Source of the DNA: Nitrospirota bacterium
Lineage (GTDB): Bacteria; Nitrospirota; Thermodesulfovibrionia; UBA6902; DSMQ01
Reading direction: 5' to 3'
Length of the DNA: 49,830 nt
Assembly (NCBI GenBank): GCA_016212185.1
Contig: JACRGX010000086.1
Coordinates: 1-49,830, forward strand
Shown here piece after piece: positions 1-49,830 of this stretch; positions within the stretch are counted from its first letter, which is position 1; every line of letters starts with the position of its first letter. A program made the translations under genes and the position numbers. Under the pieces are notes generated by a model. That model ran no database searches, was not told the DNA's origin, and worked only from the letters and a program-made list of their open reading frames with translations.

Positions 1-78
1 CGGCCGCTTGATGTTTTTTATAGCAAAATAGACAGCCTTGATTTGCGCCTCAACTATCCTTCAGATGTTTTGCGCTAA
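1..78 (+). CDS. C-terminal tail of an unidentified protein (partial at window edge)
   Basis: A reading frame is open from the first base and ends at TAA 76-78, giving about 25 residues ending LNYPSDVLR. It lies upstream of galU on the same strand with about 110 bases between. The fragment is too short to assign to a family, and it could be an open frame by chance. The codon usage looks like that of neighbouring genes. Confidence 0.35.
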   Translation, partial: RPLDVFYSKIDSLDLRLNYPSDVLR

Positions 79-191
79 GGAAGTCTCCCACAGCAAAGAA
101 TAATCCACCCTCTCTATTCTCTTTCAATAATCCTTATTATCGTGCTAAAATATCAGGAATCCGAGATTAATTTTCAGGAAGGAATAAATTT

Positions 192-1079
192 ATGAGTATG
201 GAAGTGCGAAAGGCAGTATTCCCTGCGGCAGGACTTGGGACCAGATTCCTGCCGGCGACAAAGGCGTCTCCGAAGGAGATGCTGCCGATTGTTGACAAGC
301 CCATGATTCAATACGCAGTTGAAGAGGCGGAAAAATGCGGAATCAGTGAATTTGTTATCATTACAGGCAAAAACAAACGGGCGATTGAAGACCACTTTGA
401 TTCTGTTATGGAATTGGAAGTGAATCTTAAGAATAAAGGCAAGCACTCCCTGCTTAATGAAGTTCAGCGGTTAAATCACCTGCATTTTGCCTTTATCAGG
501 CAAAAAATGCCGCTCGGGCTCGGCCATGCCATCCTCTGCTCAAAGCCCGTTGTGCACGATGAGCCTTTTGCAGTTATGCTGAGCGACGACATCATAGACC
601 CTGATGATGCCCTCTTGCAGGATATGCTGAAATGCTTCCAAAAATATCAGTCGCCTGTGCTTGCACTTCAAAAAGTACCCAAAAAAGATGTATCCCGCTA
701 TGGGATAATCAAAGGGACAAAGGTAAATAAAAACCTGTTTAAGATAGAAGACCTTGTGGAAAAACCGGGCCCGTCAAGGGCGCCTTCAAATATCGCAATC
801 ATAGGAAGATATATTCTTACGCCTGACATATTCCATTTTCTTGAGACAGTGACACCCGGTAAGGACGGCGAGATTCAACTGACAGATGCGCTGAAGGCGC
901 TCCTTAAAACAAGGGACATTTATGGTTACCTGTTTGAGGGAAGGCGCTATGACGCCGGAGACAAGGCAGGTTTTCTTGAAGCCACAGTGGAACTCGCATT
1001 GAAAAATCCTGAAGTAAAAACACAATTCAGGAAATATCTGTTATCTTTAAAATCAAACCTTAAGACAAGGCAGGAATAA
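192..1079 (+). CDS. galU: UTP--glucose-1-phosphate uridylyltransferase
   Basis: Makes UDP-glucose from UTP and glucose-1-phosphate in the cytoplasm, feeding surface polysaccharide and galactose metabolism. The 295 residues are a normal length for bacterial GalU. The N-terminal nucleotide-binding signature [20 protein letters not shown] is at about residues 12-31. [19 protein letters not shown] and the [15 protein letters not shown] segment near the C-terminus are also typical of the family. The ATG at 192 is preceded by AGGAAGG at a suitable distance, which fixes the start. The stop is 8 bases before the lon ATG and its TAA overlaps the lon ribosome-binding site, so galU and lon are probably co-transcribed. 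The galT and glgA genes further along the window use related sugar-nucleotide chemistry. Confidence 0.95.
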
Positions 1080-1087
1080 GGAGCATT

Positions 1088-3460
1088 ATGGCAAACACAG
1101 TTATAAAAGAAGAGCGCGATGTTGAAATCCCGACCATTCTTCCCATTCTGCCGGTCAGGGATATGGTAATTTTCCCATATATGATACTTCCGCTTTTTGT
1201 CGGACGGGAAATATCAGTCAAAGCTATTGACCACGCCCTTGCGACTAACCGCATGGTTCTTCTTGTAACGCAAAAAGACATAAATATAGAAACGCCTTCT
1301 CCTGAGGACCTTTACAGGGTCGGCACAGTGGGAAGCATTCTGAGGGTATTAAAGCTTTCAGACGGAAGGCTGAAAATTCTCATACAGGGACTGGTCAAGG
1401 CGCGCGTTTACAGGTACACAAAGACAGAGGCTTATTATATAGGCGAGATTGAGAAAATCGTTGATGAAAAACCTGCTGAATTGTCAGTTGAAGTAGAAGC
1501 CCTTATGCGCAATATAAAAGAGCAGATGGACAAATCCGTAACCCTCGGCAAGCCGCTTATGCCGGACATAATGGTCCTTATTGAAAATATGGATGACCCG
1601 GGCAGGCTTGCGGACCTTGTTGCGTCCAATCTTGTTTTAAAGGCTGAGCAGGCGCAGGACCTTCTTGAAACCATGAACCCGATAGCAAGACTGAAGAAGA
1701 TAAATGACATACTTAACAGGGAAGTTGAGCTTCTTATTGTCCAGCAGAAGATACAGTCCGACGCAAAGGGGGAAATAGACAAGTCACAGCGCGAGTATTT
1801 CCTCAGGGAGCAGTTGAAGGCAATACAGAGGGAATTAGGCGAGATAGACGAAAAGACAGAGGAAATCCAGGAACTGAAGGGAAAAATAGAGGCGTCAAAG
1901 ATGCCCGAGCGCGTGGAAAAGGAGGCGCTGAAACAGCTTAAGCGTCTTGAAAAAATGCATCCTGACAGCGCAGAGGCAGGCACGATCAGGACTTATGTAG
2001 ACTGGCTCATTGAACTGCCGTGGGCAAAAAGCACGCAGGACAACATTGACCTTAAAGGCGCCAAAAAAGTCCTTGATGAAGACCATTATGATTTAGAGCG
2101 GGTTAAGGAAAGGATACTTGAGTATCTGGGGGTCCGCAAGCTTAAGGAAAAGATGAAGGGCCCTATACTGTGTTTTGTGGGCCCTCCGGGTGTTGGCAAG
2201 ACCTCTCTCGGAAAATCCATTGCGCGGTCGCTCGGCAGAGAGTTTTACAGGATGTCTCTGGGCGGAATGCGGGATGAGGCGGAGATAAGAGGGCACAGAA
2301 GGACTTATGTCGGAGCGCTTCCCGGCAGGATTATTCAGGGGATTAAAACAACAGGCAAGAACAATCCGGTATTCATGCTTGATGAGGTGGATAAAATCGG
2401 CATGGACTTCAGGGGAGACCCGGCGTCAGCCCTGCTTGAGGTCCTGGACCCGGAGCAAAACTTTGCATTTGTTGATCACTATCTTGGCGTGCCTTTTGAC
2501 CTGAGCAATGTGATGTTTATAACTACTGCAAACCTGATAGACCCGATACCATCGCCCTTAAGAGACAGGATGGAGATAATACCGCTTTCAGGCTATACGT
2601 CTGAAGAGAAATTAGGAATAGCAAGGAATTATCTCATCCCAAAACAGTTAAAAGAACACGGTATCACCGGGAAAAACATAAAGATAAATGACAGCGCCGT
2701 GCTGCAGATAACTTCACATTATACGAGGGAGGCCGGCGTTAGAAACCTTGAGAGGGAGCTTGCAAACCTCTGCAGAAAAGTTGCAAGGAAGATTGCTGAG
2801 GGCAAGGAGAAGACTTATCATATTTCCGCCAAAAACCTCTCAAAATATCTGGGAGTGCCGAAATTCCTTCCTGAAGAAGAAATGGAAAAGGATGAGGTCG
2901 GGGTTGCAACAGGACTTGCATGGACAGAAGCCGGCGGCGACATAATATACATAGAGGCAACAACAATGAAAGGCAAGGGGCATCTGACACTTACAGGGCA
3001 TTTGGGGGATGTGATGAAGGAATCCGCACATGCCGCCCTGAGCTATATACGTTCAAGGGCCAAGCACCTTGGAATAAACACTGACCTTTTCTCAAAAAAC
3101 GACATACACATACATGTCCCTGCAGGCGCAACTCCGAAAGACGGTCCTTCTGCGGGAATAACTATGGCTACTGCAATTGCATCGGCATTTATAGGGAAGC
3201 CTGTTAGTAAGAGCACTGCAATGACAGGCGAGGTTACGCTTAGGGGCAGGGTGCTGCCGATAGGGGGATTAAAAGAGAAAACCCTTGCGGCAAAGCGGAT
3301 GGGCATCAGAAAAGTTATTATCCCGCGGAGGAATAAGAAAGACCTTGAAGATATTCCAAAGTACATTAAGAAGGGGATGGAATTTGTGCTTGTTGAAGCC
3401 ATGGATGAGGTATTGAAAAATACCTTAAAAGATAATAAGAGGGAAATAAAAGCCAAATAA
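1088..3460 (+). CDS. lon: ATP-dependent protease Lon
   Basis: Cytoplasmic AAA+ serine protease that degrades misfolded and regulatory proteins. At 790 residues it has the full family architecture. A LON substrate-binding N-domain (about 15-205) begins [11 protein letters not shown], followed by a helical region. The AAA+ module has Walker A GPPGVGKT at 365-372 and Walker [11 protein letters not shown]. The C-terminal peptidase domain has Ser688 in KDGPSAG and Lys731 in GGLKEK, the 43-residue spacing of the Ser-Lys dyad. The start ATG follows AAGGAG that overlaps the galU stop. The usual bacterial neighbours clpP/clpX are absent here; the trigger factor gene is about 15 kb away. Nothing looks damaged. 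Confidence 0.97.
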
Positions 3461-3558
3461 TAATTTTTATTAATGTCTAAATTACAAAGCTCAAATGCCA
3501 AATTATAACGGAAAGTCATTTGGCATTAATTTGACATTTGGATTTTGAAATTTTGAAT
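3461..3558. repeat. AT-rich imperfect inverted-repeat element, copy 1
   Basis: The space between the convergent lon and nadB genes holds short words built on CAAATGCCAAAT and TTTGACATTTGG. The perfect 10-base arms AATGCCAAAT (3494-3503) and ATTTGGCATT (3518-3527) can form a stem, which may also act as a bidirectional terminator. The same word series (CAAAGCTCAAATGCC, CAAAATTTCAAAATCC) recurs in opposite orientation at 24081-24203. It is therefore a dispersed element and not a unique spacer. Confidence 0.6.
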
Positions 3559-5154
3559 TTACACATTGCCCCACCAGGGCGGTTTTTCATTCCGGCATAT
3601 GCTGTGTCTGTGCCAGCCTTTGCCCTTTTCCTTAAAATCAGAGCGGTAATGTGCCCCAGAGCTGCCTTCCCTTAAAAGCGCTGAGTCTACGATTAGATTT
3701 GCAACGGTAAGCATGTTTTTAAGCTCAAGCTCTGCCCTGCCGGGGAAATTCAGCTTTGTAATAAAATCATGTTTCTTAAGCCATGCCTTTGCAGTGTTTA
3801 AAGACTTCCTGCATCTAATAATCCCTGCCTTATTCCACATTAACCGCCTGAGAGAAGTTCTTATTTTTTCAATGTCAAAATGGGGGTTAGGAGTTAGGGA
3901 TTGGAGATTGGTGATTGATAAATTTTTGTATTTTCTGCCAAACGTTAACCCCAAATCCCCAACCCCTGCTTCTAATGCTGCTGTTCTTCCAGCCCTTGCC
4001 CCGTAAACAAGTCCTTCAAGAAGGCTGTTTGAGGCAAGGCGGTTTGCGCCGTGAACGCCTGTGCAGGCCACCTCTCCGGCAACAAAAAGACCTCTTATGT
4101 TTGTTTTCCCGTTCAGATTACTTTTTACACCGCCCATTATGTAATGAGCGGCAGGGCTGACTGGTATTAAATCCTCAGTTATATCAATATCAAACTTCAG
4201 GCATGTTGAATAGATGCGGGGAAAACGCTTTTTAACAAAATTCCTGTCAAGATGCCTCAAGTCAAGATAGACATGTTTTGCATTTGTCCGGACCATCTCA
4301 GAGATGATCGCCCTTGTCACAATATCCCTCGGCGCAAGCTCTGCCATTTTATGATAATGGGGCATGAAGCGCCTGCCGCGGATATTTTTTAAGACTGCGC
4401 CTTCGCCCCTCATCGCCTCGCTCAGAAGAAATTGCGGGGCAGATGGCGAGTAAAGGGTTGTAGGATGGAACTGAATAAATTCCATGTCTTCAAGCAAAGC
4501 GCCTGCCCTGTATGCAATCGCCATTCCGTCGCCGGTTGCAATCAGCGGATTGGTTGTGCGTGAGAAGAGCTGTCCGGCGCCCCCTGTTGCAAGCACGACA
4601 GCCTTTGCATAAATATATATAAGCTCCCTATTTCTGAAAACAACGGCGCCGATGCACCTGCCGTCTGCAATAATCAAATCCATGGTAAATGCAAACGCAT
4701 GCCTTGAAACGCTTGAGAAAGAACGCGCCTTATTAATAAGCACACGCTCAAGCTCTTTGCCAGTTGAATCGCCGTGGGCGTGAAGTATCCTTTTCCTTGA
4801 ATGCGCCGCCTCTTTTGTAAAGGCGAGCCTGCTTCCTTCTTTGTCAAACTGTGCGCCCCACGAGATAAGCTCGCGTATAACCCCCGGCCCCTCTTCAACC
4901 AGCGCCTTGACTGCATCTTCCCTGCATAAGCCGTTGCCTGCCTTTATGGTGTCTTTATAATGAATGCCGACCTCATCTTCATCGCTTAATGCAACGGCAA
5001 TCCCGCCCTGGGCATATCCAGTACTGCTTTCAGCAGGATTATCCTTTGTGAGGACAAGAACGCTGCCCCTCTGCGCAAGTTCTATTGCCGCCCTCAGCCC
5101 TGCAACTCCGCCGCCGATTATTAAAAAATCTACCTTCTCGGTTGAAACACTCAT
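3559..5154 (-). CDS. nadB: L-aspartate oxidase
   Basis: FAD enzyme that oxidises L-aspartate to iminoaspartate, the first step of de novo NAD synthesis. The 531 residues start with the FAD-binding GGGVAG at 14-19. They also carry the succinate dehydrogenase/NadB family blocks EFIQFHPTTLY, EAMRGEGA, RHLDRNF and PAAHYIMGG, and GVHGANRLASNSLLEGLVYG. The C-terminal helical part follows (RRLMWNKAGIIR). Residues about 394-425, between the flavin domain and the helical tail, are encoded by an inverted repeat of GGGTTAGGGATTGG-like words. This looks like an in-frame repeat insertion in a surface linker. No nadA or nadC is next to it. It is convergent with lon. Confidence 0.93.
   Translation of the reverse strand: MSVSTEKVDFLIIGGGVAGLRAAIELAQRGSVLVLTKDNPAESSTGYAQGGIAVALSDEDEVGIHYKDTIKAGNGLCREDAVKALVEEGPGVIRELISWGAQFDKEGSRLAFTKEAAHSRKRILHAHGDSTGKELERVLINKARSFSSVSRHAFAFTMDLIIADGRCIGAVVFRNRELIYIYAKAVVLATGGAGQLFSRTTNPLIATGDGMAIAYRAGALLEDMEFIQFHPTTLYSPSAPQFLLSEAMRGEGAVLKNIRGRRFMPHYHKMAELAPRDIVTRAIISEMVRTNAKHVYLDLRHLDRNFVKKRFPRIYSTCLKFDIDITEDLIPVSPAAHYIMGGVKSNLNGKTNIRGLFVAGEVACTGVHGANRLASNSLLEGLVYGARAGRTAALEAGVGDLGLTFGRKYKNLSITNLQSLTPNPHFDIEKIRTSLRRLMWNKAGIIRCRKSLNTAKAWLKKHDFITKLNFPGRAELELKNMLTVANLIVDSALLREGSSGAHYRSDFKEKGKGWHRHSICRNEKPPWWGNV
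3882..3976. repeat. Inverted repeat inserted in frame in nadB
   Basis: The plus strand reads GGGGGTTAGGAGTTAGGG, then ATTGGAGATTGG. After an AT-rich middle it reads AACGTTAACCCCAAATCCCC and AACCCC. The two arms are degenerate complements built on a GGGTTAGGGATTGG word. The segment length keeps the nadB frame open and adds about 30 linker residues. Other NadB proteins have a variable linker here, so the enzyme may remain active. Confidence 0.6.
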
Positions 5155-5234
5155 AATGAAAATATAATGACATTTAAGGATTAAGTCAATGAAGGAATGA
5201 GCGTTTGTTTATAAAAAAATTTATTACGCACATA

Positions 5235-5273
5235 AGCATCATAAAAATAGTAACAGCAGCATCATAAAAATAG
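5235..5273 (+). repeat. Exact 16-base direct repeat upstream of a secreted-protein gene
   Basis: AGCATCATAAAAATAG occurs at 5235-5250 and again at 5258-5273, immediately before a TTGACA at 5275-5280. A TATAAT at 5307-5312 is 26 bases further on, too far for a standard promoter with that TTGACA. The direct repeats could be a tandem regulator site, but no regulator is known. The rest of 5155-5432 shows no gene. Confidence 0.4.
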
Positions 5274-5432
5274 CTTGACATTTTTGTTTTTAAAGGTAAA
5301 TCTTAATATAATCTGCTGTATTTAGAGGGGCAAGATATGAGACCACAGAATTTAACCACAGAGAACTCAGAGAGTATTTATTGCAAAATTATCAATTATC
5401 ATTTCAAACTGCAAATTTTAAAGGAGGGTACT

Positions 5433-6986
5433 ATGAATTTTAGCAAAAGGAGCTTGCCCTTAAAATTTATCGTATTACTGTTTTGTGTTTTATTGCCCAG
5501 CATCAGCGCATATGCGTCTGACTGGCTTATCAGCACACCGGATTCTGACGGGAGTATTGGCTGGGATACGTCAATAGCCGTTGATTCAAATAATAAGGTG
5601 CAGATCAGTTATTATGATGAAACAAACGGCGACCTCAGATATGCCACAAATGCATCCGGCGGCTGGGTTACTGTAACCATTGATGCAGAAGGCGATACAG
5701 GCTGGCTGACATCAATAGCCGTGGATTCAGACAACAAGGTGCATATAAGCTACTATGACAATACAAATCATAACCTTAAATATGCTACAAACGCTGAAGG
5801 GACCTGGGTCACAACCACAGTGGATTCTTCAGGAAACGTTTACTGGTTTAATGCGCTGGCCCTTGATTCAAACAACAAGGCGCACATAAGTTATTGGGAC
5901 GGCATTAACTGGGACCTTAGATATGCCACGAATGCCGGAGGAAGCTGGGTCACAACAGCAGTAGATTTTGAAGGTGAAGTCGGCAGTTCCTGCGACATAG
6001 CAGTGGATTCCAGAGACAAGGTGCATATCAGCTACCGCGACAGCTATAACTCCACACTCAAATATGCCACAAATGCCGGAGGAAGCTGGACAACCACAAC
6101 CATTGACCCTAATGAATTTTCAGGATGGTTTTCCTCCATAGCCGTTGATTCAAACAACAACGTGCACATAAGCTACTATGACGACATAAATTCCGTACTT
6201 AAATATGCCACAAATGCAGGCGGAAACTGGACAACTGCAACCGTTGACGCAGACGGCTATGTAGGCTGGTACACCTCCATAGCAGTGGATTCCGGAGACA
6301 ATGCGCATATCAGCTATTTTGACTGGGGCAATGCTGATTTGAAATATGCAACAAATGCCTCAGGTGTGTGGGTTGCTGAAACGATAGATTCTGAAGGGTT
6401 TGTGGGCGGTTTTACATCTATAGATTTAGGCGCCGGTAACAGTGTGCATATCAGCTATTATGACTGGCTCAATTCTGACCTTAAGTATGCGGTAAAAGCC
6501 TCTGCGGTGGTTGACAATGACAATGACGGCTATGCCTCTGATACAGATTGCAACGACAACGACCCTACAATTAACCCCGGTGCTTTGGAAATCTGCGACG
6601 GCAAAGATAATGACTGTGACGGCTCGGTAGATGAAAATTATGTATTCGGCGGCTTCAGACAGCCGTTAAATCAGAATGGTTCAAACACATTTAATTCAGG
6701 CAGGACAATACCGGTCAAAATTACACTTGCAGATTGCGCGGGTCAGGAAATATCTTCTGCCGCGGTAACAATCGCTGTTTACAGAATCACGGCTTCAGGA
6801 ACCGAAGAAGCAGTGCCTGTTTTCTCATCAGGGAATGCCAATACCGGGAATCTTTTCAGGCATGATGCGGCCGGAGGGCAATACATCTACAATTTAAGCA
6901 CTAAAAATTATATGACAGGAAATTACAGGATTTATGCAGTACTTGATGACGGCAGTAAATATTCAGTAAACATTTTACTGCAATAA
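5433..6986 (+). CDS. Secreted seven-repeat protein with MopE-like metal-binding motif and PxKF-type C-terminus
   Basis: Probable exported protein of 517 residues; no enzymatic role is recognised. I chose the ATG at 5433 because AAGGAGG lies just upstream and the product then opens with a signal peptide (KFIVLLFCVLLPSISAYA). An in-frame ATG at 5337 has no such support. Seven repeats of about 53 residues follow, each with SIAVDSNNKVHISYYD and LKYATNA, the pattern of a beta-propeller-like fold. After them comes an Asp/Cys-rich stretch (DNDNDGYASDTDCNDNDP, then EICDGKDNDCDG) typical of the MopE-type putative metal-binding motif. The C-terminal region FGGFRQPLNQNG...RTIPVKITL resembles PxKF domains. 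It is probably calcium-binding and surface or extracellular. Confidence 0.75.
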   Translation: MNFSKRSLPLKFIVLLFCVLLPSISAYASDWLISTPDSDGSIGWDTSIAVDSNNKVQISYYDETNGDLRYATNASGGWVTVTIDAEGDTGWLTSIAVDSDNKVHISYYDNTNHNLKYATNAEGTWVTTTVDSSGNVYWFNALALDSNNKAHISYWDGINWDLRYATNAGGSWVTTAVDFEGEVGSSCDIAVDSRDKVHISYRDSYNSTLKYATNAGGSWTTTTIDPNEFSGWFSSIAVDSNNNVHISYYDDINSVLKYATNAGGNWTTATVDADGYVGWYTSIAVDSGDNAHISYFDWGNADLKYATNASGVWVAETIDSEGFVGGFTSIDLGAGNSVHISYYDWLNSDLKYAVKASAVVDNDNDGYASDTDCNDNDPTINPGALEICDGKDNDCDGSVDENYVFGGFRQPLNQNGSNTFNSGRTIPVKITLADCAGQEISSAAVTIAVYRITASGTEEAVPVFSSGNANTGNLFRHDAAGGQYIYNLSTKNYMTGNYRIYAVLDDGSKYSVNILLQ

Positions 6987-6995
6987 GGAGACAGA

Positions 6996-7154
6996 TTCTT
7001 CCTTATCAGTCAGATGATTGTCCCCGGCTCAATCTACTGGAACATAGGCTTTGGCAGGGAAAAGGGCGAGGTTGAAAAGGATGAAGAGGGGCTCAAGACC
7101 ATGCAGGCGCTCGGCGAAAACATAGCATGGCTGATGAAGAAGATAGGGAAATAA
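6996..7154 (+). pseudogene. C-terminal remnant of a flavodoxin-family NAD(P)H/FMN oxidoreductase
   Basis: An open frame directly after the preceding stop reads [20 protein letters not shown] and then [20 protein letters not shown], ending MKKIGK at TAA 7152-7154. This matches my memory of the C-terminal end of flavodoxin-family FMN reductases. The flavin-binding N-terminus is missing, because the sequence upstream belongs to the intact secreted-protein gene. It is therefore a truncated leftover, probably from a deletion that joined the two. Confidence 0.6.
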
Positions 7155-7235
7155 AAGGAACAGGGGAATATGGGGGTAGTTATAAAAACCCTTTCCCCTT
7201 GGAATCCATTATACCCATTCCAATCGTATAATATC

Positions 7236-7265
7236 TTGACTTTTTATACGATGGCATCGTATAAT
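7236..7265 (+). promoter_or_regulatory. Promoter with an overlapping perfect palindromic operator
   Basis: TTGACT at 7236-7241 and TATAAT at 7260-7265 are 18 bases apart. Between and over them lies TATACGATGGCATCGTATA (7245-7263), a perfect 8-base inverted repeat with a 3-base centre that covers most of the -10 box. A protein bound there would block polymerase. The expected start of transcription (about 7272) coincides with the ATG of the ATPase gene. Confidence 0.65.
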
Positions 7266-7271
7266 TTCAGC

Positions 7272-8465
7272 ATGGAAGAGATTTTATACCGCTATAATCC
7301 GTGGTGGGAAGAAGGACACGTTTTTGAAAGCATTATTGAAAGACCCTGCCTATTGGAGAGAATAAAACATTACGAACAATCCAGACATGTTGTTTTTCTT
7401 ACAGGCTTGCGAAGGGTGGGAAAAACTACACTTCTAAAGCTTCTGATAAAGCATTTTATAGAAAACCTGCACATCAAGCCCGGGCATATCTTTTACATCA
7501 GTCTTGATGATTATCAGCTTTCAAAGAAAACCATCCTTGAACTTGTTGAAGAATACAGAGCAATCCAACGGCTTAGTTATAAACAAAAAGTTATTCTCTT
7601 TTTTGATGAAATTGCCTATCAGAAAGACTTTGAGTTGCAGCTTAAAAATCTTTATGACAATCAGGATGTTAAAATATACGCATCATCTTCAAGCGCCTCC
7701 ATACTCAAGAGCAAAAAACCGTATCTTACAGGCAGGAGCGCAATAGTAGAGGTTTTGCCGCTTAACTTCAGCGAATATCTTACTTTTAAACAAATTAAAA
7801 TCAGCAAAGCGGATAAACATCTCAAAAAGCAATATTTTGAAGATTTTCTGCAAACCGGCGGATTGCCTGAATATGTTTTGCGCGGAGATATTGAATATTT
7901 AAAAGAGCTTGTTGATGATATTATTTACAAGGACATCACGGCTTTTCATAACATTAAGAACCAGCAAGTGCTTAAGGATTTCTTTTTATTGTTGATGGAA
8001 AGGGCAGGAAAGGCTGTTAGTATTAATAAAATTGCCCGTATTCTGAAAATTTCTCCGGATACTGCAAAGCGTTATCTAAAGATGTTTGCTGACACATATC
8101 TGATATATCTTGTTTCACGCTGCGGCAGAACCAATGAAAAGATTCTGTCGCCTAAAAAGGTTTATGCCGCTGATTTAGGAATCAGGACTTTTTTTACGGG
8201 TTTTAGAGATATTGGAAGTCTGTTTGAAAATTATGCATATCTGGAAATCAGACATCTGAAACCATGTTACATTTATGAGGACGGCTATGAGATTGATTTC
8301 TTAACTGAAGATAAAACCCTGATTGAGGTCAAATACTACAACGCCATGCCTGAAAAACAAAAAAAACTCTTTGACCGTTTTGCGGCTAAGAAAAAGATAA
8401 TTATCAAAGACATTGATGAGTTGGAACGTATAACTCCCAAGCCCGCCGTAAAACAAAAGAAATAA
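7272..8465 (+). CDS. DUF4143-type P-loop ATPase (AAA_14/DUF4143 family)
   Basis: Cytoplasmic ATP-binding protein of 397 residues from a large, poorly understood family often found in mobile or stress-related contexts. It carries Walker A (GLRRVGKTTLL), Walker B (KVILFFDEIAY), a sensor-like IYASSSSASIL and TGRSAIVEVLPLNFSEYL. The C-terminal DUF4143 part contains a helix-turn-helix-like stretch (INKIARILKISPDTAKRYL) and a nuclease-like IDFLTEDKTLIEVKYY. I place the start at ATG 7272 (MEEILYRYNPWW), because the longer frame would begin inside the promoter. There is no ribosome-binding site and the -10 box is 6 bases upstream, so the mRNA is probably leaderless. The palindrome in the promoter suggests repression, perhaps by this protein. 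It lies among gene remnants. Confidence 0.85.
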   Translation: MEEILYRYNPWWEEGHVFESIIERPCLLERIKHYEQSRHVVFLTGLRRVGKTTLLKLLIKHFIENLHIKPGHIFYISLDDYQLSKKTILELVEEYRAIQRLSYKQKVILFFDEIAYQKDFELQLKNLYDNQDVKIYASSSSASILKSKKPYLTGRSAIVEVLPLNFSEYLTFKQIKISKADKHLKKQYFEDFLQTGGLPEYVLRGDIEYLKELVDDIIYKDITAFHNIKNQQVLKDFFLLLMERAGKAVSINKIARILKISPDTAKRYLKMFADTYLIYLVSRCGRTNEKILSPKKVYAADLGIRTFFTGFRDIGSLFENYAYLEIRHLKPCYIYEDGYEIDFLTEDKTLIEVKYYNAMPEKQKKLFDRFAAKKKIIIKDIDELERITPKPAVKQKK

Positions 8466-8686
8466 CTGCTGTCTCTATCCTTTCGCACTTCTCAATAGAA
8501 GCCCCTATAGTTTTTTTAAATGGATAGTGAGCGTATTCCCCGTGGTTTTGCCACGGAGTTAAGCGAGCGAATATGATAAAGAAAATTCTAACATTAGATT
8601 CCCTGCGGTCATGCCGTAGGGAATATCAATTTCCAATAGAATAAATACTCCTCTGTGGAAAATACGGGAAGTGTCCCTCCCTCCAA
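8466..8686. other. Gene-free stretch with two hairpins
   Basis: No gene is seen after the ATPase stop. Two stems are present: CCGTGG/CCACGG at about 8539-8555, and ATTCCCTGCGG pairing with CCGTAGGGAAT across a 5-base loop at about 8599-8625. Either could end transcription of the ATPase gene. Neither is followed by a clear T-run on the plus strand. Confidence 0.4.
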
Positions 8687-8914
8687 ATACAACTGGAATA
8701 TGCAGCTTCAGAAAGGAGATGCCTTGTTACAAGAAACAGAAATGATTATATTATCCTGACACGCCAGTTTTTTGCCGGACACAAATCGCATAAAGGGGTG
8801 CTTATTATTTCATCCTCCCACCGTTTTGATGATTTTAGCGCAATAGCAAAGGCTGTTTTAAAATATATTGAACACTATGACCAGCCTACGGATTATCTTT
8901 TTGATTTTGTATGA
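8687..8914 (+). pseudogene. C-terminal remnant of a DUF5615-like (PIN-like) protein
   Basis: A frame ending at TGA 8912-8914 encodes QLEYAASERRCLVTRNRNDY followed by IILTRQFFAGHKSHKGVLII and a tail ending DYLFDFV. The LVTRNRNDY segment and the hxGVLII block are what one expects from the second half of DUF5615 PIN-like toxins. No in-frame start or N-terminal catalytic Asp is present, so the gene is truncated. It sits between the ATPase gene and tRNA-Met. Confidence 0.55.
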
Positions 8915-8926
8915 AAAATTTTTAAA

Positions 8927-9000
8927 TGGCGGTGGCTGGACTCGAACCAGCGACACTACGGATATGAGCCGTATGCTCTAACCGACTGAGCTACACCGCC
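8927..9000 (-). tRNA. tRNA-Met (anticodon CAT)
   Basis: On the minus strand the acceptor stem GGCGGTG pairs with CACCGCC. The D-arm is TAGCTCAGTCGGTTAGAGC, the anticodon loop is CTCATAT with a TACGG/CCGTA stem, and the T-arm is GCTGGTTCGAGTCCAGC. The anticodon CAT with this elongator-like body suggests elongator tRNA-Met. A tRNA-Ile(CAT) read by lysidine modification is possible. The CCA end is not encoded. Confidence 0.93.
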
Positions 9001-9084
9001 GGATTTGGAGAGATAAGAAACGGAGTTATCAACAGTAACAAAATCAAGCCGTCAAAGTCAAATTGAAGGCTCTTCTTAAAAACC

Positions 9085-9114
9085 CTGGATTCCCGCCTTC
9101 GCGAGAATGACGAC
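9085..9114. repeat. GGATTCCC...GAATGAC hairpin repeat, copy 1
   Basis: CTGGATTCCCGCCTTCGCGA followed by GAATGACGAC forms a TTCCCGC/GCGAGAA hairpin. It belongs to a family of related hairpins also found at 11866-11896, 21691-21792 and 40071-40140. It lies in the spacer between tRNA-Met and the stop of the GGDEF-EAL gene. Confidence 0.6.
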
Positions 9115-9134
9115 TTTTTATGGAGGAACCAGTT

Positions 9135-11264
9135 TTACAAGCTCTTATTCCCTTCTTTTTCCCAGGGATTATTTTTAAGAAGCTGTTCAAGTTCTTCAGG
9201 AGGCAGGGGCCTGCTGAAGAAGTATCCCTGCATATCATCGCACTGACCGGAGCGCAGAAAATTCAACTGCTCCTCTGTCTCAACTCCCTCGGCGATTACC
9301 TTTAATTTAAGGATATGCGCCATGGCAATAATGGCATTGACAATAGCCGCATCATTGGGGTTGATGGTGACTCCCATTAAAAAGGCACGGTCAATTTTCA
9401 GCATATCAATGGGGAATGCCTTTAAATAGCTTAATGAGGAATACCCTGTGCCAAAGTCGTCAATGGCGATTTGAACACCCATGTCGTGAATCTTGTTCAG
9501 GACACGGACCGTACGGCTGACATCCTTCATAATAGTGCTTTCGGTAATCTCAATCTCAAGCCAGGCCGAACTGAGTCCTGTATTATTTAGGGCTAACGAA
9601 ATCATCTCAACAAGATTCTGCTGCTGAAACTGCCTTGCAGAAAGATTAACGCCGACACGGAGATGCGGAAGCCCTGCGTCCTGCCAGATCTTATTCTGCC
9701 TGCAAGTCTTCCAGAGTATCTGCTCGCCGATTGGTATAATGAGCCCGGTTTCCTCTGCAATAGGGATAAACTGCGCCGGAGGGACTAATCCGAACTCCGG
9801 ATGCTGCCACCTGACCAGCGCCTCCATGCCTGTAATCCTGCCTGTCTTTATATCAACCCGCGGCTGGTAATGCAGAATAAACTCATCTTTTTTTATTGCC
9901 TTTCTCAGGCTGTTCTCCACTGTCAGACGCTCAAATACTGAGGCATTCATGGCAGAGGTGAAAAACTGATAATTGTTTCTGCCGTGTTCTTTAGCCGTGT
10001 ACATTGCAATATCCGCATTTTTAACGAGCGTTTCTGCATTATCGCCGTCTGCAGGGTACATGCTTATACCGGCGCTTGCAGAGATAAAAAGCTCGTGGAT
10101 GCCGACACTGAATTTCTCTGTCAGTATATCCAGCACCTTTTGCGCTACTCTGGCGGCGTCGCGGACATGGTTAACGCCGGGAAGGAGTATAGTGAATTCA
10201 TCGCCTCCATGGCGTGAAATTGTAAATTCATCAATCACATCATGTGAAATGGTATCTGACTGACGGAGTGATTTTGACAGCCGGTCTGCCACTGCCTTGA
10301 GCAAAAGGTCTCCTGTCGGATGCCCCAGTGTATCATTGATATTTTTAAACCGGTCCAGGTCCAGAAATATCACGGCAAGTTTTTGATTATTGCGCTGTGC
10401 CTGCAGTATAACCTGCGAGAGCCTGTCATTAAACAGTGAGCGGTTAGGCAGACCTGTAAGCGAGTCATAATAAGCCATATATTTTATGGTATCTTCCGCC
10501 TGCTTGCGCACTGTAAATTCCTGCAGCAGTTGTTCATAGGAACGTTTAATTTCCATATCTCTTGACTGTATCTGTTCAAGCATTTCGTTAAATCCGCCGG
10601 ACAGGACTCCTATTTCATCCTGTCTTTCAATGGACGACCGCAATGTGTAGTTTTTGGTCGTAGATATGGTTTTCATGAGCTGGACCATGCTCATCATCGG
10701 CTTTGTTATGCTTTGCAGCAGCTTTGACATCAAAAGAAAGGCGACAAAAATAGACAAAGCCAGTAAAACAAGCACCACCCCTATATTCCATGAGATCCTC
10801 TTATAAAGCTCGTTTAAATCGCACCGTATATAAACCGTGCCTATTACCTCATTGTCAAGGACAATGCTTTGAAATAGAGTTAAATGTTCTACTCCAAAAT
10901 CATAGCCGTCTTCCCGAATCTCCGGGGGGGAATAATCTTTCTTCACGTCTTTCCGCTTGTATTTGGCAAAGACGCTGCCGTCTTTTGCATAAATCAGGGC
11001 GAAATCAATATCCGGGACAGATTTCAGCGCTGAAAGCGTTTCCTCTGCGGCGTTCTGATCATTAAAAGTCAGTGCGGCAGTGGAATTATTTCCTATTATC
11101 TTTGCCTGCGCAGTAATATTTTCCACCAGCGACGACCTGAATGATACAATCTCCCCGGCAATCAGCACAAGGCCTGTCAGAAGCAGTGCAACCACAGTCG
11201 TCAGCAGGCTGATAGATATAAGCTGTTGTTTTAGCGGGATGTCTTTAAACGGCTTTATTTTCAA
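9135..11264 (-). CDS. Membrane GGDEF-EAL protein (YfiN-like c-di-GMP enzyme)
   Basis: Inner-membrane sensor of 709 residues predicted to make and/or break cyclic di-GMP. Membrane segments at about 17-37 and 160-180 flank a periplasmic sensor region resembling CHASE8. A HAMP domain (about 180-235) and a short coiled coil follow. The GGDEF motif is intact at 353-357 and the EAL motif at 481-483, with downstream DDFGTGYSSLSYLK and EGVETEEQ, so both enzyme domains look competent. RQSD precedes GGDEF by more than usual because of an extra HDVIDEFTIS stretch, so product inhibition may be altered. The start overlaps the stop of the YfiR-like gene by 4 bases (ATGA). This gives translational coupling and supports a YfiR-YfiN type control pair, with the periplasmic partner restraining the cyclase. 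Confidence 0.9.
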   Translation of the reverse strand: MKIKPFKDIPLKQQLISISLLTTVVALLLTGLVLIAGEIVSFRSSLVENITAQAKIIGNNSTAALTFNDQNAAEETLSALKSVPDIDFALIYAKDGSVFAKYKRKDVKKDYSPPEIREDGYDFGVEHLTLFQSIVLDNEVIGTVYIRCDLNELYKRISWNIGVVLVLLALSIFVAFLLMSKLLQSITKPMMSMVQLMKTISTTKNYTLRSSIERQDEIGVLSGGFNEMLEQIQSRDMEIKRSYEQLLQEFTVRKQAEDTIKYMAYYDSLTGLPNRSLFNDRLSQVILQAQRNNQKLAVIFLDLDRFKNINDTLGHPTGDLLLKAVADRLSKSLRQSDTISHDVIDEFTISRHGGDEFTILLPGVNHVRDAARVAQKVLDILTEKFSVGIHELFISASAGISMYPADGDNAETLVKNADIAMYTAKEHGRNNYQFFTSAMNASVFERLTVENSLRKAIKKDEFILHYQPRVDIKTGRITGMEALVRWQHPEFGLVPPAQFIPIAEETGLIIPIGEQILWKTCRQNKIWQDAGLPHLRVGVNLSARQFQQQNLVEMISLALNNTGLSSAWLEIEITESTIMKDVSRTVRVLNKIHDMGVQIAIDDFGTGYSSLSYLKAFPIDMLKIDRAFLMGVTINPNDAAIVNAIIAMAHILKLKVIAEGVETEEQLNFLRSGQCDDMQGYFFSRPLPPEELEQLLKNNPWEKEGNKSL

Positions 11265-11815
11265 TGGTCCACCTTGACTATTCTCCCGAGTTTCAGGAGT
11301 TTTGAACTTATTTTCAGGTCGGCGCTTTCTGCCGCCTTCGGATTAATCTCAAACCGGACCTTTTCATCTTCAATATAAAAATTGATTATTACCCCCTGCT
11401 GGATGAATCCATTTGTATCGCCTATTGTCAGGACGCTTAAATTTTCAACGGCATCCAGTATCTGAGCCAGGTGTTCTTTTTCCGAGGCGCTTATAAAAAC
11501 AATCTGGCAGGTTTTTAACTGCTGATGAGATTTAATCCGTTTGACCGCTACATTTTTATCTCTCACAGGTTTGCCGTTGATTGAATCAAGCGCGGCGCCG
11601 AAAGGGTCTTCTCCGAGAACACAAAGATTTATATTGGCTCCGGTATCTGCCGGCCACTCTATAAATTTGGCAAAGTTATAGATAAATGCCGCCTTGACTT
11701 CATACTCGGCAGGCTTTGCATGCTCTGTATACGCTTGCGTTGCTGCGAGTAATAACGTAGACAACGATAATAAAATTAAAAAGCTTATGCGGTTTTTCAT
11801 AGATAAACAGGTCAA
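11261..11815 (-). CDS. YfiR family periplasmic protein (DUF4154)
   Basis: Exported protein of 184 residues with an N-terminal signal sequence (ISFLILLSLSTLLLAATQAY). It carries the DUF4154 pattern KAAFIYNFAKFIEWP, NLCVLGEDPFG, RDKNVAVKRI, CQIVFIS and GVIINFYIEDEKVRFEIN. In Pseudomonas the YfiR member of this family holds the diguanylate cyclase YfiN inactive through its periplasmic domain. The 4-base overlap with the GGDEF-EAL gene and the matching topology make the same partnership likely here. Only two Cys residues remain in the mature part, so a disulphide switch is possible but unproven. The outer-membrane partner YfiB is not in the window. Confidence 0.88.
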   Translation of the reverse strand: MTCLSMKNRISFLILLSLSTLLLAATQAYTEHAKPAEYEVKAAFIYNFAKFIEWPADTGANINLCVLGEDPFGAALDSINGKPVRDKNVAVKRIKSHQQLKTCQIVFISASEKEHLAQILDAVENLSVLTIGDTNGFIQQGVIINFYIEDEKVRFEINPKAAESADLKISSKLLKLGRIVKVDH

Positions 11816-11865
11816 GTGTTGCGTCTCTTAAATTCCATGCTATTATTTTTTACTTTTATAAGGAA

Positions 11866-11896
11866 CTGGATTCCCCGATTTAATCGGGGAATGACA
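11866..11896. repeat. GGATTCC...GGAATGAC hairpin repeat, copy 2
   Basis: TTCCCCGAT and ATCGGGGAA are perfect 9-base arms around a 3-base centre, with CTGGA and TGACAG flanks. It lies in the spacer between the collapsed TonB receptor gene and the yfiR-like gene and belongs to the same family as the other copies listed. Confidence 0.65.
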
Positions 11897-11922
11897 GCTT
11901 ATTTATGAAATGTTACAATAGT

Positions 11923-12228
11923 CTAAAATCTATAAGTAAGTTTTGTCCTGAAACTCCTGCCGTCCTGCTCTATGATGTCCTGTGTGTGCTCTCCTGCCCC
12001 GGGGTCTCCGTATTTTTTTATTTCATCAGCGCTGACAATGCTGATAGAGGCAGGGGCTTCGGTGACTTTCTGCTCAAACTTTGAGGCGCCGTAGACAGTG
12101 ACAACCTCAAGCTCCATGAGTTGTTCAATGTCAAGCTGGGTCAGGTCAGCCGAAGCTCCGGTGGCCTGCGCTAAGACTGATACTATGAGTAAAACTATAA
12201 CCGGCAGGAATTTTATCAGTTTCCTCAT
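11923..12228 (-). pseudogene. TonB-dependent receptor collapsed to its two ends
   Basis: The frame encodes 101 residues. They begin with a signal peptide and the start of a plug domain (LEVVTVYGASKFEQ, TEAPASISIVSADEIKKYGD). They then jump directly to GRSFRTKLTYRF, which looks like the last beta-strand of an outer-membrane barrel ending in Phe. A functional receptor would have about 600 or more residues, so nearly all of the plug and barrel are missing. The frame stays open across the junction, which suggests an internal in-frame deletion. A small functional product is possible but not supported. It lies within the PhnD-like/YfiR/GGDEF-EAL cassette on the same strand. Confidence 0.7.
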
Positions 12229-12421
12229 ATAGGTTTAAAAATTATACCACAGGATAACGAGTTCAAGGCATAATTAATAGGATAATTATGAAAATTTATC
12301 AATTCCTGAATTAATGGAAATTGAAGAATTTTTTTACCGGACAGTACTGATGATTAATGGTAGAAATAGGACTGAAAAATCCCGATAATAAATTAACCGC
12401 TGCCAATGCCGGCACAGCATA
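12229..12421. other. Spacer without visible gene
   Basis: Nothing that looks coding is seen between the PhnD-like gene and the collapsed receptor. The sequence is AT-rich and could hold a promoter, but no clear -35/-10 pair was found. Confidence 0.3.
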
Positions 12422-13279
12422 TCACTTAAAGACAAAGTCAAACGACTTATCCACTCCGGCTTTTTTCAGTAATGCAAGGGTATGCTTGAAATCTCCTTTT
12501 GTTGTCTTAATATAGCCCTGAATATCCAGTTCATTCCGTGCCAGATAAGCCTGTGTAGAGGTATCATCTTTGAGTGAAAGCAATACTTCAGAAATCTTTG
12601 CTGTAAGTGTTGGGTCGGTTTTATTGGAAACAATCAGTGTGCCGTCTGGATTTTCACCGGTATCCTCGCCTATAAGCTTAAGCTTCGGATATCTGCTTTT
12701 TATTTTATTCCATACATGATTTTTCACTATTGCAACATCGCCGAGACCGCTTGCAAGCATCTCAATTGCACTGTCATGAGAGGCAGCCTTGATAATTGTT
12801 GCGTTAACAGCGCTGACTCCCGGGATTGAATGATAATAAAATTCACCTGCCGAGGCCAGAGAGCAGAATACAACCTTTTTACCTTTAAAATAGTCTCCGG
12901 AACCGGTAAATTCAGGCGAGCCCTCATGCGCAATAATGACAGCATGATAGGTACTGTGGCCTTCCCTGCTTAAGGGCCGTACTAACGGCACGGCCAAGCC
13001 CTTGATAATCATGGTGCCTGCTATGCCTGAGCCGCTGAACATGGCATCAACAGTCCCTGCAGCAAACATCTTTGCGGCGGCAGCGAAATTGGGCGCTTCA
13101 ATAAGGTTAACTTCAATGCCCTTATTCTGCAGATATGCAACCAACGGCTTAAATTTAAGGGCGGCATTTTTTTCACCCTGCATTATTGCGAGGTTAAATT
13201 TTTCAGCCCGGGCAGCGCTGTGTGTTAAAATAATTGCAAATATAACAAGAAAAACATAAAACAGTTTTGTCGTCTTCAT
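12422..13279 (-). CDS. PhnD-like phosphate/phosphonate-type periplasmic binding protein
   Basis: Exported solute-binding protein of 285 residues with signal peptide LFYVFLVIFAIILTHSAARA. The PhnD/SsuA-like fold is indicated by LAIMQGEKNAALKFKPLVAY, FAAGTVDAMFSGSGIAG, FKGKKVVFCSLASAGEFYYH and IEMLASGLGDVAIVKNHVWN. There is no ABC permease or ATPase next to it. Proteins of this type near GGDEF genes often serve as ligand sensors rather than transporters. It is the first gene of the cassette leading to the TonB remnant, the YfiR-like protein and the GGDEF-EAL enzyme, so it may report a periplasmic ligand to c-di-GMP control. That role is inference. Confidence 0.82.
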   Translation of the reverse strand: MKTTKLFYVFLVIFAIILTHSAARAEKFNLAIMQGEKNAALKFKPLVAYLQNKGIEVNLIEAPNFAAAAKMFAAGTVDAMFSGSGIAGTMIIKGLAVPLVRPLSREGHSTYHAVIIAHEGSPEFTGSGDYFKGKKVVFCSLASAGEFYYHSIPGVSAVNATIIKAASHDSAIEMLASGLGDVAIVKNHVWNKIKSRYPKLKLIGEDTGENPDGTLIVSNKTDPTLTAKISEVLLSLKDDTSTQAYLARNELDIQGYIKTTKGDFKHTLALLKKAGVDKSFDFVFK

Positions 13280-13359
13280 GCCGTCTCCTTATATTAAAAT
13301 TGAAGTTATGTTTAATGATATGCCCAAATCAAAAAACTGTCAATAGTTAAGCTTGATAG

Positions 13360-13452
13360 TTGTAGCCGCAGGCTTCAGCCTGCGTTAAACATACCTGAGA
13401 CGCTGAATATATCAGATGCTTGCAGCGCAGACTAAAGTCTGCGGCTACATTT
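13360..13452. repeat. GTAGCCGCAGGCTTCAGCCTGCG-type inverted repeat
   Basis: TAGCCGCAGGCTTCAGCCTG at about 13363-13382 is matched by its near-complement CAGACTAAAGTCTGCGGCTA at about 13427-13446. The outer arms TAGCCGCAG and CTGCGGCTA pair, and each half also folds locally (GCAGGCTTCAGCCTGC). This looks like a dispersed palindromic repeat. It lies between the PhnD-like gene and the small-peptide promoter. Confidence 0.6.
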
Positions 13453-13470
13453 TTTAAAAAGCAAAAAAAG

Positions 13471-13498
13471 TTGACTTTATTTTGTGAAATGGTAAAAT
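13471..13498 (+). promoter_or_regulatory. Promoter of the 19-residue peptide gene
   Basis: TTGACT at 13471-13476 and TAAAAT at 13493-13498 are 16 bases apart, about 48 bases before the peptide ATG. No other plus-strand gene could use it. Together with the strong ribosome-binding site and terminator it defines a complete short transcription unit. Confidence 0.5.
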
Positions 13499-13546
13499 GA
13501 TAATTAGATTTGCAGTTGACATATGAATTTTTTAAAGGAGGTAAAA

Positions 13547-13606
13547 ATGGGCTGCGGAACTTGTGCGCCGAAGAAAAAGGCTAAAAAAACCAAAAAGAAA
13601 AAATAA
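13547..13606 (+). CDS. 19-residue Cys/Lys-rich peptide
   Basis: The peptide MGCGTCAPKKKAKKTKKKK has a C-x2-C pair followed by a lysine-rich tail. The ATG is preceded by AAAGGAGGT at ideal spacing, a near-consensus ribosome-binding site. The gene has its own promoter upstream and a strong hairpin terminator directly downstream. This compact, well-formed unit argues for real translation despite its length. The charge and CxxC suggest metal or nucleic-acid binding, but I do not know the function. Confidence 0.6.
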   Translation: MGCGTCAPKKKAKKTKKKK

Positions 13607-13621
13607 CTAATCATTTCAGAC

Positions 13622-13657
13622 AAAAAGAGGCTGACCATGCATGGTCAGCCTCTTTTT
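13622..13657. terminator. Bidirectional rho-independent terminator
   Basis: A perfect 36-base palindrome runs from A13622 to T13657, with AAAAAGAGGCTGACCA as its left arm and a TGCA centre. The stem is GC-rich and has A-runs on one side and T-runs on the other, so it works in both directions. It closes the small-peptide transcript (plus) and parAB (minus). Confidence 0.9.
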
Positions 13658-13678
13658 GTTTTCAGGTTTAAACACCAT

Positions 13679-14536
13679 TTAAGTCGCCAATATTTCCAGA
13701 AGCCTGTCCAGCTCGTCAAGGGAATAATACATTATCTCTATCTTTCCGCCTTTTTTGCCTTTATGAATCAGGTGGACCTTTGTTCCGAGGCTGTGCATGA
13801 GCTGTTCTTCAAGCGCTGCAATCTGAGGCTCCTTCCATCCTGATGAAGCCTTTGCAGGGGCATTTGAAAGGGCTTTCTTAGCCAGCGCCTCAGTCTCCCT
13901 GACGCTTAATCCTTTTTTTATTACCCTTCTTGCCGTATCCATCTGAACCCGCGCGTCTTCTATCTGAAGCAGGGCCTTGGCATGCCCGATGCTTAATGCA
14001 CCCTCTGCAATCCATGTCCTGATTTCAGCGGGAAGTTTTAATATCCTGAGATAATTGGTTACAGTTGCCCTGTCTTTTCCAACTCTCATGGAAAGGTTGT
14101 CATGAGTAAGATTAAATTCATTAATGAGTCTTTGAAATGCCTCTGCCGTTTCAAGGGGATTCAAATCCTCCCTCTGAATGTTCTCTATAAGCGCAAGCTC
14201 AATTGCCTCCTGAGGAGCCGCCTCTTTTACAAGCGCGGGAATTACCGCAAGACCGGCAATTTTTGCCGCCCTCAGCCTTCTCTCGCCGGCAATCAATTTA
14301 TATGTGCCGTCTTCACCGTATCTTACGATTACAGGCTGAATAATGCCTTTTTCTTTTATTGACTGCGCAAGCTCCTGAAGCGCTGCATCCTTAAAAACTC
14401 TTCTCGGCTGGTATTCATTGGGGACTATTTTATTTATATTAAGCTCAAGCACTACGCCCTTAGGAATGTCAGTTCCAATGGCGTTTTCCTTTTCAGGTAT
14501 TAATGCGGAAAGTCCCTTACCCAACGCTGTTTTCAT
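13679..14536 (-). CDS. parB: ParB chromosome-partitioning protein
   Basis: CTP-dependent DNA clamp that loads at parS and works with ParA in chromosome segregation. The 285 residues are normal for chromosomal ParB. They show the N-terminal GKGLSALIPE, the ParB box NEYQPRRVF, the CTP-binding block GERRLRAAKIAG and ENIQREDLNPLE. The helix-turn-helix is RVGKDRATVTNYLRILKLP, and a C-terminal dimerisation tail follows. Its start lies 20 bases inside the parA end, so the two are translated together. No parS-like TGTTNCACGTGNAACA was noticed in the window. Confidence 0.95.
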   Translation of the reverse strand: MKTALGKGLSALIPEKENAIGTDIPKGVVLELNINKIVPNEYQPRRVFKDAALQELAQSIKEKGIIQPVIVRYGEDGTYKLIAGERRLRAAKIAGLAVIPALVKEAAPQEAIELALIENIQREDLNPLETAEAFQRLINEFNLTHDNLSMRVGKDRATVTNYLRILKLPAEIRTWIAEGALSIGHAKALLQIEDARVQMDTARRVIKKGLSVRETEALAKKALSNAPAKASSGWKEPQIAALEEQLMHSLGTKVHLIHKGKKGGKIEIMYYSLDELDRLLEILAT

Positions 14537-15290
14537 TGCCGATTACCTCCTCAGCCAGTGATATGTAGCTCTGAGCGCCCTTTGAATGATTGTCGTATAA
14601 GATAACAGGCTTGCCGTGGCTCGGCGCCTCGGCAAGGGTTACATTTCTTGGGATTATTGTTTTGTAAACCTTGTCTTTGAAATGCCGTCTTAATTCATCG
14701 GCAACCTGATTTGTAAGAGTATTCCTTCCGTCAAACATCGTAAGCAAAATCCCCTCAATTTCAAGCAGCGGATTAAACGCGCCCCTTACAAGCGTGAGTG
14801 TCTTAATCAGAGAGCCGATGCCTTCCAATGAATAATACTCGCACTGCATCGGCACCAGGATGCTGCCTGCCGCCACAAGGGCGTTAAGGGTTAGAAGGCT
14901 CAATGCCGGCGGGCAGTCTATGAAGATAAAATCATACCTGGATTTGACAGGCTCCATGGACTTTCTTAATATGGACTCCCTTCCCGTTTTCTCGGTAAGT
15001 TCAACCTCGGCGCCCACGAGGTCTATACTTGAAGGGATGAGCTTAAGGTTGTTAATGCCGGTGTCAAAGATTACTTCTTCAATGTTTTTTGTTTTGTTAT
15101 AGATGTCGTAGAGACTTCCGGTAAGGCTGCTCCTGTTTATTCCAAGCCCGCTTGTAGAATTCCCCTGAGGGTCAGTGTCAATAAGCAGTATGCTCTTACC
15201 GGCAACTGCCAGGGATGCGCCTAAATTGACTGCGGTAGTGGTTTTTCCCACACCGCCTTTTTGGTTGGCTACTGCTATTACTCTTCCCAT
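14517..15290 (-). CDS. parA: ParA/Soj chromosome-partitioning ATPase
   Basis: MinD/ParA-type ATPase of 257 residues. The deviant Walker A KGGVGKTT starts at residue 11, with LLIDTDPQGNSTSGLG as the A' motif and FIFIDCPPALSLLTLNAL as the B region. It drives ParB-bound origins along the nucleoid. The length and absence of an N-terminal DNA-binding domain point to the chromosomal, Soj-like type rather than a plasmid form. It overlaps parB by 20 bases. The usual gidA/gidB neighbours are not next to it. Confidence 0.95.
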   Translation of the reverse strand: MGRVIAVANQKGGVGKTTTAVNLGASLAVAGKSILLIDTDPQGNSTSGLGINRSSLTGSLYDIYNKTKNIEEVIFDTGINNLKLIPSSIDLVGAEVELTEKTGRESILRKSMEPVKSRYDFIFIDCPPALSLLTLNALVAAGSILVPMQCEYYSLEGIGSLIKTLTLVRGAFNPLLEIEGILLTMFDGRNTLTNQVADELRRHFKDKVYKTIIPRNVTLAEAPSHGKPVILYDNHSKGAQSYISLAEEVIGNENSVG

Positions 15291-15370
15291 AAGAATAATG
15301 AATCAAGATAATATATGTTTAATTTTGAACAATATTCAACTATGTTAAACTATTTGAATTTTTTTATTTA

Positions 15371-16555
15371 TTACGCCCCATCCTGAACAAATTTAAATTT
15401 CCTCTTAATGGATAACTCTGCCTTTCCGAGTTCCCTCCCCATGTATGCGGCATGTGCCATATCTGTTATCCACTTGTTATTAATAAGCGTAAAATAGACA
15501 TCCCTGCTGTTCTTGCCCTCAATAATCCTCAGCAGTTTATTGTCGTATGAATAATGCTCAACGGTAATGACTCCGGTCTTTCTTGAGGGGATTATTACAA
15601 AATATCCTGCCCTGTCCAGCTTTACGGCCTTTGGCAAAGGCGCTGCAGCCTTGACCTTAGGCGCTCCGACAACTGCTTGGACATTAGTTTCCATTGTAAC
15701 GCCGGAAGGCTGGTCGTGACAGTCGCGGCATCCGCATGAAGAACCCACAACAGACTCTGCCTTTTCTGCAAGCTGCTCTATTTTATCGGCAAGCAGTTTT
15801 ACATCTTCACAGCCGATCATGTTTTCAATACGGACCTGCGTGCGGAAGGTGTCTATCTCCGAGGGGGTGACATTCTTCAGTATGGGTCTTCTCCCTGCAG
15901 AGCTTATGACACGCATGTCTTTATTTACTCCGTGCTCCCAAAGAGCTAAAAGTGTCTCGCCGCTCTTATGCCCCGCAGCTTCTTTCCCTGCGACAATGAG
16001 AAAACTGATTGCAGGGTTAGTAACCACATTCTTGACAATCTTATCAATTCCTATATTTTCTGTCTCGGTTTTTCCGGTAATGCACAGCCCTGCAGGTTTC
16101 AGCCTTGCCAGGTCCTCCGACAGCTTGTCGCTTGAAAGTGTAGAAACAGCTACAGGCGCTGACTTTTTCAGCACAGTATACTCTCCTGCTACAGGCGGCC
16201 AGATGCTTTTATTTACCTCAAACTCACAGGTTGAGAGGGTTGACGAAGTAATAAAAGGATATTTTGCAGTCAGAAGACTCATGGCCTCAGGCGGAATGCA
16301 GAACTTGCACTTAAAACATGAATACGCCATGGGCTCCAGCCCGTTTTTCCATTCCTTGACGCTGTTAAGAAGCTCTTTTGCGTCTGCCTCCTTAATTTTA
16401 GGCAGGGCAGTCCTCAGGTTTTCAAGCGTTGTATGCATACAGCCGCACTTCCTGCATTTTGCAAGCCGCATGCCTCTCTGGAGTTCTGAAGATACGTCAC
16501 TAAACGGGGATTTCACCCAAATAGTATGGCTTATAATGCAAAAAATTTCAACCAT
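15371..16555 (-). CDS. MtrA-like corrinoid-type protein with DUF4346 C-terminus and Cys-rich N-terminus
   Basis: Protein of up to 394 residues. Residues about 125-265 resemble subunit A of archaeal tetrahydromethanopterin S-methyltransferase: WPPVAGEYTVLKKSAPVAV, a G-H-x2-G motif with His196 (AGHKSGETLLAL), and SSAGRRPILKNVTPSEIDTF. The C-terminal ~90 residues match DUF4346 (LDRAGYFVIIPSRKTGVITV, MAHAAYMGRELGKAE). The N-terminus carries CRKCGC and CFKCKFC clusters, and SSCGCRDC lies between domains, suggesting Fe-S or zinc sites. The first ATG (16555) has a weak ribosome-binding site. An internal ATG at 16471 (MRLAKCRKCGCM) could be the start. It may carry a corrinoid and act in one-carbon transfer; that is inferred. 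The next gene is divergent only 43 bases away. Confidence 0.7.
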   Translation of the reverse strand: MVEIFCIISHTIWVKSPFSDVSSELQRGMRLAKCRKCGCMHTTLENLRTALPKIKEADAKELLNSVKEWKNGLEPMAYSCFKCKFCIPPEAMSLLTAKYPFITSSTLSTCEFEVNKSIWPPVAGEYTVLKKSAPVAVSTLSSDKLSEDLARLKPAGLCITGKTETENIGIDKIVKNVVTNPAISFLIVAGKEAAGHKSGETLLALWEHGVNKDMRVISSAGRRPILKNVTPSEIDTFRTQVRIENMIGCEDVKLLADKIEQLAEKAESVVGSSCGCRDCHDQPSGVTMETNVQAVVGAPKVKAAAPLPKAVKLDRAGYFVIIPSRKTGVITVEHYSYDNKLLRIIEGKNSRDVYFTLINNKWITDMAHAAYMGRELGKAELSIKRKFKFVQDGA

Positions 16556-16598
16556 GATATCTCTTGTATTTTGGCTGTGTATTAGGCTATATTAATCC

Positions 16599-17267
16599 AT
16601 GCTTGAGATAATGCGCAGTCATAAATTCTTCAGTGTTTTTCTGCTTTCTGTGATAACAGGCGTAATCATTGTCACCTTTGTATTTTGGGGGATAGGCACG
16701 CAAAACCAGCAGGTTAATAGTGTCCTCGCAGAGGTGGAAAAGGAAAAGATAACACAGGAAGAATACTGGAGGGTTTTTGACAATGCCGAAAGGTATTACA
16801 GGGAGCAGAATAAGACCGAAGAAGAAATGAAAAAGCTTAACCTGAAAGACAAGGTGCTGAACGACCTTATTGACAGCAAAGTGCTGATGATTGCCGCCAA
16901 CAATATGAAAATAAAGGTCACTGAAGATGAGCTTCAGCAAGAAATAATGAACAACCCGTCTTTCCAGAAAAACGGCGTCTTTGACAAAAACGTATACCTA
17001 AGAACACTTGAACTGAATCGTACGACTCCGGCGGCATATGAAAGCTCTATGATGAAGGAACTGACGCTCAAAAAAATGCAGATGCTGATAGGAGAGACCG
17101 CAGAACTTTCGCAGGATGAGATAAAAGTCCTTGAGGCGCTTCAGGGTGAAAAGACCCAGTTAGCCAATGCCTTTTTGTCCATAAAACGCGAATTATTAAC
17201 AAAGGCTTATGTTGAAGGGCTCAAGCGGCAGATGAATATAAAAATCAACAAAGATATGATTAATTAG
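16599..17267 (+). CDS. SurA/PpiD N-terminal-domain membrane-anchored chaperone, no PPIase domain
   Basis: Probable periplasm-facing folding factor of 222 residues, anchored by a single N-terminal membrane helix (FFSVFLLSVITGVIIVTFVF). It shows the SurA_N-type chaperone pattern NSVLAEVEKEKITQEEYWRV, LNDLIDSKVLMIAANNMKIK and FDKNVYLRTLELNRTTPAAY. PpiD and SurA proteins normally continue with parvulin domains; here the protein stops after the helical part. TTGTAT (16564) and TATATT (16588) lie so close to the ATG that the mRNA may be leaderless. No ribosome-binding site is visible. It is followed 17 bases later by anmK. Confidence 0.78.
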   Translation: MLEIMRSHKFFSVFLLSVITGVIIVTFVFWGIGTQNQQVNSVLAEVEKEKITQEEYWRVFDNAERYYREQNKTEEEMKKLNLKDKVLNDLIDSKVLMIAANNMKIKVTEDELQQEIMNNPSFQKNGVFDKNVYLRTLELNRTTPAAYESSMMKELTLKKMQMLIGETAELSQDEIKVLEALQGEKTQLANAFLSIKRELLTKAYVEGLKRQMNIKINKDMIN

Positions 17268-17284
17268 CCGGGCGCTCTCCTGAA

Positions 17285-18442
17285 GTGAAGAATATTTTAA
17301 AAGTCTGCCGGAAATCCTCCCGTACAATCCTGAGCCTTATGTCAGGCACTTCGCATGACGGCGTAGATGCCGTGATTGCAAGAATCGTTGAGAGGAATAA
17401 TCAATTAAAAGTCCGGCTTTTATTCCATTGCCCGCATCCATTCACCGGCGCCCTCAGGACAAAAATACTTACGGCTTTTTCAGGAACGACAAAAGACATC
17501 TGCACGCTTAACTTTGAACTCGGAGAGGTGTTTGCGGATGCGGCACTTAACTGCATCAAAAAAGCAGGATTATCACCCAAGGATATAGATGCAATTGCCT
17601 CTCACGGACAGACGGTATACCACATGCCTCCTGAGGGCAGGGCAGGCGGTTCAACCTTGCAGATAGGCGAGTCTTCTGTAATTGCCGAACGCACGAAAAT
17701 CCCGGTTGTATCGGATTTCAGGACCAGGGATATGGCGGCAGGCGGGCACGGCGCGCCGCTGGTCCCGCTGGCTGACTATATACTCTTTCATGAAGAAGGG
17801 GCTGTAAAAGCTGTTCAGAATATCGGCGGCATAGCCAATTTAACCGTAGTCCCGGAAAAGATAAGCAAAGTCATGGCATTTGATACGGGTCCCGGCATGA
17901 GCCTCATTGATGAGGCAGTGAAATTGCTCACAAACGGCAGGATGCATTATGACATTAACGGCGCGCTTGCCAAAAAAGGCAAGGCTATAATCCCTCTCCT
18001 TGATGAACTGCTTTCACACCCTTATTTTAAGAAACATTCCCCGAAATCAACAGGCAGGGAGACCTTCGGGAAAACTATGGTTAAAGAAATAATAACCAAC
18101 TACGGCAATGCGTCAGTTGAAGATATACTTTCAACTCTTACAATGTTTACCGCATTATCCATACAAAGGGCATACCGTGATTTTGTATTGCCTGAATTCA
18201 AAGTTACTGAAATCATCCTCTGCGGCGGGGGGTGTAAAAACAAATTTCTCCTGATGCTCCTGAAAGACCTGCTGGCTCCGGTTATGCTTATGCCTGTTGA
18301 AAAATACGGCATACCGTATAAAGCAAAAGAGGCGCTGAGTTTTGCAATCCTTGCAAATGAGACATTGTCCGGCAGGGCAGGAAATATTCAGGGAGCCACA
18401 GGCGCAAAGCATCCGGTAATTCTTGGAAAGATTACGCCGTAA
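17285..18442 (+). CDS. anmK: Anhydro-N-acetylmuramic acid kinase
   Basis: Cytoplasmic enzyme that cleaves and phosphorylates 1,6-anhydro-MurNAc from recycled peptidoglycan, giving MurNAc-6-phosphate. The 385 residues show the family signatures LMSGTSHDGVDAV, HGQTVYHMP, LQIGESSVIAERT, VSDFRTRDMAAGGHGAPLVP, VQNIGGIANLT, DTGPGMSLID and ILCGGGCKN. The start is GTG at 17285, which gives the normal N-terminal extension before MSGTS. No strong ribosome-binding site precedes it, so it may be coupled to the chaperone gene upstream. A lytic transglycosylase that would produce its substrate is encoded at 40.2-41.6 kb. Confidence 0.95.
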   Translation: MKNILKVCRKSSRTILSLMSGTSHDGVDAVIARIVERNNQLKVRLLFHCPHPFTGALRTKILTAFSGTTKDICTLNFELGEVFADAALNCIKKAGLSPKDIDAIASHGQTVYHMPPEGRAGGSTLQIGESSVIAERTKIPVVSDFRTRDMAAGGHGAPLVPLADYILFHEEGAVKAVQNIGGIANLTVVPEKISKVMAFDTGPGMSLIDEAVKLLTNGRMHYDINGALAKKGKAIIPLLDELLSHPYFKKHSPKSTGRETFGKTMVKEIITNYGNASVEDILSTLTMFTALSIQRAYRDFVLPEFKVTEIILCGGGCKNKFLLMLLKDLLAPVMLMPVEKYGIPYKAKEALSFAILANETLSGRAGNIQGATGAKHPVILGKITP

Positions 18443-18494
18443 GAGATTAAAAGCTTGCCCGCCGACAGGCAGGTTTGAACCTCTGACCTTCAGG

Positions 18495-19784
18495 TTAAGG
18501 GGCAATTACTGCTTTTTCAAGCACAAAGTCTAAAACCTTCTCTGCGCCGAGTCTGCTTTTCATCCCGTCTAATGAGCCGTCTTTTGCAAAAAATAATTTC
18601 TTTACCTCTTCAGGCTGGATTTTGTATATGACAGCCAGTTCATTTATGTACCGGTTCTGGTCCTCTTCCATGACCTCTATTTTTTCTTTATTGCCTATGG
18701 CTTCAAGGATAAGCACGCCCTTCACATTGTCCCTTGCCGTTTGTTTGAACGCCTGCCTTAATTCATCATCTCCTTTCGGGGTCTCGCCTTTCTGCCCGGC
18801 ATTTTGCTTTGCATTCTGCACAAGCGCTTCCAGTTCATTCTCAACCATAGAGGAAGGCGCCTCAAAGTCATTGGAGCTTATAAGGGCATTCAGCAGTTCT
18901 TTCTTATATATCATGTCAGCCTGATTTTTCTTTTTCTTAAATAAATCATCATGCACTTTTTTCTTCAGTTCATCCATATCCCCGCAGCCGAAACTTTTTA
19001 TAAACTCGTCATCCATCTCCGGCACAAACTTTTTCTTGACCTCTGTTATGACGGCTTTTAAAAGGACTTCTTTGCCTGCAATGGTTTTATTCGGATGGGA
19101 GGCGTTAAAATGAACCTTTAGATCCACAGCGTCGCCTTTTTTCTTTCCGGACAGGGCGTCATTAAGTTTTTTGTTTATTTCCTCGTCTTCATCCTTAACA
19201 ACATGTGCGGTGTGAACAACAAAAGGATAATCCTTTACTGATAATTCATTGACGCTTACGCCGTCAATAAAGGCATCGCAGTCAATTATTGCCATATCTC
19301 CATCGCTTATTGCATCTTCCGAGACCTTAAACAATGCCCTGTCTTCCTGCACGGCATTAATAGCTGCATCAACCTCTGTTTCCTCCACGGAAAATACCGC
19401 CTCTTTTAATTTAATGCCCTCGTAGGAAAGATTTTTCATCTCAGGCTTTACCTCTACAGTGATTGTGAATGAAAGGGGGCGGCTTCTTACAATCTCAATT
19501 TTTTCGTCAATACTCGGGTAGGCAACAGGAGACACCCCGGCCTCTTTAATGGCGTTTGAATAAAACTCAGGGACGACTTTTTCCATTACCTGCGCCTCAA
19601 TATCCTTTGCGAATTTTTTTTCAAGGATTGCCTGAGGCGCCTTGCCTGCCCTGAATCCAGGAATTTTTACAGACGCCCTGAGTTTATCATAAGCGCGGAC
19701 AAACTCCTGCTCAATGACCTCCTGAGGGATGCTGATCCTGAGTTTTTTTGTAGTAGGCGTTATTTCTTTGACTTCCTGAAGCAT
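18495..19784 (-). CDS. tig: Trigger factor (ribosome-associated chaperone)
   Basis: Ribosome-bound chaperone/peptidyl-prolyl isomerase of 429 residues. The N-terminal ribosome-binding loop is IPGFRAGKAP. The PPIase domain begins around residue 155 (VSEDAISDGDMAIIDCDAFI), and the helical C-terminal arms run from about 250 (KFVPEMDDEFIKSFGCGDMD). Length and order match the family. clpP/clpX, which usually follow tig, are not here. It converges with anmK across a 52-base gap that contains a CCGCC/GGCAGG-type stem. Confidence 0.94.
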   Translation of the reverse strand: MLQEVKEITPTTKKLRISIPQEVIEQEFVRAYDKLRASVKIPGFRAGKAPQAILEKKFAKDIEAQVMEKVVPEFYSNAIKEAGVSPVAYPSIDEKIEIVRSRPLSFTITVEVKPEMKNLSYEGIKLKEAVFSVEETEVDAAINAVQEDRALFKVSEDAISDGDMAIIDCDAFIDGVSVNELSVKDYPFVVHTAHVVKDEDEEINKKLNDALSGKKKGDAVDLKVHFNASHPNKTIAGKEVLLKAVITEVKKKFVPEMDDEFIKSFGCGDMDELKKKVHDDLFKKKKNQADMIYKKELLNALISSNDFEAPSSMVENELEALVQNAKQNAGQKGETPKGDDELRQAFKQTARDNVKGVLILEAIGNKEKIEVMEEDQNRYINELAVIYKIQPEEVKKLFFAKDGSLDGMKSRLGAEKVLDFVLEKAVIAP

Positions 19785-19864
19785 ATGAACCCTTCCTTAG
19801 CCTGAGAATAATTAAATATGTTAGAATTATCAAAGATATTTTGTCAATGCGAAGGTAACATCCC

Positions 19865-20710
19865 ATGCAGATTATAAAAACCATAAAAGACATGCAGGCA
19901 TTAAGCAGGAACTTTATTGCCGGAGGTAAAACCATAGGTTTTGTCCCGACAATGGGCGCACTGCATGAAGGACATCTAAGCCTTGTAAAATATTCTAAAA
20001 GGGAAAATGATGTAACAGCGGTCAGTATTTTCGTAAACCCGGTGCAATTCGGACACGGAGAGGACTTTAACCGGTATCCAAGGGATATTGAAGGGGATTT
20101 AGGCAAATTGTCGACGTTTGACGTGGATGCTGTTTTTATCCCTGAGGCAGATGAGATATATCCTCAGGGTTTTTCAACGCTTATAAATGTGGGTCGTATC
20201 GGAGAAAAACTCTGCGGCGCCTCAAGACCGAGTCATTTTAACGGCGTGGCAACTGTAGTTTCAAAACTCTTTAATATTGTCATGCCTCACAAGGCGTATT
20301 TCGGACAAAAGGATTTTCAGCAGACGGTGGTTATAAAAAAGCTGGCAAAGGAACTGAATTTTGACATAGACATCGTGGTCTGCCCGACGATGAGGGAGGC
20401 TGACGGACTTGCCATGAGTTCAAGAAACAATTATCTGAATCCTGCGGAAAGAAAGGCGGCGCTTGTTTTGTACGATGCATTAAAGCGCGGTAAGAGTTTT
20501 ATAGACAGCGGCGTTAAAGACGTATCATTTATCAGGGAAGCGCTGACAGACCTGATAAACTCCGAACCGCCGGCGACAATAGATTATGTAGAGATTGTGG
20601 AACCTGAGAGCCTTGAAAAAATTGAAACGGTAAAACTGCCTGCTGTCTTATGCCTCGCCGTTAAAATAGGCGCAACGAGGCTTATTGACAATATGGTGTT
20701 CACCCCCTAA
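19865..20710 (+). CDS. panC: Pantothenate synthetase
   Basis: Condenses pantoate and beta-alanine using ATP, the last step of pantothenate (vitamin B5) synthesis. The 281 residues have the HIGH-type ATP site HEGH at 34-37 in PTMGALHEGHLSLV, then SIFVNPVQFGHGEDFNRYPR, KLFNIVMPHKAYFGQKDFQQ and the RNNYLNP loop. The length is normal. panB and panD are not adjacent. Its stop codon overlaps the recR stop in the convergent direction. The spacer to tig (80 bases) must hold both promoters. Confidence 0.96.
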   Translation: MQIIKTIKDMQALSRNFIAGGKTIGFVPTMGALHEGHLSLVKYSKRENDVTAVSIFVNPVQFGHGEDFNRYPRDIEGDLGKLSTFDVDAVFIPEADEIYPQGFSTLINVGRIGEKLCGASRPSHFNGVATVVSKLFNIVMPHKAYFGQKDFQQTVVIKKLAKELNFDIDIVVCPTMREADGLAMSSRNNYLNPAERKAALVLYDALKRGKSFIDSGVKDVSFIREALTDLINSEPPATIDYVEIVEPESLEKIETVKLPAVLCLAVKIGATRLIDNMVFTP

Positions 20711-21315
20711 TTCTTGTCTGTCATCTCCTTTCTTCCCTCAAGCGCCTTTGCAATCGTGACTTCATCTGCAAATTCAATGTCCCCGCCTATTGGAAGCCCC
20801 TGCGCAATACGGGTTGTTTTTATGCCGAGCGGTTTTAAAACCTGAGATAAATATTGCGCAGTAGTTTCTCCCTTTGTGTTGGGATTTGTTGCAATGATAA
20901 CTTCTGCGACTTCTCCACTTGTCTTTATCCTGTCAATCAGTTCAGTAATCTTTAATTTTTCCGGGGTGACGCCGTCTATGGGGGAAAGGGCGCCCAGAAG
21001 CACGTGATAAAGCCCTTTGTACGTCTTTGTCCGTTCAATAACAATCAGATTGCTCGGCTCCTCAACAACGCATATCCTGCTTTTATCGCGTGTTGAGTCA
21101 CTGCAGATAGCGCATATCTCCTCTTCTGTAATATTAAAACAGAGGCTGCAGAACCGTGCTTTTTCCTTTATTTCAAGGAGTGCTCTGGCTATAGATTTGA
21201 CCTCATCAGGCGGCATCCCCATTATAAAAAAAGATAAACGCTGCGCAGTCTTTCTCCCGATGCCCGGAAGTTTCGTGAACGCATTTATTAGATTCTCCAC
21301 AATCCCGTTGCTCAT
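20707..21315 (-). CDS. recR: Recombination mediator RecR
   Basis: DNA-clamp protein of the RecFOR pathway, loading RecA at gaps. The 202 residues contain the N-terminal helix-hairpin-helix LPGIGRKTAQRL, a four-Cys zinc finger (C56, C59, C68, C71), and a Toprim domain with VVEEPSNLIVIE and EVIIATNPNTKGETTA, ending in the usual TRIAQGLPIGGDIEFADE. The start overlaps the ybaB stop by 4 bases. It is the third gene of the dnaX-ybaB-recR group. Confidence 0.96.
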   Translation of the reverse strand: MSNGIVENLINAFTKLPGIGRKTAQRLSFFIMGMPPDEVKSIARALLEIKEKARFCSLCFNITEEEICAICSDSTRDKSRICVVEEPSNLIVIERTKTYKGLYHVLLGALSPIDGVTPEKLKITELIDRIKTSGEVAEVIIATNPNTKGETTAQYLSQVLKPLGIKTTRIAQGLPIGGDIEFADEVTIAKALEGRKEMTDKN

Positions 21316-21644
21316 TGACCAAAAAGACCGCCCATGCCCGGGATTTGCAGTCCGCCCGTAAGCTTGCTCATATCCTCTGCTACCATATTCTGTGCGCGCC
21401 TTAACGCTTCATTGACTGCCGCGGCAATCAGGTCCTGAAGCATCTCGATATCATCAGGGTTTACAACATTTTTTTCAATTTTAATGGATACTATTTCCAT
21501 CGCACCGCTTGCAGTTACGGTAACCATGCCTCCGCCTGAGGAGGCCTCAACGGTCTTTTTCTTTGCCTCTTCCTGAATCTTTCCCATCTCCTGCTGCATT
21601 TTCTGCGCCTGTTTCATAATGTCGCCAAACATTTTCTTAGACAT
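21312..21644 (-). CDS. ybaB: YbaB/EbfC family nucleoid-associated protein
   Basis: Small DNA-binding protein of 110 residues, forming dimers that bind DNA and affect nucleoid structure. Typical features are MFGDIMKQAQKMQQEMGKIQ, the GGGMVTVTASGAMEIVSIKI core and ALRRAQNMVAEDMSKLTGG. It sits between dnaX and recR and overlaps recR by 4 bases, the standard bacterial arrangement. A good ribosome-binding site (AGGAGG) precedes the ATG. Confidence 0.94.
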   Translation of the reverse strand: MSKKMFGDIMKQAQKMQQEMGKIQEEAKKKTVEASSGGGMVTVTASGAMEIVSIKIEKNVVNPDDIEMLQDLIAAAVNEALRRAQNMVAEDMSKLTGGLQIPGMGGLFGQ

Positions 21645-21690
21645 GCAAATCCTCCTGTTTTATATCAGTGAAAGTAATATCCATTTCTGT

Positions 21691-21792
21691 GTCATTTCCG
21701 CAGTTCTTAAGCGGGAATTCAGATGTCTTTGATAGTTCTCCGCTTACTATCCGGAGGACAACGTCTGGATTCCGTGTCAAGCACGGAATGAC
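21691..21792. repeat. Compound GTCATTCC/GGAATGAC repeat, copy 3
   Basis: The dnaX-ybaB spacer contains GTCATTTCCGC with AAGCGGGAATTC (21691-21720), then CTGGATTCCGTG with CACGGAATGAC (21765-21792). Each half is a hairpin of the same family as copies 1, 2 and 4. It interrupts an otherwise compact operon, so the transcript between dnaX and ybaB would contain these stems. Confidence 0.6.
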
Positions 21793-21828
21793 AAACCAAC
21801 AACAAAAACTTACCCTTGGTGCTTTATG

Positions 21829-23421
21829 TTATTCACTGCCGTTAAGCGGTTTAATCTTTAACAGCTTTCCATTAAAAAGTTCCAGCGTATTTCTGACTGT
21901 GGGGTCGGAAAGTATGGCTTGTTTTATTTCCTCGCCTGTCTTTTCCCCGTTTTTGTCCGGCAATGACACAACTTTTAATTTCAGCCGTTGTCCGGTGATA
22001 TCTTTGAGTGCATCTTCAATAATGCGTGCGTTTTTCCCAACGGACTCGGCAAGCACTGACATGCCGCCGTTAAAGCTTATTGTGAGCCCTGCATCGGTAA
22101 GACCGACAACTTTTGCCTCTGTCAGTTTGCACGCTATGAGACTGTCTTCGGCTTTAAGTTTTTCAATTACTTTATGCCATAATTCCAAGCTGCCGTTTGC
22201 TTCTTTTTTGTTGTTTGTCTGTTTATCTTCAGCGGATGATTTTGCCTGCGCCTTATGCTCAACTGCGAGTTTTGCGCTAATGCCTTTAACTGTGGTGCCT
22301 TCCAGCTTTTCCAAGAGATCATTGAGTGAAGTCATGCCTTTAACAAACGATGTGCGTAAAAGGCCGAGTTCAAGAGCATATCTCGGGTTCGCGGCAGTTT
22401 TTACCTCTGCCTCAAGTTTCATAAGCTGGCTCAGGAGCAGTGTCAGCTCTTCCATGCTGACCGTTGATGCCTGCTGACTCAGATGCTCCATTTCGGACTC
22501 TGTAAATTCAAGAAGCGCACCTGCTTTCCCGGATATTTTTACAACTGCTAAATTGCGGAAGTGCTCAACTATCTCTTTGACTACCGGTTTAAGATCATAT
22601 CCCCTGTCAGAGAGGTCTTTTATGATGAAAAGATTCTCAGAGATATCGCCTTTTAGCGTTGCCTCTGAAAGTTTTAAAATTATGTCCGCCTCAGGCAGTC
22701 CAAGGAGCATTTGCAGTTCATTCTCGCCGACATCGTCGCTGAAGGAAGATGCCTGGTCCAGCATGGTAAGCGCATCCCTCATGCTTCCGTCTGCAGCCCT
22801 TGCTATCATCTCAAGCGCGGTATCATTTATATTTATATTTTCAGCCTTTGAAATCTGCTGTAAATGCTCTTTGATTTTTCCTCTCAGAACTTTCCGGAAG
22901 ACATGATGCTGACACCGGGATAGGATTGTTGCTGGTATCTTTTTAGGCGCTGTAGTGGCAAAGATGAAAATGACGTGAGGCGGCGGCTCTTCAAGCGTTT
23001 TCAGCAGTGCATTAAATGCAGATTCTGACAGCATGTGAATTTCGTCTATGATGTATATTTTATACCTGCTGCCTGAAGGCGCGTATTTCACGGTTTCCCT
23101 CAGATCGCGCACATTATCAACCTGCGTGTTTGATGCGCCGTCAATCTCAAAGACATCAACAGATGAGCCGGTTGTTATTGACAGGCAGTCCGGGCATTTT
23201 CCGCAGGGTGAGGCAGTAGGTCCTTCGGCGCAGTTGAGGGCTTTTGCCAGAATCCTTGCGGCAGATGTCTTGCCGACCCCCCTCGGGCCTGAGAACAGAT
23301 ATGCATGGACGACCTTACCGCCTGTGATGGCGTTTTTCAGGGTTTTGACAAGCGTCTCCTGCCCTGTCAGTTCGTCAAAGCCCTGAGGTCTCCATTTCCT
23401 TGCAAGAACAAGATAACTCAT
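21829..23421 (-). CDS. dnaX: DNA polymerase III subunit gamma/tau
   Basis: Clamp-loader ATPase subunit, 530 residues. Walker A GPRGVGKT is at 45-52, the zinc-binding Cys are C64, C73, C76 and C79, Walker B is YIIDEIHMLS, and the sensor-1 region FIFATTAPKKIPATILSRCQ follows. Domain III (about 225-365) and a tau-like C-terminal region follow. No obvious slippery sequence for making gamma was seen, though this was not searched exhaustively. It lies directly downstream of the SRP RNA gene and upstream of ybaB-recR, the same order as in Bacillus. Confidence 0.95.
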   Translation of the reverse strand: MSYLVLARKWRPQGFDELTGQETLVKTLKNAITGGKVVHAYLFSGPRGVGKTSAARILAKALNCAEGPTASPCGKCPDCLSITTGSSVDVFEIDGASNTQVDNVRDLRETVKYAPSGSRYKIYIIDEIHMLSESAFNALLKTLEEPPPHVIFIFATTAPKKIPATILSRCQHHVFRKVLRGKIKEHLQQISKAENININDTALEMIARAADGSMRDALTMLDQASSFSDDVGENELQMLLGLPEADIILKLSEATLKGDISENLFIIKDLSDRGYDLKPVVKEIVEHFRNLAVVKISGKAGALLEFTESEMEHLSQQASTVSMEELTLLLSQLMKLEAEVKTAANPRYALELGLLRTSFVKGMTSLNDLLEKLEGTTVKGISAKLAVEHKAQAKSSAEDKQTNNKKEANGSLELWHKVIEKLKAEDSLIACKLTEAKVVGLTDAGLTISFNGGMSVLAESVGKNARIIEDALKDITGQRLKLKVVSLPDKNGEKTGEEIKQAILSDPTVRNTLELFNGKLLKIKPLNGSE

Positions 23422-23427
23422 ATCAAA

Positions 23428-23532
23428 TCAGTTAACAGTTGACAGTTGTCAGTGAACAGTGAATAGTTTTAAAATACATTTTAATTAAAAATTCCTTAAC
23501 TCTTAACTTATAACTGTTAACAGTTAACTGTA
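23428..23532. repeat. CAGTTAACAGTTGACAG inverted repeat between dnaX and SRP RNA
   Basis: The left arm CAGTTAACAGTTGACAG and the right arm CTGTTAACAGTTAACTG bracket an AT-rich centre. It is the first of six related inverted repeats that lie between the RNA genes up to 25.85 kb. Confidence 0.6.
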
Positions 23533-23540
23533 GTTTAAGT

Positions 23541-23647
23541 CAGGCTTTCAGGTAATCCTGCGGCACACGGGGCAACTGCTTACCGTTGCTTCCTTCCGAA
23601 CCTGGCGGAGTTTACAGCACCCTGTCGCACAGGGCCCAAAAGCCTGA
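23541..23647 (-). ncRNA. ffs: SRP RNA, bacterial small type (4.5S)
   Basis: RNA core of the signal recognition particle that binds Ffh and targets membrane proteins. On the minus strand the ends CAGGCTTTTGGG and CCTGAAAGCCTG pair. The conserved tip CAGGTTCGGAAGGAAGCA is followed by ACGGTAAGCAGTTGCC. About 107 nucleotides means the small form without an Alu domain. It lies 120 bases upstream of dnaX on the same strand. Confidence 0.93.
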
Positions 23648-23659
23648 CAATTATTAAGA

Positions 23660-23762
23660 CAGTGTCGGTGTCAGTTGTCAGTGTCAGTATACAGTAAAAA
23701 CAACTAACTTTGAAATTTTATTATTATAATTTTCTAACTGTTCACTTGTCACTGTTCACTGA
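23660..23762. repeat. CAGTTGTCAGTGTCAGT inverted repeat between SRP RNA and tRNA-Ser(GGA)
   Basis: The left arm GTCAGTTGTCAGTGTCAGT and the right arm ACTGTTCACTTGTCACTG are degenerate complements around an AT-rich centre. It is a member of the same family as 23428-23532. Confidence 0.55.
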
Positions 23763-23768
23763 TGTTCA

Positions 23769-23859
23769 TGGCGGAGAGGGCGGGATTTGAACCCGCGAGA
23801 CGCTATTAACGCCTACACGATTTCCAGTCGTGCTCCTTCGGCCGCTCGGACACCTCTCC
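23769..23859 (-). tRNA. tRNA-Ser (anticodon GGA)
   Basis: Class II tRNA of 91 nucleotides with acceptor GGAGAGG/CCTCTCC, anticodon loop CTGGAAA, a long variable arm (TAGGCGTTAATAGCGTC) and T-arm CGGGTTCAAATCCCG. The discriminator is G and the CCA end is encoded. It reads UCC and UCU codons. Confidence 0.94.
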
Positions 23860-23867
23860 GTTTAACT

Positions 23868-23950
23868 GCAGTAATCAGTGATCAGTAAAAACTAACTGCA
23901 TTTAAAAAACAATCAGCAATATTTTCAACCGGTCACTCATCACTGATTTT
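23868..23950. repeat. CAGTAATCAGTGATCAGT inverted repeat between two tRNA-Ser genes
   Basis: The left arm CAGTAATCAGTGATCAGT and the right arm GGTCACTCATCACTGAT are imperfect complements. It is a member of the same spacer family. Confidence 0.5.
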
Positions 23951-23952
23951 TA

Positions 23953-24043
23953 TGGCGGAAGGAGCAGGATTCGAACCTGCGTCCCGAATAAATCGGGAAA
24001 CGGTTTTCGAGACCGCCGCATTCAACCGCTCTGCCATCCTTCC
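23953..24043 (-). tRNA. tRNA-Ser (anticodon CGA)
   Basis: Class II tRNA of 91 nucleotides with acceptor GGAAGGA/TCCTTCC, anticodon loop CTCGAAA, variable arm TTTCCCGATTTATTCGGGA and T-arm GCAGGTTCGAATCCTGC. CCA is encoded. It reads UCG codons. Confidence 0.94.
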
Positions 24044-24080
24044 AATTTTTTTTAAGCCAATCTCTGCCTATGTGTCTGAG

Positions 24081-24203
24081 ATAATTTCAAATTTCAAAAT
24101 CCAAATTTCAAATAAAGATCAAATAAACAATAAGCAAATAATCATTTAAACTTTAACCTTCATTTGGCATTTGAGCTTTGTAATTTGACATTAATAAATT
24201 ACA
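24081..24203. repeat. AT-rich imperfect inverted-repeat element, copy 2
   Basis: It begins ATTTCAAATTTCAAAATCC and ends CATTTGGCATTTGAGC, TTTGTAATTTGACATTAATA. Read on the minus strand it repeats the word order of 3461-3558, so the two are copies of one element in opposite orientation. No gene is present in this spacer. Confidence 0.6.
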
Positions 24204-24242
24204 ATGCCTGTAAAGATAAATATTAATCACTACAGATAATAC

Positions 24243-24815
24243 CTATCTGCGTTTTTGAAAAAAATCCCTGAGTAATGCGGCGCATTCGTCCGCTAAAACA
24301 CCTGAGACAACTTCAACCTGATGATTCAGCCTTTTGTCTGAAAGTATCCGGTAAAGGCTGTTGACTGCACCGCCCTTTTCATCCGCACACCCGTAAACAA
24401 CCCTGCCAAGCCTTGCATTAACCATGGCCCCCGCACACATAACACAGGGCTCTTTGGTTACATAGAGGACTGCATCTGTCAAACGCCAGCTTTTAAGCAG
24501 GGAAGCCCCATCCCTGAGCGCTGTCAGCTCTGCATGCGCTGAAGGATCGTTTTCCGTCTCCCTCATATTGCAAGCCGATGTTATGACAATGTTGTTTTTT
24601 ACAAGAACTGCACCGACTGGAACCTCATCCCTGAGAAATGCCTTCTGCGCCTCTGTCAGCGCAAGACGCATAAACCGCTCATCAGGATTTTTTTCAGGGA
24701 AACAGACAGGACAGTATTCCTCTCCGTAATCAAGGCTGCAGATATGACTGCATTCAGGACAACATATACAGTCTTTTACAGGCTTTTCGCATACAGCGCA
24801 AATTTCAGTCTGCAT
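24243..24815 (-). CDS. tadA: tRNA-specific adenosine deaminase TadA with Cys-rich N-terminal extension
   Basis: Zinc enzyme that converts A34 to inosine in tRNA-Arg(ACG), allowing one tRNA to read CGU, CGC and CGA. The 190 residues hold the deaminase core from about 48, with His94-Ala-Glu96 (proton shuttle) and P-C124-x2-C127 as zinc ligands. Residues 1-40 form an extra zinc-ribbon-like region with nine Cys (6, 9, 16, 18, 19, 22, 26, 35, 38), not usual for TadA. An internal ATG at residue 49 would give the standard-length enzyme, but the Cys-rich part reads as real protein. The gene for its substrate tRNA-Arg(ACG) ends 12 bases upstream on the same strand. Confidence 0.93.
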   Translation of the reverse strand: MQTEICAVCEKPVKDCICCPECSHICSLDYGEEYCPVCFPEKNPDERFMRLALTEAQKAFLRDEVPVGAVLVKNNIVITSACNMRETENDPSAHAELTALRDGASLLKSWRLTDAVLYVTKEPCVMCAGAMVNARLGRVVYGCADEKGGAVNSLYRILSDKRLNHQVEVVSGVLADECAALLRDFFQKRR

Positions 24816-24827
24816 AAATTACTACAG

Positions 24828-24901
24828 CGCGCCCAGAGGGAGTCGAACCCCCGACCTTCGGATTCGTAGTCCGTCGCTCTATCCATCTGAGCTATGGGCG
24901 C
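24828..24901 (-). tRNA. tRNA-Arg (anticodon ACG)
   Basis: 74 nucleotides with acceptor GCGCCCA/TGGGCGC, D-arm TAGCTCAGATGGATAGAGC, anticodon loop CTACGAA and T-arm GGGGGTTCGACTCCCTC. The A34 of this tRNA is the target of TadA, encoded just downstream. CCA is not encoded. Confidence 0.95.
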
Positions 24902-24907
24902 TTTAAA

Positions 24908-24966
24908 AATAGTTCACAGCGGACAGTTGACAGTTTTATCCCACTGTCAACTGTCAACCGTTAACT
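24908..24966. repeat. CAGTTGACAGT inverted repeat between tRNA-Arg and the lipoprotein gene
   Basis: The arms GTTCACAGCGGACAGTTGAC (left) and CTGTCAACTGTCAACCGTTA (right) face each other across a short TTTTATC centre, with ACAGTTGACAGT/ACTGTCAACTGT the best-paired part. It could also act as a terminator for the lipoprotein gene. Confidence 0.6.
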
Positions 24967-24972
24967 CCCTTG

Positions 24973-25509
24973 CTACTTTTTTACCCCTTCTTTAAGGGTG
25001 ATGCCAAACCGGTCATGCTGGAAAGGGTGTATGTTGGGAAACTTTGCATAAAGCCATCCGCCTTCACCTGAGCCCGGGAATATCTGTTTGCCGCTCTCGT
25101 AAACTGATATGCCGGCAGCCGGATTGTTGGCATTATTGGACGCTGAGGTAATAATATTGCCGTTCATCTTGAAATCCGGCAGAAAGTCGCTTACCTTAAC
25201 CGTCAGGTTTGAATCAGGAATCTTCAATTCACTGCTAAGGCCAACTGTGTACTCCTGTGTCTTTTTTGTTTTTTTATCGTCTATAATTAGCTTAACTGCA
25301 GACCATTTGCCTTTTACATCAGGCGGTACAGATACTGTGAGCGGGCCGATTGAGCCTGTAGGTCCATGTCCGGGCGGCAAAGCCGGCGCGCCTGCCTGGC
25401 CTTCCTGTGAAAAGGTTTTTGGGACAGGCTGTTCCTCCTTTTTCTTACATGCAACGACTGACAGCAGGATCATTCCTGCAACTGCTGAAACTGCCAAGAA
25501 CTTCTTCAT
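24973..25509 (-). CDS. DUF2155-like lipoprotein
   Basis: Predicted lipoprotein of 178 residues. Its signal peptide ends in the lipobox LLSVVAC with the lipidated Cys at 21, followed by a Lys/Glu-rich linker and a Pro/Gly stretch. The folded part (about 65-175) shows LIIDDKKTKKTQEYTVGLSS, LTVKVSDFLPDF and GWLYAKFPNIHPFQHDRFGI. This resembles the DUF2155 pattern of a small ligand-like beta domain. AAGGAGG precedes the ATG. It is transcribed toward tRNA-Arg and tadA. The function is unknown and envelope-associated. Confidence 0.75.
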   Translation of the reverse strand: MKKFLAVSAVAGMILLSVVACKKKEEQPVPKTFSQEGQAGAPALPPGHGPTGSIGPLTVSVPPDVKGKWSAVKLIIDDKKTKKTQEYTVGLSSELKIPDSNLTVKVSDFLPDFKMNGNIITSASNNANNPAAGISVYESGKQIFPGSGEGGWLYAKFPNIHPFQHDRFGITLKEGVKK

Positions 25510-25539
25510 CTTAAATCCTCCTTTTTTTTTAGTTTCCAG

Positions 25540-25608
25540 TTAAAAGTTATTTATATTAAAGTTTATGGGTTATCTGACTCATAACTCATAACTTAGAACT
25601 GCTTTTTA
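25540..25608. repeat. Degenerate CCAGTTAAAAGTTAT inverted repeat
   Basis: CCAGTTAAAAGTTAT faces ATAACTCATAACTTAGAACT in the spacer between the lipoprotein gene and tRNA-Ser(GCT). It is a weaker member of the spacer repeat family. Confidence 0.4.
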
Positions 25609-25609
25609 C

Positions 25610-25702
25610 TGGCGGAGAGGCAGGGATTCGAACCCTGGGTGGAGTTATTAGCCCCACAACCGCTTAGCAGGCGGCTGCCTTCGACCTCTCGGCCACCTCT
25701 CC
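25610..25702 (-). tRNA. tRNA-Ser (anticodon GCT)
   Basis: Class II tRNA of 93 nucleotides with acceptor GGAGAGG/CCTCTCC, anticodon arm CCGCCTGCTAAGCGG, a long variable arm (TGTGGGGCTAATAACTCCAC) and T-arm CAGGGTTCGAATCCCTG. CCA is encoded. It reads AGC and AGU codons. With the GGA and CGA genes nearby, three of the usual four Ser acceptors lie within 2 kb. Confidence 0.94.
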
Positions 25703-26003
25703 TTAGTGAATAGTAAACAGTATAAAGAAAGTGGCATGAGAAAAAGGGTCAAGTGCCCCTTTGCTGCTATTTGATTATCCTCGCCCCTTAACCATTTTGC
25801 TATTACTCACTAAATACTGTCTTTAATATTAACAAATAAGGGATTTTTTTGTAAATACTTATTGAGAAAGGATAGTGGGAGGCTTTTAAGGCGGATGCAA
25901 TTTTATAAAAATGCGGGATTCGTATGATTACCGCCTGGATCTTAAAACGCAGCCGGACGACATTATGCCGAAGTATATTACTGCGCTTAGCGGCTGGTTT
26001 AGC
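25703..26003. other. Spacer with a degenerate inverted repeat, no clear gene
   Basis: TAGTGAATAGTAAACAGTAT (about 25704-25723) and GCTATTACTCACTAAATACT (about 25799-25818) are imperfect complements of the same repeat type as the other RNA spacers. A 47-codon frame from 25911 (YDYRLDLKTQPDDIMPKYIT) has no recognisable family and runs into the response regulator gene. Confidence 0.4.
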
Positions 26004-26351
26004 TTACATGTTTGTAAGCTTTTTAATTGTTGCCTTCAGTTCATTAAGGTCTGACGACTTTACCAGATAAGCCTCAGAAGCCCATACGGAAAAATTGTCT
26101 TTATAGTCGTAAGCCGTTGACATAATGATCGGAACCTTGGGCCGCTGTTCTTTCATCATCCTTAGAAGACTAATGCCGTCTATATCAGGCATAAGAATAT
26201 CCAGTGTTACAATATCAGGTTTTTCCTTATCAAACAATGTCAGCGCTTCTTTCCCTGTTCCCGCAACAACTACCTCGTAGCCTTCCTCTTCCAGCTCCTC
26301 CTTATAGAGCAGTTGTATATGCTGATCGTCGTCTACAATAAGTATCTTCAT
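26004..26351 (-). CDS. Stand-alone response regulator receiver
   Basis: CheY-like receiver of 115 residues with no output domain. The acidic pocket D7-D8-D9, the phospho-acceptor D51, T79 and K98 are all present. It follows the large histidine kinase gene by about 110 bases on the same strand, so it is the likely phosphotransfer partner. Lacking an output domain, it must act by protein contact or pass the phosphate on. An AGGAGG site precedes the ATG. Confidence 0.92.
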   Translation of the reverse strand: MKILIVDDDQHIQLLYKEELEEEGYEVVVAGTGKEALTLFDKEKPDIVTLDILMPDIDGISLLRMMKEQRPKVPIIMSTAYDYKDNFSVWASEAYLVKSSDLNELKATIKKLTNM

Positions 26352-26463
26352 GTCTACCCTCCTTATTTTAAGATAATATGTTGAAAAAGTAAAATGATTT
26401 GCGATTCATGTTTAATATCCTGCATCATGTATCCTGTATCGTGAATTTTGTATCTTTGTATCT

Positions 26464-29400
26464 TTAATTTTGTCCTTCGTCCAGCGGCAGATAAATTCTG
26501 AAAGTCGTGCCTCCCGTACCGCTCAATACTCCTTTCTCGTCAATATCCCTTTCACCGCCCCATATGCTTTCTACCGTTATCCTGCCGTTATGCTCCTCAA
26601 TAATCCTGTGTGTAATGGCAAGCCCCAAACCTGTTCCATGGGGCCTTGTAGTAAAAAACGGGTTGAAAATATTCTTAAGGTCATCCTGTTTGATGCCGCA
26701 GCCTGTATCTGTGACCTCAATAATCGCCTCCCTGCCTTCCTGTTTTGTTTTTACAGTAACCACACCATGGTCAGTGGCCTGATTGGCGTTTGCAATAACA
26801 TTTAATATTGCCTCCTTAATCCTCTGCGGGTCTATGGTTGTTATTATCGGTGCGGGCAGGAGGTCTTTAACGAGGATATTTCCCCTTTCCAGCGTCTCAT
26901 GGGTGATGAAATTTATTGTGTTGTCAACAATCTCGTTTATATTTATCTTCTTTTTTGTTATTTTCGTGGCCCTTACAAAACCCAAAATATCTTTTAATAT
27001 ATCTTCAAGCCTGCTGACTTCTTCAACGATAATATTTGCATAGTCGCGGAGGTTGCCGCTCAACTTTTTCTCAAGCCTGCGTGCAAAGCCGCCAACAGAG
27101 ACAAGCGGATTTCTTATTTCATGCGCTACCCGCGCAGCCATTTCACCGAGCGCAGCCATTCTTTCAGCGGCGACAACCCTGTTCTTCAGGGCGTGCATCT
27201 CTGTTATGTCGCGTGAGATATGAACGGTCCCTGCAAGATTGCCTGCCGAATCAAAAATCGGGGAGCTTGATACAACAAAAGTGCCGCCGAGATGAGGGTC
27301 TTCTATTTCTCCGACATATGCCTTTTTTGTGCTGATTGTCTGATGATGCGGGCACTGGTTCCACGGCTCGCTTCTGCCATGAAATATTTCATAACACTTT
27401 TTGCCTATTATTTCTTCTTCGGGTTTTCCGATTCTCGCTATCACGGCCTGGTTTACATGTCTTATGTTGTAATCCTTGTCATTAAAGTAAAGCATATCTG
27501 ATATTGACTCAAATATGTTCTGAAGCTCGGACTGAGCAAGGGAAATCTCCTCAAAAAGTCTTGCATTTTCAATTGCCGAAGCTATGTGGCTTGTAAATCC
27601 CATCAGAAAATGCAAGTCTTCGTCCTTTATCGCCCTTCTGGTGAAAAGGTTATCAACCCAGATAAGCCCGATGGCCTTATTTCTTGTAATGAGCGGGATG
27701 ACTCCAAATGCTTCTGTGCCAAGCTCCTGAATTAAAACAGGCTCTGCAAGAGGGTTTTCCGAGGCGCTTGCAACATTAATCGGAGTCATCTCCTTAATGC
27801 ATTTTGAAAGTATGCATTCGGTGTTAAGGTTTATAACCAAATGCTTGCTTACCTCATTAAGATAGGTGTCTGTCCTAAATACCCCTCCTTCAATTTCCTC
27901 TATCATGGTCTCAAGGCTTTTCCCCTCAAGCGAGCCCCATATATGCCCTGCATCCTCATGGCTTGCAGGCCCAACGCCCATCTCTCCTTTAAGAACATTT
28001 TTAGACTCATCCACAAGAAAAAGAACCGCCCTGTTAAAACCAAGACCGTCGCTCATTGTGACAACGGTAAGCACCATCCTTAAAAGGGCATCAAGCTCAA
28101 GAGTGCTTCTGACAACCGAATTTATAAAAAACAATTTTGACAATTCCTGATTTTTTCTTATAAGCTGATTTTCAACCCTCTTTTTCTCAGAAATGTCTCT
28201 GGAGATTCCGGTTATTCCAGTGACATTGCCTGCGGAGTCAAGTATCGGGGACAGCGTCAGGCTCACCTCTATCTGTTTTCCATCTCTTGTCTGTCTCAGC
28301 GCCTCTATGTTTCTTATCGTTTCTTTCTGTTTTATTTTTATCAGCGCCTGTTTTTCTTCTTCTATCAGACGCTCCGGAACCATTGGAAGAAATTTTCCCA
28401 AAACCTCATCCTCAGTATAGCCGTAAATTTTTTCAGCCCCCATATTCCATGAGGTAATAAGCCCGTCTATGTCAGAGGTGATGATTGCATCGGCAGAGTT
28501 ATCTATAATGCTTTCAAGGTAGTCTTTTGTCTGTATGACCTCCCAGTAAAGCGACAGTATTTTTTTCTCTTTTTCAGTTTCAGTTTTGTAAAGGCGCGCA
28601 TTTTCAATTGCAATGGACGATACCGACGCAAAGGTGACAAGCAGTTCAAGGTCATCATGGGAAAAGGTTGTAACCCCATGCTCATCTTTCTTGTCATAAA
28701 GCCCCAGAGTCCCTATCAGGCGTTCGCCTGCCTTAAGCGGTACGCATAGCACGGACGTTGCTTCAATCCCCGGGATGCGCAGATTCTCCGGCATGGTTGA
28801 AACATCATCAACCAGCAGGGGCTCTCCTGTCTGAGCCACCCATCCGGCAATTCCATTTCCGAGTTTAAGGCTCATTGCTTGCTCAATCTCCTTCGGCAGG
28901 CCATAAGACGCCTTTATTCCGACCTCTCCTTCCTCTATAAGTCTGAGTATGCAGCCCCTTGCATTAAAGAGTCTTGATACCTCCTTGCATATGTATGGAA
29001 GGAGTGTATCAAGATGTAAAATAGAAGCTACTGCCTTGCCGAGTTCATGAATTGTCTGCAATTCATGAAGACGAATATTAGAGTCCTTATAAAGTTCAGC
29101 ATTTCGTATGGCAGAACTTATATTGTGGGAGATTATCGTAAGCATGCTGATCTCTTCAGGTGTATAAACATAAGTTTTCTGTGTCTGAAGCGTTATAACC
29201 CCTATCGCCTTATCATCCCTCAAAATCGGGATTGCAAGCATTGAAAGAAAATCGCTGGCCCCTGTTATCGGAATATCCTTAAACCGCGGCTCTTTTCTTA
29301 TGTCTTCAACAGCCAGAGGCTGAAGTTCCTTGGCTACCCAGCCGGCTATTCCCTCTCCGATTGGCATGCAGGCAACGCCTGCTGACTCCTCATTAAGACC

Positions 29401-29613
29401 TTTTGTGGCTTCAAGACATATGAGATTCTTTTCACGCTTCACCAAATAAATGGAGCAGACATCTTTTTTTAAACTCTTTGCCACAAGCTGCGTAATTCTA
29501 TTGAAAATGTCCTTCAGGTCAAGCGTTGAGTTGACGATGCATGCAACATTTGTCAGAATCTCGGCTTCCTGCAGCTTATATTCATGTTTTCTATTTTCAA
29601 TGGCCTCAAACAT
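26464..29613 (-). CDS. Multi-GAF/PAS soluble sensor histidine kinase
   Basis: Cytoplasmic sensor kinase of 1049 residues with no membrane segment. In order: GAF (about 20-175), GAF (185-345), PAS (365-485; IIDNSADAIITSDIDGLITS), GAF (500-690), PAS (695-815; with CYEIFHGRSEPWNQCPHHQT), and HisKA with the phospho-acceptor His831 (VAHEIRNPLVSVGG). The C-terminal ATPase has NVIANANQAT, DTGCGIK and GTGLGLAI. The start is 4 bases after the glgA stop, with GGCAGGAA as ribosome-binding site inside the end of glgA. It is therefore coupled to glycogen synthase. The signal is unknown; the Cys/His-rich second PAS could sense redox or a metal. Confidence 0.93.
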   Translation of the reverse strand: MFEAIENRKHEYKLQEAEILTNVACIVNSTLDLKDIFNRITQLVAKSLKKDVCSIYLVKREKNLICLEATKGLNEESAGVACMPIGEGIAGWVAKELQPLAVEDIRKEPRFKDIPITGASDFLSMLAIPILRDDKAIGVITLQTQKTYVYTPEEISMLTIISHNISSAIRNAELYKDSNIRLHELQTIHELGKAVASILHLDTLLPYICKEVSRLFNARGCILRLIEEGEVGIKASYGLPKEIEQAMSLKLGNGIAGWVAQTGEPLLVDDVSTMPENLRIPGIEATSVLCVPLKAGERLIGTLGLYDKKDEHGVTTFSHDDLELLVTFASVSSIAIENARLYKTETEKEKKILSLYWEVIQTKDYLESIIDNSADAIITSDIDGLITSWNMGAEKIYGYTEDEVLGKFLPMVPERLIEEEKQALIKIKQKETIRNIEALRQTRDGKQIEVSLTLSPILDSAGNVTGITGISRDISEKKRVENQLIRKNQELSKLFFINSVVRSTLELDALLRMVLTVVTMSDGLGFNRAVLFLVDESKNVLKGEMGVGPASHEDAGHIWGSLEGKSLETMIEEIEGGVFRTDTYLNEVSKHLVINLNTECILSKCIKEMTPINVASASENPLAEPVLIQELGTEAFGVIPLITRNKAIGLIWVDNLFTRRAIKDEDLHFLMGFTSHIASAIENARLFEEISLAQSELQNIFESISDMLYFNDKDYNIRHVNQAVIARIGKPEEEIIGKKCYEIFHGRSEPWNQCPHHQTISTKKAYVGEIEDPHLGGTFVVSSSPIFDSAGNLAGTVHISRDITEMHALKNRVVAAERMAALGEMAARVAHEIRNPLVSVGGFARRLEKKLSGNLRDYANIIVEEVSRLEDILKDILGFVRATKITKKKININEIVDNTINFITHETLERGNILVKDLLPAPIITTIDPQRIKEAILNVIANANQATDHGVVTVKTKQEGREAIIEVTDTGCGIKQDDLKNIFNPFFTTRPHGTGLGLAITHRIIEEHNGRITVESIWGGERDIDEKGVLSGTGGTTFRIYLPLDEGQN

Positions 29614-29617
29614 TTTA

Positions 29618-31069
29618 TTAATTCCTGCCTCTAAGTATCTTTTTATAAAGAGAGAGGTAATCTTTTGCCGATTTCCTCCATGAAAAATCCTGTGACATGG
29701 CGTTTTTCCTGAGTTTCAGCCTGTGTCTTTTGTCACTGAACAGACTGCACGCGGTCCTGACTGTTTCCAGCAGTTTCTCCGGTGAATATTCTTCAAATAA
29801 AAACCCTGTGCCGCTTCCGTCTGCCGGGTTGTACGGGATGACCGTATCGGCAATTCCGCCTGTTGCTCTTCCTATGGGTATTGCACCGTACCGCTGGGCT
29901 ATCAACTGCCCCAGTCCGCAGGGCTCATATTTTGACGGCATCAGGAAAAAATCAGAACCCGCATAAATATTATGTGCAAGCCTGTCGTCAAAACCAATGG
30001 TAACGGAGAGCTTTTCCTTATATTTTTTCTTGAGGTCGAGAAATATTTTGTGGAATGACTCGTCTCCCTTTCCAAGGATTATCATCTGAGCCCCCAACCC
30101 GGTAATCCCCTCCATTGCATCTGCAACAAGGTCCAGCCCTTTCTGCGCGGAGAGCCGTGTGACCATGCCGATAAGATGGACATCCTTCTGCGGAAGACCG
30201 CATGTCTTTTGCAGGGATTTTTTGCAAGCAGCCTTTCCTGATAATTTTCCCCTGCTGTAATTAACCGGAATGAGGCTGTCATTTTCAGGATCCCACTCGT
30301 TGTAGTCAATGCCGTTAATGATGCCGCAGAGGTTTTTACTCTTTTTGGCAAGCACGCCTTCAAGGCCGAAACCATACTCGCGGGTGAGAATTTCCCTTGC
30401 GTAATTACCGCTTACCGTGCTTACGGCGTCTGCAAATACAATACCGCCTTTAAGAAAATTTATCCTGCCGTAAAACTCCAAGGCCTCCATATTGAACATC
30501 TCCCACCCGAACCCTGTCAGAGGCAGGTCATGGGAAGGGAATAATCCCTGATAACCAAGATTGTGAATAGTCATTAAAGTTGCGATTTCAGGAAATTCAT
30601 TTTTGCATATTGTCTTAGTGTAGACCGGAATTAATCCCGTCTGCCAGTCATTGCAATGTATGACATTAATATTCAATTCTAACGCCTTTACCGCCTCAAG
30701 CACTCCGCGGCAATAAAATGTAAACCGCCCGGCATTGTCAGGGAAGTCGCCTTCAGGCGTTCCGTATAAATCGTCCCTGCCGTAGAATTTGTCATTTTCT
30801 ATAAAATATGCCCTGCCTCCTTCGGCAGTCTTTCCTTCCCAGAGGATTCCCTCTTCAATATTGCCGCCCACGGGAACGGTTATTTTCCTGCCTGCAGGCT
30901 TAATGTTAAATTTGCCGGCATTTTTTTTAATCTTCCGATAAAGCGGCAATATTAGGGCTGCATCTTCCCCCATGCGCGCATATTCGTTAAGAAGCGCTCC
31001 GGCGACATCCGCAAGCCCGCCTGTTTTTACAAAAGGCAGCGCCTCAGGAGATGCGATAAGTATCTGCAT
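29618..31069 (-). CDS. glgA: Glycogen (starch) synthase
   Basis: GT5 enzyme that extends alpha-1,4-glucan from ADP-glucose (or UDP-glucose). The 483 residues have the ADP-glucose site KTGGLADVAGAL at 16-27, the HNLGYQG motif and the C-terminal SKYEPCGLGQLIAQRYG with catalytic Glu, plus TGGIADTV. The length is normal. It lies downstream of galT and is tightly coupled to the histidine kinase gene. glgB, glgC and glgP are not in the window. Confidence 0.95.
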   Translation of the reverse strand: MQILIASPEALPFVKTGGLADVAGALLNEYARMGEDAALILPLYRKIKKNAGKFNIKPAGRKITVPVGGNIEEGILWEGKTAEGGRAYFIENDKFYGRDDLYGTPEGDFPDNAGRFTFYCRGVLEAVKALELNINVIHCNDWQTGLIPVYTKTICKNEFPEIATLMTIHNLGYQGLFPSHDLPLTGFGWEMFNMEALEFYGRINFLKGGIVFADAVSTVSGNYAREILTREYGFGLEGVLAKKSKNLCGIINGIDYNEWDPENDSLIPVNYSRGKLSGKAACKKSLQKTCGLPQKDVHLIGMVTRLSAQKGLDLVADAMEGITGLGAQMIILGKGDESFHKIFLDLKKKYKEKLSVTIGFDDRLAHNIYAGSDFFLMPSKYEPCGLGQLIAQRYGAIPIGRATGGIADTVIPYNPADGSGTGFLFEEYSPEKLLETVRTACSLFSDKRHRLKLRKNAMSQDFSWRKSAKDYLSLYKKILRGRN

Positions 31070-31111
31070 ATTAAAAAATTTGAGATTTGAAATTTGAGAT
31101 TTGGAATTTTC
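31070..31111. repeat. AAATTTGAGATTTGAAATTTGAG short repeats
   Basis: The galT-glgA spacer is made of ATTTGAGATTTGAAATTTG, then AGATTTGGAATTT words, resembling one arm of the AT-rich element at 3461-3558 and 24081-24203. A similar word string is in the galT upstream region (about 32120-32170). Confidence 0.45.
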
Positions 31112-32104
31112 TCATATCTTCGCTTCTCTCATAAATTTTGCCGCCTCTTCCGGAGGAGTTGGATTTATGTAGAAACCTGAGCCCCATTCAAAGCCTGCAA
31201 TCTTTGTGAGCTTAGGCATTATCTCAAGGTGCCAGTGGTAGTGTTCATTTACCTCGTCATTGAAGGCAGATGTGTGAAGCATTAGGTTGTAAGGAGGGTA
31301 GTCAAGGACTTTGTCTATCTGTTTCATGGTGCGCTGCAGTATCTCGGCCAACATGGAAAAATTACCGTCAGGCGCAAATGCTGATTCGTGTTTCTGCGGC
31401 AGAATCCATGTCTCAAAAGGCGCCCTCGGGGCATACGGGGCCAGGGCGATAAATCCCTTGTTCTCGGAAATCACCCTTGTCCTCATTGACAGCTCCTGAC
31501 GTATTATATCGCAGAAAATACACCGTTCTTTATTGTCATAGTAATGTTTTGCATTTGTTATTTCTTCGGTCACCTGACTCGGCACAATTGGAAGCGCGAT
31601 AAGCTGTGAATGCGAATGTTCAAGCGATGCGCCTGCCGCCTCGCCTTCATTCTTAAATACAACCACATATTTGAAACGCAGGTCTTTCTTAAGGTCGGAA
31701 ATCCTGTAGTGATATGCCCAGAGCGTATCTTCAACCGACTTCAGCGGCATTGTTGACAAAGAGGAATTATGGTCTGGGTTTTCTATTATAACCTCATGAG
31801 CGCCGACGCCGTTCATCTTGTCATAGATGCCTTCGCCGATTTTATCCAGATGACCTTCTATCTGAAGAGCCGGAAACTTGTTTGGGACGACACGGAGCGT
31901 CCAGCCCGGGGTGTTGGGTTTGCTTCCATCAGGTCTGAAGGCTATAATCTCCGGCGGAGTGGTGTGCTCGTTTCCCCTGCAGAAAGCGCAAAATCCTCCT
32001 TTTTTAGCGGCTGCGCCCAGGCTGAAATCAGCCGGCCTTTTACCCCTTTCTACCGAGATGATAACCCATCTGCCGACAACAGGGTCTTTTCTTAGTTCAG
32101 GCAT
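31112..32104 (-). CDS. galT: Galactose-1-phosphate uridylyltransferase
   Basis: HIT-superfamily nucleotidyltransferase of 330 residues that exchanges UMP between UDP-glucose and galactose-1-phosphate. It has PEIIAFRPDGSKPNTPGWTL, an HSHSQ active-site motif (LEHSHSQLIALP; the first His of the HxHxQ set), Cys/His zinc positions (CAFCRG, CIFC) and NEHYHWHLEIMPKLTKIAGF. In some bacteria this family member works on ADP-glucose or other sugar phosphates, so the substrate is not certain. galU, which makes UDP-glucose, is at the start of the window. It leads the galT-glgA-kinase-regulator cluster. Confidence 0.88.
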   Translation of the reverse strand: MPELRKDPVVGRWVIISVERGKRPADFSLGAAAKKGGFCAFCRGNEHTTPPEIIAFRPDGSKPNTPGWTLRVVPNKFPALQIEGHLDKIGEGIYDKMNGVGAHEVIIENPDHNSSLSTMPLKSVEDTLWAYHYRISDLKKDLRFKYVVVFKNEGEAAGASLEHSHSQLIALPIVPSQVTEEITNAKHYYDNKERCIFCDIIRQELSMRTRVISENKGFIALAPYAPRAPFETWILPQKHESAFAPDGNFSMLAEILQRTMKQIDKVLDYPPYNLMLHTSAFNDEVNEHYHWHLEIMPKLTKIAGFEWGSGFYINPTPPEEAAKFMREAKI

Positions 32105-32206
32105 TGAATCCCCCTTAAAAGAAAATTAAAAATCAAAACCTTAATTTTTAATTTTAGAATTTGAAATTTCTTAATATTATATCACTATTTAAGTTATAAT
32201 TTCTTC

Positions 32207-33175
32207 ATGAAACCTTCTTTTCATGCAAGACTTGTTAACGGACCGTTTGAAGACCCAGGGCTTTATGTAAGGCTCTTGAGGGAAAGCAGGGCGTTTCTTT
32301 TTGATGCAGGTTTTACTGCGAACCTCTCTGCAAGGGATATTCTCAAAGTAAGCGATATATTTATCTCTCATACGCATGTGGACCACTTTATCGGGTTTGA
32401 TAATATCCTGAGGCTCCATCTGAGGAAAGAAGAGCCTATGAGACTCTATGGGCCTGAGGGTTTTCTGGATCGCATTGAGGGAAAGCTTAAAGGCTATACA
32501 TGGAATCTCATAGGAGATTACCCCCTGATTATTGAAGCTGCGGAGATTAATGAAAAGACTGTCACAAAGGCACGTTTCAGGACACAGAATTCCTTTAAGC
32601 GCGAAAATACGGCATCAGCGTCTTTTGACGGTGTTTTGCTTAAAGATTCTTTTTTTAAAGTGGAGGCGGCAGTTCTTGACCATCAGATTCCATGCCTTGC
32701 GTTCAGCATGGAGGAGGATTACCACATAAATATTGATAAGGCTGAATTAAATAAATTAGACCTTCCCGTAGGGCAATGGCTTGGAGAGCTTAAGCAGGCT
32801 ATACGGGATGGAGCCGCGGACAGGGTTTTTAAAATTAATGATAAACAGTTTAATTTCTCAGAACTCAAATACATAGCTAATATAACCAGAGGGCAGAAAT
32901 TGTCTTATGTCGTTGACACCATCGGCACAGAAGAAAACATGAAAAAGATTATAGACCTTGCAAAAGGCTCGGATGTCCTGTACATTGAGGCGTATTTTTT
33001 AGACAGGGATGATGACAGGGCAAAGGAGCGGTATCATCTTACTGCAAAAGAGGCAGGCAGGATTGCCAGAGAGGCAGGGGCGGGAAGACTGGAGGTCTTC
33101 CATTTTTCCCCGAAATACACAGACGTCCCGGGTGAGATTGTGAAAGAGGCGGAAGAGGAGTTTGGAGGCGGATAA
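32207..33175 (+). CDS. RNase Z-like metallo-beta-lactamase-fold hydrolase
   Basis: Metal-dependent hydrolase of 322 residues, closest in pattern to RNase Z, which trims tRNA 3' ends. The H55-x-H57-x-D59-H60 motif is in IFISHTHVDHFIGF. Other markers are LDHQIPCLAFSMEE, VVDTIG, LYIEAYFLDRDDDRAKERYH and LEVFHFSPKYTDVPGE. Several tRNAs in the window lack an encoded CCA (Met, Arg), which would need RNase Z processing. That fits, but it does not prove the assignment. It is divergent from galT; the ATG follows TATATCACTATTTAAGTTATAAT-like promoter sequence. Confidence 0.78.
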   Translation: MKPSFHARLVNGPFEDPGLYVRLLRESRAFLFDAGFTANLSARDILKVSDIFISHTHVDHFIGFDNILRLHLRKEEPMRLYGPEGFLDRIEGKLKGYTWNLIGDYPLIIEAAEINEKTVTKARFRTQNSFKRENTASASFDGVLLKDSFFKVEAAVLDHQIPCLAFSMEEDYHINIDKAELNKLDLPVGQWLGELKQAIRDGAADRVFKINDKQFNFSELKYIANITRGQKLSYVVDTIGTEENMKKIIDLAKGSDVLYIEAYFLDRDDDRAKERYHLTAKEAGRIAREAGAGRLEVFHFSPKYTDVPGEIVKEAEEEFGGG

Positions 33176-33271
33176 ACAGTAGTTATAGGGCAGTTGGATG
33201 ATGCCCTATGGGTTGCATTAGGGCTTTCGTAGGCAGAGCATGAAAATGCAGAGACACAGAGCCTGATATTT

Positions 33272-33313
33272 TTGACTTTTCCTTGTTTTTATTTGTATAA
33301 TGTATATATACAT
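33272..33313 (+). promoter_or_regulatory. Promoter and palindromic operator of the VapBC-type module
   Basis: TTGACT at 33272-33277 and TATAAT at 33296-33301 are 18 bases apart. ATGTATATATACAT (33300-33313) is a perfect 14-base palindrome overlapping the end of the -10 box and the expected transcription start. This is a natural site for the ribbon-helix-helix antitoxin to repress its own operon. Confidence 0.65.
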
Positions 33314-33328
33314 CATAAGGAGGCAGTA

Positions 33329-33562
33329 ATGAAAAGAACACAGATATATATAGACGAAAATACATATGGTTATCTGGAAAAAGAAAGCAGGGCAAAGGGC
33401 GCTACCATATCAGAGATTATAAGGGAAAGCATTAAGGAAAAAATGAACAGGAAAGTGCAAAGAATTATAAAAACACTGGAGGATGTGTCCGGCGTCTGGA
33501 AAGACAGGGACTTTGATGTAGACGGTTATATAAGGGTGCTAAGAAAAGACAGGAAGTTATGA
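33329..33562 (+). CDS. Ribbon-helix-helix antitoxin (VapB-type)
   Basis: Small DNA-binding antitoxin of 77 residues. The start at 33329 follows AAGGAGG. The N-terminal RHH fold is KRTQIYIDENTYGYLEKESR with ATISEIIRESI, and the C-terminal part (TLEDVSGVWKDRDFDVDGYI) would wrap the toxin. Its stop overlaps the toxin start by 4 bases. It probably binds the palindrome in its own promoter. Confidence 0.85.
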   Translation: MKRTQIYIDENTYGYLEKESRAKGATISEIIRESIKEKMNRKVQRIIKTLEDVSGVWKDRDFDVDGYIRVLRKDRKL

Positions 33563-33936
33563 TAATTATTGATACAGATGTTCTTATCTGGATATTAAGG
33601 GGCGATAGGTCCGTAGGGGAAACTTTCAAGCAGATAACTGCCGAAACTAAAGGGTATGTTTTTATCACGCCTGTTCAGGTAGCTGAAATTTACAAAGGCT
33701 TGCGGACAAAAGAGCGGCTGAAAGTTGAAGCATTTTTGGAAACGCTTAATGTAATAGACATTAACAAAAATATCGGAAGAATAGCCGGCGAGTTTCTTAA
33801 CAAGTATGAAGGTTCGCATAATGTAACAATTGCAGACGCCCTTGTCGGAGCCGCCGCGAAGATAAACGCGTTTAAACTCTGGACGCTCAATAAAAAACAT
33901 TATCCGATGTTTTCAGATAAAGAGTTTGCGGGATAG
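33559..33936 (+). CDS. vapC: PIN-domain ribonuclease toxin (VapC-type)
   Basis: 125-residue PIN nuclease. The acidic active-site residues D5 (IIIDTDVLIW), E43 (VAEIYKG) and D93 (IADALVGAAA) are in place, with the C-terminal LWTLNKKHYPMF block. Toxins of this type cut tRNA or rRNA when the antitoxin is lost. The 4-base overlap with the antitoxin gene gives coupled translation. Confidence 0.9.
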   Translation: MIIIDTDVLIWILRGDRSVGETFKQITAETKGYVFITPVQVAEIYKGLRTKERLKVEAFLETLNVIDINKNIGRIAGEFLNKYEGSHNVTIADALVGAAAKINAFKLWTLNKKHYPMFSDKEFAG

Positions 33937-34283
33937 AGATGTTTTAATGCAGCATATTTTTATTTAATAGAACCGTCCCCTATTTCCGTCCGCTATTTCC
34001 GTCCGACTACCTGCCCGAAGCGGAGCGAGGGCACCAGTTATTATCTGAACGGTATCATAATTTTGATTATGTAGTCAATAAAAAAACCCAGTTTTATGTT
34101 ATCTGAAGAAGTTTATTACACTTTCTCGGGGACTAATATGCAAAATTGAATATTAGTCCCTAATGTAAGCTGCATACGTAATTGATTCCACCTGATATTT
34201 AGGCATGATATTCTACTGTCATGTTTTTAGGATATAACGCCCTAAATCAGTGGCGGCTATCAGTTGTCCGATAGATTCTATTA
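33937..34283. other. Spacer with transposon-end-like sequence and a hairpin
   Basis: No gene is seen. GAACCGTCCCCTATTTCCGT (about 33970) followed by a second TATTTCCGTCC resembles the ends that flank REP-type transposases. GGGACTAATAT (34129-34139) and ATATTAGTCCC (34150-34160) are perfect 11-base arms. The region looks like a scar of an element that has lost its transposase. Confidence 0.5.
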
Positions 34284-34505
34284 TCAGGCTGCTATCAGTT
34301 CTAATTTTTCTTTTGTGACGGATGGTAATCGTACGGGGGCAAAGTACTCCTCGGGGTATAAGTAGTCCTCGCTGGACTCATCAATGACTCTTGTCTGGTG
34401 ATGTCTCTCAGCTTCTCTGTCGGCTAACACTTCATATATTTTTCTAATCTCCAATGACGCTTCATAACCATGATTAGCAACGCATATCATAAAATGTTTC
34501 TTCAT
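34284..34505 (-). CDS. Small conserved protein of unknown function
   Basis: 73 residues with the pattern MICVANHGYEASLEIRKIYE and RVIDESSEDYLYPEEYFAPV. I recognise this motif as a common short bacterial protein, but I cannot name a function. It sits between two toxin-antitoxin modules, so an accessory role is possible. No strong ribosome-binding site is visible. Confidence 0.6.
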   Translation of the reverse strand: MKKHFMICVANHGYEASLEIRKIYEVLADREAERHHQTRVIDESSEDYLYPEEYFAPVRLPSVTKEKLELIAA

Positions 34506-34582
34506 TATTAGATTTTAGCAAATTCCATGAAATTATTAAATTGGTTGGTTAATTGGGGTTATTGTTTGAGGGGGCTAAGGCT

Positions 34583-35080
34583 CTAAAGAATTTCCTTTAT
34601 TGAGCTGACGGGACAATAGAATCCATAAGCGGTCATACGGTGTAAAATTTTGTCAGCCTGTCGGGAATTAATAACATTCTTTTTTACGCCTTTGATGAGA
34701 ATGCCGATAGTGCCGGTAAGTTTTACGCCTAAAAGCCCTGCCTCTCTTCTTGCCGCTTTATCATCACAGGCAAAAACAAAGCCTCTTGTTTTTGCAACGG
34801 CAATGCCTGATGCCTCGCCAAACCCGATTGATACTGCGAGTGATTCAAAAAGAGTTTTTTCCTTCATGTTTTTTAATGCGGTTTCCTTAAGCCAGCCGTC
34901 TCTCGCAGCCTCTCTTATTTTGACAAGCCCCTGATAACCGCTGAAAATTCCCTTCAGGTTCTCAGAAGACACAAAATCCGTAATGTATGCTTTGTTTTCG
35001 TAAAGGCTTTTAATAATATGGAGGGAATCTGATAATGCAAAATTACTCAGGACACAATTATCAAATACAATCTCAGGCAT
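34583..35080 (-). CDS. DUF3368-type PIN-like toxin
   Basis: 165 residues starting PEIVFDNCVLSNFALSDSL, the modified PIN entry motif of DUF3368. GFGEASGIAVAKTRG with Glu and FACDDKAARREAGLLGV supply further acidic residues. The family is predicted to be a nuclease toxin. Its start overlaps the antitoxin stop by 8 bases on the same strand, the usual order for these pairs. Confidence 0.8.
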   Translation of the reverse strand: MPEIVFDNCVLSNFALSDSLHIIKSLYENKAYITDFVSSENLKGIFSGYQGLVKIREAARDGWLKETALKNMKEKTLFESLAVSIGFGEASGIAVAKTRGFVFACDDKAARREAGLLGVKLTGTIGILIKGVKKNVINSRQADKILHRMTAYGFYCPVSSIKEIL

Positions 35081-35384
35081 TCACTGCGTCCTGCTTAATA
35101 TCGGCTAATGCCTGAATACCGATGGCAATGCCGTGCTCTTTCAGATAACGCCTTGTACTGATAAGGTCAAGTCCTAAAATCTCTGACAGCTTCCCAATGC
35201 TGATAAGCCCTTCTTTGTAGGCGTTAAGGGCAATCATTTTTCTGTGTTCTACGGCATCTTTTTTCCCGTATGCAGCTTCTATAGATTCCCTCACAAGTTC
35301 TCCGAGGGTTGCCTTCTCTTTTTTTGCATAAGACTTCAGTTTTTTATGCTGTTCGTCAGTCAGCATGATATTTGTGCGTTTCAC
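35073..35384 (-). CDS. RHH/UPF0175-type antitoxin
   Basis: 103 residues from a GTG start at 35384, chosen because GGAGGT is directly upstream; the longer frame to 35426 would cross the promoter. The N-terminus is a ribbon-helix-helix (KRTNIMLTDEQHKKLKSYAK, GELVRESIEAAYG). The C-terminus is a UPF0175-like helix-turn-helix (AYKEGLISIGKLSEILGLDL, TRRYLKEHGI). It probably neutralises the DUF3368 protein and represses the operon. Confidence 0.8.
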   Translation of the reverse strand: MKRTNIMLTDEQHKKLKSYAKKEKATLGELVRESIEAAYGKKDAVEHRKMIALNAYKEGLISIGKLSEILGLDLISTRRYLKEHGIAIGIQALADIKQDAVNA

Positions 35385-35393
35385 TTTACCTCC

Positions 35394-35426
35394 ATGATAT
35401 GTGTAACTATATGTGTATAATATCAT
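35394..35426 (-). promoter_or_regulatory. Inverted repeat upstream of the RHH/UPF0175 antitoxin
   Basis: ATGATAT (35394-35400) and ATATCAT (35420-35426) form 7-base arms around TGTGTA-rich sequence just upstream of the ribosome-binding site. By position it is a likely antitoxin-binding operator. A clear -35/-10 pair was not fixed. Confidence 0.45.
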
Positions 35427-35489
35427 AGATATGAAGTAAAACTCAATATTATTATATTTGTTTTATGTAAAGAAGGTTGGCTAAATAAC

Positions 35490-35525
35490 ACCCTCCCCCA
35501 CACCCCCTCCCGTCAAGGGAGGGGG
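35490..35525. repeat. CCCCCTCCC/GGGAGGGGG hairpin repeat
   Basis: CCCCCTCCC (35503-35511) and GGGAGGGGG (35517-35525) are perfect arms around GTCAA, preceded by ACCCTCCCCCACA. It is much more GC-rich than its surroundings and looks like a dispersed repeat unit. It may act as a terminator. Confidence 0.6.
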
Positions 35526-35576
35526 AAATATAAAGGGCATCCATAGGAATAACTAGAGAACATTATAGTAGAAGGA

Positions 35577-36563
35577 TTAATACACCGCTATGCCCCATGG
35601 CGAGCCGGCATACGGGCTGTCGGGCGTCAGGCTCAGCTTGATTATATTAATCACCTTATTTGTTGCAGAATCAATCACCGAAACGGAAATATCCTTATGA
35701 TTGGCGACATAGACCCGGTTGTTTTCAGGGTCCACTGCCACGCCCGTAGGCTTTACGCCGACTTTTATTGTCTCAATTATTTTATTGTTTGTGGTATCAA
35801 TAACCGAGACGGCGGCATCATCCCTGTTGGTTATATATGCCCTGTTATGAACAGCGTCAACTGCTGCATACCACGGGTTTCTGCCGACCTTTATTGTTGC
35901 AACAATTTTATTATCTGCGGTATTAATTACCGATACAGTATTTTCGCCATTATTAACAACATATGCCTTTGTATTATTTACGGCTATGCCGAGGGGTCCT
36001 TTCCCGCATTTTACAGTTGCAGTTACCTTATTGCTTACTGCGTCAATAATTGAGACTGTATCGCCGCCGGAATTGGTCACATAAACTTTTTTGCCGGCAG
36101 CGGCAATGTCAAAAGGTGCGGCTCCGACTGTCACTGTGTTTACGACTTTATTGCTTGCAGTATCAATGACCGAGACTGTATTTTCTTTTGTGTGTGCAAC
36201 ATAAACTTTTTTAACTTCAGGATTCACTGCCGCATGCATTGGCTCTCTGCCCACCTTTATTGTTGTTTTTACAGTATTGCTTTTAAGGTCAATGACTGAA
36301 ACACTATTGTCTCCGGGATTGGAATTTGCCACATACGCCTTTTTACTTGCGCTGTCAATTGCTATTCCGGCAGGCCATACGCCTACTCTCACTGTTGCCG
36401 CCACCTCATTTTTTTTGCTGTCAATAACTGAAACCATGCTGTTGCCGCCGTTGACCACATATATGCGCTTTGCAGGTGCAGTCGCACCTCTGGATGCAGA
36501 TAGTACCAAAGCTGAAAAAACAAAAATCGCGACTGCTAAACAAACAATATTTTTAAATCTCAT
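35577..36563 (-). CDS. Exported YVTN beta-propeller protein
   Basis: 328-residue exported protein with signal peptide FKNIVCLAVAIFVFSALVLS. About seven repeats of 40-42 residues follow, each with KVYVTNSGGDTVSIIDAVSN, KVTATVKVG and GP(L/F)GIAV words. These build a YVTN-type beta-propeller. It ends with an extra GSPWGIAVY closing strand. Such propellers bind proteins or carbohydrates at the cell surface or in the periplasm; no catalytic residues are seen. It lies 20 bases downstream of the GT39-like gene on the same strand, so the two may be co-transcribed. Confidence 0.88.
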   Translation of the reverse strand: MRFKNIVCLAVAIFVFSALVLSASRGATAPAKRIYVVNGGNSMVSVIDSKKNEVAATVRVGVWPAGIAIDSASKKAYVANSNPGDNSVSVIDLKSNTVKTTIKVGREPMHAAVNPEVKKVYVAHTKENTVSVIDTASNKVVNTVTVGAAPFDIAAAGKKVYVTNSGGDTVSIIDAVSNKVTATVKCGKGPLGIAVNNTKAYVVNNGENTVSVINTADNKIVATIKVGRNPWYAAVDAVHNRAYITNRDDAAVSVIDTTNNKIIETIKVGVKPTGVAVDPENNRVYVANHKDISVSVIDSATNKVINIIKLSLTPDSPYAGSPWGIAVY

Positions 36564-36583
36564 TTCATCCCCCTTTTGGTATT

Positions 36584-38545
36584 TTATTCAGCAATTTTTA
36601 ATATGATGTATTCTTTATCAGAATATACTATCTTGAATTCATTGTAAATGGTTTCCCACCGCGGAATGTGTCTGAATTTTTCTAATTCCGTCAGCCACCA
36701 GTTTTCAATGGATTTCCGCAAAATTAATGCGTAGGCTGCATTGTTTTTATGTAAATTTTCATGCCAGTCAACTATATTTTTCCCCCTTAGATAAATAATC
36801 CTGTTTGAAAAATTGTTATTCCACAGCGGAGCTGTCAATAGAGGCTCAAATGTGTAGGCCAGAGTTTTGCCGGCAGATACATTGGCGTTAATCCAGGACC
36901 ACATACCGTAGTCGCCCTTTTGTGTTGAGAGGCACGGCGTATTCATTTTTGCAAGTGTGCGCTCCTTTGCAGGTAATTGCGCAAACTCTTTAATCTTATT
37001 GGGAGTTATGCAGAGGGAGTTTGATGTGAAAATAGTGTATAACACAAATATCAGGGCAAGAAACTCCGGCGCTTTGCTTTTTTCTCCGATCCGGTTAAGT
37101 AAAAATGCAAAAGACAAACTACCAAAACCAAATATGAAGATGACATACCGCGGGTTCCAGTTCCTCGGTGAAAGGGCAAAGGTAAACACCGCAACCGCAG
37201 CTATGAGCAGGAAATCATAACGCTTTTCCTTTATTGCATAAGCAAGCGAGAAAATGACAGCCGGCAGAAACAATATAAACCAGAGAGCGCCAAATCCGCT
37301 TAAATACGCCGAGTAAATATAAGCGCTTTCCTTTTCAAGCCATACTTGCAAAAGGCTCGCGGCAGGCGATAAATTTTCTAAAGCCTGAGGGACGCTGTCC
37401 AGTATCTCTGTAAGTATCCCGTCAAAAATAACTTTATCAAAAACCCTGACTACAAACGGATATACGGGATTTTTGTAATGCAGCCAGTTTTGTATGTACC
37501 AGTAACTCCCGAATAGGATTACAGGCAGGATGAAGTAAGATGAATTTTTTATGATTGAGGTTTTCAAGTTCATTTTATTGGCAAGACCATCACTGCGCAT
37601 TGAAAGCCATTTTTTAGTTTCAGATGCCGTTATCATTGCCAGAAGGGCGGCGATGAATAAGGCGCCCGACCCTTTTGAGCCGAGAAGTATTCCGGCTGCA
37701 GCCCCGGCTAAGAGTACAGGCACAGATCTATACTTTGCCGTATCCCGGGTTGAGGCGCAGATGTATAAAAGAAAATTTATTGCGGTAAGGAACAAAGCGG
37801 ACACTGCAAGATCCACATACTCAATAGTTGACTGCTGAATTACCACAGGGGCAAAGAAAAAAAGAAGCGCGGATAAAGCCGCATATTTCTTTTCAACTTT
37901 GAGTTTGACGGCCATGCCGTATATTGACAGCATCCCTATAAAAACAAAAAACATCTGGCTTAAATCCACAACTGCGGCGGTTTTTAAAAACATGACATTC
38001 CACAGGAAAAACAGCTCGATGTTTTTAGGGAATATGTTGAGAAAAGTATAGATGAGCGAGTAGTCCGGGATTTGCTCAATAGCTCCTGACTGCAAAATAT
38101 ATCCCATGATAGGAAGATGGTACAAAAGGGCGTCCCAGGTGTATGAAGGGAAAAGAAAGCCAATGAATATCAGATAGCACAGGTAGAGTGAAAACAGGAT
38201 TGAGATAATAAGTAATATCCGGCTGTCCTTTATAATATTTAACAGGCGGCTTGCATTATCCTTAATTTCTCCGAAGACGTCTCTATAATTTAATTTCCCG
38301 CCGGCTGAGCAAAAGGACAGCACGCCGAGCGATATAATAATATTTAATATAAAAAGCGGCGCTGCATGGAGTTTTTTGAATATACTGCCGAGCGCCATTT
38401 CGGTCAGTATTATCTGAGAGAGGCATAAGAGCAGAGCGCCTGATACCCTGTCGGCAAATAAAAGATAACCCCTGCGCCTGTAAAGAAGCGCATGCCAGGA
38501 ATAAAACAGGAGGAGATTAACTGTTACAAATAAGAATATTTCCAC
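36584..38545 (-). CDS. GT39/PMT-like polytopic membrane glycosyltransferase
   Basis: Integral membrane protein of 653 residues with about 11 or more hydrophobic segments. An acidic luminal loop reads FPSYTWDALLYHLPIMGYIL, the WDxxxYH motif of GT-C enzymes using lipid-linked sugars. The later EYVDLAVSALFLTAINFLLY and RNWNPRYVIFIF also fit. The ~150-residue C-terminal part is periplasmic. It may glycosylate lipid A, a polymer or an exported protein. The propeller protein encoded next to it could be a partner or substrate (inference). Confidence 0.75.
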   Translation of the reverse strand: MEIFLFVTVNLLLFYSWHALLYRRRGYLLFADRVSGALLLCLSQIILTEMALGSIFKKLHAAPLFILNIIISLGVLSFCSAGGKLNYRDVFGEIKDNASRLLNIIKDSRILLIISILFSLYLCYLIFIGFLFPSYTWDALLYHLPIMGYILQSGAIEQIPDYSLIYTFLNIFPKNIELFFLWNVMFLKTAAVVDLSQMFFVFIGMLSIYGMAVKLKVEKKYAALSALLFFFAPVVIQQSTIEYVDLAVSALFLTAINFLLYICASTRDTAKYRSVPVLLAGAAAGILLGSKGSGALFIAALLAMITASETKKWLSMRSDGLANKMNLKTSIIKNSSYFILPVILFGSYWYIQNWLHYKNPVYPFVVRVFDKVIFDGILTEILDSVPQALENLSPAASLLQVWLEKESAYIYSAYLSGFGALWFILFLPAVIFSLAYAIKEKRYDFLLIAAVAVFTFALSPRNWNPRYVIFIFGFGSLSFAFLLNRIGEKSKAPEFLALIFVLYTIFTSNSLCITPNKIKEFAQLPAKERTLAKMNTPCLSTQKGDYGMWSWINANVSAGKTLAYTFEPLLTAPLWNNNFSNRIIYLRGKNIVDWHENLHKNNAAYALILRKSIENWWLTELEKFRHIPRWETIYNEFKIVYSDKEYIILKIAE

Positions 38546-38638
38546 ACAATCAAGTTATCATATTTTACAACTATGTCTCAAGTAAAAAGGAAAACAGGAT
38601 AATTTATATGTTAATATATTTGCCTGTCAGCCGAACTT

Positions 38639-39295
38639 ATGATTGACCTTCATACGCACAGTCTTTTAAGCGACGGCGAGCTTCTTCCATCAGAGCTTGT
38701 AAGGAGGGCGTGCGCCGCTAATTACAGGGGGCTTGCAATTACGGACCACGTTGATTCATCAAATATTGATTTTGTGATTCCGAGAATTGTTCAGGCAGTT
38801 GAAGAAATTGGAAAAGACGCTGGGATTAAACTGGTCCCGGGCGCGGAGATTACTCATGTGCCGCCGAGGCTCATTGGGAAACTCGTATTTAGGGCAAGAG
38901 CCCTCGGAGCAAAAATTGTCCTGGTCCACGGAGAGACTGTTGTTGAGCCTGTGGCGCATGGCACAAACAGCGCTGCCATAGAAGCAGGGGCTGATATTAT
39001 TACGCATCCAGGACTCATCAGCGAAGAGGATGCCGCAAGGGCTAAGGATGCCGGTATTGCCCTGGAAATTACATCAAGAAAGGGGCACTGCCTTTCAAAC
39101 GGTCATGTTGCCAGGATAGCGGAGAAGACAGGTGCGGCCCTTGTGATAAACACGGATTCGCATGCCCCTGAGGACTTGATTACAATTGAAAAAGCAAGGA
39201 TAATACTGCTTTCTGCCGGCATTCCGGAAGATGCGCTGCAAAGGATTTTTCAAAATTCCGAAAAACTTATTAATAAAGTTTTGGGGTCTGGATAA
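38639..39295 (+). CDS. PHP-domain phosphoesterase
   Basis: 218-residue PHP metal-dependent phosphoesterase, related to histidinol-phosphatase-type proteins. Metal-binding motifs are DLHTHSLLSDG at the N-terminus, ITDHVDSSN, PGAEITHV, VHGETV, THPG and NTDSHAPEDL. The compact length without other domains fits the stand-alone class. The substrate cannot be given; no his genes are nearby. There is no clear ribosome-binding site before the ATG. The TPR gene follows 17 bases later. Confidence 0.85.
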   Translation: MIDLHTHSLLSDGELLPSELVRRACAANYRGLAITDHVDSSNIDFVIPRIVQAVEEIGKDAGIKLVPGAEITHVPPRLIGKLVFRARALGAKIVLVHGETVVEPVAHGTNSAAIEAGADIITHPGLISEEDAARAKDAGIALEITSRKGHCLSNGHVARIAEKTGAALVINTDSHAPEDLITIEKARIILLSAGIPEDALQRIFQNSEKLINKVLGSG

Positions 39296-39312
39296 CCTTA
39301 GGGAGGGAATTA

Positions 39313-40038
39313 ATGCCAAAGGCAATTAAAAAGCGAGTCACAAAAAAAACAACGCTTCAGGAAGAAGAGGTAAAGGGTATTGTCAGTCATGCAATGGATT
39401 TTGTCAGGGAAAAAAAGAAAACCTTTATCTTAATTTCATCTGTCGTCGGAGCTGTCCTTGCCGCATATATTATTGTTATGTTTTATACCGCATCACTGGC
39501 TAATAAGGCATATGCGCTTGAAAAGGAGGCGTTTAATTATTATTACGGCATTAATTTAAAATCCCCTGTGCAGGAGGACGAACGCCTGAAAAAGGCGCTG
39601 GAGCTTTACCAGCAGTCGCTCAAGGTTAAATCAACGCCTGTTGCGCTGTTTTATCTGGGCAACTGCTACTATAAACTCAATGACTACGCCAATGCGGTAA
39701 AGTCCTACGCTTCATTTATTGACAAATACCCCGGTGAAGAAGGCATGCTCCCGCTTGTTTATCAGAAGCTTGCGTCTTCGCATGTTAATAACGGCAAGGC
39801 CGACGATGCGTTAAAAACGCTGCAGGTTCTTGAAAAATTTAAAAACGGAGTGTTTAAGGATACTGCATTAATTCAGCAGGCGCGGCTTCATGAGACGCTC
39901 GGGAAACCGGAAGATGCAAAGAAAAAATATGAGGAGCTTATCAAGGAATTTCCCGGTTCAGTATGGAGCGCTGAAGCCAGGTCAAAAATTGGAGCCGGTT
40001 TGCCGAAGGAAGAGAAGCCGGCAACTTCTGCCCGTTAG
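39313..40038 (+). CDS. Membrane-anchored TPR protein (YfgM-like)
   Basis: 241 residues. A basic cytoplasmic N-terminus with the helix HAMDFVREKKK is followed by one membrane span (FILISSVVGAVLAAYIIVMF). Tetratricopeptide repeats run from about 90 to 225 (ALFYLGNCYYKLNDYANAVK, LVYQKLASSHVNNGKADDAL, ALIQQARLHETLGKPEDAKK). The layout resembles YfgM, a partner of PpiD and the Sec machinery. The SurA/PpiD-like gene at 16.6 kb could be its partner, but that is a guess. GGGAGGG precedes the ATG. Confidence 0.8.
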   Translation: MPKAIKKRVTKKTTLQEEEVKGIVSHAMDFVREKKKTFILISSVVGAVLAAYIIVMFYTASLANKAYALEKEAFNYYYGINLKSPVQEDERLKKALELYQQSLKVKSTPVALFYLGNCYYKLNDYANAVKSYASFIDKYPGEEGMLPLVYQKLASSHVNNGKADDALKTLQVLEKFKNGVFKDTALIQQARLHETLGKPEDAKKKYEELIKEFPGSVWSAEARSKIGAGLPKEEKPATSAR

Positions 40039-40070
40039 TGTGGTGTCTCAGAAATAAGTTTACACAATTC

Positions 40071-40140
40071 TGTCATTCCCGCTTGTCGGGAATCCTTCTT
40101 TTAAAAAGGGGAACGATTCTGGACAAGCCAGAATGACACC
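40071..40140. repeat. GTCATTCC...GAATGACACC hairpin repeat, copy 4
   Basis: GTCATTCCCGCTTGTCGGGA and GATTCTGGACAAGCCAGAAT lie one after the other, each folding on itself (TCCCG/CGGGA, ATTCTGG/CCAGAAT). It is the largest copy of this family here and fills the gap between two convergent genes, where it may also terminate transcription. Confidence 0.6.
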
Positions 40141-40175
40141 ACATAAAGTGTAAAGAAGTGTTACAGACAGGACAA

Positions 40176-41600
40176 TCAGGACGTCTTGCCTTTCTTTTCT
40201 GCAGAGGTCACGAGATAGTTTCTTCTCTTTTTGGATGCCTTCCTGGATTTCGTGGAAGATTTTTTCTTGTTTGAGACTTCCGTGTCTTTTGTTAGAGAGG
40301 CAGCGCTTTTGGGAGGCACTAAAATAGTCGTGCCTGCCGCCAACCGTGAGTTTCTGTCAAGGGAGTTTAATTCAGTAACGGCATCAGTGGATATACTGAA
40401 ACGGGATGCTATTTTCTTTAGGGTATCTCCTTTTTTAACAGTGTAGCGCTCAATGGAAAAGCTGTTGTCTTCTGCATTGGAAATGCCGGCTAAAAATTTC
40501 TCCCTTGTGCCGGCAGGGACCCTTACAGTGTAGTTTGAGACATTCGGGGGGGTGCACCAGCGCTTAAGTTCCGGGTTAAGATCCCTGATTTCCTTCTCAT
40601 CAGTCTCTGCATAACGGGCTATGGCCTCTATATCCATCGGAGAGTTGATGATAACTTCATCGTATGCCATCGGCTCATTATAACTTACATTCTCAAAGCC
40701 AAAACCCTCCGGGTCTTTTGCAATTGCTGTGGCTGCTATGTAAAAAGGCACATAGTCTTTTGTCTCCTTTTTTATATGCCTTGTTTCCCTCAAGGCCCAA
40801 AAATTGTCGGTCTTTGTCTTATCAATAGCCTTGACTATCCTCCATTCGCCTGCATTATACGCAGCCAGCGCAAGATTCCACGAGCCGAACATTCCATAAA
40901 GATCACTCAGATAATCGGCAGCGGCTATAGTTGCCTTAATCGGGTCCCGCCTCTCATCCACCCACCAGTCTATCTTTAACCCGTATCTTTTGCCGGTTCC
41001 TGCAATAAACTGCCATAAGCCTGAAGCCCTTGCCGGCGAATAGGCGTACATATTAAAACCGCTTTCAATCAGCGGGAGAAAGACGAGTTCCTGCGGGAGG
41101 TTTTTCTCTTTGAAAATTTCCGTTATCATTGAAAGGTATCTTCCGGAACGGCCCAGAACCACGTTGAATTTTTCCTTTATCTTCTTGGAATAGTAGTTAA
41201 GGCTTCGTTCAACCGACTTGTTGAATCCATAATTTTCATAAAGGGTCGCAACTTCCGCCTTCCTTGCATCTTTTAGCGTATCAGGAAGCGCCTTTAATAC
41301 CGGGATGGCGTCTGAGATGCCGTCTGAAGCTGTGCCGGACGGTGTTACAGGGGCAGAGGCATCAGGTAAAGAGAGTGCAGTCACAGGTTTTTCCTCAATG
41401 ACCTGTGCAGGAGACTCTTTCTGAAGCAGGCTCTGGGCCAGTGAATATTCGGATGAGAAATCTATCCTGTGGTTAACCGTTGATGCAGAATGATTATTTG
41501 CCGTACCCGTGTGTTCAGCCTTATCCTGTGAATAAGAAGGTGACGTGAAAACAACAATAATACACACGAGACTAATATATAGTATTAGTCTTTTACACAT
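40176..41600 (-). CDS. MltD-like lytic transglycosylase with LysM
   Basis: Exported murein-cleaving enzyme of 474 residues with an N-terminal signal peptide and a low-complexity linker to about 110. The SLT domain has catalytic Glu179 in LPLIESGFN, followed by SPARASGLWQFI and AAYNAGEWR. One LysM module follows (YTVKKGDTLKKIASRFSIST), with LAAGTTILVPPKS at its end, and a Lys/Ser-rich tail. It releases 1,6-anhydro-muropeptides, the source of the AnmK substrate. A single LysM is fewer than in E. coli MltD. Confidence 0.9.
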   Translation of the reverse strand: MCKRLILYISLVCIIVVFTSPSYSQDKAEHTGTANNHSASTVNHRIDFSSEYSLAQSLLQKESPAQVIEEKPVTALSLPDASAPVTPSGTASDGISDAIPVLKALPDTLKDARKAEVATLYENYGFNKSVERSLNYYSKKIKEKFNVVLGRSGRYLSMITEIFKEKNLPQELVFLPLIESGFNMYAYSPARASGLWQFIAGTGKRYGLKIDWWVDERRDPIKATIAAADYLSDLYGMFGSWNLALAAYNAGEWRIVKAIDKTKTDNFWALRETRHIKKETKDYVPFYIAATAIAKDPEGFGFENVSYNEPMAYDEVIINSPMDIEAIARYAETDEKEIRDLNPELKRWCTPPNVSNYTVRVPAGTREKFLAGISNAEDNSFSIERYTVKKGDTLKKIASRFSISTDAVTELNSLDRNSRLAAGTTILVPPKSAASLTKDTEVSNKKKSSTKSRKASKKRRNYLVTSAEKKGKTS

Positions 41601-41649
41601 AACTAATTATTAACAGGAGTTTTGCTGTTTTGTCAAGCTTAAAATAAAA

Positions 41650-41672
41650 GGGGTCAGACTTGACTATTGACA
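41650..41672 (+). repeat. Left terminal repeat of the REP-type transposase element
   Basis: GGGTCAGACTTGACTATTG begins here one base in. Its near-identical inverse complement is at 42632-42652 and again at 42749-42770. It lies just outside the transposase stop. Confidence 0.75.
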
Positions 41673-41674
41673 TT

Positions 41675-42601
41675 TTATTGTTCACCCCGCACCGTTTTAA
41701 TTGTTTTTTCCACTTCCCCTTTTAAGTCATCTTTCTCTTTTAAGTACCGCGTAACCATAGCCGGATCCTTCTGTATATATTTGGCAACCTCTCTGCCTGC
41801 ATATCCATACTCTTTTGCTACAAGACTAATCAGTTTTCTCCCTAAAGAAATGTCCCTATCCTTAGCCTTGCTTCGAATCTGCTTGAGTATAATCCCATAA
41901 GCCTTCTCTATCCCTCCGGCTATCTCAGATAATGTGTATTCTTTTTGTCTTCTTGTCTGCCCCGGTTCTTCATTATATTTATCCAATATTTTTTCTGCAA
42001 ATTCTTCATTCCCCATTATCCTCTGATCAATTGTACGGTATACATCTTCTTTTTTAACTGCTAAGTCAGCATTTATAAATGAACGATAAAGCTTTCTTGC
42101 TTTTGTATTGTCTTCTGAAAACATCCTTAAAACCTGTTCTTCATCAACTATGCCTTTTCCACTTTTGATATAGCTCCCATGACTGCTCCATAGATATTCG
42201 TCAGGTGTTTTAACTACATTGGCTCTTACAGGGTTAAGATGTATGTATTTGACAAGAGACAGTAAGTACTCATCTCTGTCGCACAGTATTGCTTTGTATC
42301 TGCCCTGAAATAAATGCCCTTCTGTCATGTATTTTCTGTTGAAGTATATTGTGTAACTCTGATTGATTCCCTGAAGTGCCTTGGATAGAGGAGTTTTCTG
42401 TGTCTCAATCAATAGATGCACATGGTTATTCATAAGAACAAACGCATAAAGAAAATATTTATATTGGCTTTTGTATCTGGAAAGTATCTTAAGATATTTT
42501 AAAAAGTCTTCTTTGTCTTTGAATGTATTTTGTCTCTGATTCCCTCTGGTTATTACGTGATAAAATGCACCCTCATACTCTACCCTCGGTTTTCTTGCCA
42601 T
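41675..42601 (-). mobile_element. REP-associated Y1 (HUH) transposase with DnaA-like C-terminal domain
   Basis: 308 residues of the IS200-like Y1 family that mobilises REP-type sequences. The HUH site is H60-V-H62 in LMNNHVHLLIE, and the catalytic Tyr is probably Y119 in VKYIHLNPVRANVV. Other marks are AFYHVITRGNQRQ and GHLFQGRYKAIL. The C-terminal ~60 residues (SLGRKLISLVAKEYGYAGRE, YIQKDPAMVTRYLKE) resemble the DnaA DNA-binding domain. Terminal repeats built on GGGTCAGRCTTGACTATTG bracket the gene in inverted orientation. It lies downstream of the RHS/immunity locus on the same strand and is intact. Confidence 0.88.
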
Positions 42602-42623
42602 GAAAAAGAATAACAGAAGACCG

Positions 42624-42663
42624 TATAAATATCAATAGTCAAGCCTGACCCCATTCTTGCATT
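42624..42663. repeat. Right terminal repeat 1 of the REP-type element
   Basis: TCAATAGTCAAGCCTGACCC (from 42632) is the inverse complement of the left end with one internal mismatch. The surrounding ATTTATAC/GTATAAAT and CATTCTTGCAT words are shared with the copy at 42743-42783 in the same orientation. Confidence 0.75.
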
Positions 42664-42664
42664 A

Positions 42665-42738
42665 GTAGAGTCAGTTAATGCTGTAATTGAGCCTAATCCG
42701 TTAGTGTGATAATAATAAATTGCCCCATTTTTACGCAT
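42665..42738 (-). pseudogene. Orphan 74-base fragment of an RHS core
   Basis: The minus strand reads MRKNGAIYYYHTNGLGSITA then LTDST. This matches MRRSGANYYYHTNGLGSITA in the full RHS gene (44055-44128). By my count 65 of 74 bases agree, so it is a diverged copy rather than a fresh duplication. It is exactly bracketed by two direct copies of the transposon end repeat. Confidence 0.8.
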
Positions 42739-43348
42739 ATGTATAAATGTCAATAGTCAAGCCTGACTCCATTCTTACATTCTTATGAAATTTTGCAATT
42801 CCAGACTTCGCTTCTTCTAACAATTGAATACATTTAGTAGAAATAATTTTGAGCTTCGGCTCGGCAATAGCTGAGATGCTCTTTTGCCTTTGATTAATAG
42901 CCTTTATTGCAAGACTGTAAGAATTATAACGCTCATCATCTACATCTGGACCACTACAAATAGCTTCTAATTGAAACTCAGTCAACGCAACCTTGAAGAC
43001 ATTCGAAGGTGATCGTTCAAGGGCTTCACCAACTGATAAGGTCAACATTTCACTTGCTCCTGCATCAGAACCGGGATGAAGTGCAACAGCCACTTTCAAC
43101 CACGTTTTTGTACCTGTGGCAATATGCTGTAAAACAAAATTCCATTCGGTAGGATGATTATATAGCTCAGATACAATCGTGCGCGCTCCTTGCTTTGAAA
43201 CCTCATCTAATATCACCTTAGGATTTTTGTAGTAGTTTCTATTTTGAGCATCAGCCAAAGATGAAAACGCTGTAAGAAAACATAAGAGGAAGCCAAATAA
43301 TATACTGTGCAATAGCACAAGTTTATCGCGCCGATTGTTCAAGAACAT
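42731..43348 (-). CDS. Exported putative immunity protein for the RHS toxin
   Basis: 205 residues beginning with a signal peptide (LVLLHSILFGFLLCFLTAFS, then SLADA), so the product is periplasmic. The body (VILDEVSKQGARTIVSELYN, EWNFVLQHIATGTKTWLKVA, AICSGPDVDDERYNSY) is helical and has two Cys that could pair. It resembles a set of small periplasmic proteins I recall beside Tlde1-type toxins. It starts 36 bases after the RHS stop on the same strand, the normal place for an immunity gene, and a peptidoglycan-acting toxin needs a periplasmic inhibitor. Its last ~13 codons (MESGLTIDIYTYA) are encoded by the transposon end repeat, so its own C-terminus is replaced. Confidence 0.65.
   Translation of the reverse strand: MFLNNRRDKLVLLHSILFGFLLCFLTAFSSLADAQNRNYYKNPKVILDEVSKQGARTIVSELYNHPTEWNFVLQHIATGTKTWLKVAVALHPGSDAGASEMLTLSVGEALERSPSNVFKVALTEFQLEAICSGPDVDDERYNSYSLAIKAINQRQKSISAIAEPKLKIISTKCIQLLEEAKSGIAKFHKNVRMESGLTIDIYTYA
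42743..42783. repeat. Right terminal repeat 2, fused to the immunity gene end
   Basis: GTCAATAGTCAAGCCTGACT (from 42750) repeats 42632-42652 in direct orientation with few differences, and the flanking CATTCTTACAT and GTATAAAT words are also shared. It forms the 3' coding end of the putative immunity gene. Confidence 0.75.
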
Positions 43349-43384
43349 AAACTCTCCTTAATCTTTCCAATAGATAAATTACGG

Positions 43385-46300
43385 CTACGGTACAACATGC
43401 AGGATATTGTTACCTTCTTCCTGTGACAAAAGAGAATTCAACCTATCACGCGTCACGTTTGTGGTTGCAGCAATACACCCCTGAGAACAAGTATTTGGAT
43501 TCCCGCACCCATGAATCTGGAAGTTATTCCTGTCTTGCATATTATTAGTGGGATCAGGAATCAGATTCCTTCGACTCGAATTAGGTCGCTGAGGACCAAT
43601 AGTATAATTACCCGGAGGTATTGGCCCCTGAAAGGGAACGCCACTAAAAGCAGGGTTATTTTGCGCAGTTAGAGGACCAGAAAGACCTGTGTTATTTCCA
43701 GAAACATAATTGCCGCTATTAAATGGGGCACCGACAGCCGTATTTGTAGGCGTGCATGTCATTGTATGGCTGCTTATAGAATATGTGCAATCATACAACC
43801 CGAACGGATCCACAAAGTTCACAGGATTATTTCCGACATACGCATACAGGTTCACATCACCCCCTGCAAAGCCAACAGGGTCTTCGCTTATAAATCTTCC
43901 AATTGTGGCGTCATAATATCTTGCCCTGTAATAATACATTCCTGTTTCGGCATCGTATTCTCTGCCTGTAAAGGTATATGGATTTGTGATTGTGCCTGTT
44001 TGTGAGATAATCTGGCCAAAAGAATCGTAGACATAAGACTGCACAACTGCCTTTGTAGAGTCTGTTAAAGCGGTAATTGAGCCTAATCCATTAGTGTGAT
44101 AATAATAGTTTGCCCCGCTTCTACGCATAGCCAATGGTTCGTCTATCCCATGCCCATGAGTATATTCGGCAGTAATTGTCCCTACAGCATCAGTCTCAAA
44201 TCTTATATCTTCATTGTCGTAAATGTAATATGTAACGGTACTATTAACGTTCTTCTTAATACGTCTCCCGAATCCGTCATATGAATAAGATACAGACGAG
44301 ATTAAAGTTGGAGTTGAATTATACTTATCAACCTGCACAAGCTTATTCTCTGCATCGTAATAGAAATATGTTGTTTCATTTGTAGTCTTGTTCTGTTTGC
44401 TTGTAATATTCCCATCTGTATCATAACCATAAATAAAGCTATTATCTTCCGTTAATCTGTTTAGTTCATTGGTTGTATAAGAGCTTGAAAGATGACTATC
44501 AGTCCTATTGCCCACAAAGTCATAATTAAAAAACTCATTGGGATTTCCTGCAGGATGCGTTGCAGTTATAAGCCTGTAAAGCTCATCATAATTATAGCTG
44601 TGCGTACCAGATAGGTCTACCTCTGTTTTGACATTGCTGACATCATCGTAAAGTGGGTATTCATTTGATGTTACTGTGCCAGCGCCGTCTTTAAATACAA
44701 AACTGCCAAGCTGTGATGCATCGTCATAGCTGTATGTTGCAGCTATCCCATTGCCCATTGTCATATTCTGCCTTCTGTTCAGAGCATCATAACTAAATGT
44801 GTAAGTCCCCATATATGGCGTTGTAATAGTCTCAATTGGATTTATTGCAGTACGCAGGGAATAATTTGAAACCCCGCCTGCATCTGTCATCATTTTTCGT
44901 ATATCGTTTTTATAATATTCGTAGGATATGGTTGTTCCCGGCATTGCGCCGCTTGTTGTTGCTGATGTAAGCCTGTGGGCTTTGTCATAGCCTAATGTAA
45001 GATTTGCAGATGAATTGTTTATGTTTGTAAGCCTTCCTGAATCATCATAGGTGTAATTTACTAAATCATCAACATCAATCCCGTTTTCTTTATATAACGT
45101 CTTTGTTTTAATTTTATTTAAAGCATCGTATGTATAAACTATTTTTCTGCCACTTGTATTTGTTATCTGCTCAAGGTTATGGCGACTATCATAAGTGTAT
45201 GTTGCCTTTGTGTTTAAGAAATAGTCTTTAATGGTTGTGAGTTGGTTTATTGAATTGTATTCAAAATAGGTATCATGCAATTTTGCATCTGTAACCTTTG
45301 CAATATTGCCGTTAGCATTATAATCAAAAATTGTTTTATGATTTAGCGCATCAGTGACCTCCTTTAGTCTCGTGTAGTTCTCATAAACATAATCTGTTGT
45401 ACGGGTAAGCGCATCTTTTACCTGAGTCCTGTTGCCCACAATGTCATGGGTGAAATAGGTTATCCTATTTAGAGGGTCTTTTATTGATTCTAAATAGCCG
45501 TGTATATCATAGGTTATATATGTATATTTTTCATTGGCATCTTTTATTCTTCTAAACTGCCCCTGTAAGTTGTAGTCTTCAAAATAAGTAATATTGCCGA
45601 GGTAGTCTTCAATGCTGTATAAATTTGCCTTCCCATCATTTGTATAGGTAAAAGTTGTTACATTGGTTTCGGGATCTGTTATTTTTTTGAGCTTGCCAAA
45701 ATACTGCTGGTCATAATACTCAAAAGTTGTAGTCTTTGATTCTGTAGCTGAGATTGTTTGTGTAATTGTCCAGATTTTGCCGTCAGGATAATATGTATAG
45801 CTTGTTACATTCCCAAGAGGGTCTGTAACACTCATGAGTTGTTTTGTAGCTATATCCCATGTGTAAGTAGCCCATTTATTAAAAGGGTCTCTGTATTGGG
45901 TTATAAAGCCATAAGTGGTGTTAAAGTAATAGATAGAGGTGTATAGTCCTTGTTCTCTGACTGTTGTATAACCATTATCATAAGTAAACTCATATAATTT
46001 CCCCGCATGGTTCTGAGCTAACACCCTGCCTTGTGTGTCATAAGTGTTAGTAAGATAAATAACGCCTGCAGGGTTTTTGATTGTTAAAAGATAATAAGTT
46101 GATGGGTCATAACTATATTCTATTGTCTCATTAACAGGGTTTGTAACATGGGTGAGTAGATCACCATTGTATGTGTAAGTTACTGTCCTCAAGACAGGGT
46201 CTGTGATTGTTTTTATCTTACCGTTTTCATAAGTAAAGTTGTAGGTTCTATTAACAGAATCCACAATCGTTGTAATCTCTGCTGTTGGAGAGTTGTCTGT

Positions 46301-46891
46301 GTAATTTATCGTAAGCTTGTTTAAATTTAAATCGGCTGTCTCTTTAAGTCTTCCGCCTTGATTAAGGGTATATGTAAGATTATCTATTGTCTTCAATGTA
46401 GAAGTGCCATCCGCATTCAAGGTAAGGGAGTTGTAAATACCTGATGGCGGGCTAAATGTATTATCTGTGCCTTTAGTGTAAGTATCACGCCTTCCATTTG
46501 GGTTTATGATAACTGCATGAGTTATGTCTCCGGAGTAATTGCTTACAAAAATAATTCTCATATCCAATGAAAATCTCCAGTTCCATCCCATTGAGCCAAC
46601 TTTGAGGTCAAGGTTGTTGAAAACCCTTGTAATTGCCACTGGGATACCTGGAGAGGGAACAAAAAGGTCTGTTACAGTATAAGTGCAACTTCCTGTTGCC
46701 ACATCCACAGGGTCGCCGGCGCATGTTGGAAATAATCCCTGGAAACCGGGTTGTGGTCCTGAGCTCACAACTGTATTTGTTGTCCCATCTGCACCTGCAT
46801 ACCATGCACAGGCAAAGACAGAGGAAGGATTTACCATGACTGACACAAGGGTTAAAATACAGAATAAAATTATGGTAATAAAATATCTCAT
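43385..46891 (-). CDS. Sec-exported RHS/YD-repeat polymorphic toxin with Tlde1-like C-terminal domain
   Basis: 1168 residues from ATG 46891, preceded by GGGAGGGG; the in-frame ATG at 46912 lacks such a site. A signal peptide (ITIILFCILTLVSVMVNPSS) and DUF6531-like PVDVATGSCTYTVTDLFVPS open the protein. More than 20 YD repeats form the shell, closed by the RHS core GREYDAETGMYYYRARYYDA and the self-cleavage motif PVNFVDPFGL (ending at residue 1032). The 136-residue tip that follows has GPIPPGNYTIGP, LIPDPTNNM and FQIHGCGNPNTCSQGCI, with His1127 and Cys1139. This matches the DUF2778/Tlde1 L,D-transpeptidase-like layout, so the likely target is peptidoglycan. No PAAR or VgrG is attached. The putative immunity gene follows at once. 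Confidence 0.85.
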   Translation of the reverse strand: MRYFITIILFCILTLVSVMVNPSSVFACAWYAGADGTTNTVVSSGPQPGFQGLFPTCAGDPVDVATGSCTYTVTDLFVPSPGIPVAITRVFNNLDLKVGSMGWNWRFSLDMRIIFVSNYSGDITHAVIINPNGRRDTYTKGTDNTFSPPSGIYNSLTLNADGTSTLKTIDNLTYTLNQGGRLKETADLNLNKLTINYTDNSPTAEITTIVDSVNRTYNFTYENGKIKTITDPVLRTVTYTYNGDLLTHVTNPVNETIEYSYDPSTYYLLTIKNPAGVIYLTNTYDTQGRVLAQNHAGKLYEFTYDNGYTTVREQGLYTSIYYFNTTYGFITQYRDPFNKWATYTWDIATKQLMSVTDPLGNVTSYTYYPDGKIWTITQTISATESKTTTFEYYDQQYFGKLKKITDPETNVTTFTYTNDGKANLYSIEDYLGNITYFEDYNLQGQFRRIKDANEKYTYITYDIHGYLESIKDPLNRITYFTHDIVGNRTQVKDALTRTTDYVYENYTRLKEVTDALNHKTIFDYNANGNIAKVTDAKLHDTYFEYNSINQLTTIKDYFLNTKATYTYDSRHNLEQITNTSGRKIVYTYDALNKIKTKTLYKENGIDVDDLVNYTYDDSGRLTNINNSSANLTLGYDKAHRLTSATTSGAMPGTTISYEYYKNDIRKMMTDAGGVSNYSLRTAINPIETITTPYMGTYTFSYDALNRRQNMTMGNGIAATYSYDDASQLGSFVFKDGAGTVTSNEYPLYDDVSNVKTEVDLSGTHSYNYDELYRLITATHPAGNPNEFFNYDFVGNRTDSHLSSSYTTNELNRLTEDNSFIYGYDTDGNITSKQNKTTNETTYFYYDAENKLVQVDKYNSTPTLISSVSYSYDGFGRRIKKNVNSTVTYYIYDNEDIRFETDAVGTITAEYTHGHGIDEPLAMRRSGANYYYHTNGLGSITALTDSTKAVVQSYVYDSFGQIISQTGTITNPYTFTGREYDAETGMYYYRARYYDATIGRFISEDPVGFAGGDVNLYAYVGNNPVNFVDPFGLYDCTYSISSHTMTCTPTNTAVGAPFNSGNYVSGNNTGLSGPLTAQNNPAFSGVPFQGPIPPGNYTIGPQRPNSSRRNLIPDPTNNMQDRNNFQIHGCGNPNTCSQGCIAATTNVTRDRLNSLLSQEEGNNILHVVP

Positions 46892-46901
46892 TTTCCCCTC
46901 C

Positions 46902-47372
46902 CTAATTATCAACTATAACCCTCATTAATACACTGCCGAAGTGATTATAATGGTCAGTGACGTTAACATTTATTGAATGAGTTCCATTGTTTAAACTTCT
47001 TGTATTTAATTGATAGGTCATATTTAGGATGTTTCCTTCTGTAAATCCTATACCGCCTTGCTCTCTGCTCCCATACTGAAACACGCCAGTGTAGTCAATA
47101 GAAATGAAGACCTCATAGCCTGTATCCCTTCCATATCCCTGAAATAGAGGAGACATTTCTATCTTTATTGGAACAATGCCTCTTAAAACCTGTATTCCAT
47201 CTACAAAGCCGCTTGTGGGCATAAGAAGATTAAATTGCAGGTTATGACATTTGTTTGGGTCATGTTTTGTATGGTCTTTTTCTATGGGAGGAGAAGTATC
47301 TGCAATAGAGCGCCAGAGTACAAAACACAAAATACATAATACAGAAATTAATGCTATTTTTTGTTTAAACAT
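46902..47372 (-). CDS. Small exported protein with an Ig-like beta domain
   Basis: 156 residues with an N-terminal hydrophobic segment (IALISVLCILCFVLWRSIA) that is either a cleaved signal or an anchor. A beta-rich domain follows (VDGIQVLRGIVPIKIEMSPL, YEVFISIDYTGVFQY, YQLNTRSLNNGTHSINVNVT). The pattern resembles Ig-like Ca-binding modules found in surface proteins. It ends 10 bases before the RHS start and the RHS ribosome-binding site lies in the gap, so it is co-transcribed with the toxin. It may help export or display the RHS protein (inference). Confidence 0.65.
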   Translation of the reverse strand: MFKQKIALISVLCILCFVLWRSIADTSPPIEKDHTKHDPNKCHNLQFNLLMPTSGFVDGIQVLRGIVPIKIEMSPLFQGYGRDTGYEVFISIDYTGVFQYGSREQGGIGFTEGNILNMTYQLNTRSLNNGTHSINVNVTDHYNHFGSVLMRVIVDN

Positions 47373-47420
47373 AATGGTTCTCCTCTTTTTTTATCTTCAA
47401 CTTTCTTATCCCTTATCATG

Positions 47421-49830
47421 TCAATAATATACTTGTGCTGCGCCTGCTATTTCCGGTCCTATGACTCCATCGGAGTCAGCGGCAATTAGCTTAAATATAT
47501 ATGCGCCCGGATAGACATAATTACCGTTGTTATTTTTACCATCCCAGATTACAAAATTATTGCCCTGTAACTGTGAAATGTTGGTTGCTACATTTCGTAT
47601 AAGATTGTTATCATAATCATATATGCTTACAGTAACCATTGAGTCTTTGCTTATATTGTAAGAAATTGTTGTACCGGTAGTAGTTGTTGGGTCAAATCTT
47701 GTGGGTGTTGACAGTGGGTCTTTGATTCTCGGCGCTGTCACAGGCATTGGTTCAGGGTCTGTAGCTGAGTTTATTGTAATTAAATAACTCCCTGCTGGCA
47801 GAAGGTCTCCAAGGGAATTTCTTCCATCCCAGTAATCAGTATTTTCACCTGCGGGTCTTTTGACGTTTTCTATTAGAGTCCTGAAGGAAGCAGCATATGT
47901 GCCCACTCTGATTGTGACAGACCCTCCCCTTGCAAGAGTATAGCCGATAGCGCTTGACTGGTTTGATGAAGGATTAAAACTTACAGATGCGGCAAAATTG
48001 CTTACATCAGCATTGTTGACAGTTACAGGTATCAATACCGCTACATTGTTACCAGCCTTATCCATTACAAGGAGTTTTAAAATATAAATACCGTTAGTCA
48101 GCGTGTGGGTATTCCATGGCCAAAGTATTCCATTAGTAACATTAACTGTGAAAGATGCAATAAGGGTGTATGAGCTTGGATTTGTGCCTGTACCATAATA
48201 GAGATTATGATATTCATTATTAGCATCAGAGGCTGTGCCTGTTATAGTTACCGTCTCATAAACTTCCTGATCTGCTATAGGGTAAGTAATCTGGGCAATT
48301 GGTGGAGTCAGGTCTATGGTGATGTTACTGGCGCTCTCTTTTGTGGTAGTTGTACCTGAAGTTATTTCTATTGCAGTAATTGTATAAGAATATTCACCCT
48401 CCGGCTGTACAACTCCGGCTGTATCTTTACCATCCCATATGGCTGATATTGAAGTCCCTATCCCAGCTAAAGTTCTAATTACTGTGCCGCCTGAATTCTT
48501 TATGTCCACTGTCCAATTGGATGAATAATTCATTAAAGCGCCTATCGTGGTTGTGTCTTTAGAACCATCTTCATTGGGTGAAAAGTAGGGATTAGAAATC
48601 CAAGTGGTGTAAATATTAAAGAGTTTGACTTCTACAGAGGCAGTTGCAGTATTCCCTGCACTATCTGTTACGGAAAGCCTGATGGTGTAATATGTACCCG
48701 ATAAATTTGATGTATCCCATATAGCAAGAGTACCTGCAGGGTCAACTGGATTTGCAGAGTTAATTATTAGTGTCCATGTTGTTGGCGATGTGCCAAAACC
48801 ATACTCTACCTTATAGTTATTAAAATCAGTATCAGTAGCCATACCTTGAATATTAAGGGCGGTAGTACCAGTAATAAATTGACCGTTTACCGGGAAGGTA
48901 ATTTCTGCTTTTGGTAATCCTTCCTTAACTACCACATCTCCTATAAAAGGCGCTGATTGGGAACTATCACCTATGCTTGTAGATGATAATTGATAAGTGT
49001 AAGTGCCATCAGACACAATTACTCCATTATTATCTTTTCCATCCCATGTAACTGCTCCTGACGTGCCAGAGCCGGAAAAGGTTCTTATGATGGTTCCTAC
49101 TGAATTCTTTATGTAAAAATTCCAAGTAGAATTCTCAGATATTGAGAATGTGTATCCAACTGAATTATTTAAGGGGCTAAATTCTTGAAGCGTTGCAGAC
49201 AGATCTTTATTGTAAAAAGGATGAGTATAAGTTGTACCAAGCCAAGGCTCAAAATTCACCCCAGAACTTACAAGTGTGCCAGGACCTATAGAACTTCCCC
49301 ACCAGTTAGAACGTGTATCTGCTACTAATCCAGCGAGGCTATAAATACCATTGCCATTACCGGTAATATTACAGTGATTCACTTTTAAAATAGGTGATTC
49401 TGAATACATTGCATAGTTGGTATTATCTTTAATTGTGCTAAAACTTATACTCCTGTTCCCTCCGCCTACTACATAAACTCCGTAACCTCCATTGTTTGAA
49501 ATGGTTGAACCTGTAATAGTTAGATCGCCTGTGCTTACCATATAAACCCCGTCTGTTCCATTGTTTGAGAGTGTGGAATTTAAAAGTATTAGAGCAGAAT
49601 CACCAACTGAGTATATACCGCGGGCTGGACTATATCTTATGATAGAGTTCTTTATGGTTGGTGAACTGTTGTTGATGTATATGTTTGCATAGGGAGACCC
49701 TCCATAGTCAACTGTTACATAGTCAAGGATGCTCTCTGAAGTTGCATGGTTGTAGAATCGTATCCCAAGCCAGTCTCCTGCGGCAGGTGTTACCTTGTTA
49801 GAAGTAACAACAATTGGAATTGTTGCTGTA
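47421..49830 (-). CDS. Large surface protein: parallel beta-helix plus FlgD-type Ig repeats (partial at window edge)
   Basis: The frame is open to the window edge, so the protein start is missing; at least 802 residues are visible. The N-terminal visible part is a right-handed parallel beta-helix (AAGDWLGIRFYNHATSESIL, then YVTVDYGG, SNNGGYGVYVVGG). Then come four FlgD-type Ig modules, each with a WDGK(D/N) signature (WDGKDNNGVIVSDGTYTYQL, WDGKDTAGVVQPEGEYSYTI, WDGRNSLGDLLPAGSYLITI, WDGKNNNGNYVYPGAYIFKL). Ig-like domains (GTALNIQGMATDTDFNNYKV) lie between them. It is probably secreted or surface-bound. It is the first gene of the run leading to the RHS toxin, so it may be an adhesin or a carrier. 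Confidence 0.75.
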   Translation of the reverse strand, partial: TATIPIVVTSNKVTPAAGDWLGIRFYNHATSESILDYVTVDYGGSPYANIYINNSSPTIKNSIIRYSPARGIYSVGDSALILLNSTLSNNGTDGVYMVSTGDLTITGSTISNNGGYGVYVVGGGNRSISFSTIKDNTNYAMYSESPILKVNHCNITGNGNGIYSLAGLVADTRSNWWGSSIGPGTLVSSGVNFEPWLGTTYTHPFYNKDLSATLQEFSPLNNSVGYTFSISENSTWNFYIKNSVGTIIRTFSGSGTSGAVTWDGKDNNGVIVSDGTYTYQLSSTSIGDSSQSAPFIGDVVVKEGLPKAEITFPVNGQFITGTTALNIQGMATDTDFNNYKVEYGFGTSPTTWTLIINSANPVDPAGTLAIWDTSNLSGTYYTIRLSVTDSAGNTATASVEVKLFNIYTTWISNPYFSPNEDGSKDTTTIGALMNYSSNWTVDIKNSGGTVIRTLAGIGTSISAIWDGKDTAGVVQPEGEYSYTITAIEITSGTTTTKESASNITIDLTPPIAQITYPIADQEVYETVTITGTASDANNEYHNLYYGTGTNPSSYTLIASFTVNVTNGILWPWNTHTLTNGIYILKLLVMDKAGNNVAVLIPVTVNNADVSNFAASVSFNPSSNQSSAIGYTLARGGSVTIRVGTYAASFRTLIENVKRPAGENTDYWDGRNSLGDLLPAGSYLITINSATDPEPMPVTAPRIKDPLSTPTRFDPTTTTGTTISYNISKDSMVTVSIYDYDNNLIRNVATNISQLQGNNFVIWDGKNNNGNYVYPGAYIFKLIAADSDGVIGPEIAGAAQVYY

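Follow-up and report, generated by a model that had tools for sequence, protein, structure and literature searches.

A predicted tRNA-Arg(ACG)-tadA transcription unit in Nitrospirota and a fused cysteine-rich TadA domain related to a candidate selenoprotein family

The stretch of DNA analysed here (referred to as the window) comprises 49,830 nucleotides of contig JACRGX010000086.1 from a Nitrospirota bacterium and harbors, on its minus strand, a tadA gene flanked by tRNA and housekeeping genes. The features relevant to the present analysis, listed in the direction of minus-strand transcription and followed by one gene of the opposite strand, are as follows.

25613..25702, minus strand: tRNA-Ser(GCT), the upstream end of the conserved block (ARAGORN, Rfam)
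24973..25509, minus strand: gene for a small lipoprotein-like protein between tRNA-Ser(GCT) and tRNA-Arg(ACG) (ORF; lipoprotein character assigned by eye only)
24911..24966, minus strand: imperfect hairpin (arms of 24 nt, complementarity 83%) with a short T run after it, a short distance 5' of tRNA-Arg(ACG)
24828..24901, minus strand: tRNA-Arg(ACG) without an encoded CCA (ARAGORN; Rfam RF00005, 64.9 bits)
24816..24827, minus strand: 12-nt spacer between tRNA-Arg(ACG) and the tadA ATG, containing an in-frame TAG TAA (sequence)
24243..24815, minus strand: tadA, 190 amino acids, N-terminal Cys-rich domain plus TadA core (ORF, NCBIfam)
24684..24815, minus strand: N-terminal Cys-rich domain, residues 1-44, with C6, C9, C16, C18, C19, C22, H24, C26, C35 and C38 (alignments)
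24243..24689, minus strand: TadA deaminase core, residues 43-190, with HAE and PCVMC (NF008113, fold)
23956..24043, minus strand: tRNA-Ser(CGA), 3' of tadA and conserved as its neighbour more often than any other tRNA (ARAGORN, Rfam, survey)
23772..23859, minus strand: tRNA-Ser(GGA) (ARAGORN, Rfam)
23543..23641, minus strand: bacterial small SRP RNA, ffs (Rfam RF00169, 61.2 bits)
21829..23421, minus strand: dnaX (TIGR02397, above cut-off)
21312..21644, minus strand: ybaB/ebfC (TIGR00103, above cut-off)
20707..21315, minus strand: recR (TIGR00615, above cut-off)
32207..33175, plus strand: ribonuclease Z gene (NF002558, 361.9 bits against a cut-off of 315)

The lipoprotein-like gene had no NCBIfam match, and the ribonuclease Z gene scores under the cut-off of TIGR02651. 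The minus-strand genes, running from tRNA-Ser(GCT) through the lipoprotein-like gene, tRNA-Arg(ACG), tadA, tRNA-Ser(CGA), tRNA-Ser(GGA), the SRP RNA, dnaX and ybaB to recR, would represent an old same-strand block. The order tadA, SRP RNA, dnaX, ybaB and recR is known in Bacillus subtilis, and the core order of the window is identical to it, while the window differs in harboring tRNA-Arg(ACG) directly upstream of tadA and several tRNA-Ser genes inside the block. Short palindromic repeats related to AACTGTCAACTGT matched the window 13 times with at most two mismatches, where 0.9 matches would be expected, and fall mainly into gaps between the genes of the tRNA block (e.g., 23428-23531 and 24916-24961).

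The initial annotation had placed tRNA-Arg(ACG) 12 bases 5' of the tadA ATG on the same strand, an arrangement which was borne out by ARAGORN, Rfam and the ORF coordinates, the 3' boundary of the tRNA being assigned to 24828 (the discriminator base) by Rfam and to 24827 by ARAGORN. Inspection of the 12-nt spacer revealed neither a Shine-Dalgarno-like site nor an encoded CCA. An argument for leaderless initiation from the missing Shine-Dalgarno site was dropped, because 15 of the 31 long ORFs of the window, taken as a control, lack one at their first start as well. A BLAST search of the tRNA against its own genome returned seven matches, the six other loci of which were identified by ARAGORN as other tRNA species; no second ACG tRNA gene was seen in that genome by this combined search. 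The 110 bases upstream of tadA, including the tRNA and the spacer, are identical in the sister genome (G001).

The tadA product is a predicted TadA, or tRNA adenosine-34 deaminase, with putative A34-to-I34 activity on tRNA-Arg(ACG). Residues 43-190 matched NCBIfam NF008113 with 188.2 bits (cut-off 150), and the translation contains both HAE and PCVMC, in agreement with HAE ... PCxxC, which we take to be the zinc-site motif of TadA. The core was modelled by AlphaFold with a pLDDT near 97, its best Foldseek match being Staphylococcus aureus TadA with RNA (2b3j; E 2e-22, rmsd 0.7). Although this portion thus resembles known TadA proteins in zinc motif and fold, the window TadA carries in addition an N-terminal Cys-rich domain of approximately 44 residues, overlooked in the initial annotation, to which neither the profile nor the structures extend; as this domain takes up codons 1-44, the core begins approximately 137 nt from the tRNA. 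The main known substrate of TadA is tRNA-Arg(ACG); the three serine tRNAs of the block, tRNA-Ser(GCT), tRNA-Ser(CGA) and tRNA-Ser(GGA), are not known to be among its editing targets.

A search with the TadA core matched 178 of 200 genomes of the class, Thermodesulfovibrionia (a few only via a RibD-like gene), and the tadA loci of 142 of these 178 were surveyed for tRNAs by ARAGORN. The adjacency passes the check proposed with the initial annotation, as it recurs among these relatives: 28 of the 142 genomes, distributed over 10 of 19 families and over 21 of 88 genera, have tRNA-Arg(ACG) at most 300 nt upstream of tadA in the same orientation. The original observation is correct and goes further than had been claimed. 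In a second phylum, which was reached via the genome of a Smithella sp. and which we take to be Desulfobacterota, 51 of 59 genomes matched the TadA core, and the same pair was present in 4 of the 30 loci examined. Within 300 nt upstream of tadA, no tRNA other than ACG was counted (28/28 in the class and 4/4 in the second phylum), a count which leaves out four rows for Ser(CGA) at a small positive distance (G004, G072, G088 and G191), in which a downstream tRNA adjoins the tadA match at its end. Assuming approximately 45 tRNA genes in 2.5 Mb, the chance of finding a particular tRNA in a given 300-nt same-strand stretch is below 1 in 10,000, an estimate which speaks to the first event only, the pair counts being linked by descent. 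More generally, the sequences surveyed throughout this study share ancestry, and counts and P values overstate their independence. As regards the tRNA-tadA pair, the cotranscription of a tRNA with its enzyme and the TadA zinc domain, nothing on point was found in the literature searched, which is not to claim their absence from print.

The adjacency is found in many relatives, and the interpretation originally attached to it is partly supported, the pairing being neither specific nor indispensable. The non-substrate tRNA-Ser(CGA) lies at most 300 nt downstream of tadA in 84 of the 142 class genomes, more than the 28 with an upstream tRNA-Arg(ACG), and coupling between enzyme and substrate is thus unproven; furthermore, 114 of the 142 genomes do not have tRNA-Arg(ACG) within 300 nt upstream, and the pairing is therefore dispensable. 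Such a coupling is accordingly regarded here as an idea, and the odds are about even that the pair is instead inherited synteny without consequence, tRNA-Arg(ACG) being by chance one of the tRNA and housekeeping genes which are closely packed in this block, where co-transcription would be possible without any coupling. That most genomes manage without the pair is in keeping with neutral synteny, as are 25 loci of other phyla, where the tRNAs upstream of tadA were Ser(GGA) in three, Arg(CCG) in two and Arg(CCT) in one, and ACG in none. Against it, the upstream tRNA within 300 nt is the substrate in every counted case of both phyla, and tight spacing recurs in several families, although shared descent could account for both the spacing and the substrate-only count. 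Two loci of another phylum (L102 and L105) carry Arg(CCG) 18 nt upstream of tadA and Arg(ACG) approximately 670-700 nt upstream. Two further loci (L028 and L030) possess, in addition to the complete tRNA-Arg(ACG), a duplicate of its 3' part which lies more than 100 nt further downstream and immediately ahead of tadA, a pattern reminiscent of the insertion of an element into the end of the tRNA.

Joint transcription is suggested by the spacing of the pairs. In 16 of the 32 pairs, no more than 42 nt separate the TadA core from tRNA-Arg(ACG), and because the gap in these pairs, and likewise in the window, is too short for a tadA promoter, tRNA-Arg(ACG) and tadA are likely to be transcribed together. 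A promoter or terminator separating the two genes, which would have spoken against the joint transcript envisaged by the initial annotation, was not found in the window, where the 12 nt leave no room and where the terminator scan lists no minus-strand terminator-like site in 23000-26000. The imperfect hairpin at 24911..24966 is a possible end of the upstream transcript, and since it and its T run are situated between the lipoprotein-like gene and the tRNA, the tadA transcription unit may start at tRNA-Arg(ACG). Operons combining tRNA and mRNA are known, an example being the tRNA-tufB operon of Escherichia coli; the window resembles it in that a single predicted transcript has a tRNA ahead of a protein-coding gene, and differs from it in that the protein modifies that very tRNA.

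As the window harbors a ribonuclease Z gene, the release of both tRNA and mRNA from one transcript is plausible. RNase Z would cut the CCA-less tRNA after its discriminator base, thereby freeing the tRNA and leaving a tadA mRNA with a leader of 12 nt. CCA is encoded in 28 of the 32 paired tRNAs, the exceptions being those of the window's genus (G000 and G001), G003 and G144. At one locus (L352), the single standard in-frame tadA start overlaps the CCA end of the tRNA (CC-ATG); excision of the tRNA would remove this start codon unless another start were used, and a better placed non-standard start is possible.

The Cys-rich domain fused to the window TadA has homologues which form separate small ORFs in relatives, either upstream of tadA or at other loci. 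Its nine cysteines and one histidine are invariant among 14 aligned copies, and its Cys22 corresponds to a position which is TGA, a predicted selenocysteine (Sec) codon, in many relatives, the window's own TadA having TGC at this codon and representing the Cys form. The small ORF lies upstream of tadA in 29 of the 142 genomes, which belong to families f1, f3 and f5 only. The order tRNA-Arg(ACG), small ORF, tadA is kept in G007, and G017 contains a decayed small-ORF remnant between the tRNA and tadA. As read from the sequences, fusion of the domain to TadA, an RNA-modifying enzyme, is seen in several genomes, being uninterrupted in the window (G000), G009, G014 and G045. In G008 (locus L032, 4001-4615), the reading frame of the Cys/Sec domain continues into TadA across a TGA at the Sec position and is otherwise open, the sole later in-frame start before the TadA core being the ATG of FMRLAL; this frame is a possible Sec-containing TadA. 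The AlphaFold models of the domain were of middling confidence (66-82 within the whole protein and 81.5 alone), and structure searches yielded no significant fold match.

From these present-day arrangements, a history may be proposed in which, in the window's order, the small Cys-rich gene came between tRNA-Arg(ACG) and tadA, most genomes of that order being subsequently left without tRNA-Arg(ACG) at this place, while in the window's genus the small gene became fused to the front of tadA. The fused domain would in that genus then probably be losing its function, the TadA core remaining under purifying selection. Between the window and G001, the core exhibits 22 synonymous and 5 non-synonymous differences, compared with 1 and 6, respectively, in the domain (Fisher 0.002), a reading of relaxed constraint which relates to one genome pair and seven domain changes. 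One of the six non-synonymous changes is a TGA at Gly31, while the nine cysteines and the histidine are unchanged. In view of this loose evolution and of the stop in the sister genome, the role of the domain in TadA is doubtful.

These same observations bear on whether the real TadA of the window's genus begins at Met49, the frame of the N-terminal domain being a mere leftover. Such a reading would accommodate the TGA at domain codon 31 of G001 and the predominance of non-synonymous changes in the domain, yet the TGA may be a sequencing error, the frame is open in the window, and the uninterrupted fusion occurs in three further genomes. A start at Met49 would, moreover, forfeit residues immediately preceding the FMRLAL helix which the starts of relatives usually include, and we consider it rather unlikely.

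It was also considered whether the tRNA in the leader could act as a regulator, such that TadA would bind or edit unprocessed tRNA-Arg(ACG) beside its own start codon and thereby limit its own translation. TadA acts on an isolated anticodon stem-loop, and the best fold match of the core is a structure of TadA with RNA. The geometry would also be suitable, the start nearest to the core lying 9-38 nt past the tRNA in 14 of the 16 short-gap pairs (11 nt in the window by the same measure) and one more overlapping the tRNA end. However, no conserved leader element was found beyond the tRNA, the nearest-start spacing varies from -1 to 285 nt across the pairs, and a small ORF can lie between tRNA-Arg(ACG) and tadA, all of which render self-regulation improbable.

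Profile matches to the Cys-rich domain were obtained in 100 of the 200 class genomes and, at a stricter limit, in 92 of 395 genomes of a phylum sample. In the second phylum, 6 of 297 genomes matched, none with an internal stop, such that only the Cys form was represented. No relatives were found among 154 pattern matches in viral contigs or in 27 genomes of other phyla, an empty answer of the latter kind proving little. Among 96 distinct copies, TGA occupies model position 19 in 53 and position 18 in two shifted copies (55/96 in total), while the remaining copies have Cys at position 19 (40/96) or an insertion (1/96); all other model positions together account for three TGA codons. In the two shifted copies (L327 and L328, from genomes G162 and G139), the TGA lies one residue earlier (CICPGUEHIC), and G139 has a second TGA near the end. 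Past the TGA, the frame and the conserved cysteines continue, a normal stop following within 35 codons in 50 of 53 copies.

A hairpin located 3' of the TGA, its loop starting approximately 17 nt on, is kept in the TGA copies and was judged by a z score against synonymous recodings and by GGG codon bias rather than by the score of a SECIS program, three copies with other stops in the domain (L008, L112 and L295) being left out of the comparison. GGG encodes Gly28 in 44 of the 52 Sec copies as opposed to 5 of the 36 Cys copies (Fisher 2e-11). The energy of the upper hairpin relative to synonymous recodings gave a mean z of -1.68 in 53 TGA copies and of +0.21 in 37 Cys copies (Mann-Whitney 1e-12). 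SelB scored above its cut-off in 180 of the 200 class genomes as against 2 of 14 controls, and in 52 of the 55 genomes with a Sec copy, the 20 class genomes without SelB above cut-off being read from profile-search E values. A tRNA-Sec was situated beside selB in one of seven selB loci examined (G031), and none was seen at the selB locus of the window's own genome. That genome does carry a member of the selenoprotein family NF041197 (68.4 bits with TGA read as U) which has TGA at its Sec site, and Sec use there is therefore likely.

On the basis of its Sec/Cys pairs, the SECIS-like hairpin and SelB, the stand-alone small protein is proposed as a candidate new selenoprotein family, often with a predicted selenocysteine at the position of Cys22 when free-standing. 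That the TGA is instead a true stop or an assembly error, as might be argued from a Sec assignment made on sequence and from SECIS-like hairpins which are weak in f3 copies when folded alone, receives very little credence from us given the recurrence of TGA at one codon for which many other copies have Cys, the frame that goes on beyond it, a synonymous constraint found in TGA copies only, and the presence of SelB together with the tRNA-Sec of G031. The function of this candidate selenoprotein is likely metal binding or thiol redox chemistry via its CxxU/CxxC pair, as judged from the motif. Clustering of the neighbours in 74 contexts yielded no gene common to all, and the idea that the stand-alone copies have an invariable genomic partner was accordingly rejected. 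The most frequent neighbour, located after the small selenoprotein-type gene of 19 genomes (e.g., L274, 2649-3143), was a gene resembling yajQ by eye.

The novelty of the small family was judged against Pfam, NCBIfam, the family table of a 2026 review (PMC13188914) and passages of PMC12013277. NCBIfam returned no match, and the matches of 30 members to Pfam were scattered, with a best E value of 0.024. In the family table of PMC13188914, the nearest entry by layout is NF041197, the dual CXXC small (seleno)protein OS_HP3, which by eye shares small size and the succession CxxC, U-[SG]-H and YCxxC. The small family differs from it in an added CxCC block and in its location at other loci, the hhalign probability being 2%, and no NF041197 match was found among the 30 members at E values up to 10. 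As the identity of the small protein, NF041197 was rejected, being a different gene in the same genomes, and it stays the nearest analogue. A metallothionein, suggested by the resemblance of the motif to cyanobacterial SmtA, was likewise rejected, the Pfam scan of the 30 members listing none. A profile search of the PDB with the family gave weak matches to zinc or Fe-S sites only; small zinc-ribbon and rubredoxin-like domains resemble it in their paired CxxC motifs and in these weak profile matches, but differ in that no match reached a usable E value and none was a significant fold match. The small family, with its 55 predicted selenocysteine copies, is thus absent from the libraries searched, which is distinct from being unpublished.

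Taken as a whole, the explanation which combines the old block, joint transcription of tRNA-Arg(ACG) and tadA, fusion of the small gene and Sec-type relatives of the fused domain is assigned a probability of roughly 0.7. A far bolder proposal, in which the locus would constitute a selenium- or redox-responsive tRNA editing unit, with the Cys/Sec module (CxxU) influencing TadA initially from a neighbouring gene, later as a fused domain, and with the substrate tRNA in the mRNA leader, is considered highly improbable; if it were true, G008, whose TadA is fused through the TGA, would need selenocysteine insertion for wobble inosine formation and so for the reading of CGN codons. Less to be expected than the tRNA-tadA pair were the fused domain and its predicted selenoprotein relatives, the extra domain of TadA having revealed a small protein family of two phyla that was missed by Pfam and NCBIfam. 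In the conserved arrangement itself, an editing enzyme and the principal tRNA known as its substrate seem to share one transcript, and tRNA supply, tRNA editing and the mRNA of the enzyme could be tied to one another by processing.
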